Below, one piece after another: positions 1 through 38,642 of a stretch of DNA of 38,642 nucleotides. A program made the translations under genes and the position numbers. The DNA comes from Deltaproteobacteria bacterium. GTDB taxonomy: Bacteria > Desulfobacterota > Desulfarculia > JACQYL01. Where the stretch lies: positions 1 to 38,642 of the forward strand of contig JACQYL010000094.1 in the NCBI GenBank assembly GCA_016208165.1, read 5' to 3'. A model generated the notes under the pieces. It ran no database searches, was not told the DNA's origin, and saw only the letters and a list, made by a program, of their open reading frames with translations. The stretch's first letter is position 1. Each line of letters starts with the position of its first letter.

Positions 1-1221
1 CCCGATCACCAGGTTGAAAAGGGTGGTCTTACCGGCCCCGTTGGGCCCGATAAGCCCCACGATCTCGCCCCGGTGCACGTTCATGTCCAGGCCGCTGATC
101 ACATTCAGGCCTCCGAAGTTCTTTTCAAGATTCTTGATCTCGAGTAAAGGAGGACCAATGCGTTCCGAGGCCGGCGCGAGTGTAACAGCCGGCCCTGACT
201 CGGGCTGCGCGGGCCCGGCCGCTTTGTCTCTGGAACCGCCCGGCAAAGCGGCTAGTACTCTGTTGGAGAATCGCGACATCCAGGAGATCACACCCTCGGG
301 CAGGAAGAGCACCACGATGATCAGCAGGGCGCCGTATGCGAAAAAGCTCAGCCCCTGTTGAGCCTGCCCAAGATAGCCCCGCAGCAGACTATCGATGGGA
401 ATCAGCACAAAGGCTCCAATTATGGGACCGAACACTGTGCCGATTCCTCCCAGAATGGCCAGCAGGGCAAACTCTACCGAAAGCATGACGTTGAAGACCG
501 ATTCCGGGTCGATGAGCAAGGTATAATGAGCATAAAAGGTCCCCAGGCAACCGGTGAAAAAGCCGCTGATCAGGGTGGCGATAAATTTACTTCCGGCCGT
601 GGACACGCCCAGGGTCTCCGTGGTGTCCTCGTCCTCCCTCAGAGCGGCGAGTTTGTAGCCCAACCGTGATCTCTTGAGTACCAGACTGACCAAAGCGATC
701 CCCACCATGAAGCTCAGGGCGATGAGCATGTAACCGGTCTTTCCTCGGAACATCAGGTTGCCAAGCCCGGCCTTGAAGGGAATCGCTATGCCCATGGCCC
801 CATGAGTCAGATCCCGGAAATGGGTCGCCAGTATTCGGAGTACTTCGGTAAAGGCCAGCGAGGCGAGGCAGAAAAAGATGCCTTTGAGCCGAAAGCAGGG
901 GTAGAAGACCATCGCGCCCACTATGGCGGCCAACGTTCCTCCGAAGAGCATCCCCAGCCAGGGGCTGAGCCCGTATTCCGTGTAGAGGATGGTGGAAGCG
1001 TAGGCCCCGATTCCGAAGAGTCCCGCATGGCCCAGAGAGAACTGTCCGGCGTACCCTCCCAGGATGTTCCAGGACAGGCTCAAAGCGGCGAATAGGAAGA
1101 CCATGGTCAGGATGTCGCCCCAGAACGGATTGCGGACCAGGAATGTCAAGGCGTAAAGGAACAACACCGCGATTACGGTGAGATAGACCCTGGGATTTCG
1201 TATGTCGATGGCTTTGGGCAT
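1..1221 (-). CDS. livM-livG: LivM-LivG fusion: branched-chain amino acid-type ABC permease joined to ATPase (partial, runs off window)
   Basis: One open frame runs on the minus strand from the ATG at 1221 to the window edge (407 codons, no stop). Residues 1 to about 320 are a LivM-type permease with repeated hydrophobic segments and the family stretch GGYAGQFSLGHAGLFGIGAY near residue 55. A polar Ala/Pro-rich linker (about 322-350) follows, then the start of a LivG-type ATPase: LLEIKNLEKNFGG, then Walker A GPNGAGKTT. No ATG or GTG lies at the normal LivG start, so the ATPase is translated as part of the permease. This is the cytoplasmic-membrane core of a HAAT-family importer. It lies 35 bases behind livH in the same operon. 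The rest of LivG, and probably LivF, lie beyond the window. The fusion looks natural because the linker is long and neither domain is clipped at the joint. Confidence 0.9.
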   Translation of the reverse strand, partial: MPKAIDIRNPRVYLTVIAVLFLYALTFLVRNPFWGDILTMVFLFAALSLSWNILGGYAGQFSLGHAGLFGIGAYASTILYTEYGLSPWLGMLFGGTLAAIVGAMVFYPCFRLKGIFFCLASLAFTEVLRILATHFRDLTHGAMGIAIPFKAGLGNLMFRGKTGYMLIALSFMVGIALVSLVLKRSRLGYKLAALREDEDTTETLGVSTAGSKFIATLISGFFTGCLGTFYAHYTLLIDPESVFNVMLSVEFALLAILGGIGTVFGPIIGAFVLIPIDSLLRGYLGQAQQGLSFFAYGALLIIVVLFLPEGVISWMSRFSNRVLAALPGGSRDKAAGPAQPESGPAVTLAPASERIGPPLLEIKNLEKNFGGLNVISGLDMNVHRGEIVGLIGPNGAGKTTLFNLVIG

Positions 1222-1256
1222 ATTCTTGATTTCTCTCACCGATATCGGGAAAAATG

Positions 1257-2111
1257 TCAGGCCCGCCCGAATACGCCGGTGGGCTTCAGGAGGAGCAGGA
1301 CTACGAAAATAATGAAGTAGACGGCTTCCTTCAGAGCCGGAGCCAGGAAATAGCCGCTGGCGGATTCGATGAGCCCGATAATCATGCCCCCGACCAGAGC
1401 GCCGGGAACGCTGCCTAACCCGCCCAGAATGACCACTACGAACGTGACCATTATAAAAAGCGATCCAATGGTTGGAAACACCTCAAACACCGGCATCAGC
1501 ACCGCGCCGGCCAGCCCCACGACCGCTATGCCGATGCCGAAGGAGATCATATAGATACGGATAAGGTTGACCCCCATGAGTTGGGCGGACACAGCGTTCT
1601 GGGTGGCGGCGCGGATGGCCTTGCCCGTGTAGGTTTTCTTGAAGAAAAGCGTGAGCGCCGCAATGGTCCCGATGGCCACCAACAGTGCAATCAGTTTGGG
1701 CAGGTTCATGTACACCGGTCCCAGGTCGATCAGCTTCGAAGAATAGAAGGGACGCACTGAGCGGAAGTCGGCCTGCCAGAAATACAGGGCCAGACCCTGT
1801 AAAGCAATGCTCAGACCCAAGGTGGCGAAAACGTGGGCCATTTCCGATGCGTTCAATATGGGCTTGATGATCAGCCGAAAGGAAGTCAGGCCCACCAAAA
1901 ACATGAGCGGCACTACGATCAGGGCGGAAAGGTAAGGGTCCACGCCGTATAGCTGGAAAAGCCAGAAACTACCGTACATGGCCAGCATCAAGAACTCGCC
2001 GTGGGCGAAATTGACGATGCGCATCACGCCGAAGATAATGGTCAGCCCAAGGCTGACCAGGGCGTAAATACCGCCTATCATGATTCCGTCTGCGATGACT
2101 TGTGCGAGCAT
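1257..2111 (-). CDS. livH: LivH-type ABC transporter permease
   Basis: The 284-residue protein is almost wholly hydrophobic, with about eight membrane segments. It carries the LivH signatures GGIYALVSLGLTIIFGVMRIVNFAHGE at the N-terminus (read as overlapping motifs GGIYALVSLGLT and MRIVNFAHGE) and VILGGLGSVPGALVGG near residue 230. Length matches the family (about 290). It would pair with the LivM half of the next gene to form the translocation pore for a branched-chain amino acid or related carboxylate. The gene follows livK with a strong terminator hairpin in the gap, and precedes the livM-livG fusion by 35 bases. The ribosome-binding site before the ATG is weak. Substrate cannot be read from sequence; catabolic neighbours make aromatic or short-chain acids possible alternatives to amino acids. 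Confidence 0.92.
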   Translation of the reverse strand: MLAQVIADGIMIGGIYALVSLGLTIIFGVMRIVNFAHGEFLMLAMYGSFWLFQLYGVDPYLSALIVVPLMFLVGLTSFRLIIKPILNASEMAHVFATLGLSIALQGLALYFWQADFRSVRPFYSSKLIDLGPVYMNLPKLIALLVAIGTIAALTLFFKKTYTGKAIRAATQNAVSAQLMGVNLIRIYMISFGIGIAVVGLAGAVLMPVFEVFPTIGSLFIMVTFVVVILGGLGSVPGALVGGMIIGLIESASGYFLAPALKEAVYFIIFVVLLLLKPTGVFGRA

Positions 2112-2174
2112 AGATGGTTCGCCGTCGGGTTGGGCCCGAACCGTAACTTTCTAGAGTCTCGGGCCGTTGTTCCG

Positions 2175-2206
2175 AAAAAGAGGGATGTGAGATCGCCACA
2201 TCCCTC
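2175..2206 (-). terminator. intrinsic terminator between livK and livH
   Basis: A perfect 10-bp inverted repeat (gagggatgtg 2180-2189 / cacatccctc 2197-2206) with a 7-base loop is followed, on the minus strand, by five T residues (2175-2179). It lies just after the livK stop and before livH. In this position it would let livK be made in excess over the membrane components, with readthrough or a second promoter feeding livH. Confidence 0.8.
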
Positions 2207-2220
2207 CCATGTGAGACCGT

Positions 2221-3507
2221 CTATTTCGTGGAACGTTGACTCCAGGCGGGGGTGGGCAACATCAGTTCACTGGTTGCGTACTTGGCGGGATACACCAGGT
2301 GTTTGATGCTGCCGTTCTGCCACTGGTAGATGTTCGGCCATCCAATCACGTTGGCCCCGGGATTTGATTCGTTCATGCCGGCGAACTTGTATCCATAGGT
2401 AGTGGTGCTTTCGCCGGGCTTGACGTCGATGGTGCGCAGGAACGCTTCCACGTCGTCCGGGTTCAAGGACTTGGCCTTGGGCAGGACCGAATGGAAAAAG
2501 AACCAAGCCCCGTTAAAGCCGTGGTGCGCGTCCTGCGGAGGATCCTGTCCGAATTCCTTCGTGTATCGCTGCTCGAATTCTTGCAGCGCATCCCATCCTT
2601 CTGCCTGGAAGGCCTCTTTTCGTGGATCCAGCGAGGCGCCCGATGAACAGAGGAGGTAGTTCATGTCATCCCCCAGTTTTTCGTAGAAGACCTGGTTGGA
2701 CAGAACTCCGCCGGGGCAGAGGATCAGCTTGGGGCTCAATCCTGCGTCCCTGGCTTGCTGGAGGAAGAGAACACCATCACGGATGTAAGGAGTCAGGATA
2801 AGAATGTCCGGGTCGGCGTTCTTGATGCGCAGAACCACGGAGGAAAGGTCCAGGGACTTATAGCTGTAAGGCTCGCGGGCGACCATCTTCATCCCGTATT
2901 TTTCGGCTTCTTTTATAAAAGCGTCGCTGATGCTGGTGCCGAAATCCGAGTCTTCGTGGGCCAAGGCCACGGTAAGCTCTTCCGGCTTCTTGCCCAGTTT
3001 GGGGGCCGCCATCTCGGCCACAAATTTGGCCGCATCGCCGCCCCACAAGGTAGCTCGGCCCATGGCCTGAAACGTGTACTTGAGGCCCTGATTGGTGATG
3101 TCGTCCGCCAGGGCGGTGACCACCATAGAGACCGCGCCGTATTTTTCATAGATGTTGGAGGCGGCTTTGGCTCGGGCGCTGGAGTAATGACCGCAGAAAA
3201 GTTTGATGTCCTCCACTGTGATCAAACGCTCGGCCTCCGTGATGGCGGTTTTGGGGGTCTCCGAATCACCCTTGAGCAGCTCGATCATCTTTCCTTGCAC
3301 TCCGCCGCGGGCATTCTGCATGTCCGCTGCGACTTTAACTCCCCGGAACGTCTCTTGTCCGGCCAGGGCCAGACCGCCGGTCATGGGGTTGATGGTCCCG
3401 ATCTTGATGACGTCTTCCGCCGCCGCCGGGGCCGGACCCATGCATACAAACGACAACGCCGCCAGAATCAACCAAATCACACCCAGCTTTTTCTTGAAGC
3501 CTCCCAT
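2221..3507 (-). CDS. livK: periplasmic substrate-binding protein of Liv-type ABC transporter
   Basis: The 428-residue protein starts with a clear signal peptide (basic MGGFKKK, hydrophobic core, AxA-type end near residue 30). The type I periplasmic-binding fold of the ligand-binding-receptor family follows (IKIGTINPMTGGLALAGQ at about 34-51; HEDSDFG near 165; DPDILILTPY near 213). It captures the ligand in the periplasm and delivers it to LivH/LivM. It is the first gene of the transporter operon, so transcription from it runs into livH through the terminator. The family includes binders of branched-chain amino acids, amides, urea and aromatic acids such as benzoate derivatives; the sequence does not settle which. 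Genes 22 kb away on this contig degrade aromatic acyl-CoAs, so an aromatic-acid ligand is worth considering. Confidence 0.9.
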   Translation of the reverse strand: MGGFKKKLGVIWLILAALSFVCMGPAPAAAEDVIKIGTINPMTGGLALAGQETFRGVKVAADMQNARGGVQGKMIELLKGDSETPKTAITEAERLITVEDIKLFCGHYSSARAKAASNIYEKYGAVSMVVTALADDITNQGLKYTFQAMGRATLWGGDAAKFVAEMAAPKLGKKPEELTVALAHEDSDFGTSISDAFIKEAEKYGMKMVAREPYSYKSLDLSSVVLRIKNADPDILILTPYIRDGVLFLQQARDAGLSPKLILCPGGVLSNQVFYEKLGDDMNYLLCSSGASLDPRKEAFQAEGWDALQEFEQRYTKEFGQDPPQDAHHGFNGAWFFFHSVLPKAKSLNPDDVEAFLRTIDVKPGESTTTYGYKFAGMNESNPGANVIGWPNIYQWQNGSIKHLVYPAKYATSELMLPTPAWSQRSTK

Positions 3508-3655
3508 GTTGATCCCCTTTCTTCAGCAGATAGTTAAAAAGCAAACCCGATATTTGAACGCCCTCCCATCAGGATCTCATGAGAAGAGGCCGATGGGCGG
3601 CAACTACCTATTGGGAGCCCGAAGCAGCCGGGCCGCCTCCGATGGGATTTCATGT

Positions 3656-3684
3656 CATGATGAACGCGGGTTCGAATTTGTCAA
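3656..3684 (-). promoter_or_regulatory. possible sigma-70 promoter for livK
   Basis: On the minus strand a perfect TTGACA (3684-3679) lies about 170 bases upstream of livK. A poor -10 candidate (ATCATG, 3661-3656) follows at 17-base spacing. Only the -35 element is convincing. Confidence 0.25.
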
Positions 3685-3718
3685 AGAGAAGGCGCAGATC
3701 TCGGGCTTCGGACAATTG

Positions 3719-4519
3719 CTAGGCGCTATCCGTCTCCGGAGCGCCGGAAGGCTCCGCTCCCCGGTGAACCCACACGCTGCCGTGCTTTCCCTTGGACATT
3801 TTCAGACGGACCACATACTTATAAATGTCGCCCCGATAGGATGACTGCACCACTTCCACGGGACGCCCCTGAAGATTGTACATGGTCCTTTCCACGAACA
3901 GGATGGGCGACCCGGCGGAAACTCCCAGCTTTTCGGCGATGGCGCCGTCGCAGAAGGACGCCTCGATGGTCTGAAAGGCCTCGGAAAACACTACGCCCAG
4001 TTCCTGCTCCAACAGCCGGAGCATGGGACCTCTATATAGATCCTGCTCGGTGATCCGATCGCCGATGTCCGGGGGGAGGTAATTGATCGTGTAAGCGAAG
4101 GTTTTTCCCCTCAGCAGACGCACCCGCTTTATGACGACCACCTCTTGGGTTTTATCTTCGATCCCCAGCTTTTCGGCGATCATTTCCGGGGGGACCGCAC
4201 GGCTGATCTCCACGGATTTAGTCGTGGACTCGGACGTCTGATAGAAAAGGTCGTCCATAAAGCCGCTGAATTCCAGGCCAAAGCTGTTAATGAGAACTTC
4301 GTCCCGTGTAACGAAGGTTCCTTCGCCCCGGCGGCTGCGCAACAAACCTTCCTGAATGAGCATGGCCACGGCGCGCCGCACGGTTAGCCGGCTGACCTTG
4401 AAGATTTCGGCCAGTTTGACTTCCGAGGGGATCTTCTCACCGGCTTTGTACTCCCGGTTGATGATCCAACTCTTAATGCTGTTTTTGATCTGATGGTACA
4501 CTGGAAGGATCGATTCCAT
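3719..4519 (-). CDS. GntR-family (HutC/UTRA) transcriptional regulator
   Basis: The N-terminal 70 residues are a GntR winged helix: PVYHQIKNSIKSWI, GEKIPSEVKLAEIFKVSR, then TVRRAVAMLIQEGLLRSRRG with the wing GEGTFV. The rest is a UTRA effector domain, which in HutC-type regulators binds a small molecule and switches DNA binding. I chose the ATG at 4519 (protein MESILPVYHQ, 266 residues) because the family fold starts there; an in-frame ATG 12 codons upstream (4555) is possible. It lies upstream of livK on the same strand and is divergent from the flavin reductase gene, so it most likely controls the transporter, the reductase, or itself. The effector is unknown. Confidence 0.88.
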   Translation of the reverse strand: MESILPVYHQIKNSIKSWIINREYKAGEKIPSEVKLAEIFKVSRLTVRRAVAMLIQEGLLRSRRGEGTFVTRDEVLINSFGLEFSGFMDDLFYQTSESTTKSVEISRAVPPEMIAEKLGIEDKTQEVVVIKRVRLLRGKTFAYTINYLPPDIGDRITEQDLYRGPMLRLLEQELGVVFSEAFQTIEASFCDGAIAEKLGVSAGSPILFVERTMYNLQGRPVEVVQSSYRGDIYKYVVRLKMSKGKHGSVWVHRGAEPSGAPETDSA

Positions 4520-4539
4520 GGCCCTTGCCTTTACGACCG

Positions 4540-4553
4540 GTAAAGTAGTATAC
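4540..4553. promoter_or_regulatory. imperfect palindrome upstream of the GntR gene, possible operator
   Basis: GTAAAGTAGTATAC is an imperfect dyad (5 of 7 pairs match) 20 bases upstream of the chosen GntR start, in the divergent gap shared with the flavin reductase gene. HutC-type regulators bind short dyads of this general kind. Weak evidence. Confidence 0.2.
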
Positions 4554-4700
4554 ACATATTAACAACTAACCTTCTTTGTCAAGGGAAAAATGCGGCCACC
4601 CGGCTCACTCGGGCTTCGACTCCTTGAGCCCGGAGTTACGACATGGGCGGGCAAGCGCCCCGAATCCCGGCGACCACTACACCACCTCGAGGAGGCTTCC

Positions 4701-5297
4701 ATGCCGATCGTTCCAGACACACTGACCCCGGAAAGAAGATATTTCCTGATGGTTTCCTGCATCATTCCCCGCCCCATCGCATGGGTGGGAACCGTAAACG
4801 AGGACGGCTCGCACAATCTTGCCCCTTATTCGTTTTTCAACGGCGTATCCGCCACTCCGCCCCTCGTCATGCTGGGCATCGGACCCAGCCCGGACAAAAA
4901 AGAGAAGGATAGTCTGCGCAACATCAAACGCACGGGCGAATTGACGGTGAGCATTCCGCGCTTCGAACAGGCGGAGCAGGTGGAAGCCACCGCGGAAGAT
5001 CTGCCCTACGGAGAGGACGAGTTCGTCCGGTGCGGGCTGACCCCCGCTATCGGGGAAGTGGTGCCCGCGCCCTATGTGGCCGAAGCCGGAGTGGCCTTCG
5101 AATGCACGGTGGAGAGGATATGGCCTATTCCCCGGGGGGGCAGCACCCTGGTGCTGGCCGAGGTGCGGCTGTTTCATCTGGCGGACGAGTATGCCGACGC
5201 CCGACAATGCCTCAATCCCGACGCATTCGAGCCTCTGGCCCGCCTGGGCGGAGGACGATACGCATCGGTGGGCAAGGCCTTCAAGGTCGGCCGATAG
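4701..5297 (+). CDS. flavin reductase-like / FMN-binding split-barrel protein
   Basis: The 198-residue protein begins at ATG 4701, 5 bases after a strong GAGGAGG ribosome-binding site; an upstream in-frame ATG lacks one. It matches the flavin reductase-like domain family (DIM6/NTAB, COG1853): RPIAWVGTVNEDGSHNLAPYSFFNGVS at the N-terminus (seen as RPIAWVGT and NLAPYSFFN), PPLVMLGIG, then DSLRNIKRTGELTVSI. Such proteins bind FMN and either reduce free flavin with NAD(P)H or act as FMN-binding partners of monooxygenases and other redox enzymes. It is divergent from the GntR regulator and monocistronic. In an anaerobe, oxidative-stress defence or supply of reduced flavin are reasonable roles, but this is inference. 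Confidence 0.85.
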   Translation: MPIVPDTLTPERRYFLMVSCIIPRPIAWVGTVNEDGSHNLAPYSFFNGVSATPPLVMLGIGPSPDKKEKDSLRNIKRTGELTVSIPRFEQAEQVEATAEDLPYGEDEFVRCGLTPAIGEVVPAPYVAEAGVAFECTVERIWPIPRGGSTLVLAEVRLFHLADEYADARQCLNPDAFEPLARLGGGRYASVGKAFKVGR

Positions 5298-5467
5298 TAA
5301 GGACGTCCTGATCCACGTGGACTTCCATTGCATCAACGCCGACCTGCCTGTTATCAGGTCATTTATGACGCGGCTTCTATATTGAGAGAGTGCGCAACCA
5401 TCACGCCGAGAAGCCGGAGAGTTGGATCCTGCAATAGGCCATTTTAAGAGCTGCCACCTCTGTTGTA

Positions 5468-5496
5468 TTGAGATTTATTATAAGTATATGTATTAT
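5468..5496 (+). promoter_or_regulatory. sigma-70-like promoter for the RloA/RloB operon
   Basis: TTGAGA (5468-5473), a 17-base spacer and TATTAT (5491-5496) lie 41 bases upstream of the ATPase start in a stretch much more AT-rich than its surroundings. Confidence 0.6.
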
Positions 5497-5537
5497 TATA
5501 TAGGATAACGAGAGAATTGCTCTTTAGAGGCGGCGTT

Positions 5538-6908
5538 ATGATCGTAAGTTTTTCAGTTGAAAACTGGCTGTCTTTTCGCAAACGGGTTTCCTTTTCAATG
5601 GTTGCCGGCCCCGAGCGTCAGCATGGGGAACGGGTTCCCAAAATCGGCAAGTATCCGACCAGGGTTCTTCCGATCGCCGCTATTTATGGCGGCAACGCTT
5701 CAGGCAAAACCAACTTTTTCAAAGCGCTGAGTTTTGCCAGGCATTTGGTTGTCCAAGGAACGCGACCCGATAGCCTGATTCCGGTGGAAGCATTCCGCCT
5801 GGACGCTCAGGACTTGAATAGACCTTCACGGTTCGCATTCGAGTTACTGATCGACGAGATCATCTACGAGTTCAGTTTTGCCGTCACTAGAAGGGCCGTT
5901 TTAGAAGAAAGACTCGTTCGGATCACCAGCACCGGCGAGAAGGTCCTTTACGACCGTCAGGACGGTAATGCCAACTTCACGGCTTCCTTGAACAAAAACC
6001 AGTTCTTGCATTTCGCTTTCCAAGGCACCCGGGACAACCAGCTTTTTTTGACAAATTCAGTATCGCAGAAAGTGGAGAACTTCCGGCCGGTCTACAACTG
6101 GTTCAAGGACTCCTTGGAGTTGGTTGCGCCCGATTCGAGGTTCGAACCCTTCGAACGGTTTCTGGACGAAGGGCATGCTCTCTATTCGACGATGAACGAA
6201 GTATTGCCGCAACTCGACACCGGCATCGTCCGTTTGGGCGGAGAGGACATTTCCTTTGAGAACATCCCGCTTCCAGAACCTTTGAAGACGAAGCTCCGGG
6301 AAGACGTCAAGGAAGGAATGACAGTCCGCCTCACGGCAGAGCCGATCAACGAGCGCATTGTGATCACAAGGAAAAACGGTGAGCTGATCGGCAAGAAGCT
6401 GGTCACCTACCATCCCAAACCGGATGGGGCGGAGGTCAAGTTTGAAGCCCGACAAGAGTCGGATGGCTCATTGCGTGTCATCGACTTGCTTCCTGCGTTT
6501 TTGGAAATCTCAGCCGCAGGTTCGAAGAAAGTCTACGTCATCGACGAACTCGATCGCAGTTTGCATACGCTTCTGACAAAGCGTCTAATCGAGGCATACC
6601 TAGCCAGTTGCTCGATGAAAAGCAGAGCGCAATTATTGTTTACGACGCACAACGTACACTTGATGGATCAGCAGTTACTCCGGCGAGACGAAATGTGGGT
6701 GGCTGAAAGGGACGCTTACGGTAGCTCGGAGCTGCTCTCTTTTAGCGAATACAAAGATGTTCGTTATGACAAGGACATTCGCAAGAGTTACCTGCAAGGC
6801 CGCTTGGGAGGAGTGCCCCGGATCCTGCATGGAGGGGCGCTGACGGATTCCATTCCCATCAACCGAGAGGACGTCCCATCGAGACGTAAGCGAGTCCTGC
6901 GCCGATGA
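5538..6908 (+). CDS. RloA-like AAA15-family ATPase (AbiL-type defence)
   Basis: The 456-residue protein is an ABC/SMC-like ATPase of the AAA_15 (COG1106, RloA) family. Walker A is GGNASGKT at residues 51-58. A signature-like [11 protein letters not shown] precedes Walker B VYVIDELD (Asp336, Glu337), and a switch histidine sits in TTHNVH (His371). The start at 5538 follows a GAGGCGG site and gives the family's usual beginning [13 protein letters not shown]; an upstream ATG at 5517 is less likely. RloA was named for its link to restriction loci and, paired with RloB, corresponds to the phage-abortive AbiL pair. It is presumably the sensor or energy module that controls the RloB effector encoded 44 bases downstream. 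The AT-rich promoter and isolation from related genes suggest horizontal gain. Confidence 0.88.
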
Positions 6909-6952
6909 CGGCGGCAAAGGCGTCTTGTCCTGGATAGTGAGAATAATGACGG

Positions 6953-7579
6953 ATGTCTCAGGAAAAGAGAAGAACATTCCGGCGTCGCGTTGGGCAACGC
7001 CGCTATAAAAAACTATTTGTCATCGCGGCCGAGGGCGTCAAGACCGAGCCCCAGTATTTTAAATGGCTCAACGATCAGTATACAACGATGCAGATAAGAC
7101 CGCTCAAGGTAGGGCACGACAGCGCTCCACCGCAGGTGCTGAAAAGAATGGTGGACTACCTCAAACGCGAGGATCTGAAGAATTCGGACGAAGCCTGGCT
7201 GGTGGTGGACAAGGACCAGTGGACGGAAGAGCAGTTGGCGCAGCTTCATGAATGGTCCTTAAGAAAAAGCAACTATGGTTTCGCCCTGAGCAATCCGAAG
7301 TTCGAATACTGGTTGCTTCTGCACTTCGAGGACGGAAAAGGGGTAGCCGGTTCCCGCGAATGTTCAGACCGTCTTATGCGCCATCTCCCAAATTACGACA
7401 AAGGGATCGACGTCCGTCAGATTACCAGGGAGAGGGTCGCCGATGCGATCCAGCGGGCCAAAGTTCGCGATAACCCGCCTTGCACCGACTGGCCGCGAAC
7501 CACCGGCAGTACCACTGTTTACAGGCTGGTTGAGAATATCCTCAAAGCACAACAGGCGCCACATCTTGACATGGCTTAA
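6953..7579 (+). CDS. RloB-like protein (TOPRIM-like nuclease effector of AbiL-type pair)
   Basis: The 208-residue protein belongs to the RloB family (PF13707). The N-terminus is basic. Then come FVIAAEGVKTEPQYF (Glu27, Glu32) and WLVVDKDQW (Asp86, Asp88), which have the Glu ... DxD layout of TOPRIM catalytic sites, and NPKFEYWLLLHFED, a hallmark of the family. The pairing with an RloA ATPase 44 bases upstream is the known AbiLi/AbiLii arrangement, so a role in abortive phage defence by nucleic-acid cleavage is likely; the TOPRIM reading is my inference from motifs. Length is normal and no key residue is missing. The gene is probably transcribed with the ATPase from the promoter at 5468. Confidence 0.85.
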   Translation: MSQEKRRTFRRRVGQRRYKKLFVIAAEGVKTEPQYFKWLNDQYTTMQIRPLKVGHDSAPPQVLKRMVDYLKREDLKNSDEAWLVVDKDQWTEEQLAQLHEWSLRKSNYGFALSNPKFEYWLLLHFEDGKGVAGSRECSDRLMRHLPNYDKGIDVRQITRERVADAIQRAKVRDNPPCTDWPRTTGSTTVYRLVENILKAQQAPHLDMA

Positions 7580-7602
7580 ACGGATCGCCGGTAGGGAGAC
7601 CA

Positions 7603-8214
7603 ATGGAACATGCACCGGTTTTCGAGAGAATATATCAAGAATATATCGGCAAGATCTCGCCGCTCGACTTGCATATAATCAAGGATCGACTCGGACTGAA
7701 GTTAGACAAAGACGGCGCAATTATACCGTTTTATGGAATTCCTTACAGAGTATCCAAACAGGGAATCGTGGATGCAAACGGACGAAGGCCAAGTCATTCC
7801 GTGAGTGTGGTGCTCTGCAAATATCTGCTGATGTGTCCGGAGAACGAGCCAAAGGGATCGGACTGGGTTACCTACAAAGACTTCAAGGACGCGGCCCCCT
7901 TTGTGGGCGGTTTTCTGAACACCGCTGAAAAACCCATCAGCCGCACTTTAGGGGGTCGGATGTCGGAATTGGAACGGCTTTCCATGGAACTGAGCGGCAG
8001 ACCGGCGGACATCGAAATATCGTGCGATCTTGCCGTGCGGTTTGAAGCCCTTCCCAGAGTGCCCTTACTGATGCTGTTCAATGATCGGGACGAAGATTTT
8101 CCGGCACAGTGTTCCCTTTTGTTTGAAAGGCGGGCGGAGCACTATCTGGACATGGAGTGCCTGGCCATGGTGGGTATAATACTCGCTGCGCGGCTGACTA
8201 GATCGTCAAACTAG
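7603..8214 (+). CDS. DUF3786 domain protein
   Basis: The 203-residue cytosolic protein matches DUF3786: VTYKDFKDAAPFVGGFLNTAEKPI in the middle (seen as YKDFKDAAPF), then EALPRVPLLMLFNDRDEDFPAQ and the C-terminal AEHYLDMECLAMVG. The family is common in anaerobic bacteria and archaea, often near corrinoid or iron-sulfur enzymes; its function is unknown. It starts 23 bases after the RloB stop, so it may be co-transcribed with the defence pair, but nothing in the sequence shows it is part of it. The start ATG 7603 follows a GGGAGACC stretch that can serve as ribosome-binding site. Confidence 0.8.
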   Translation: MEHAPVFERIYQEYIGKISPLDLHIIKDRLGLKLDKDGAIIPFYGIPYRVSKQGIVDANGRRPSHSVSVVLCKYLLMCPENEPKGSDWVTYKDFKDAAPFVGGFLNTAEKPISRTLGGRMSELERLSMELSGRPADIEISCDLAVRFEALPRVPLLMLFNDRDEDFPAQCSLLFERRAEHYLDMECLAMVGIILAARLTRSSN

Positions 8215-8615
8215 TCCCGGCAAGAAGAACGCTGTCCATATTCAGGCGGAAATGCGGCAACGAATGGCATACACCAACATGACAGCGCCTTGATAGTTCC
8301 AGTCGTGCTTCATCGCGTAATGATGTGAGTGAAGCATGTGGGATGGAATCCTTGGCGGTGTTTCTCAAGGAGGGTCGCGTACATAGAGTTGTGCAGGGAG
8401 TCTCGGCGCTTATTGCGTTGTCAGGGGTTGGGCCTGTCGCTGACGGTTTTGGGGCTGGAGTCCCGAATGAGCAGAGCGCTCGTCAGATTTGCGGTTGAAG
8501 TATGAGAAGACATTGCGCGTGACAACCCGTATCCTATGACAAGAGGATACAGGTCCTTTGTTAAACAGCGGCCTTCAAAAGGCTGATAGTAAACGGTAGT
8601 GCCGGCTTTACGACT
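8215..8615. other. noncoding stretch with one hairpin
   Basis: I see no gene here. A 7-bp hairpin (gtatcct 8529-8535 / aggatac 8544-8550) lacks a T-tract, so it is not a convincing terminator. Confidence 0.5.
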
Positions 8616-8777
8616 TTAGCCTTTTTCGGGTGGTTCTGTTGTCTGATGGGTTTGGTCCTGGTCAGTTTCAGGCTCATCTGTTTTTTGATCTATCTTACGT
8701 TGTCGCTTCAGTTCCTTCTTTTCCTTCTTTGCTAATTCTTTTTGGCGTTTTTGAAATTGGTAGTTTGATCTTGCCAA
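8616..8777 (-). CDS. 53-residue lysine-rich small protein, TTG start
   Basis: On the minus strand a GGAG site (8789-8786) lies 8 bases before a TTG start at 8777. The frame runs 53 codons to TAA (8618-8616). The product begins MARSNYQFQKRQKELAKKEK. It has a dense basic helix (residues 9-32, alternating Lys/Glu/Arg/Gln) and an acidic, Thr/Pro-rich tail. Short proteins starting with this kind of sequence recur in proteobacteria, so I judge it real although it is under 60 residues. It lies downstream of the cold-shock gene, separated by a strong terminator, so it probably has its own promoter in the AT-rich gap 8790-8888. A nucleic-acid- or ribosome-associated role fits its charge, but its function is unknown. 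Confidence 0.72.
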   Translation of the reverse strand: MARSNYQFQKRQKELAKKEKKELKRQRKIDQKTDEPETDQDQTHQTTEPPEKG

Positions 8778-8888
8778 CTTGAAATCTCCTTTGTCTTTGT
8801 TTGTATTATAGCAAGAAAATAATCAATCGGCATATGATCATTCTCTTATGAGCGGGTAGTCAGAAAATCGTGGGTTCAACGTACAGAC

Positions 8889-8928
8889 AAAAAAGGGTAT
8901 TCCTTCGAATAATGAAGGAATACCCTTT
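8889..8928 (-). terminator. intrinsic terminator of the cold-shock gene
   Basis: A perfect 15-bp stem (8892-8906 / 8914-8928) with a 7-base loop is followed on the minus strand by a run of T residues (8894-8889). It lies 19 bases after the cold-shock stop. Confidence 0.9.
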
Positions 8929-8946
8929 AAGTGCAGTAACAGACAA

Positions 8947-9147
8947 TTAGCTTACGGTCACGTTGGTGGCCGAAGGGCCTTTTTTACCTTGCTCTATGTC
9001 AAAGGTAACTCTGTCGCCTTCATTAAGGCTTTTAAAACCGCTCGCGTTGATTGCAGAGTGATGAACGAATACATCGGGTCCGTTTTCCTGTTCGATGAAT
9101 CCGAACCCTTTTTGGTCGCTGAACCACTTCACAGTTCCATTTGCCAT
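8947..9147 (-). CDS. csp: CspA-family cold-shock protein
   Basis: The 66-residue protein is a complete cold-shock domain, with RNP1 KGFGFIEQ (residues 13-20) and RNP2 DVFVHHSAI (residues 25-33). It is an OB-fold RNA chaperone that binds single-stranded RNA/DNA, melts hairpins and can act as a transcription antiterminator. The start follows a strong AAAGGAGG site. The gene is monocistronic: its promoter is at 9273-9300, a leader of about 120 bases follows, and a perfect terminator closes it. The leader holds a terminator-like hairpin and a segment complementary to the ribosome-binding site, so expression is likely controlled at the RNA level by temperature or by the protein itself. Confidence 0.95.
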
Positions 9148-9152
9148 GATAA

Positions 9153-9196
9153 CATCCTCCTTTCACAAAATTCTCAAAATCTTACACTGGAGGATG
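9153..9196 (-). promoter_or_regulatory. leader segment complementary to the csp Shine-Dalgarno
   Basis: In the mRNA (minus strand), CATCCTCC (9196-9189) is perfectly complementary to GGAGGATG (9160-9153), which contains the ribosome-binding site. The intervening 28 bases are AU-rich. Pairing would hide the start region; melting or an alternative fold would open it. Confidence 0.55.
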
Positions 9197-9225
9197 CTAC
9201 ATTTAAAATGGATTGTTCCTTCAGT

Positions 9226-9255
9226 AAAAACCGCCCTGCCAAATTAAGGCAGAGC
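9226..9255 (-). terminator. terminator-like hairpin inside the csp leader (candidate attenuator)
   Basis: On the minus strand GCTCTGCC (9255-9248), a 7-base loop and GGCAGGGC (9240-9233) form an 8-bp stem with one G-U pair, followed by GG and five T residues (to 9226). It lies between the csp promoter and the csp start, so it would stop or attenuate csp transcription rather than end another gene. Confidence 0.65.
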
Positions 9256-9272
9256 CTCGTTGATTAGAGGGT

Positions 9273-9300
9273 ATAATAACACTCCTTTCGCCAAAAGCAA
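9273..9300 (-). promoter_or_regulatory. sigma-70 promoter of the cold-shock gene
   Basis: On the minus strand TTGCTT (9300-9295), a 16-base spacer and TATTAT (9278-9273) lie about 125 bases before the csp start. The start point would be near 9266. Confidence 0.6.
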
Positions 9301-10069
9301 GCTAATTCTGTAATTATAAAAAATGTGCAATACTTGCCGGCACTTTGCGGCGAGCTCAGCGCCTTCTAGGTTCCAGTCTTCACATGGTCTTAACAGCCCG
9401 TAAGGAAGCGGAACTGCGGTCCCCTCATCCGCTTGTCCAAAAGCCTGTTTCTGGAAAGTCCCATAGTTCTGTCGCACTCCTTATCACGCCGACCTGAAAT
9501 GGGTACCTGATATTGAGAGGGATGCCTCACGTTCCCAACCAGCCATACGCGGAATATTGCAGGATATTAAGGTGTCCTTTGTTCATTTCTGTTACGTTTC
9601 TGTCGATAGTAGGTAAAAGAGATCCGTGCGCCGTCACGATCGTCACGGATGCCATCGGGGCGGGGAACCCGTCGGCTGAGGCGTCGAAAAGGAGAAAAGG
9701 GGATAACTTGGGGAATACCAAGAAAAAAGGACTGGACGTACAGGAATCTTAAACGGTAAGAACGATACGAGGTTACCCAAGATTCTGTCCAAATCGGGTG
9801 AACGAAGAACCGATCAATCAGTATTTCCAGAGTTCATGAACCCTGTCATCGTTCCCTTCAGAAAGCTGCAACCATAAGAACACGGGAGGCTTCACCTTTT
9901 GGGGTTATCATCCGTTCGAGCAAACCCATGCGAGTGACGGCGAATTTGGTTGAGGGTAAAGCGAAGCCAGGGAACTTTTCGGGCCGGGGACTTGTTTACC
10001 CAGAAGGAGACCGCAGCTGAAAGGGTGAAATTTGTCCACCGTTCCTTTCCGCGCAAACAAGGGGCAGGA
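9301..10069. other. noncoding stretch, nothing recognised
   Basis: Short frames occur on both strands but none has a ribosome-binding site, a recognisable product or consistent codon use. It presumably holds the promoter of the FapA-like gene. I see no tRNA or riboswitch I can name. Confidence 0.45.
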
Positions 10070-12325
10070 ATGGAAACTGAATTAGACAAGAAAATAGCCA
10101 CATGCCCGTCTTGCCGGTCCAGATACAGAGTCTCCGGGCCCATGGAAGGAAAAACCGTCTCCTGTAAGAAATGCGGTAAGAAATTCTCCGTCCTTTTCGA
10201 GAAAGCAGAAGCTCCCACCGTCACTGAGCCGATGGACGATGTCCCTGAAGCGCCGGCGCCCGCCTCTCAAGAAGATACTCAGTTGGCGTTCGCCAAATTC
10301 GCTTTGAAATCGGAGACGATCACAAAAGAGCAGTTGATCGAGGCGTATCTTTTCAAGAAAAAGCAAAAGGAGGCCGGGCGGGACGTACATCTGGGAGACA
10401 TCCTCGTAGAAAAGAATATGATTTCCCAAGAACGATTGGAATCTCTGGTGACCGCCCAGGCATTCAGCGAAACCAGAACGCTGGACGGCAAGTTCGGAGA
10501 AATCGCCGTCCAGATGGGGTTCGCCAAGCAGAAGGATGTCGAAGCGGCTAGGGAAGTGCAGGCGAGGCTGTTCGAGGCGACCAAATCCGTGGCGCAGCTT
10601 GGCGATATCATGGTTGGCGACGGAATCATAACGGATGATCAGCGTGATGCGATTCTGTCGGCCCAACATCGTCCCAATAGACCGTCTCACACTGGGCGGG
10701 CCCAGCCGGAGGAATCCAAGGCCGCCGAAACCGGGACGCCGCCTCAAGCCGTATCGTTTGAATTGACGGTTTCCGACGATAAGCTTGACGTCTTTGTGGG
10801 CGCCGTGCCTGGAGACGCTTCGGGGATTGGTATGGAGGCAATCAGGGACCAACTCCAATCTCACGGAATCAAGCACAACGTGCTCAGTGATGAACAAATA
10901 CTGGAAAATCTGAAAGCCGAATCGCTTTATGGCGGAGGTTGGCTGGTGGCGCGAGGCACGCCCCCGAAACCGGGACGCGACGAGGAAATCAGATGTTATT
11001 TTGAGACGGACCCGCTGAAAGTCGGCACGGAGAAGGAAGGAGGGATCATCGACTTCAAAGACCGGGGCGCGATTCCTTACGCAAAGCAGGGGGAACTCGT
11101 AGCGGAAAAAATTCTTGGCGTCGAAGGTGTGCCTGGAATGGACGTTTATGGACAAGCCGTTCCTCCACCGAAAATCAAGAAGGCTAAGTTCCTGGCGGGG
11201 AGAGGCATAGAGAAGTCCGAAGACAACCTCAAATTTTTCGCCAAGCTGGAAGGGAGGCCGAGTCTTTCACTGGACGGCAGAATCGGTGTAAGACCGGAGA
11301 TTACCGTGTCCGGCGACATTGGATACGATACCGGACATGTGGACTTTGAAGGGCACATCGAGGTCAGCGGAGCTGTTCAAGACGGTTTCCGCGTCAAGGC
11401 AAGAGGGCTGCGCGCTTCTGAAATTCTTAAATCGGACGTGGAAGTGTCCGGAGATATTGTGGTTAATGGTGGCATTATCGGGGCGAACATAAGAACCAAG
11501 GGTAATCTTCAAGCCAAATACGCCCGCGGCGCAACCATCGAAGCTCTAGGGAACGTCCTGATCCGCAAAGAGATCTATGACTGCAACATACGGACAAGCA
11601 GCGCCTGCGTCGTCGAGAACGGGAGAATCATTTCGTCCCGTATCTCTGCAAAGAAAGGAATCCGGTCCGTCGATGTCGGCTCCGACGGATCTAACCCGTG
11701 CAAACTCATCGTCGGAATCGACGAAGTGACCGAAAAAGAGATCGAGCTTATCAATGAGAAGATCGCGCAATGGGAGGAACACAAAAACGGGCTGGAAACC
11801 CTGGTCGACCATATCAAAGTCGAATTCGAGAGATTGGATACCCAGATCGGGAAGTTGAGCCGGGCGATCGAGGACCAAACCAAGCAGTTGGAAACACTCG
11901 AGAAAGTAATCGAAGAACTCAAATCGCAAAATAATCCTTCCCAGTCGGCCAAGGTTCATGAAGTCGCAGAAAATTTGAATTCAAAAATTCATCAAATCAG
12001 CAAAGCGCTGGAGAGGCTGGCTAAAGAAAAGGAAGAAGTCGCCGGAAAGATCGTCATACATAAGGAAGAAATTCAGAGAACGGATGAGGTGCTCCAAAGA
12101 CTGCAGGACCGGAAGGAAAGTATTGTCGAATGGTCGAAGCAAGAGCCCAGCGTGCCCGCTGTAACCGTGAGCGGCGCCATATTCGCTCAAAACCTTATCG
12201 AGGGTCCCCATTCAGCGATCAAGCTCAAGAACGACGAGCGACATGTTGTTATCAAAGAAACCTTGGTGGATCAGGAAGAGGACGCTCCTAAACGGTGGCG
12301 CTTTGATATCGCGTCGATGGAATGA
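10070..12325 (+). CDS. FapA-like DUF342 protein with N-terminal zinc ribbon
   Basis: I start the 751-residue protein at ATG 10070, after GGGGCAGGA; an upstream in-frame start lacks a site. Residues 10-38 form a small zinc ribbon of the MJ0042 type (CPSC at 12-15, CKKC at 32-35). Residues about 75-200 resemble the helical segments of GspE-N/DUF4388-like modules (repeats of 'LGDILVEKNMIS' and 'LGDIMVGDGIIT'). From about 230 the DUF342/FapA region begins, with the beta-helical part (DTGHVDFEGHIEVSGAVQDG) and a long coiled coil at about 550-685. FapA proteins are polymer-forming cytosolic scaffolds linked to flagellar or pilus placement. The gene stands alone with no motility genes nearby, so its role here is open. 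Confidence 0.85.
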   Translation: METELDKKIATCPSCRSRYRVSGPMEGKTVSCKKCGKKFSVLFEKAEAPTVTEPMDDVPEAPAPASQEDTQLAFAKFALKSETITKEQLIEAYLFKKKQKEAGRDVHLGDILVEKNMISQERLESLVTAQAFSETRTLDGKFGEIAVQMGFAKQKDVEAAREVQARLFEATKSVAQLGDIMVGDGIITDDQRDAILSAQHRPNRPSHTGRAQPEESKAAETGTPPQAVSFELTVSDDKLDVFVGAVPGDASGIGMEAIRDQLQSHGIKHNVLSDEQILENLKAESLYGGGWLVARGTPPKPGRDEEIRCYFETDPLKVGTEKEGGIIDFKDRGAIPYAKQGELVAEKILGVEGVPGMDVYGQAVPPPKIKKAKFLAGRGIEKSEDNLKFFAKLEGRPSLSLDGRIGVRPEITVSGDIGYDTGHVDFEGHIEVSGAVQDGFRVKARGLRASEILKSDVEVSGDIVVNGGIIGANIRTKGNLQAKYARGATIEALGNVLIRKEIYDCNIRTSSACVVENGRIISSRISAKKGIRSVDVGSDGSNPCKLIVGIDEVTEKEIELINEKIAQWEEHKNGLETLVDHIKVEFERLDTQIGKLSRAIEDQTKQLETLEKVIEELKSQNNPSQSAKVHEVAENLNSKIHQISKALERLAKEKEEVAGKIVIHKEEIQRTDEVLQRLQDRKESIVEWSKQEPSVPAVTVSGAIFAQNLIEGPHSAIKLKNDERHVVIKETLVDQEEDAPKRWRFDIASME

Positions 12326-12435
12326 CCACACTCCTCACTATGTTCGATCCATGTATCCGGCTCCCCGAGACCGAGACGGATGGCCTTGAACCCAGTGAAC
12401 CGCTCCATGATCCAACAGACCGCTTGTGAATCTTA

Positions 12436-13008
12436 TCAATCCGGCTTCAGCTCATTCAGCACAGGATAGTACTGCTTAAAAATCCGCTCCTGGGATCCGC
12501 CCTGATGGCAAACGCTGCAGGAGGCCGTAGGATGCGCCTCGGCTCTTGTCTTCGGGGTTTCCCCGGCGGACTCCTTGAAGGTGAAAAAGGCCCACCCCTC
12601 CGGTTCCTCCGGGAATCGCTTCGAGTCCTTTACCACGGCGAACAGCCCGACAAACTTCCCCATAAAATAGCCGTTTCCGCTGGAGGCCTGCTTCGATCCC
12701 ACGCTGACCGTCTCTTTGACGAGAACCGCTCCTTCAGGAAAACGTCCGGTTTTCTCGTACTTGCGAAAGCTTTCCGGATCCATGTAGATGTTGTGGAACT
12801 CCGGGAAGGCGGCGTTACCGCCGTTCATGTCATTAGGAGTGACGGTTGAACCCACGAAGATCCAGCCACGGTACCCTTCGGGCAACAAGAGAGCGCCTTG
12901 TTCGTCGAACTTAGCGACGTCTCCGCCGCCGGCGCGGGAAAGCAAGGGCATGGACACGGAAATCATCAGTAAGACCCCAAACAGGGCGGCGCATGTTTTC
13001 CCTTTCAT
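12436..13008 (-). CDS. periplasmic cytochrome P460-family protein
   Basis: The 190-residue protein starts with a signal peptide (MKGKTCAALFGVLLMISVS, cleavage near residue 26) and ends with a c-type heme site CSVCH at residues 164-168. The body has the P460-like pattern YRGWIFVGSTVTPND, then FPEFHNIYMDPESFRKYEKTG (seen as FHNIYMDPESF), and FPEGAVLVKE. P460 proteins oxidise hydroxylamine or related nitrogen compounds in nitrifiers; in anaerobes the family's role is unclear, with detoxification of nitrogen oxides or peroxide as possibilities. The gene is monocistronic and convergent with the FapA-like gene. Confidence 0.85.
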   Translation of the reverse strand: MKGKTCAALFGVLLMISVSMPLLSRAGGGDVAKFDEQGALLLPEGYRGWIFVGSTVTPNDMNGGNAAFPEFHNIYMDPESFRKYEKTGRFPEGAVLVKETVSVGSKQASSGNGYFMGKFVGLFAVVKDSKRFPEEPEGWAFFTFKESAGETPKTRAEAHPTASCSVCHQGGSQERIFKQYYPVLNELKPD

Positions 13009-13077
13009 ATTCCTCTCCTAAATTAAGATGTCGAAGTTACGACCGATCCTACAGATTTCCGGAATCACGGGCAACGG

Positions 13078-13442
13078 GGTATACTCTGTATTTCAGGCTT
13101 CCAGGGGCTGTATGTGACGAGGGATCCGCTTGCGATCGCCGACTCCCTGTCGGGAAGAAAGGCCGTCGCGTACGTCTCGGGTTTCAGCCCGGACACCCTG
13201 ACCATACCGGTCCTGACCCTCGCCATCGGCATCGCGGCGGACAATGCCATCATGGCGATTTAAAACGTTCATCGGCAAGGGGAGAAGGGGGGAGACCTTT
13301 ACGCGAGGGAGGACAACCGGCGAGGCATTTCCAGCCGTTACCGAGACACCGTGCGCCGGCTTCCGAGAGAACCGGACGCCTCGGATATCGAAAAGAGAAA
13401 GCAGCGCTGCAAGATCTTCTGGTGGATTGCGTGCCCGATGTG
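13078..13442 (+). pseudogene. remnant of an RND (AcrB/HAE1-type) efflux pump
   Basis: In one frame, 13084-13260 ends with GFSPDTLTIPVLTLAIGIAA followed by DNAIMAI, then TAA (13261), then NVHRQGEKGGD. This matches the membrane motif of AcrB-type pumps (GFSINTLT...LAIGIVVDDAIVVVENVER) with the conserved Glu codon before Asn-Val replaced by a stop. Only about 100 codons of a protein normally over 1000 residues long can be seen, and the frame downstream becomes unrecognisable. One of the two family Asp residues is Asn here. It is a decayed fragment lying between the P460 gene and the selenoprotein gene. Confidence 0.6.
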
Positions 13443-13574
13443 AACGCCAAGCCTTACAGTCAGAGGAATCATGCGGATACACGACAACGGCGATCAAAAT
13501 ACGGACTTCCATCTATTCTTCCAGGCATACTATTTAGGTGTAATAGCTGACATCCAAATCAAGGGAGGTATGCG

Positions 13575-14225
13575 ATGAACCTGCAGGAAGCTATACAAGC
13601 CAAGAAAAACGAGTTTCAGTCATCCGCGCCCAAAGAGATTCTTAAGGTTATGGGTGAGGCTACGAGGAAATTGAAGGAGTCCGGGATCGAGGAGCGGGCG
13701 TTAAAGGAAGGTGATACGGCTCCGGACTTTACGCTGAAAAACGCAGGGGGTGAACTTGTCAACCTGAAGAATTTGCTGAAGGCCGGACCGGTGGTGTTGG
13801 GCTTCTACAGGGGACGGTGGTGACCCTTCTGCAATCTGGAGCTGGAAGCTCTTGAAGAGGCCCACGCGAAAATCAGGTCCTTGGGCGCTTCTTTGGTGAT
13901 GATTTCTCCGCAGACGGAAAAGCACTGCCGGGAGTTTAAGGAAGAAAAGGGACTCAGCATGGAGCTCCTGAGCGATCCCGGAAACCGGGTGGCCGAGCAG
14001 TACGGACTCGTTTACATTTATCCCGGTGACCTGAAAAAGGCCTACCTGCAGTTGGGAATCGACCTCGAAAAGTACAACGGAGATGATTCCTGGAGGTTGC
14101 CCATACCGGCCCGTTACATTATCGACAAGGACCATGTCATCCGATACGTGGTTGCAAACGCGGATCACACCGTCAGGACTGATCCGGAGCATACCATCAG
14201 AGCTCTCAAGGGGATGGTAGGCTGA
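13575..14225 (+). CDS. selenocysteine-containing AhpC/TSA peroxiredoxin-like protein (UxxC)
   Basis: A single frame of 216 codons from ATG 13575 (after AAGGGAGG) to 14225 is broken only by TGA at 13821-13823. The sequence around it is FYRGRW-UGA-PFCNLEL, exactly where AhpC/TSA-like proteins have FYRGxWCPYCNxEL. Reading UGA as selenocysteine gives the active site U83-P-F-C86. The thioredoxin fold extends on both sides (GDTAPDFTLKNAGGELVNL at about 48-66; ASLVMISPQTEKHC near 110; IPARYIIDKDHVIRYV near 180), and both halves keep family length, which argues against a pseudogene. The role would be reduction of peroxides or thiol-disulfide exchange in the cytosol. UxxC peroxiredoxin-like selenoproteins are known in deltaproteobacteria. 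The gene would be called as two broken pieces by standard translation. Confidence 0.88.
13824..13860 (+). promoter_or_regulatory. bacterial SECIS-like hairpin just after the UGA
   Basis: Immediately 3' of the UGA, CCCTTC (13824-13829) can pair with GAAGAGG (13854-13860, one bulged A). An upper 4-bp stem GAGC/GCTC (13839-13842/13848-13851) presents the apical loop TGGAA at 13843-13847, 20 bases after the UGA. Position and a G-containing apical loop fit what SelB needs in bacteria; the fold was drawn by hand. Confidence 0.55.
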
Positions 14226-14792
14226 TCCCGGTCAGGGGATGTCAGGTACAGGATTCCGGGGAATGCGTGTTGAACAGGGAAGCGCCTCCAGCGCACCCGG
14301 AAAAGAAGATATGCCGAGCTGGGGCTCGGCGTTCCCAGGGAAGCACTCCCCGCGCACGCGGAAAAGGCCGGACGGACGCGAAGGAGAGTGATTTTGAACT
14401 TGTTGGAACGGATTTCGATAGCATCAAGTTGATTACGCTACATTTAGAGAGTATGTGAGGAGAGTAGGGCCGTCTCGCAGCGCCGAATCACGTGCCGAAC
14501 ACGGACTGGGAAATGGCGTCCGGAGCGGTTTGTGGTAAAAAGGGGAACCCATTCACTTCCCCACCATATATAGACGGCCCGCAGGCGGAGGTTTCGGCAG
14601 GGCTGTCGGACGCCAAGTCCGGCTGATTCATGTCATCGTTCAGTGCTAAGAGATCGAGAGCCTTTTGTGTTTTCGGGCTCCTCAACCAACCCAACAGGGT
14701 TATAGGATACACGGAATATCGAGCCTGGTTTGACGCATGAAACCATGCGCCGCGGGCCTTTGCAGGCAGATCTTCCAACAGGGGGATGACAG
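14226..14792. other. noncoding stretch with a GC-rich hairpin
   Basis: No gene is supported. A 7-bp hairpin (gccgagc 14313-14319 / gctcggc 14324-14330, 4-base loop) sits among other GC-rich dyads, perhaps a REP-like element. The end of the stretch provides the ribosome-binding site of the next gene. Confidence 0.4.
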
Positions 14793-14993
14793 ATGAAATT
14801 CAATGATATTCGAAAGAAAGCCAAGGAGTTGAACATCAACACCTATCGGATGAAAAAGACGGACATGATTCGCAGTATCCAGCGAGCGGAAAACAATCCG
14901 GAGTGCTACGGTACGCCCAGGGTGAAAGATTGCAATGAGGAGCGCTGCCTGTGGCGTCCCGACTGCCTCGAGTATTCAGAAAACGAAGATTGA
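14793..14993 (+). CDS. SAP/Rho-N-like small protein with C-terminal cysteines
   Basis: The 66-residue protein starts at ATG 14793 behind a CAGGGGGA site. Residues 1-32 (MKFNDIRKKAKELNINTYRM, then KKTDMIRSIQRAE) form the helix-extended-helix SAP or Rho N-terminal type fold that binds nucleic acid. The tail carries four cysteines (C38, C47, C52, C58), consistent with a small metal site. Small proteins with this design are widespread in deltaproteobacteria and have no known function. The gene is monocistronic. Recognition is by pattern; confidence that it is translated is high because of the site and the conserved design. Confidence 0.78.
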   Translation: MKFNDIRKKAKELNINTYRMKKTDMIRSIQRAENNPECYGTPRVKDCNEERCLWRPDCLEYSENED

Positions 14994-15192
14994 TGGCCGT
15001 TTGATACACCGATCGGCATCGAGCCCTCGGGGCTACCGTCATCAGGCCGATCGCTCATTTCGACCTCCCGGCAGCCAACGTGTGTTTTGAAAACGGCCAA
15101 AAGCCGGAAGGAGCCGACGGGGGCCGGATGATTACATCGAGAAAGGCGGTAATGGGACGGACTGCGCCGGATCGTATAGCGAAGGCGAAGAT

Positions 15193-16038
15193 GTGCGAAT
15201 ACCGTTCAAAACAATGAAGGACGCTCCGAAAGACGACGCAGGCCGTTTTATAGATGTTTTCCGCCTGGCCGCCCTCCAAGCCGGATGGGTGACGAGGCGC
15301 CTACAGGGGGAAGTCCGTTTTAAGGCGAAAAAGGGAGAGAAATCGCCGGAAAGGGCTGCCCTGACTTCGGTGGATCTCGCCGCCCAGGATATCATCCTCC
15401 TCCTTCTCCACGAGGCGTTCCCGGACGTAAACATGGATGCTGAAGAGGAGACGGATACGCTTGGCCTCTTTCCGGGAATCGATCCACAACGGCCCACCAT
15501 TGTCGTCGATCCCGTGGACGGGACGTTGAACTACAGTGAGGGCTCCCAGGATTACGCCGTGATGGGCGGCTGGATTGAGGCGGGAGTCTTCCGGTCGGCC
15601 CTTGTCCATTTTCCTCATCTTGGCGAGACCTGCTGGGCGTGGCAAGGGCATGGGCGCCGGCTGGAAAAGAGCGGGAACACGCCGGAAAAAGCATCGATCG
15701 GCCGCCTTCCGGCGCGAGTTCTGGTTACGTCCGGTGTATCTGAAAAACGATGCGAGGCGCTTCGGAGTATCGGTTTGGAAGTGATAAGGACCAGATGTTC
15801 TGCTGTGGACACTACAGCCCCAATCACGGGTCGGGCTGCCGCGGCCCTTTCCTATGGCAGACCTGACAGGAGAAGGGCCATCGGCTGTTTCCTGACTCTC
15901 GAGGCTGGAGGGGTGCTTTGGACCGACGATCGGTGGTGGTCTGGAGAAGATCCGCTTACAATGCCCAAGTACAAAGGAAGCACCATCCTCGCTGATTCCA
16001 AGGATACGGTCGAGCGGATCTTAAGGGCCGTGTCATAG
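15193..16038 (+). CDS. inositol monophosphatase / bisphosphate nucleotidase-family protein
   Basis: The 281-residue protein has the IMPase superfamily plan: TSVDLAAQDIILLLL (about 57-71), the metal-binding acidic pair in DAEEET (about 82-87), VVDPVDGTLNY (about 101-111), and a C-terminal LEAGGVLWT. It would remove a phosphate from a small sugar, inositol or nucleotide phosphate with Mg2+. One oddity: the late motif that normally reads W-D-x-A-A-G, with a metal-ligand Asp ten residues before the Glu of EAGG, here reads RRRAIG, with the nearest Asp two residues earlier. Activity may be altered. The start is uncertain: GTG 15193 follows a GAAGG site; ATG 15214 is the alternative and lacks a clear one. 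Confidence 0.8.
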   Translation: MRIPFKTMKDAPKDDAGRFIDVFRLAALQAGWVTRRLQGEVRFKAKKGEKSPERAALTSVDLAAQDIILLLLHEAFPDVNMDAEEETDTLGLFPGIDPQRPTIVVDPVDGTLNYSEGSQDYAVMGGWIEAGVFRSALVHFPHLGETCWAWQGHGRRLEKSGNTPEKASIGRLPARVLVTSGVSEKRCEALRSIGLEVIRTRCSAVDTTAPITGRAAAALSYGRPDRRRAIGCFLTLEAGGVLWTDDRWWSGEDPLTMPKYKGSTILADSKDTVERILRAVS

Positions 16039-16281
16039 GACCCGAGCATGCGGAAGACGCATTCGCGGTAAATATCCCAATAACCGCAAAACGAGCCCCG
16101 CCGCACAAGTTCCACGACGATCCACGATTCGCTCGGTTGGCCGATCCGAAATCATCTGTTCCGGCGGGTCGCTTTGAGTCGTTGCCCTGAAGCAAAAGAA
16201 CCGGCTCATTCGATAGGAACACCAAAAGCCACAAACGAAAGATTCCTGGACCCCTGAGTGACCGGCGTCAGCGGCTCGCGA

Positions 16282-17253
16282 TTATTCCTCTTTGGACGGT
16301 TGCTCCGCTCTCGTCCAACTCGCGTCAGGATCGAATACGTCCATGGCCTGAGCGATGTCCTTCGTGTCTTCACCAAGGTTCTTCTGGTGGATGACTCCCT
16401 CCTGATTCACGATAAAGGTCATGATCCCCGAATTGCCGTATTCGGCAGGATAGGCGACGAGTCCGAAACCGAGGATCATCTTGCCCTGCACCACATAGTC
16501 GAACGCTCCTCCATTGGCATGCTCTCCCTGTTTCTTCAGTATCTTGAAGTAGTAACCGTGGAACGGGGAAAGATCCTCGTTGGCGTAACCTTCCTCCGCG
16601 GCCTGCGCCACCAGTGGTCCGAGAGGACTCGGATCCTCTCCTTCCTTCACTTCCCAGTAGAGTCCATCGTGTTTCCCGTGGGTGCTCACCAGCCGCTCGG
16701 CGAATTCCACGGCCCCCGCGCCCTCCCTGTCCCTGGTCGCGTATTCGTGCTGAGCGTCCACGTAGGCGTGCAGCACATCAATGATATACAGCTCGTTTCT
16801 GCCTATTCTACGGTTCAGGATTTCTTCTCGTCCTTCCCTTGCGTCGAACGCCCACTTGGCATCTGCTTTAACGATCGGGATAGGCATGGGCCAATCGTTT
16901 ACGCCTATATACAGGGTCACCTTGCCCGGGGTTTCCTCCTGGAGCCTGTTTTTCTGTTCATAAGCCTTGAGGAATTTCTCGCGGTTGACCTTGTCCGCCG
17001 CATGATCGCCTGAAGAGACCAGTTCCTCGCTACCGGGCCCAAGAATGGCCGTCATCCCCGGTATGTCGTGACCATGGACCGCAGCCACCAAAGAGGCCAC
17101 TGCTTCCTCCGGTGATGAAAAGCTCTTTTGCGACGTTACCTCCGAAAACGCCGCAGTGGAAGTCCCGAGCACGAGAACTACGGCAGCGATCATGCAGACC
17201 GATACGGGAAGATAGCGCCTGTTTCTGCAAAAAGACCGTGTGATCTTCATCAT
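16282..17253 (-). CDS. DUF2950 family exported protein
   Basis: The 323-residue protein has an N-terminal export signal (basic start, hydrophobic VCMIAAVVLVLGTSTAAFSE at about 19-38). The body matches DUF2950: FSSPEEAVASLVAAVHGHD, NELYIIDVLHAYVDAQHEYA (near 150-170), then FHGYYFKILKKQG and a C-terminal GNSGIMTFIVNQEGVIHQKN (seen as GIMTFIVNQEGV). The family is periplasmic and of unknown function. It starts after GGAGGGG at ATG 17253, with a second ATG next to it. It lies 62 bases behind the DUF3300 gene on the same strand; the two families are frequent neighbours, so they are probably one operon with a shared envelope role. Confidence 0.88.
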   Translation of the reverse strand: MMKITRSFCRNRRYLPVSVCMIAAVVLVLGTSTAAFSEVTSQKSFSSPEEAVASLVAAVHGHDIPGMTAILGPGSEELVSSGDHAADKVNREKFLKAYEQKNRLQEETPGKVTLYIGVNDWPMPIPIVKADAKWAFDAREGREEILNRRIGRNELYIIDVLHAYVDAQHEYATRDREGAGAVEFAERLVSTHGKHDGLYWEVKEGEDPSPLGPLVAQAAEEGYANEDLSPFHGYYFKILKKQGEHANGGAFDYVVQGKMILGFGLVAYPAEYGNSGIMTFIVNQEGVIHQKNLGEDTKDIAQAMDVFDPDASWTRAEQPSKEE

Positions 17254-17315
17254 GTTTTCCCCTCCGCGCCTATTGCGAATTCGCGAACGATTCAGGTAGG
17301 TTCCTTCGATGTTCT

Positions 17316-18626
17316 CTACCTGCGGTGGCCTCCGCTTTGAGAGCCGCCGTGCTGGTAGAAGCCATCCCGCGATCCCCCCGTTTGGCCCCCTGTGCGGTTG
17401 CCTTGAGGTGTCGATACAGTGCTGCGTCGGCTTTCAGCTCCGCGTTCGCCGGCCCTGCGTTCATAGTTCCCGTGGCCGATTCCTCCGAAGGAGGTTTCCT
17501 CTCGCGCAGCGCCGGGTGCTCTTTCCCGTTCCACCCTTTCCCGCGGCTCAAACTGCCTGTTCTGCTCTCTGTAGGTTCTCTGCGACGGTTCGTTCGGTCT
17601 CATATTGTAGTTTCTCTCGGAATGCTCCCTGCGGACGGGTTCGCGTTCCATTCCCTGCCGCCTCTCGTCCCTCTGGTTGCGTTCCTGTTCTCGATACCCA
17701 GGGGTTCTCTCGGGATACCCTCGTTTTTCCCGGTCATCGAAGGATCTTTCCGACCTTCGCTGTCCGAAATGCTCGCTCGTCCTCCTGTCCCTGTAAGCAA
17801 CTCCTCGTCTGTGGTCCGGGTGATGCCGCCAGTAATGCCCGCCGGAGGGATAAACCACGTGGCGCGGGCGATGATACGGCCACCGGTCATAGTCGACGTA
17901 AATATGACGGGCGGGCCAATCGAACCAGCTCCACGAGAAGATTCCGATGCCAATGGAAAAACCGCGGCCGAACACGATATGCCCCCCCGTGACAATCACA
18001 CCGGGGGGGTGATACCAGTACCAGGGCCGATACGAGGGATATCTCCACGAACCATATACGTACAACGGGTTGTACACCGGAACGTAGATCACATCGGGCT
18101 CAGTCGGTTCGATACGGATGTATTCTCTTTCAACGATCACCTTCTGTTGCTGGGTAGTGTTAAGGTTTCCTTGTTCCTCCGCTTTTCTTCGCAACGTCTG
18201 GATGGTCGCCATCACGTCATCCTGTTGAGCCAGATAGGCGTCCCCGAGCGTCGTTGTCTGATCGAGTTTGTCGCTCATGGCGAAGAACACATCCGGAAAA
18301 TGGCCGAGCGATTTTACACTCGGATCCCAGTCCATGTCTTGCAAGGCTCTATCCAGCGCTTCGCCTGTCAGTCCCTGATTTTGGCGCAGCCAGCGTTCGG
18401 CTTCGACCACCTCGAGAGGATACGTCGAGGCCATCAGTATCTCGGCGATCAGCGAATCGGGATACAGCGCTATGGGCGCAAGCATCTGAGCCAGCTCCGC
18501 TTCCGTGAATCCCGGGGCGGAATCGGTCTCCTCCTCCGTGTATTGCGCCGGAATGCCGGCGGGCATCGCCAGCATGCCGATCATCATCAACGCCAACCCT
18601 CCCATGATCATTCGTAGAGATCTCAC
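17316..18626 (-). CDS. DUF3300 family exported protein with Arg/Glu-rich tail
   Basis: The 436-residue protein begins at GTG 18626 after an AAGGAGAGG site. It has a signal peptide ending near residue 28. The DUF3300 domain follows: AELAQMLAPIALYPDSLIAE at about 43-62, then EVVEAERWLRQNQGLTGEAL, WDPSVKSLGHFPDVF and YVPVYNPLYVYG. From about residue 185 the sequence is Trp/Tyr/His-rich, and from about 270 it is a low-complexity Arg/Glu/Gln tail. The domain is found in many proteobacterial envelope proteins of unknown function. It is the first gene of a two-gene unit with DUF2950. Confidence 0.88.
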   Translation of the reverse strand: MRSLRMIMGGLALMMIGMLAMPAGIPAQYTEEETDSAPGFTEAELAQMLAPIALYPDSLIAEILMASTYPLEVVEAERWLRQNQGLTGEALDRALQDMDWDPSVKSLGHFPDVFFAMSDKLDQTTTLGDAYLAQQDDVMATIQTLRRKAEEQGNLNTTQQQKVIVEREYIRIEPTEPDVIYVPVYNPLYVYGSWRYPSYRPWYWYHPPGVIVTGGHIVFGRGFSIGIGIFSWSWFDWPARHIYVDYDRWPYHRPRHVVYPSGGHYWRHHPDHRRGVAYRDRRTSEHFGQRRSERSFDDREKRGYPERTPGYREQERNQRDERRQGMEREPVRREHSERNYNMRPNEPSQRTYREQNRQFEPRERVERERAPGAAREETSFGGIGHGNYERRAGERGAESRRSTVSTPQGNRTGGQTGGSRDGFYQHGGSQSGGHRR

Positions 18627-19143
18627 GGTAATTCCTCTCCTTCACATCCGGAACATTCCAGAATCCCGCAGGGAGACCAAAGGAGCATTCCTAAGATGCG
18701 TGTATGAAAAAGTACATTCACGGCGTCGCTTCTTTCAGTTATGGTTCGGCCGGCGATGGTGGGGCAGGACGCAACTTGAAATCTCCGGCAGTCCTTTCTT
18801 CGAGTCCACTCGATCGCCGACCTTTATATTAAGAAAACAAACCGACGAGACGGTTTAGCCGCCGCGTGGCGGGCGGGGATCGGTCTCTTATAACGGACCA
18901 TGACAGGCGTAAAAGTTCCGTTGACCGTAGGATGGGACTGCTGTACTTTGTCCCAACCGTGGAGAACGTTCGTTTTTATGCAGCTATGCTTCTGAATGTA
19001 TTCGAAAAGTTTCTGAAGCGGCGAGGGTATGATTCAGTCCTTATTCCCTGCTTGTTCAAAAGACGGAAAAGGGCTTCGGTGACGATTCCGAAGCTCGGCG
19101 CGCACAATTCCACGCAAGGAATCATGAAGTCTAAGGAGACGGA
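18627..19143. other. intergenic stretch, nothing recognised
   Basis: This is the divergent gap between the DUF3300 gene and the large secreted protease. Frames here are short and lack ribosome-binding sites. An AAGGAGACGG site at its end serves the next gene. Confidence 0.5.
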
Positions 19144-22100
19144 ATGGGGAAGAGATCGGTCTTGGTTCTTGCGGTGTGTTGGCTATGGATTGCGGTTCTC
19201 TTTACATCTGCGGTTCGTTCCGAGGATTGTGCGTTCTTTTTCGAAGACTTCTCGGGGCTTTCCGTACATTCCTGGTCCTATTTCGACGCGACCTGGGTTG
19301 AACAAAGCCAAACGCTAGCCGTATCCCAAATCGAGACGGACAGGATCGCGGTCGCTCGGACCGCGTTTCACGCCGCCGACCTGTACCAGATCGACGTGGA
19401 CCTTGAAGTTCTCGCCGGCGGCTCCGACGCAGGGTTCGGGATTTATACCTATACCTCGGGGGATGCGTTCCTGGACGTGGGAGGCCGAACCGCGGACGGC
19501 ATCGCGGCCATGGTTTATCCCGGAGAAGGGCAGGCCGCTCTCATGGCTTGGGACGTGACGCAGGGGGAGTGGTTTGACTCCAACTCCGTGTCCGCTTCCC
19601 AGCCCATTACTTCCATAGGCTTTTCCCTCTCCGACAACCAAGCGGTTTTGCGTTTGAACAGACAGGATACCGCCGCGGTTTTCTCCGGGAGTTTTACCTT
19701 CGCCCCCTGGGTAGTGGATACCATCTGGCTTATGGCCGAAGGAACGGGCGCCCAGGCGCGTTTCGACAACGTGTGCGCGGACACTCCGGGAAGCGGGCCT
19801 TCTCCGACCACGGGCGACTATGACGGTATCTGGAAAAACGCCGGCCAGACCATGAACTTCTATATCCAGACCTACGCCGCGGGTTCGGCTCTGGTCATTG
19901 CCACGGCGGACCTTAAGACTCTCTATGTGTTTCTGTCCCCGAGCTTTTCCAACGGCATGGACATAAACGATATGGCGGGCGGCGGACATCATCTGACCCT
20001 GAATTTTTCTTCTTCCGAACAGGCTTCCGCCGTTTTGACCCCTTCGGGGTCCGCACCCCGGACCTACGCCATTTCCAAATTTTTCAGTACGCCGCCGGTT
20101 ACAACCCATGACGGCATCTGGAAATCCCCCGACTGCCAGGCCGGCGTCATGAATTATTATGTTCAGTCTTACGATACCGGGGCGGGGATCGTCATCGCCA
20201 CTTCGGACCTGTCCGCCCTCCACGTGTTTCTGGACCCGAACTTTTCCGACGGTGTGGACGTGGCGGACCTGGCGGGCACGGGGGCGCATCTGACCCTGTC
20301 CTTGGCTGGAGGGCAAACCACGCCCATGGTCCGTTGTTTCATAGCTCCCCATGACGCCTCGGGAGGGTCTCCCACGGCTTCCTGCAACCTCACGGGCTTG
20401 GGACCGAGTCCGAACCCCAAGGTGGTGTTGGGTCCGGGGGGCAGCTCCATCGGGTTGGCCGACGAAGTGATCCCCAATAAGACAGTGACCCTTTCGTCCG
20501 CCGATGCATCGGAAGTCGTGGAATCCGGGGAGACGTCCGTGTCCGGGGCTGTTCGCGTTTCCGTCGGAGGCGGAGAGGAACCTTTATCCGGAAACGGGTT
20601 TTTCAAGATATCCCTTCCGGTGACCGGGGATGTCGCCGAACCCGCTCATCTGACCATGAAGACTAAGTTGACCACGGGGCTAGTTCTGCCCGTGTACGGG
20701 GAGTACGACTCGACCGCTAAGACCTATTCGGCGGAGGTGGCGGCATTGTACAACGGCTGGGTGTTCGGAGTGGTGACTCAGCCGAACCAGGTACTCTACT
20801 TGGACACGGGGAGCCTTTCCCCGGCGGCCTGGCAGACGGAATTCGACTGGAAGACTTTCTCCTGGCATGTGGTGGACCCGTCCAACACGCTGACCGAGGT
20901 CAACGTCCGGGAAATCCAGTCGGCGGCCAAATCGGCAAGCCAGGCGCTTTCCAACGCCCTGTTCCGGGCCCCCAAATTATGGGTCTCGACGGGTACGAAC
21001 CCCCATGCCCGCCTGATACATCATGTGGCCGGGAATCTCCAGTTCAAACAGCCGGGCACGGAGGAAGACGCCAATTACAGCCTGGTGAGTAAAACCGAAC
21101 AGGAAATGCTGGCCCTGGGCCAATTGTATTTGGACTACGACGCCATCAAGACCAGCCTGGCGGCCAAAGGAATCACTCTGGGGCACGTGGTCGTCCACGA
21201 ACTGCTTCACGCGGTTCAGGCCGGGTACGACATCCGGGTTGGCTGGGACAACACCACACATTCCCTCAAACCCTACTATGAGGGCACGGCCGGCCCCTTC
21301 GCCCAATCGTATCAGGACAACAACGGCTCCATTTCCGGTCCCGCTGCGGTGGTGCGGAATATCGTGGGAGGCGGCGACGAATTCGCGATCCTGAATCGGG
21401 CCGTGGACGACTACACCAAACGCAACGAGAACAAGGACTACTACTCCAAACAGGACTTCTTCGTGTATGTGACCCGGATGTACAATCACAACGATTGGTC
21501 CTACCTGGGCTCCCTGTTCCAGGACCTTTACACCGCCACGCTCAACAAGTTCGGACTTTCCATGGCGGAGTACCGGAAGCTTTACCGCACGGCGCTGAAC
21601 ACCTGGGTTGCCTTCTGGACGTCGAAGAGCCTTTCCGAAGCGTACTTCAATTATGTGGTGGATCGGGCGTACAAGCATCCCGCGGAAGCGCTTTTCCGGG
21701 ATACCGAGAATTTCGTCCCCAACAAGTTGGCCACGAGCTTGTTCACGGCAAATGTGGGGTTCAAGACCCTGAACCAGGAGACCGAACGCGTGGAGTTCGA
21801 GGCGGTGGAGCCCCTCTCCGCCTATGCCGTCCAGGTCGTGGTTCCGGACGGCTACAGGACCGAAACGGAAAGCAAGTTGCCCAGGTCCCTCTCCCTCCAG
21901 GGAGGGGACCTGGGAGCCGAAGCCGTCCGTATCGTGGTTTTCCGGGAAAACGATCAGGGGGTCATGCTTTCTTCCGAAGGTGAAATCTATCTCACGGACA
22001 TCTCCAAACCCGTCGAGGTCACGGTAAGCCGGGACGCGCCGACCCTGACCGTTCTGATCATGAACGGTTACATGGAAGACAAGACCGTAAAGGCTTCGGT

Positions 22101-22554
22101 CTCCATCGCCGGACAGGTCTCGACCGTGGAGTATGAAATCGGGTTCACCCGATCCGGAGAGGCTCCCTGCCTGGTGATCGACAAGAGCGGCGAACCTTAC
22201 TCAAGTGCTTGGAACGGATCGGAGTTCTCGGGGAGCAAGCCCGCGACCGCGCTACGCGGGGAGCATCGGATCGAAGGGCAGGTTGCCGGCGGCGGAGGTT
22301 CCCTAATTACGGTTACCTTGCGAGCTTTGGATTCCCTGGATCCTTCCCAGGAGGACCTCCGAGTGAGTCTGGCCGACGTTCCAATGACGTCGAGCACGGC
22401 GACCACCTGGGTGTACGAACTCCAAGGAGCGGCCTTGCTCGCCCATATTACGGATGCCATGGCCGTTTGCGGAGTCGACATTGTATTTACGGAAGTCTCC
22501 CTCACCCATCTACTGGGGGAATCGAGGATTCGGATCGAACTCGCCAAACCCTGA
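19144..22554 (+). CDS. large secreted putative zinc metallopeptidase (HExxH...E) with duplicated N-terminal module
   Basis: The 1136-residue protein starts at ATG 19144 after AAGGAG and has a signal peptide (MGKRSVLVLAVCWLWIAVLF, to about residue 26). Residues 27-215 look like a beta-sandwich carbohydrate/LamG-like module. Residues about 225-300 and 318-385 are a tandem duplication beginning DGIWK and running through FYIQTY/YYVQSY, ALVIATADL/GIVIATSDL and LYVFLSPSF/LHVFLDPNF. A beta-rich linker follows. The catalytic signature is HELLH (His685, His689) with Glu713 in YYEGTAG 24 residues on, the spacing of gluzincin zinc peptidases. The C-terminal third is beta-rich. I do not recognise a named family. 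It is monocistronic; an extracellular or cell-surface peptidase is the best guess. Confidence 0.82.
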   Translation: MGKRSVLVLAVCWLWIAVLFTSAVRSEDCAFFFEDFSGLSVHSWSYFDATWVEQSQTLAVSQIETDRIAVARTAFHAADLYQIDVDLEVLAGGSDAGFGIYTYTSGDAFLDVGGRTADGIAAMVYPGEGQAALMAWDVTQGEWFDSNSVSASQPITSIGFSLSDNQAVLRLNRQDTAAVFSGSFTFAPWVVDTIWLMAEGTGAQARFDNVCADTPGSGPSPTTGDYDGIWKNAGQTMNFYIQTYAAGSALVIATADLKTLYVFLSPSFSNGMDINDMAGGGHHLTLNFSSSEQASAVLTPSGSAPRTYAISKFFSTPPVTTHDGIWKSPDCQAGVMNYYVQSYDTGAGIVIATSDLSALHVFLDPNFSDGVDVADLAGTGAHLTLSLAGGQTTPMVRCFIAPHDASGGSPTASCNLTGLGPSPNPKVVLGPGGSSIGLADEVIPNKTVTLSSADASEVVESGETSVSGAVRVSVGGGEEPLSGNGFFKISLPVTGDVAEPAHLTMKTKLTTGLVLPVYGEYDSTAKTYSAEVAALYNGWVFGVVTQPNQVLYLDTGSLSPAAWQTEFDWKTFSWHVVDPSNTLTEVNVREIQSAAKSASQALSNALFRAPKLWVSTGTNPHARLIHHVAGNLQFKQPGTEEDANYSLVSKTEQEMLALGQLYLDYDAIKTSLAAKGITLGHVVVHELLHAVQAGYDIRVGWDNTTHSLKPYYEGTAGPFAQSYQDNNGSISGPAAVVRNIVGGGDEFAILNRAVDDYTKRNENKDYYSKQDFFVYVTRMYNHNDWSYLGSLFQDLYTATLNKFGLSMAEYRKLYRTALNTWVAFWTSKSLSEAYFNYVVDRAYKHPAEALFRDTENFVPNKLATSLFTANVGFKTLNQETERVEFEAVEPLSAYAVQVVVPDGYRTETESKLPRSLSLQGGDLGAEAVRIVVFRENDQGVMLSSEGEIYLTDISKPVEVTVSRDAPTLTVLIMNGYMEDKTVKASVSIAGQVSTVEYEIGFTRSGEAPCLVIDKSGEPYSSAWNGSEFSGSKPATALRGEHRIEGQVAGGGGSLITVTLRALDSLDPSQEDLRVSLADVPMTSSTATTWVYELQGAALLAHITDAMAVCGVDIVFTEVSLTHLLGESRIRIELAKP

Positions 22555-23077
22555 GCAGAATCTCGCGAGTGGCGCTGCGTACCATGCCGGGCGCCTGGAC
22601 CGCCGAGTTTCCTCGACTTTTCATGCAAGCCGATCGAGGTGCAAGGAGAGACGCACTGATGGAGAGATTTCCAATTCCAACGCACCTGGAATCCCGCGTT
22701 CTACCGGCATAATTTCGAGGCAACGGATTCGTAGTCAGCGACACTTAGCTTCTCAACTTCCTCAATTTACTTAAGTTGTTGAAATCATTGATTCCAGATC
22801 TCGCAGATTTTGACAAATTTTCCAAATTAACCCCTAATTCTCACTCAGATTCTCACACAGGAGAGCCCCGACAGTAAATCCAAAACTGCATCCATCGCTA
22901 GGCTTGCGCTCACCATGGCAGCTCTGCAAAGGCCTTCTTGGTGATCATGTTTCTGTTGGGTGGTTTCGTTGTGAATAATTGGGCTTGGACCAGGAACCAA
23001 GACACGGCAATAATCCCGGCTGTGAGGTTCAGAATAGTCCGTGAGAGCGAGCTCCGGGTTCGAACCTTTGGTCAGAA

Positions 23078-23118
23078 GCCACCGTGCGGATTCGAACCGC
23101 AGACCTGATGATCACGAA
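23078..23118 (-). pseudogene. 3' half of a tRNA gene (anticodon loop to acceptor stem)
   Basis: On the minus strand the sequence gives a 7-base anticodon loop TTCGTGA (23118-23112), stem half TCATC, variable loop AGGTC, a perfect 5-bp T-stem with loop TTCGAAT (TGCGG/CCGCA, 23101-23085) and acceptor half CGGTGGC (23084-23078). The matching 5' half is absent; the bases upstream are a T-run. With U33 in place the anticodon would read CGT (Thr), though position 37 is G rather than the usual A. Half-tRNAs starting at the anticodon loop are typical attachment-site copies left by tRNA-targeting integrases. Confidence 0.5.
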
Positions 23119-23462
23119 AAAAGAACCCTGAGCTTTCGAACTTCCTCATTTTGTTGTAAGAATTTGTTATTATGAGAATCCGGCATTCTCAGGTTTAACA
23201 CGATTTCGCTGGATTTTGCCGATTTTACAGAAAAACCGCACACCACAGAAGTGCTCTGACCAGAAGCCGGTCCTCTTTTTTTGTCTCCCTCTCTAACGGC
23301 TTGAAGATCCACGTAAGGTCACAAGCTTTTCCCTCACCCGGACGCACCCCAAGGCTCCGTTTTCCTACTCGATGCCACCTACTGCAAGACTCAAATGAAT
23401 CCCCCTCTACTCCACTACGTGGAGGTGAGAGGAAATCATTGCCTTCTCCATCGCTCAATTAT

Positions 23463-23488
23463 AACTAAATATATTAGTTAATAACTAA
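23463..23488. promoter_or_regulatory. triple AACTAA/TTAGTT palindromic array upstream of the porin gene
   Basis: AACTAA (23463-23468), TTAGTT (23474-23479) and AACTAA (23483-23488) form two overlapping dyads, the second being TTAGTTA-A-TAACTAA-like (23474-23488). It lies about 230 bases upstream of the porin start in an AT-rich stretch, as an operator would. Confidence 0.35.
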
Positions 23489-23715
23489 TTATTCTATCAT
23501 TCTTCCCTTTGATCAGCAAACAGAATATACATGCTTCACGCGGTGAGGGACTTGCCGAGCCGTTCGCATCCTGAATCGCCTTTGGCGACGTTTCATGGGA
23601 TGCCCACAATAAGTCGAAAAGGAGGTGAGACGAAAAGAAATGGGTTGAAACAGGTAGTCGAGAGTTCTTTGATCCGATTCCATTAAGTATTCTTCAGGAG
23701 GAGAAGGAGGAAGTG

Positions 23716-24861
23716 ATGAAAAAACTGCTTGCCGTCGCTGTCTCTCTTAGTGTTGTGCTATGCATTGTTATCCCTGCGAAGGCTGATTTTGTCGTTGGCA
23801 TGATGGCCTATACGGACCTGGGTTATTACTATCGGGACACCGAACGTATGAAGACCGAAAACCCGACAGTTGACGGCGGAGTAGGCGATGTGTTCATCGA
23901 TATGCCGCATCATTCCCGCTTGTACTCCAAGTGCACCACAGAGGATTGCGGCGGCTACTTCGAACTGGGTGTAGGCAGTGATACAGAAACCAGCATCGGT
24001 TTTGCAAACGCCAACTTCCGTAAACTATACGGTTGGTACGATTTCGGTAACTTCCGCATGGAGGCCGGTCACACGGAAACCCTGGGAGCCGCACGTTACA
24101 ACCCCACTCAGCTGTTTGGTCTGGGTCGTGCGCTACACGTCATTCTGTGCGGCTGGGGTAACATCTACGATCGTGCCGCCCAGGCGAACCTGATCTTTCA
24201 GAGTGGCGGCTTCTATCTGGCGGCCGGTCTTTCCACCAACGACCGTTTCGGCATCTTCGACGGCAACGGTGAAGAATACAACTACATCCCGCGCGTGCAT
24301 CTCGTTGCTGGTGTGACGACCCCTACCTTTTCCATTCTGCCCAACCTCACCTTCCAGCAGGCCGAGGGGAAAGACACCACCAACAAAGACAGCTCCGCCT
24401 ATGCATGGGTCGTCGAGGTGCCCGTTTCCATAAAGGCGGGATCGTTCGGGATCGATCTATCCGGTCACTGGGGCTACAATGTGGGCACCTTGTACTCTCA
24501 ATACTATAACCTGAGCTACGGTGGACAGAACGCTACCGGCGCCGTGCAGGTCACACCGGATGGCGAAGTCGAAGACACGCTCTGCTGGGGGGGGTATTTC
24601 GATGCTTCTTTTGGCGGCAATACCATTGCGGTTCACCTGATCGCCGGCGTGCAGCACGTAGAGAACGACGTTTGGGAAGGCGAGGATTCCAATACCCGTT
24701 ACGGCATCGCCGTGCGTATCCCCTACTCGATTTCCGGTAGTTTTACCCTCAGTCCGGAAGTCGGCTACTATAACCATGGCGACGATGTCAATGTCCAGGA
24801 AAGCGGCAAAGATCTCGGTACTGACATCCTGGCCGGTGTACAATTCCAGTTCGTCTTCTGA
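23716..24861 (+). CDS. outer-membrane beta-barrel protein (porin-like)
   Basis: The 381-residue protein starts at ATG 23716, 5 bases after AAGGAGG; a GTG codon just before is too close. The signal peptide is MKKLLAVAVSLSVVLCIVIPAKA. The mature part alternates polar and aromatic/aliphatic residues in short strands (for example LGYYYRDTERM, RLYGWYDFGNFRMEAGHTET, FGIDLSGHWGYNVGT), contains a pair of cysteines (CTTEDCGG near 76), and ends in Phe (GVQFQFVF), the usual signal for BAM-dependent barrel assembly. It resembles porins reported in deltaproteobacteria but I cannot name a family. A terminator follows. It may admit substrates for the catabolic cluster that begins 165 bases downstream, but it has its own transcription unit. 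Confidence 0.8.
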   Translation: MKKLLAVAVSLSVVLCIVIPAKADFVVGMMAYTDLGYYYRDTERMKTENPTVDGGVGDVFIDMPHHSRLYSKCTTEDCGGYFELGVGSDTETSIGFANANFRKLYGWYDFGNFRMEAGHTETLGAARYNPTQLFGLGRALHVILCGWGNIYDRAAQANLIFQSGGFYLAAGLSTNDRFGIFDGNGEEYNYIPRVHLVAGVTTPTFSILPNLTFQQAEGKDTTNKDSSAYAWVVEVPVSIKAGSFGIDLSGHWGYNVGTLYSQYYNLSYGGQNATGAVQVTPDGEVEDTLCWGGYFDASFGGNTIAVHLIAGVQHVENDVWEGEDSNTRYGIAVRIPYSISGSFTLSPEVGYYNHGDDVNVQESGKDLGTDILAGVQFQFVF

Positions 24862-24884
24862 TCCGACTCGATACGATTAAACGG

Positions 24885-24915
24885 AAGTCTCGTCCCTCAT
24901 TTGACGAGACTTTCT
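24885..24915 (+). terminator. intrinsic terminator of the porin gene
   Basis: A 10-bp perfect stem aagtctcgtc (24885-24894) / gacgagactt (24903-24912) with an 8-base loop is followed by T residues, 24 bases after the porin stop. Confidence 0.8.
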
Positions 24916-25025
24916 ACTCTCTGGAACGGCATGTTATCAAATGGAATGTTTTAGTTTTTTTTCGATAATGCTCGCCGTTTTCAAGATCTGTATGGCTGTA
25001 ACGTAACCTTCAGAGGTGTTGAAGG

Positions 25026-25787
25026 ATGGCATCTATGATGCTTCAAGGCAAAACCGCCGTGGTCACCGGCGCCGGTCGCGGCGTCGGCCGCGCTGTGGCC
25101 ATTGCCTATGCGCGTGAAGGGGCCCGGATTGTGGTCAACTTTTCCAGCAACCAGGACGCCGCCAAGGCTACGGTTCAAGAAATCGAAGCCCTCGGGAGTG
25201 AGGCGATATTGCATAAAGCGGACGTTTCCGTCAGAGAAGAAGCCAACAGCCTGATCTCAGCCGCCAAAGAACGATTTGGAAGCGTCGACATTCTTGTGAA
25301 CAATGCCGGCATAACCCGCCCAAACCTGTTGATCAAAATGGATGAGGATGAATGGGATCGGGTGATTGACGTGCATCTGAAAGGGGCGTTTTTCTGCACG
25401 CAGGCGGCGGCTTTGTTTATGAAGGAACAGAACGCGGGCAAAATCATCAACGTGACCTCCGTGGCTGGAATCATGGGAACCGTGGGCCAGGTGAACTACA
25501 GCGCCGCCAAAGGGGGCATCATCGCATTCACCAAGAGTGTGGCGCGTGAAATGGCGCGATTCAACGTGTGCGCAAACACCATTTCCCTGGGGATCGTGGC
25601 CACGGATATGACCGAAAAGATCCGCAGTGATGAAAAGCTCAGGAACGTCTACATGAATCGGATACTGCTCAAGCGTTTCGCGGAACCCGATGATATTACC
25701 CCCGCTTTTGTATTCCTGGCTTCAGATGACGCCAATTACATCACAGGCCAATTGGTTTGCGTAGATGGCGGATACGGAATGATCTGA
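25026..25787 (+). CDS. SDR-family 3-oxoacyl/3-hydroxyacyl-CoA dehydrogenase
   Basis: The 253-residue protein is a classical FabG-like short-chain dehydrogenase. It has the cofactor motif TGAGRGVG (about 14-21), NNAG (about 91-94), the catalytic Ser in NVTSVAG and YSAAK (Tyr and Lys, about 157-161), and ends with the usual ITGQLVCVDGGYGM. Cofactor preference is not certain from sequence. The gene opens the plus-strand benzoyl-CoA-type cluster, 192 bases before the Had-Oah fusion, so oxidation of 3-hydroxypimelyl-CoA, the ring-opening product, is an attractive role. A housekeeping FabG function is the alternative. The ATG at 25026 follows GAAGG closely; ATG 25035 is also possible. Confidence 0.85.
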   Translation: MASMMLQGKTAVVTGAGRGVGRAVAIAYAREGARIVVNFSSNQDAAKATVQEIEALGSEAILHKADVSVREEANSLISAAKERFGSVDILVNNAGITRPNLLIKMDEDEWDRVIDVHLKGAFFCTQAAALFMKEQNAGKIINVTSVAGIMGTVGQVNYSAAKGGIIAFTKSVAREMARFNVCANTISLGIVATDMTEKIRSDEKLRNVYMNRILLKRFAEPDDITPAFVFLASDDANYITGQLVCVDGGYGMI

Positions 25788-25979
25788 TTCGATCGATGGG
25801 GGTATGTTCACTGGGTTGAAGGTGTATGGAAAGCAACGTCGCATGCATTTTCGAAAAAGCCGAGAATGCAGAAACCAACCCGTGTCAGGTACAACCCGGT
25901 TTTCGTTTACAGTCGTTAATTCGCTTCAATAACCTAATATTTCGGACGGATAGAATCTACGTTAGAGAGGAGGCAACGG

Positions 25980-27893
25980 ATGTCAGGCTCACCAGATACG
26001 ATCCATACCTGGCAAATGGTCCGGCCGTGGGGAAAGGATAAGAAAACCGGGGAGAAGATTCCCGGTATTATGGAATTAACACAGATTCCCGTCCCGGAGC
26101 TTGGGGAGGACGAGGTCCTGGTTGAAGTCGCAGGTTGTGGTGTGTGCCATACGGACCTAGGATACTTTTACGACGGGGTGCCCACGGTTAACAATCCCCC
26201 CCTGACTCTGGGACACGAGATAAGCGGCACGGTGGTTGCGGGAAACTTCGACCTCATCGGAAAGCAGGTTCTCATACCTGCGGTCATGCCTTGCGGCCAA
26301 TGTGAAATCTGTAAGAAGCACCGCGGCAATCGCTGCCTGAAACAGAGGATGCCAGGCAATTCCCATGACATCTATGGCGGTTTCTCATCCCATGTGCCCG
26401 TACCTGCCGAGGGCCTTTGTGTAATCGAAGACACCCAGGGAACGCCCCTGTCTCACTATGCTGTCATCGCCGATGCGGCCACGACCCCGTATCAGGCCGC
26501 GATGCGCGCCGGCGTCACCGATGGCGACGTGGCGGTTGTCATCGGAGCGGGAGGCGGCATCGGGGTATACATGGTGCAGATTGCCAAGGCTCTGGGAGCC
26601 GGGACCGTCATCGGGCTGGAGCGGGACGAGGAAAAACTGGCAAGAAGCCTCAAATATGGTGCGGACTTCGTCATCAATACGGCGGACAAGGATCTCCAAG
26701 CCATTCGCAACGAATTTAAGGAACTCTGCAAAGTAAACGGCGTTCAGGCCGGATTCGGATTGAGAATATTCGAATGCAGCGGCACGCAGATCGGTCAGCA
26801 AATGGGCCTTACCCTCCTGACCTTTGTGAGCAAACTGGTGATCATCGGCTTCGGTCTGCATTCGAGCGAATTTATGTTCAGTCGCCTCATGGCCTTTGAC
26901 GCGGAAATCATAGGCACCTGGGCTTGCTTGCCCGAATACTATCCCAAGGTGTTGGAACTGGTGCAAGCGGGCAAGGTGCAAATCGAGCCCTTTCTGGAAA
27001 CCCGTCCCATGAGCCAAATCGCCCAGGTTTTCGAAGATCAGCATGCCGGCAAATTCACCGGCGGAAACACCAAGGAGTATGCCGAGTACTACAGCAAGCG
27101 CCCCAACGAATACGGTGAATACATGGACCTGTTCAATGGCATGGTGGACGCCATCCTGAATTGCAAGAAACCCACCATCTGCAGGGTCAACGGCATGAGG
27201 GTCGCCGGCGGTCAGGAAATCGGCATGGCCTGCGACCTGACCGTTGCGTCCGACCTAGCCATTTTCGGCCAGGCCGGTCCGCGCCATGGGTCCGCTCCCG
27301 ATGGAGGATCGTCGGATTTTCTGCCATGGATGCTATCCATAGAAGACGCCATGTGGAATTGCATTTCGTGCGAGCTTTGGTCCGCCTACAAAATGAAGTT
27401 CAAGGGGCTGATTTCCAAGGTAACGCCCATCCTCCGGAAGGATGGTCAGCTATACCGAAACCCACAGGTGATTACCGATACGTTTGTCGAAGACGGAGAC
27501 ATCGTCTACGGGGAGTTCAAAGTGCGTGATGACGAGCTGAAAGAGGCGAAGGAGTTCATCAAAACGTGCGAAATCGATTTCTCCCTGCTGGATAAGGAAG
27601 TGAGCAACATCATTTGGTCATTCACCAACCTGTTTCCCGGATGCCTGATCAAGTCCATAGACAGCATCAGGGCCAAGAAGAAGTTCTTTTGGGACCAGAT
27701 GAAATTGCCCAACCGCCACTGGTTGGCCGCCAACATGATGGGAGAAGCCTTCCTTGGCTTCAACGCGTTCAACACCAAAAAGATCACGGGTCAGGACACC
27801 ATCGATTTCGTCAGGCTTCGTCAGAAGATCGCGAATGGGGATCTATTTGACGATGACTTCTTCGAGGAGGCTTTGGGAAAGCCGCAAAAATAG
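25980..27893 (+). CDS. had-oah: in-frame fusion: 6-hydroxycyclohex-1-ene-carbonyl-CoA dehydrogenase (Had) + N-truncated 6-oxocyclohex-1-ene-carbonyl-CoA hydrolase (Oah/BamA)
   Basis: One uninterrupted frame of 637 codons starts at ATG 25980 after GAGGAGG. Residues 1-358 are a zinc-type alcohol dehydrogenase matching Had: GVCHTD (Cys56, His57), GHE (79-80), four structural cysteines (105, 108, 111, 119) and GAGGGIG (189-195). From residue 359 the protein becomes Oah/BamA, beginning inside its FCTGGNTKEYAEYY motif (here KFTGGNTKEYAEYY) and running to the normal C-terminus (GKPQK). Known Oah proteins are about 377 residues, so roughly the first 98 are missing, and Had lacks its last ten or so. 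Had oxidises the 6-hydroxy compound; Oah hydrates and opens the ring to 3-hydroxypimelyl-CoA. The crotonase N-terminal strands are lost, so the Oah part may be inactive. A deletion between adjacent had and oah genes, real or from assembly, explains it. Confidence 0.9.
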   Translation: MSGSPDTIHTWQMVRPWGKDKKTGEKIPGIMELTQIPVPELGEDEVLVEVAGCGVCHTDLGYFYDGVPTVNNPPLTLGHEISGTVVAGNFDLIGKQVLIPAVMPCGQCEICKKHRGNRCLKQRMPGNSHDIYGGFSSHVPVPAEGLCVIEDTQGTPLSHYAVIADAATTPYQAAMRAGVTDGDVAVVIGAGGGIGVYMVQIAKALGAGTVIGLERDEEKLARSLKYGADFVINTADKDLQAIRNEFKELCKVNGVQAGFGLRIFECSGTQIGQQMGLTLLTFVSKLVIIGFGLHSSEFMFSRLMAFDAEIIGTWACLPEYYPKVLELVQAGKVQIEPFLETRPMSQIAQVFEDQHAGKFTGGNTKEYAEYYSKRPNEYGEYMDLFNGMVDAILNCKKPTICRVNGMRVAGGQEIGMACDLTVASDLAIFGQAGPRHGSAPDGGSSDFLPWMLSIEDAMWNCISCELWSAYKMKFKGLISKVTPILRKDGQLYRNPQVITDTFVEDGDIVYGEFKVRDDELKEAKEFIKTCEIDFSLLDKEVSNIIWSFTNLFPGCLIKSIDSIRAKKKFFWDQMKLPNRHWLAANMMGEAFLGFNAFNTKKITGQDTIDFVRLRQKIANGDLFDDDFFEEALGKPQK

Positions 27894-27997
27894 TGCTTTC
27901 AACCCCGTCCGGATTCCACAAATGAACATGCCGCGGCCGGCCGGAGCCTCATCATGCCGGCCGTGGCGTCCAGACCATCCCGTCCTAGGAGATCGAT

Positions 27998-28762
27998 ATG
28001 AGTTACCAGCATATTTTGACCGCTTCAAATCACGGCGTAGCCACGATTATCCTCAATCGCCCCCCCCTAAACGTTCTGAACATCGAGATGATGAACGAAA
28101 TCAACCGGGAACTGGACAGGCTAATGGGCGAACCTCCCACGCTGCTGGTGTTCCGTGCCGAAGGGAAAGCTTTTTCAGCAGGGGTAGATGTGGGCGAGCA
28201 CGTGGGAGACCTGATGCCCAAAATGATCGACGCGTTTCATGGCATATTCCGACGCATGGATGCACTCGGCGCTCCGAGCATAGCCGCCGTGCAGGGATCC
28301 GCCCTGGGCGGCGGATGCGAACTGGCGGTCTACTGCGATATGGTCATTGCTTCAGAGCGGGCCAAAATCGGCCAGCCTGAGATCAAAGTCGGCGTGTTCC
28401 CACCCATCGCGGCGCTGATTTTGCCGCGTATTATCGGGAGGAAAAAGGCGATGGAATTCATTCTGAGCGGTGATACCTGGTCCGCTGAAGAAGCTCAATG
28501 CGCGGGCATGATCAACCACGTTGCGCCGGCTGATGATTTCGACACCGAAGTGCAGTCCTATATCGGAAGGTTTGTGGGAAACAGCGCCGTTGTGATGAAG
28601 CTCACTCGGGAAAGCGCGCTGTGCGGCCTTCAGGATGATCCGGGTGCGGGGCTCGATCGCATAGAAAAGTTGTACATGGAAAAACTCATGAAGACACACG
28701 ACGCCAACGAAGGGTTGGAGTCCTTCTTAGGCAAGCGCCCACCAGCTTGGAAAGACAGGTAA
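27998..28762 (+). CDS. dch: cyclohexa-1,5-diene-1-carbonyl-CoA hydratase (crotonase family)
   Basis: The 254-residue protein is a complete crotonase-fold enzyme. The oxyanion-hole segments are FSAGVDVGEHVGD (about 58-70) and GSALGGGCELAVYCD (about 101-115). The long match to known Dch proteins includes AKIGQPEIKVGVFPPIAALI (about 125-144) and the absence of the usual second crotonase Glu. Dch adds water to the diene formed by benzoyl-CoA reductase, giving the substrate of Had encoded upstream. Spacing to the fusion gene is 104 bases. The ATG at 27998 follows a GGAG-containing site. It is intact, which makes the damage to Oah in the same cluster stand out. Confidence 0.9.
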   Translation: MSYQHILTASNHGVATIILNRPPLNVLNIEMMNEINRELDRLMGEPPTLLVFRAEGKAFSAGVDVGEHVGDLMPKMIDAFHGIFRRMDALGAPSIAAVQGSALGGGCELAVYCDMVIASERAKIGQPEIKVGVFPPIAALILPRIIGRKKAMEFILSGDTWSAEEAQCAGMINHVAPADDFDTEVQSYIGRFVGNSAVVMKLTRESALCGLQDDPGAGLDRIEKLYMEKLMKTHDANEGLESFLGKRPPAWKDR

Positions 28763-29125
28763 CAAGCGGTTTTTTCCAGGAAGACTTCCTGCAGTTCGGC
28801 CAACCTCTCTCGACATCCACCGCCAACGTATCCTGCTTCACGTCCTCCGTGGTGGAAGCCGGGGCCGATCTGCAGGAATTGCGAGGGCTGCCCCCCCGAA
28901 GTTTGCTCTACAGCCCACCCTGACGCCATCCAATATGCTCATCCTGTCTTTCGCCGGGCGGTATGAGGCGCCTTCGGGCATTACCTGGATATGGAGATAA
29001 AAGTCGGCGATTTGGCAGCAGATTCCTCCTCGTATGTCCTTCTTTTGGGGAACGAATCGTGTTCCGGGAATAGAACGATTCTCAGAAAACCTCTCTGCAA
29101 ATAAGCCATCGAGGGCCTCATCCAT
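28763..29125. other. convergent intergenic stretch
   Basis: It lies between the ends of dch and the thioesterase gene. I see no gene; an AGGAAGACTTCCT dyad lies near 28780. Possible terminators are not convincing. Confidence 0.4.
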
Positions 29126-29593
29126 CTATTCGGACACGAATTTGACTGGAAACTCCTCCTGATCGTAGAGTTTGATATCGGGCAGGACCATGAGTGTTAC
29201 CGTTCCGTAGGCGAGCAATCGGCCTCTTTGATCCTCGATTCGAGCGTCCGCGAGCCCCAATGTGCGGCCTACTTTGATGGTTCGGCCCGTTCCGATGAGG
29301 CGTCCATTTAGGGCCGGCGCGAGATAGTTAAGCTTCATCTCCACGGTGGTCATCCCCGCGCCGGATATGACTTCGGTGTAGTACGCCCAGAAACCGGCGG
29401 AGTCGATAAGGGTTGAAAAGACTCCTCCATGAACCATTCCGAATGGTTGCAGGTGTTTCTGCCGTACGTCGATCTCCACTCGGGCCATCCCAAGCGAGAG
29501 TTCTTCGATCACCATGGATTGAAGAGAGAAATGAGGACAGGCATTGACGTGTCCCCGGATCGCGGCTGTCCATTCGGGATTGAGTTCCTTCAT
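29126..29593 (-). CDS. hotdog-fold thioesterase (PaaI/4HBT type)
   Basis: The 155-residue protein is a hotdog-fold acyl-CoA thioesterase. The family signature is FGMVHGGVFSTLIDSAGFWA (about 52-71), with the usual His-Gly-Gly and the helix Asp, followed by TTVEMKLNYLAPALNGRLIG (about 84-103). It hydrolyses acyl- or aroyl-CoA to free acid and CoA, commonly releasing stalled CoA esters in aromatic degradation. It is the last gene of the minus-strand cluster, 152 bases behind gcdA. The start ATG 29593 follows GCGGAG. Substrate is not readable. Confidence 0.88.
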   Translation of the reverse strand: MKELNPEWTAAIRGHVNACPHFSLQSMVIEELSLGMARVEIDVRQKHLQPFGMVHGGVFSTLIDSAGFWAYYTEVISGAGMTTVEMKLNYLAPALNGRLIGTGRTIKVGRTLGLADARIEDQRGRLLAYGTVTLMVLPDIKLYDQEEFPVKFVSE

Positions 29594-29660
29594 GTTCGAC
29601 TCCGCAATCTATATAGATAGATCCATTTTTCCCGTACATTCGGCGAAAAAACGAGGCGCC

Positions 29661-29687
29661 GTCCGGCCTGTAACAGCCGGGCTTTTT
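29661..29687 (+). terminator. plus-strand terminator hairpin between thioesterase and gcdA
   Basis: GTCCGGC (29661-29667) and GCCGGGC (29676-29682) make a 7-bp stem with an 8-base loop, followed by TTTTT (29683-29687). The T-tract points right, against gcdA, so it would stop plus-strand readthrough from the dch side; a minus-strand role is less likely. Confidence 0.5.
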
Positions 29688-29745
29688 CAACGAGTTGGTA
29701 AACGATCCCTCCTCAACTCCCGAAGGCTCCACAGCCGTTCACACC

Positions 29746-31479
29746 TCAACCGCGTATCGATCTTGGAAGAAGCATCTGGTGGTGCGGACACGAACCGCCC
29801 GGATTCTGATACACGCTTCGAACAAATCCCACCGCGTAATCCCTCATGTTGGCGAGGGGAACGATCTCGTCCACAAATCCACGCCGAGCGCAATACACAG
29901 GACGAGACTGATCGTAATATTGTCGAGCCAATGCGTTCATTTTGTCTATGACCGGTTCCAAGTTTCTTCCAGCGTCCTTCTCCTTGACGAGCCGGCGTGC
30001 AAACGCGGCCACCGATGCGGTTTCACCATGCATTACATAGATTTCCGTGGTGGGCACCCCTAATGTAAACGCGTTGTTACGGGTCGCCTGAGGTCCTCCC
30101 ATGATGTAGTGAGCCGCCGCCGTGCCTTTTCGAAGAACGACGCACATCATGGGAACCTGCGAATGTTCTATGGAATAGATAAGGGACTGGCCTAACCCCA
30201 AGAGCTCGGCTTTCTCGGCAATATCCCCCACATCGATGCCCGAGGTGTCCTGGAGCCAGATCACGGGAATCCGGTCCCTGCCGCACAGGGTGACCAATTC
30301 GTTCATCTTGATCAGTCCCTGGCGATACAGCTTGCCGCCCACACCCGGATAAGGAGCATACTCGGGATAGCCTTTGGGGAGGAACCCCTGCCGGTTGGCA
30401 ATAACGCCCACCGGAAAGCCGTCTATTTTTGCCAACCCGCAGTATACTTCGGGACCAAAATCGGACCGATACTCCATGTGTTCGCTATTGTCCAGGAAAC
30501 GCGCCAGAACTTGCTCGATGGAGTAGGTCATCTTCTGGTTGAACGCCACCACATAGTCAAGTTCGCCGGGTGTATATTTTGGAGGACGCGGTTCGTCGAC
30601 GCGAAAGTATTCGGCTCCATACTGCGGCATTCCCTCCATGCATTGTTTGACGGCGTTCAGGACCCCTTCTTCCGTGTCGAATTTCTTTCTGAAGAACCCC
30701 GTTTGATCGTGATGAATCTTTACGCCTCCCGGAGGCTCCTCTTTGAAGGCGCGCGTGGCCTCGATGATCTGTTCCGCGCCTTCGAGGTCAAAAGATCCTT
30801 TCGGACTCATGCCGCTCACGATTCCGCCGCCGCCCACGGCCATATTGGCCTTTTCATGAGCGAAGATGATGGCCGGACTGATCCCGTGGTATCCGCCGCC
30901 GGCCGGATTGGTTCCGAAAATACCGCAAATGACCGGAATCCCCTTCTGAATCAGTTCAGCATGGCGGAAAAAGGTACGGCCTCCGGATCGCCTTCCGGCG
31001 TAAACCTCCTCCTGCTCCGTCAGCTTGACGCCCGAACAGTTCAAAACCCAAACCAGCGGGATGCGTAATTGTTCAGCCATATCCTGAGCGCGAAAAATAT
31101 TTTCCATCTGGCCCGGAACCCAGGCCCCCGCCAGCACCTTGTTGTCGGAAGCAATAATGGAAGCATAGCGTCCCGAGATCCGCGCCAGGCCGTTGATCAC
31201 TCCGGTACTGCCTTCCTGGTTGAGTTCGGGATCATAGAGGGAATTCATCGGAAGCCAGGTGCCCGGATCCACCAGCTGTTCGAGGCGCTCGAAGGCCGTT
31301 CGCTCACCTCGCTGCCGGATCTTTTCAGCAGGTATGCCCGCATTGTAAACCTTGGCAACGGCTTCATTTACTTGGGCCTCGACCTCCTTGATTTTGGCTG
31401 CGTTCGCCTCCATCTTTTGGATTTCTTTTTCTTTGAGGGGCTTGCCTATGGGCGCCATATTTTGAAAATATTGGTGCAT
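29746..31479 (-). CDS. gcdA: glutaconyl-CoA decarboxylase alpha (carboxyltransferase) subunit
   Basis: The 577-residue protein matches GcdA of Acidaminococcus and relatives along its length: YFQNMAPIGKPLK at the start, ASDNKVLAGAWVPGQMENIF (about 106-125), FGTNPAGGGYHGISP, AHEKANMAVGGGGI, and in the second half IWLQDTSGIDVGDIAEKAEL and LRKGTAAAHYIMGGPQATRN. It carries two crotonase-type carboxyltransferase domains and transfers CO2 from glutaconyl-CoA to biotin, giving crotonyl-CoA; the full complex also needs a biotin carrier and the membrane sodium pump, which are not in this window. The ribosome-binding site is AGGGAGAT. It follows a BcrB-like gene and precedes the thioesterase, and pairs functionally with the acyl-CoA dehydrogenase at 33439-34596. 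A related acyl-CoA carboxylase is a weaker alternative. Confidence 0.9.
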   Translation of the reverse strand: MHQYFQNMAPIGKPLKEKEIQKMEANAAKIKEVEAQVNEAVAKVYNAGIPAEKIRQRGERTAFERLEQLVDPGTWLPMNSLYDPELNQEGSTGVINGLARISGRYASIIASDNKVLAGAWVPGQMENIFRAQDMAEQLRIPLVWVLNCSGVKLTEQEEVYAGRRSGGRTFFRHAELIQKGIPVICGIFGTNPAGGGYHGISPAIIFAHEKANMAVGGGGIVSGMSPKGSFDLEGAEQIIEATRAFKEEPPGGVKIHHDQTGFFRKKFDTEEGVLNAVKQCMEGMPQYGAEYFRVDEPRPPKYTPGELDYVVAFNQKMTYSIEQVLARFLDNSEHMEYRSDFGPEVYCGLAKIDGFPVGVIANRQGFLPKGYPEYAPYPGVGGKLYRQGLIKMNELVTLCGRDRIPVIWLQDTSGIDVGDIAEKAELLGLGQSLIYSIEHSQVPMMCVVLRKGTAAAHYIMGGPQATRNNAFTLGVPTTEIYVMHGETASVAAFARRLVKEKDAGRNLEPVIDKMNALARQYYDQSRPVYCARRGFVDEIVPLANMRDYAVGFVRSVYQNPGGSCPHHQMLLPRSIRG

Positions 31480-31688
31480 GAATCATATCTCCCTGAAGTC
31501 CGCTACTTATTGTTCCGATATAGGTACTATGCCTGTAAGAAGACGAGCATCTCTTTTTCTACGAATGTGTCCTCGTTCCCCCGCGGATCTGACGAACTCA
31601 ACGACGCTGCCACGGCCTCGATGACCCGGGGATCGGACAGTCAGGTTTCTCCAATTGAAGCGGCTTCCTTTTATCCCATAGTCCGGGG

Positions 31689-33014
31689 TTAACCATATTT
31701 TCTCTGTTCGAGCATTTCCATGAACGCGTCGATACGACTTATGATTTGCGCATGGGCAAAGCGCCGGGGATCCACTTGGTCTGCATCCAGCACTAAGACC
31801 GGGACACCGAGTTCTTTTTCCAAAGTAGTCTTATCTCTCGGATTCAGAATGGCCGCCACAAAGCGGCAGGTGGCCAGATTCCAGAGAATGGCGCCGTCCG
31901 CTTTGTAATTCCGAGCTCGATCACGATTGTACTCGAGGAACTGTGTAAAGCTGGCTGTGTGTCCCATACTGAGGAGGTATTTGATGGCTATGGATTCCAA
32001 CGGTTTATTTGGATCCAACTGTCCGCACCATATGCGGGGATAAAGCTCTTCAACGGATAATGCGCCGAACTTGTGGAGATAGTTGAAAAGCCCCATGTTA
32101 AACCAAGGAGGAATCCCGTCGAAAATAATCCGAAAGCGTTCGTTCTCGAGCACGCCTTTTCCCTGATCCACGCGCTCTTTGACCTCGGCGAGCGTCCGCC
32201 TGTAAAAGTCGGCCGCTTCCTTGGTTCCGGCCATGGTTGCGGCAAAAAAAACGAGCGTATTGAGGTCCTCGCCACCTGCGGGACATGGAACGGCTTTTCG
32301 CAGATTGAAAATTTCATTATAGTATTCTCCCATCTGCGCTGAATATTCCACGCATTCCCTCAAGCGATCGTAATCCATTTTTCGTCCGGTGTGCTCTTCA
32401 AGGAAAGCAATGTATTCCTTCAATTGAGCCACGCCGTATTCTATGGCTTCCAGGCCTGGCTGGTGTTTTACATGGGCTCCCCATTGCTCTTTATACACAA
32501 AGGGGTTCTTGTCATATCTTGGGGGCAAAACCGGAGCGTCTATGGAGAAATAAGGAACGTCGTAGTGCTCGGCGACGATTTTCATCCAGAGAGGGTGGAG
32601 CCTGCAAACGTTCTTGGCCGAAACAACCATATCGGGATCCGGAATGCGAATACGGGCGAGTGCTTTGAGCACTTCTTCAGGAAACTCACCCTTCATGTAC
32701 CCATAGTGATTCTTGAAATAAGAGCACAAATCCTCGGGCGCGTTGAGACTCTCCGCCATCTCGATCAGCGGTACGGATAACTGGGTCGCCCCGCATGCAG
32801 CGGAGAAGTTCTCCGGAAACATGGGAATCACACCCATAGCATAGTCGATTTCGACGGGATCCCAGCCCGTGTGATATACGATTTTTGTTCTACCGGTGGC
32901 CTTAGCTTCGTGTCCGCGCTTGTAGTACTCGAGAACGTTGGTGAACACTTCGTTGGAAGTTTTCAGTGATTTTATGGACTTCGAGGTGGTTTTGCCGGAA
33001 TCAGGATTGCTCAT
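31689..33014 (-). CDS. benzoyl-CoA reductase / 2-hydroxyacyl-CoA dehydratase family subunit (BcrB/HgdA-like)
   Basis: The 441-residue protein belongs to the HGD-D (2-hydroxyglutaryl-CoA dehydratase component D) family, whose two homologous subunits hold iron-sulfur clusters for radical dehydration or ring reduction. Recognisable parts are TGWDPVEIDYAMGVIPMFPE (about 49-68), DMVVSAKNVCRLH (Cys, near 129), FRIIFDGIPPWFNMG (near 298) and the C-terminal NLATCRFVAAILNPRDKTTL (Cys, near 380). Length suits BcrB or HgdA. The start overlaps the damaged partner gene upstream (33001-33388), the usual translational coupling of subunit genes. Without an intact partner and without the ATP-driven activator, it cannot be a complete enzyme from this window alone. 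Whether the original substrate was benzoyl-CoA or a 2-hydroxyacyl-CoA is open. Confidence 0.8.
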   Translation of the reverse strand: MSNPDSGKTTSKSIKSLKTSNEVFTNVLEYYKRGHEAKATGRTKIVYHTGWDPVEIDYAMGVIPMFPENFSAACGATQLSVPLIEMAESLNAPEDLCSYFKNHYGYMKGEFPEEVLKALARIRIPDPDMVVSAKNVCRLHPLWMKIVAEHYDVPYFSIDAPVLPPRYDKNPFVYKEQWGAHVKHQPGLEAIEYGVAQLKEYIAFLEEHTGRKMDYDRLRECVEYSAQMGEYYNEIFNLRKAVPCPAGGEDLNTLVFFAATMAGTKEAADFYRRTLAEVKERVDQGKGVLENERFRIIFDGIPPWFNMGLFNYLHKFGALSVEELYPRIWCGQLDPNKPLESIAIKYLLSMGHTASFTQFLEYNRDRARNYKADGAILWNLATCRFVAAILNPRDKTTLEKELGVPVLVLDADQVDPRRFAHAQIISRIDAFMEMLEQRKYG

Positions 33015-33388
33015 GCTTAAGCTCCCTCGACGATCTCAAAAAAGTCTCGAGCTTGGTTCTCAGTTGCGCCCAAATGAGTGTCGCAAAAGCGTTGGAGGCC
33101 GAACACCACTCCCTGCCCCCTGTTTTGCTCTATCCGTCTAGTAATGAAACCGTATCGTTCGTCCAATTTGTTTCCCTGATGCATACACGGACAGGCAGGC
33201 TTGATCAGGTACCGGTCGGCCGGAGCGTTCATGGGATCGCCCTTTTCGTTTACCTGAGTGACAGAATAGCGAGCGTCGATGCAGAGATCATCCCAAACCA
33301 CCATGCCGCCCAGCTCTTCAACAACCTCGAAAAGTTCCCGGGTACGTCGACCCCGAGAGATGCAATTGGAACTGCATAGGAATCGCCT
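33001..33388 (-). pseudogene. remnant of second HGD-D family subunit (BcrC/HgdB-like), truncated and frameshifted
   Basis: Reading the minus strand from 33388, one frame gives RGRRTRELFEVVEELGGMVV, then WDDLC, GDPMNAPADRYLIKPACPC and GVVFGLQRFCDTHLG. This is the C-terminal third of an HGD-D family subunit. The frame then runs into a wrong-frame tail, while the neighbouring frame reads AQLRTKLETFLRSSREL and stops at 33001, which is the family's normal C-terminal GQLRT...F segment. About 25-30 residues between THL and QLRT are missing, so a deletion shifted the frame. Upstream of 33388 there is a stop and only 50 bases before the next gene, so the N-terminal 250 or more residues are gone. It overlaps the start of the intact BcrB-like gene. 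Confidence 0.75.
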
Positions 33389-33438
33389 TTACGAGATTCA
33401 AGGACCGGCGTCTTAACCCGTTTTCATGCCCCTGGTTG

Positions 33439-34596
33439 CTATCGATTGGCCTTTCGGTAACCGAGTTGATCCATGGCGATGACCATCTTTTGAATATTTG
33501 CGGTGCCTTCCACGATCTCATACAAAACGGCGTCCCGGAAATACCGGGCCACCGGGTATTCCGTCGAATACCCATACGCCCCCAGGATTTTCATGGCATA
33601 GTGAGCGCATTTTGCCGCGGTTTCTCCGGCATGATACTTGGCCATGGAGGTTTCCAGCGTGTTGCCCAACATGCCCTGATCTTTCTGCACAGCAGCTTTA
33701 TAGGTAAGGAGGCGGGCCGCTTCGATGTCCACGGCCATCTGTGCGATCATATCCTGGTTCATCTGAAACTGCCCCACCTGCCGGCCGAACTGCTCCCGTT
33801 CGTTGCAATAGCTCACAGCGGCCTCGAAAGCGGCCCGGGCTACGCCCACACCGCCTGCCGCACATGACAACCGGGTCTGATTGAGGCTGGAGAACATGAT
33901 TTTGACACCTTCCCCCTCGGATCCCACAAGGTTTGCCTTGGGCACCCGCACGTCCTCGAAGTAGATCTCACCCGTGGGAGACGAGCGCGTGCCGAGCTTG
34001 TCCAGTTCGCGCGTGGTCACGCCGGGAGACTCGATGTCAACTACAAAAGCGCTTAGCCCTTTGCCGCCCTTGGACTTGGCCGTGTAGGCGTAAACGATGC
34101 ACAAATCGGCGACTTGCGCATTACTGATCCAGGTTTTCGACCCGTTCATTAGGTAAAAATCACCACGATCCTGCGCACTGGTTTTCATGGCCAAAGTGTC
34201 CGAACCCGCGTTGGGTTCCGTAATGCCAAAACAGCCGATTTGCTCCGCCGTTACCAGGCCGGGAATATACTTCTGTTTAAGCTCTTCGCTGCCGTACCGT
34301 AGGAGGGTGAGGGCGGAGCCCAACGTCTGCATGTTGACGGCTACGCGGATTGAACTGCTTCCACGAGCGATCTCCTCAGTCAGAATCGTCTGGGCCAGGA
34401 AACCCATCTCGTTGCCGCCATATTGTGCAGGAATCACGCAACCGAAAAAGCCGAGATCTCCCATCTTCCTAAGCACATCACGCGGGAAGAAGTGCTCTTC
34501 ATCCCAGTGATCCGCGTACGGCACGATTTCATTCTCGGTAAAACTTCTCGCCGTCTCCCTCAGCATCTGCATTTCTTCGGACAAGGTAAAATCCAT
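33439..34596 (-). CDS. acyl-CoA dehydrogenase, glutaryl-CoA dehydrogenase-like
   Basis: The 385-residue protein is a complete FAD acyl-CoA dehydrogenase: FGITEPNAGSD (about 129-139), TWISNAQVADL, CNEREQFGRQVGQFQMNQDM (about 263-282), and the catalytic Glu in YEIVEGTANIQKMVIA (near 364). I start at ATG 34596 after a GGAGA site; the longer upstream frame overlaps noncoding sequence. Its place beside gcdA suggests a non-decarboxylating glutaryl-CoA dehydrogenase, as in sulfate reducers and syntrophs, which makes glutaconyl-CoA for GcdA. Benzylsuccinyl-CoA or other dehydrogenases are not excluded. It lies between the thiolase and the damaged reductase subunit in one minus-strand run. Confidence 0.88.
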   Translation of the reverse strand: MDFTLSEEMQMLRETARSFTENEIVPYADHWDEEHFFPRDVLRKMGDLGFFGCVIPAQYGGNEMGFLAQTILTEEIARGSSSIRVAVNMQTLGSALTLLRYGSEELKQKYIPGLVTAEQIGCFGITEPNAGSDTLAMKTSAQDRGDFYLMNGSKTWISNAQVADLCIVYAYTAKSKGGKGLSAFVVDIESPGVTTRELDKLGTRSSPTGEIYFEDVRVPKANLVGSEGEGVKIMFSSLNQTRLSCAAGGVGVARAAFEAAVSYCNEREQFGRQVGQFQMNQDMIAQMAVDIEAARLLTYKAAVQKDQGMLGNTLETSMAKYHAGETAAKCAHYAMKILGAYGYSTEYPVARYFRDAVLYEIVEGTANIQKMVIAMDQLGYRKANR

Positions 34597-34694
34597 CACT
34601 GTCTCCTGGCATTTTAGGAACTTAGGCGTTTCCAATGGAGTTTTAAGTGGGCGGATGCAGTTTCGAAAACTGCTCCGCCCCTTCGACTCGGAAT

Positions 34695-35870
34695 CTATTT
34701 TCGTTCGACGATAAGGGCGATGCCCTGCCCGCCGCCGACACACATGGTGGCCAGCCCGGTAGTCAAGTCCCGGGCCTTCATTTCGTAAAGCAATTTGATA
34801 AGGATCACGCCCCCGCTGGCGGACACGGGGTGACCCAAGGCAATGGCTCCGCCGTTCACATTGACCTTGTTCTGATCCAAGCCTAGTTCGCGGATACAAG
34901 CCAAAGACTGCGACGCGAAGGCTTCGTTCAATTCTATGAGATCGATGTCCCCCACGGTCATACCCGCCTTGTCCAAGGCGCCTCTCGTTGCCGGAATGGG
35001 TCCGATGCCCATGAGGGATGGTTCGACACCGACCGAATAGTAGGCCCGGATGCGGGCCAGAGGCTCTATGCCCAAGCTGTGGGCCCTTTCCCGCGTCATG
35101 ATCACCAGGGCGGCCGCGCCGTCGTTCATGCCGCTCGAATTACCCGCCGTGACGCTTCCCCCCTCTCGGAATGCGGGCTTTAGCTTGGCCAAGGCTTGGG
35201 CGGTCGTGCCGAATCGGGGATGCTCATCCGTATCGAAATTGACGAAATCGCCGTTCTTCCGAGGGATCGGCACCGGCACGATCTGTTCTTTAAACCGGCC
35301 TCCTTTGATAGCGGCCTCTGCACGCTGCTGACTCTGGAGTGCGAACGCGTCCTGATCTTCTCGGCTGATATCGAATTCCTCGGCCACGTTTTCAGCCGTT
35401 TCCCCCATGGTGTCTCCACTCAGGGGATCGAAGAGGATGAGTTGATCCTGGAGCTGACCATGACCTAAGCGATAGCCCCAGCGGGCCCCTTTGAGAAGAT
35501 ACGCCGCATTGCTCATGGACTCCATGCCGCCGGCAAGAATGATCTCCGCATCTCCCGCCGAGATCACCTGGCACGCCAACGTGACGGACTTGAGGCTGCC
35601 TCCGCATGCTTTCGAGATGGTGAATTGAGGCGTTTCCAGAGGGATCCCGGCCTTGACTGCGACGACCCGAGCGGAGTTGATCGGCAGATCGCCTGTACGG
35701 TAACCCGAGGCGTAAATGGTCTCCTGGATGTCCTCACCCGAGAGCCCGGTTCGCGAAATCACCTCTCTGATGGGAATGGGTCCCAATTCAATGTCGCTCA
35801 AAACCTTCAACGCGCCCCCGAACTTCCCGATTGCAGTCCGCACGGCGTTGGCGATGACGATCTCGCCCAT
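34695..35870 (-). CDS. acetyl-CoA C-acetyltransferase / thiolase
   Basis: The 391-residue protein is a full-length degradative thiolase. It opens with [15 protein letters not shown], has the nucleophile Cys in [15 protein letters not shown] (about residue 88), NEAFASQ (about 316), the His in [14 protein letters not shown] (about 347), and the second Cys in [11 protein letters not shown] (about 377). It cleaves 3-oxoacyl-CoA, or acetoacetyl-CoA, with CoA to acetyl-CoA, the last step of the route from crotonyl-CoA. The start ATG 35870 follows AAGGAG; a longer upstream frame is not supported. It lies between the ThDP enzyme and the acyl-CoA dehydrogenase, likely one transcript. Confidence 0.92.
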
Positions 35871-36043
35871 GTTCACTCCTTCCTTCGAACGCTCGAAATG
35901 CTCTTCAACGACCTGCGCCCCCCATGGCCGGCGCCGCGCCGTCGCAGACTTCAAGGGATGCGCATCCCTGACGCACGCGTCAACATTGAACGGCGCAGCC
36001 GACCCGGCACCTGCGAACAACTAAGATGAATCTATACAGGAGG

Positions 36044-37975
36044 TTACTCGACACCCAATTCGAAATCTTCTTCCTGGAGGTCCCAACGGTCATAGGCTTC
36101 AGTTGTCACGCCGTGCTCCTCAAAGGGGAACGTTCCTGAGGCGAACCTGGACCGCATCTTTCTCATATACCGGGTGGTTTCATTCCAAGGAAGATGCTTC
36201 CACATAACGGCGCAAATGGGGCTGTCCAGAATAGCCTGCACCGGACGCCTGTCTACATCCACATTGATGACGGCCGTCCTGCCCTGTTCCGCCGCAGAAA
36301 AGGCTTTTTTCAGCGCGGAGCCGACTTGCTCCGGTTGAGTGACCCATTCGGTGTGGCAGCCGATGGCTTCAAACATCCGGTCGTATCGCTGGTTGGGGAT
36401 GAAATAATGCGGAAGGACGTCGCCTTTGGGGATTCCGTACCAACCGAGGTCCTTCCCGTATTGGGCATCGGAGCCGCCGATCCAGCCGTCGTTATTGTTG
36501 ACGAGATACACGATGGGCAGTTTATGCCGGACCGCCGTTTCCACATCCATTCCGGCAAGGCCCATTCCCGCATCACCCATCATGGCGAATACCATCTTCT
36601 TTTTGTCATATCCGAAAGCGGCCCCTATGGCCTGACCGACACCGTGTCCGACACCAGCCTGAGGGCCGGCGTCTATAATCTGGCCGGCGTATTTCGCCTT
36701 GATATAAGGGCTTAGAACATTGCTTCCGGTGAAAGCGTCCATGACGTAGCAGGCGTCTCCCTTGTACATCTCGTCCACGGTGTCGCAGATGACCTTGCTT
36801 AGCCAAGCCGGATGCACCGGGCTGAGATCCTTGAATTGCAGAGCTCGTCTTTCCATATGAGCGGACCTGACCTGTTCCGTTTCCCGAACTTTGTCCAACC
36901 AGCCCGATCGTCCCGGATGCGGAGCCGGTTTGTTTTTTCTGATCGTGTCGATCATAGCCTGGATGGCGGTCTTGACATTTGCCTGAACGGCAATTTCCGT
37001 AGGTATCCACGGGTGGATGTAATCGGAAGTCTCGGATATTTGAATGGCTCGCTTGATCTGAAACCGGTTGCCAAAAAAGTCAAAGAAGTCCATGCGCGCG
37101 CCCAGAATGACGAAGAGGTCCGACTCGTGTGCGGTACCGGCCGAACGCCAAATCAGGGGATCGTCTTCCGCAATGGAGCCTCTGCCGCCTCGCCGGCCCA
37201 TTACCGGAATCCGGGCCAGACGAGCCAATTCTCGCAATTCGGCCTGGCAATTGTTCCACATGATCTCGTCACCCACGTACATCACAGGCTTTTCGGAGGC
37301 AAATATCAGCTCTATGACGCGTTCCACGGACTTAGGATCAGGGTGCGAGCCGGCCATAGGCTCCTTCAGCCAGTTCTCCTTGTACAAATTGTGTTGCGGA
37401 GGATAAACGCCCGCCACCGCGTTGAGTTCGAACTCGAGCACAGAGGGTCCCTTGGGCAATTCCATGGCCTTTCGAACGGCTTTGGTAAACCAGTACTTAT
37501 AGGTTCGAGCGTCGATCACGCGTTTGGAGATTTTCACAAAGCTCTCGAAAATCTTTTCCGCGTAACATTCCTGGAGCGTGTACGCTCCGTCGCTGGTGGC
37601 TTCGTGACCGGCCAGCAACGCGAGTACGGGAGAATTGCTCAAGTGCGCCTGATGGATGGGCGACGCCAAGTTGGTGGCCCCGGGCCCCGCGGTTCCGCAG
37701 CACACTCCGATCCTGCCGGTGGTGCGTGCGTAAGCTTCCGCCGCATACCCGCCACTTTGTTCGTGCCGCATGGTAACGTGTTTGATGCCTCCTTTAATCA
37801 TGGCATCCACCCAGACCCACAGATGTCCGCCCGAAACCCCGAAGAAGATCTCGACACCCTGTTCTTTAAGCACCTCCAGGAAAACCTGTCCGGCACTCGG
37901 CGTGGTCTCCAACACGCCCTCGGGAACTCGCACATCCACCCCCTCTTTCACCACTTCTTTCGTCAGTTCCGACAT
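36044..37975 (-). CDS. thiamine diphosphate-dependent enzyme (acetolactate synthase / 2-hydroxyacyl-CoA lyase type)
   Basis: I start the 643-residue protein at ATG 37975, behind the very strong AAGGAGGTAACT site. It has the three-domain ThDP plan: an N-terminal Pyr domain with the catalytic Glu in RHEQSGGYAAEAYAR (near 70), a central domain, and a C-terminal PP domain with the cofactor motif GDAGMG ending in LVNNN. Relatives include acetolactate synthase, oxalyl-CoA decarboxylase and 2-hydroxyacyl-CoA lyase. It is about 80 residues longer than most, with an added C-terminal tail. The neighbours are all acyl-CoA enzymes, so a CoA-ester substrate is likelier than acetolactate. ThDP enzymes of this class are also implicated in acetone activation in some sulfate reducers; no partner mutase is visible here. 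Confidence 0.85.
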   Translation of the reverse strand: MSELTKEVVKEGVDVRVPEGVLETTPSAGQVFLEVLKEQGVEIFFGVSGGHLWVWVDAMIKGGIKHVTMRHEQSGGYAAEAYARTTGRIGVCCGTAGPGATNLASPIHQAHLSNSPVLALLAGHEATSDGAYTLQECYAEKIFESFVKISKRVIDARTYKYWFTKAVRKAMELPKGPSVLEFELNAVAGVYPPQHNLYKENWLKEPMAGSHPDPKSVERVIELIFASEKPVMYVGDEIMWNNCQAELRELARLARIPVMGRRGGRGSIAEDDPLIWRSAGTAHESDLFVILGARMDFFDFFGNRFQIKRAIQISETSDYIHPWIPTEIAVQANVKTAIQAMIDTIRKNKPAPHPGRSGWLDKVRETEQVRSAHMERRALQFKDLSPVHPAWLSKVICDTVDEMYKGDACYVMDAFTGSNVLSPYIKAKYAGQIIDAGPQAGVGHGVGQAIGAAFGYDKKKMVFAMMGDAGMGLAGMDVETAVRHKLPIVYLVNNNDGWIGGSDAQYGKDLGWYGIPKGDVLPHYFIPNQRYDRMFEAIGCHTEWVTQPEQVGSALKKAFSAAEQGRTAVINVDVDRRPVQAILDSPICAVMWKHLPWNETTRYMRKMRSRFASGTFPFEEHGVTTEAYDRWDLQEEDFELGVE

Positions 37976-38227
37976 AGTTACCTCCTTGGTGGTTTTTAGG
38001 TAAAAAAAGCCATGAATATAACCGAATGGGGCCAACGGTGCTCAACCGACAAATAGGTGGTTGATGATTCGGGGAAAGCCTTACAACCCCATCCACGGTG
38101 CAGATTCAACGCAGCAATCCAGCTTCCGGTCCGGTACCATCCTCCTGGGTGCGGTTGGGTGTTTTTGAAAACATTGAAACGGAGGAACCCTTCGATATTT
38201 ATACGGCGACAGTCGTTTCCTCACTTT
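37976..38227. other. intergenic gap, nothing recognised
   Basis: I see no gene between the ThDP enzyme and the acyl-CoA dehydrogenase; a promoter for the downstream unit may lie here but I cannot point to one. Confidence 0.4.
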
Positions 38228-38642
38228 TTACCCAGCCTTCAATAGCGAACGGCCCGCCACTAGGCGCATAATCTGGTTTGTTCCGGTGTATATTTGTGTA
38301 AGCTTCGCGTCGCGCATCATGCGCTCTACCGGATATTCTCTCATGTAGCCATAGCCTCCGTGCACCTGCACCGTATCCGTAGTAACCCTCATAGCCGCGT
38401 CCGAGGCGAAGAATTTGGCTAGAGCCGATAGCGTATTGGCCTGCTCCATTTTTTTCTCATCGAACAAACGAGCCGCTTCCAAGGTAAGCAGTCTGGCTGC
38501 TTCCATGTTGGCGGCCATATCGGCAATCATGAATTGGATTGGCACGAGCTCCGCAATCGGCTTGCAGAACTGGACCCTTTCCCGGGCATAACGCACAGAC
38601 TGATCGAAAGCACCTTGGCATATGCCGACCGCTTGAGCGGCG
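38228..38642 (-). CDS. acyl-CoA dehydrogenase, C-terminal part (partial, runs off window)
   Basis: The frame is open from the window edge to the stop at 38228 and gives the last 137 residues of a FAD acyl-CoA dehydrogenase. It shows RYARERVQFCKPIAELVPIQ, DTVQVHGGYGYMREYPVERM and IYTGTNQIMRLVAGRSLL. In the last motif the position of the usual short-chain catalytic Glu (EGTxxI) reads Thr-Gly-Thr (YTGTNQIM). The catalytic base may therefore lie elsewhere, as in isovaleryl- or long-chain-type enzymes, or the enzyme may act on an unusual substrate. The apparent start near 38596 is internal. It is the most upstream gene of the minus-strand run seen here. Confidence 0.88.
   Translation of the reverse strand, partial: AAQAVGICQGAFDQSVRYARERVQFCKPIAELVPIQFMIADMAANMEAARLLTLEAARLFDEKKMEQANTLSALAKFFASDAAMRVTTDTVQVHGGYGYMREYPVERMMRDAKLTQIYTGTNQIMRLVAGRSLLKAG

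Follow-up and report, generated by a model that had tools for sequence, protein, structure and literature searches.

A Candidate Peroxiredoxin-like Selenoprotein with a Thioredoxin-type UxxC Site

Results

A gene at positions 13575–14225 (plus strand) of the window, by which we mean the whole 38,642-nucleotide stretch of DNA analyzed here, very probably encodes a selenoprotein of the peroxiredoxin-like UxxC group, with an in-frame UGA decoded as selenocysteine. The frame runs for 216 residues, and its lone internal TGA (13821–13823, plus strand) falls at residue 83 within the motif FYRGRW-U-PFCN; there is no further stop or frameshift before the terminal stop, which is itself a TGA (14223–14225). 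The partner cysteine of the U83-P-F-C86 site is encoded at 13830–13832 (plus strand). A putative Shine–Dalgarno sequence, AGGGAGGT (13562–13569, plus strand), was read from the DNA and ends 5 bases before the ATG. As the original prediction anticipated, standard gene calling divides the gene: translation table 11 yields two open reading frames, 13575–13823 (82 residues) and 13881–14225 (114 residues). The joined protein matches PF00578 (AhpC/TSA) across the TGA with 104.4 bits (cutoff 26, E = 5e-30), and each half alone matches the same family over adjoining profile ranges (2–37 and 39–124). Other frames in the window in which a UGA would give a UxxC or CxxU motif all overlap other genes or are without homology support, as judged without frame-by-frame searches.

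The locus is best read as one intact and probably monocistronic selenoprotein gene. A cytochrome P460 domain protein (PF16694; 12436–13008, minus strand) is its divergent neighbor, and a frame upstream (13100–13263), reading IADSLSGRKAVAYVSGFSPDTLTIPVLTLAIGIAADNAIMAI up to a stop, resembles the tail of a gene that is partial or has decayed. Genes for a DUF2950 and a DUF3300 protein, both of unknown function, adjoin each other at 16282–18626 (minus strand). No neighbors in common were seen among seven UGA loci, so the surroundings suggest no operon-based function.

Homologues carry UGA or cysteine at the same codon. The family- and order-level genome sets consisted of the window's own genome only, and the phylum-level set was searched instead. 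Matches were found in 29 of its 395 genomes (own included). Outside the window there are 30 matches, of which 28 carry UGA at the codon in question, one (L112) carries cysteine, and the last is a weak match with no stop. We considered L112 as a TAG-interrupted form and rejected the idea, as it is an ordinary cysteine form (WCPFCS) with the TAG at its end. In the genome collection, 80 homologous loci were found, eight with UGA at the identical codon and the rest with cysteine. Once duplicates and rows outside the extraction pattern had been removed, the comparison set comprised 33 UGA sequences (window included) and 76 cysteine sequences. The UGA homologues span several families and phyla, and chance is excluded because UGA stands at the same codon in 32 distinct sequences besides the window's own. 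Residue 83 exchanges with cysteine only, and alignment places the UGA at the cysteine position of the 76 cysteine homologues. The 3′ half of the gene is intact in relatives with either residue rather than decayed. Residues Arg79, Gly80, Trp82, Sec/Cys83, Pro84, Cys86, Pro112, Asp134, and Arg201 are invariant in alignment A2.

The nearest relative of the window protein, L024, shares 61% identity and also has UGA. Both belong to an eight-row clade composed entirely of UGA sequences (support 100/93), which is nested in a 21-row clade (100/99) of 18 UGA rows and three Flavobacteriia cysteine rows. The latter (L033 and L052) possibly represent losses of selenocysteine to cysteine within the main Sec clade. 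Over the whole tree, the UGA/Cys label requires seven changes, and at least three of these changes are forced by well-supported branches. Several loci are unusual in themselves. L052 holds three family members within 8.6 kb, and genome G419 holds two Sec members, L110 and a UGA copy (L132:1729) with the motif WUVFCN instead of WUPxCN. At L130:947, a UGA form (WUPYCNLELEAL) has its upstream half out of frame and appears to be a frameshifted or decaying Sec copy.

The selenocysteine machinery that the original prediction proposed as a check is present. SelA (E = 4e-149), SelB (E = 1e-114), SelD (E = 3e-108), and a tRNA-Sec with a TCA (UCA) anticodon (Rfam, 77 bits; ARAGORN) were all found in the window's own genome. 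SelD is itself encoded with a UGA, at the customary site (KAAGUASKI). A strong hairpin comes next, its GGGAU loop ∼19 nt downstream of the UGA, an arrangement shared with the window gene (19–20 nt). The selD gene (L018:1434, C58) lies downstream of a YedF-like open reading frame, and its frame is broken in the assembly by a 5-base run of N (L018, 1503–1507). A strong SelA accompanies the UGA form in all nine UGA genomes tested (the eight with UGA homologues and the window's own). Among the 25 Cys genomes sampled, only four have one (G023, G025, G031, and G033).

A SECIS-like hairpin follows the UGA at 13838–13852 (plus strand). Folding gives a stem of six pairs (GGAGCU with AGCUCU), a GGA loop 20 nt after the UGA, and a minimum free energy of about −10.4 kcal/mol, in keeping with the predicted hairpin some 20 bases downstream. 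The published bSECIS model specifies a loop of 3–9 nt, a stem of 4–16 bp, a G within the first two loop bases (PMC13188914, Fig. 2), a spacing of 16–37 nt, and a minimum free energy of −7.5 or lower (PMC13188914). In our own implementation of this model, the window hairpin passes (stem 6, loop GGA, spacing 20, −10.5 kcal/mol), and a conforming hairpin is present in 33 of 33 UGA genes compared with eight of 76 Cys genes; the Fisher p of 1e-20 for this contrast is nominal, as the 33 UGA sequences are related and their independence is overstated. Taken singly, the window hairpin matches none of the Rfam SECIS families and shows no excess of stability over shuffled sequences (z = −0.5), and stability was dropped as stand-alone evidence. 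A null model of synonymous recodings of the window sequence alone was also dropped as too permissive, with 27% of recodings passing the bSECIS model, and a family test was used in its place. Because the window hairpin is unremarkable in stability and synonymous recodings pass this often, the case for a SECIS element rests on the family.

For the family test, we took the register that the window hairpin shows: five pairs, 18–32 to 22–28, counted from the T of TGA. The register is complete in 27 of the 33 UGA genes, whereas random synonymous recoding of these proteins gives a mean of 1.85 and a maximum of 7 in 2000 draws. The proper control for the hairpin is provided by the protein's cysteine relatives, and these show no such signal: three of 76 have the complete register, equal to the null expectation of 3.1. 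In the 23 register-sharing sequences, 88.6% of cells are paired, compared with 34–46% when the register is slid, with the caveat that this set was picked for the register and is biased toward it. Pair 16–34 occurs as CG, GC, and UA in the same 23 sequences.

The predicted structure has a peroxiredoxin fold. An AlphaFold model built from a 31-sequence alignment has a pLDDT of 95.7, and its best matches among solved structures are the AhpE and Bcp peroxiredoxins (Z 23–24, rmsd 1.4–2.1), including AhpE of Mycobacterium tuberculosis (Z 24, rmsd 1.4 over 152 residues). In the model, the protein starts with a soluble-looking N-terminal helical arm. Alignment to ResA places U83-x-x-C86 on the CxxC motif and Pro178 on the second proline of PxP-T-F, which we take to be the cis-proline of thioredoxin folds. 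Alignment to solved peroxiredoxins places Cys86 at the position of the peroxidatic cysteine, U83 at that of the Thr/Ser, and Arg79 at that of the proline, and the distant catalytic Arg (AKRAVFVID of 2ywn) corresponds to Pro178, by alignment and not from coordinates. Where the peroxiredoxin superfamily has Pxxx(T/S)xxC, a motif described as definitive for it (PMC5302317), the window protein has R79-G-R-W-U83-P-F-C86. The original prediction put the UGA at the catalytic cysteine; this holds in the thioredoxin sense, with U83 as the N-terminal residue of the UxxC site, but not in the peroxidatic sense.

Discussion

Could the UGA at codon 83 be something other than a selenocysteine codon? Standard translation does end at 13821, as it would if Cys83 had mutated to a stop and the 3′ half were decayed or drifting. 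Such a pseudogene is barely credible, however, for a frame that has acquired no second stop or frameshift, that retains the invariant Cys86, Pro112, Asp134, and Arg201 beyond the UGA, and whose UGA recurs at this codon in homologues from several families and phyla. An error of sequencing or assembly might be suspected in a draft genome of 142 contigs, but independent assemblies show the identical UGA, two of them (L025 and L026) being labeled chromosomes in their record titles, and we consider an error the least probable explanation of all. Readthrough of UGA occurs in other systems, and the codon could in principle be read as another residue, whether by near-cognate insertion of Trp or Cys or under a genetic code in which UGA is a sense codon. 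This too is very improbable, given that the gene itself terminates at a TGA, that the genome has a complete Sec system, and that the residue exchanges with Cys only. Insertion of selenocysteine thus remains the strongly favored reading, as the original prediction held.

A more serious alternative concerns function: the protein could be the same selenoprotein and yet a true peroxidase, its U83 selenol or Cys86 reducing peroxides. Most families with the peroxiredoxin fold are peroxidases, the nearest structures are peroxidases of the AhpE and Bcp type in fold, Cys86 occupies the peroxidatic position, and Arg79 and Arg201, both invariant in A2, might serve the site. Against this stand the missing superfamily motif, with Arg79 for Pro and U83 for Thr/Ser, the presence of Pro178 in place of the catalytic Arg, and the location of Sec at the Thr position, whereas known Sec peroxiredoxins have TxxU (PMC13188914). 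We regard peroxidase activity as unlikely, although it deserves more weight than any of the nonselenoprotein readings. Because Arg79, U83, and Pro178 stand where a peroxiredoxin site has its Pro, Thr/Ser, and Arg, the sequence makes a thiol:disulfide oxidoreductase the likelier assignment, and the fast peroxide-reactive site that had been predicted is not borne out by the alignment.

On the oxidoreductase reading, the hairpin at 13838–13852 would recruit SelB with Sec-tRNA(Sec), and this complex would decode the UGA at 13821–13823 as selenocysteine to give the 216-residue protein. We infer that the product would combine a peroxiredoxin fold with a thioredoxin/ResA-type site, in which U83-P-F-C86 opens a helix and Pro178 takes the cis-proline position. 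Most likely, U83 would attack a disulfide or a similar oxidized substrate, with peroxide as a possible alternative; Cys86 would then resolve the intermediate to a selenenylsulfide, which a cellular thiol reductant would recycle. Thiol:disulfide exchange through such a selenenylsulfide intermediate seems to us a better guess than peroxidase chemistry by a reasonable distance.

More tentatively, and with somewhat less than even confidence, we suggest that the homologues form a coherent FYRGxWUPxCN subfamily of ∼216 residues with a helical arm, that it has Sec nearly throughout one phylum and has undergone several Sec/Cys switches, and that for want of a curated model its members have been truncated at the UGA or lumped as "Prx-like," with their reaction left undescribed. 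That reaction would be thioredoxin-type chemistry on a peroxiredoxin fold, with the selenol first. Automated gene calling will probably break up or miss the gene, a problem for nearly every detected homologue in the phylum, and a Sec-form model would correct ∼30 annotations among the sampled genomes. The subfamily also lets Sec and Cys be compared cleanly, as natural alternatives in a single active site, where the RNA signal follows the codon, and its Sec occupies the thioredoxin-type position of a peroxiredoxin fold instead of the peroxidatic one.

Several known systems share features with the window protein. The peroxiredoxin-like family cd02970/AhpC-TSA_2, found in an Olavius symbiont (PMC13188914, PMC9312934), is also AhpC/TSA-like with Sec first in its motif, but, compared by description, that motif is UxxS and not UxxC; the window protein matches PF13911 weakly (26.0 bits, cutoff 27). 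SelL-related proteins (NF040769) are likewise PF00578-like with UxxC, and some members from the same phylum are UGA-encoded (L133–L135), but they have the motif FHRHLGULPC and are without an N-terminal helical arm like that of the window protein. Assignment to this group was rejected, with 47 bits against a cutoff of 120 and ∼25% identity to the UGA-encoded members from the phylum. PrxU, the Sec peroxiredoxin, belongs to the same superfamily and has the same fold, but its Sec is peroxidatic (TxxU), whereas that of the window protein is at the Thr position (UxxC); the score against NF040737 is 28.9 (cutoff 270). ResA/TlpA-type oxidoreductases resemble the window protein at the active site, their CxxC aligning with UxxC and their PxP-T-F with Pro176–Pro178. 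These proteins are membrane-anchored and extracytoplasmic, in contrast to the soluble-looking helical arm of the model, and the score against NF002854 (ResA) is 42.8 (cutoff 170). Among NCBIfam models, none matches the window protein at its curated cutoff.

The closest description is that of the peroxiredoxin-like thiol:disulfide oxidoreductase selenoproteins, catalogued under PF00578 with UxxC or UxxU motifs (PMC13188914, Table 1). Such proteins were noted in Deltaproteobacteria as early as 2006 (PMC1794560), and "Prx-like 1" accounted for 225 Sec sequences in ocean metagenomes (PMC2398784). They share with the window protein PF00578, a UxxC motif with Sec first, Cys homologues, occurrence in Deltaproteobacteria, and a predicted oxidoreductase function. 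The catalogue entry is broad (example WP_010940744.1), and the FYRGxWUPxCN subfamily was matched to it by description alone. Judged from its sequence, the window protein fits this description and would add a well-supported member to the group.
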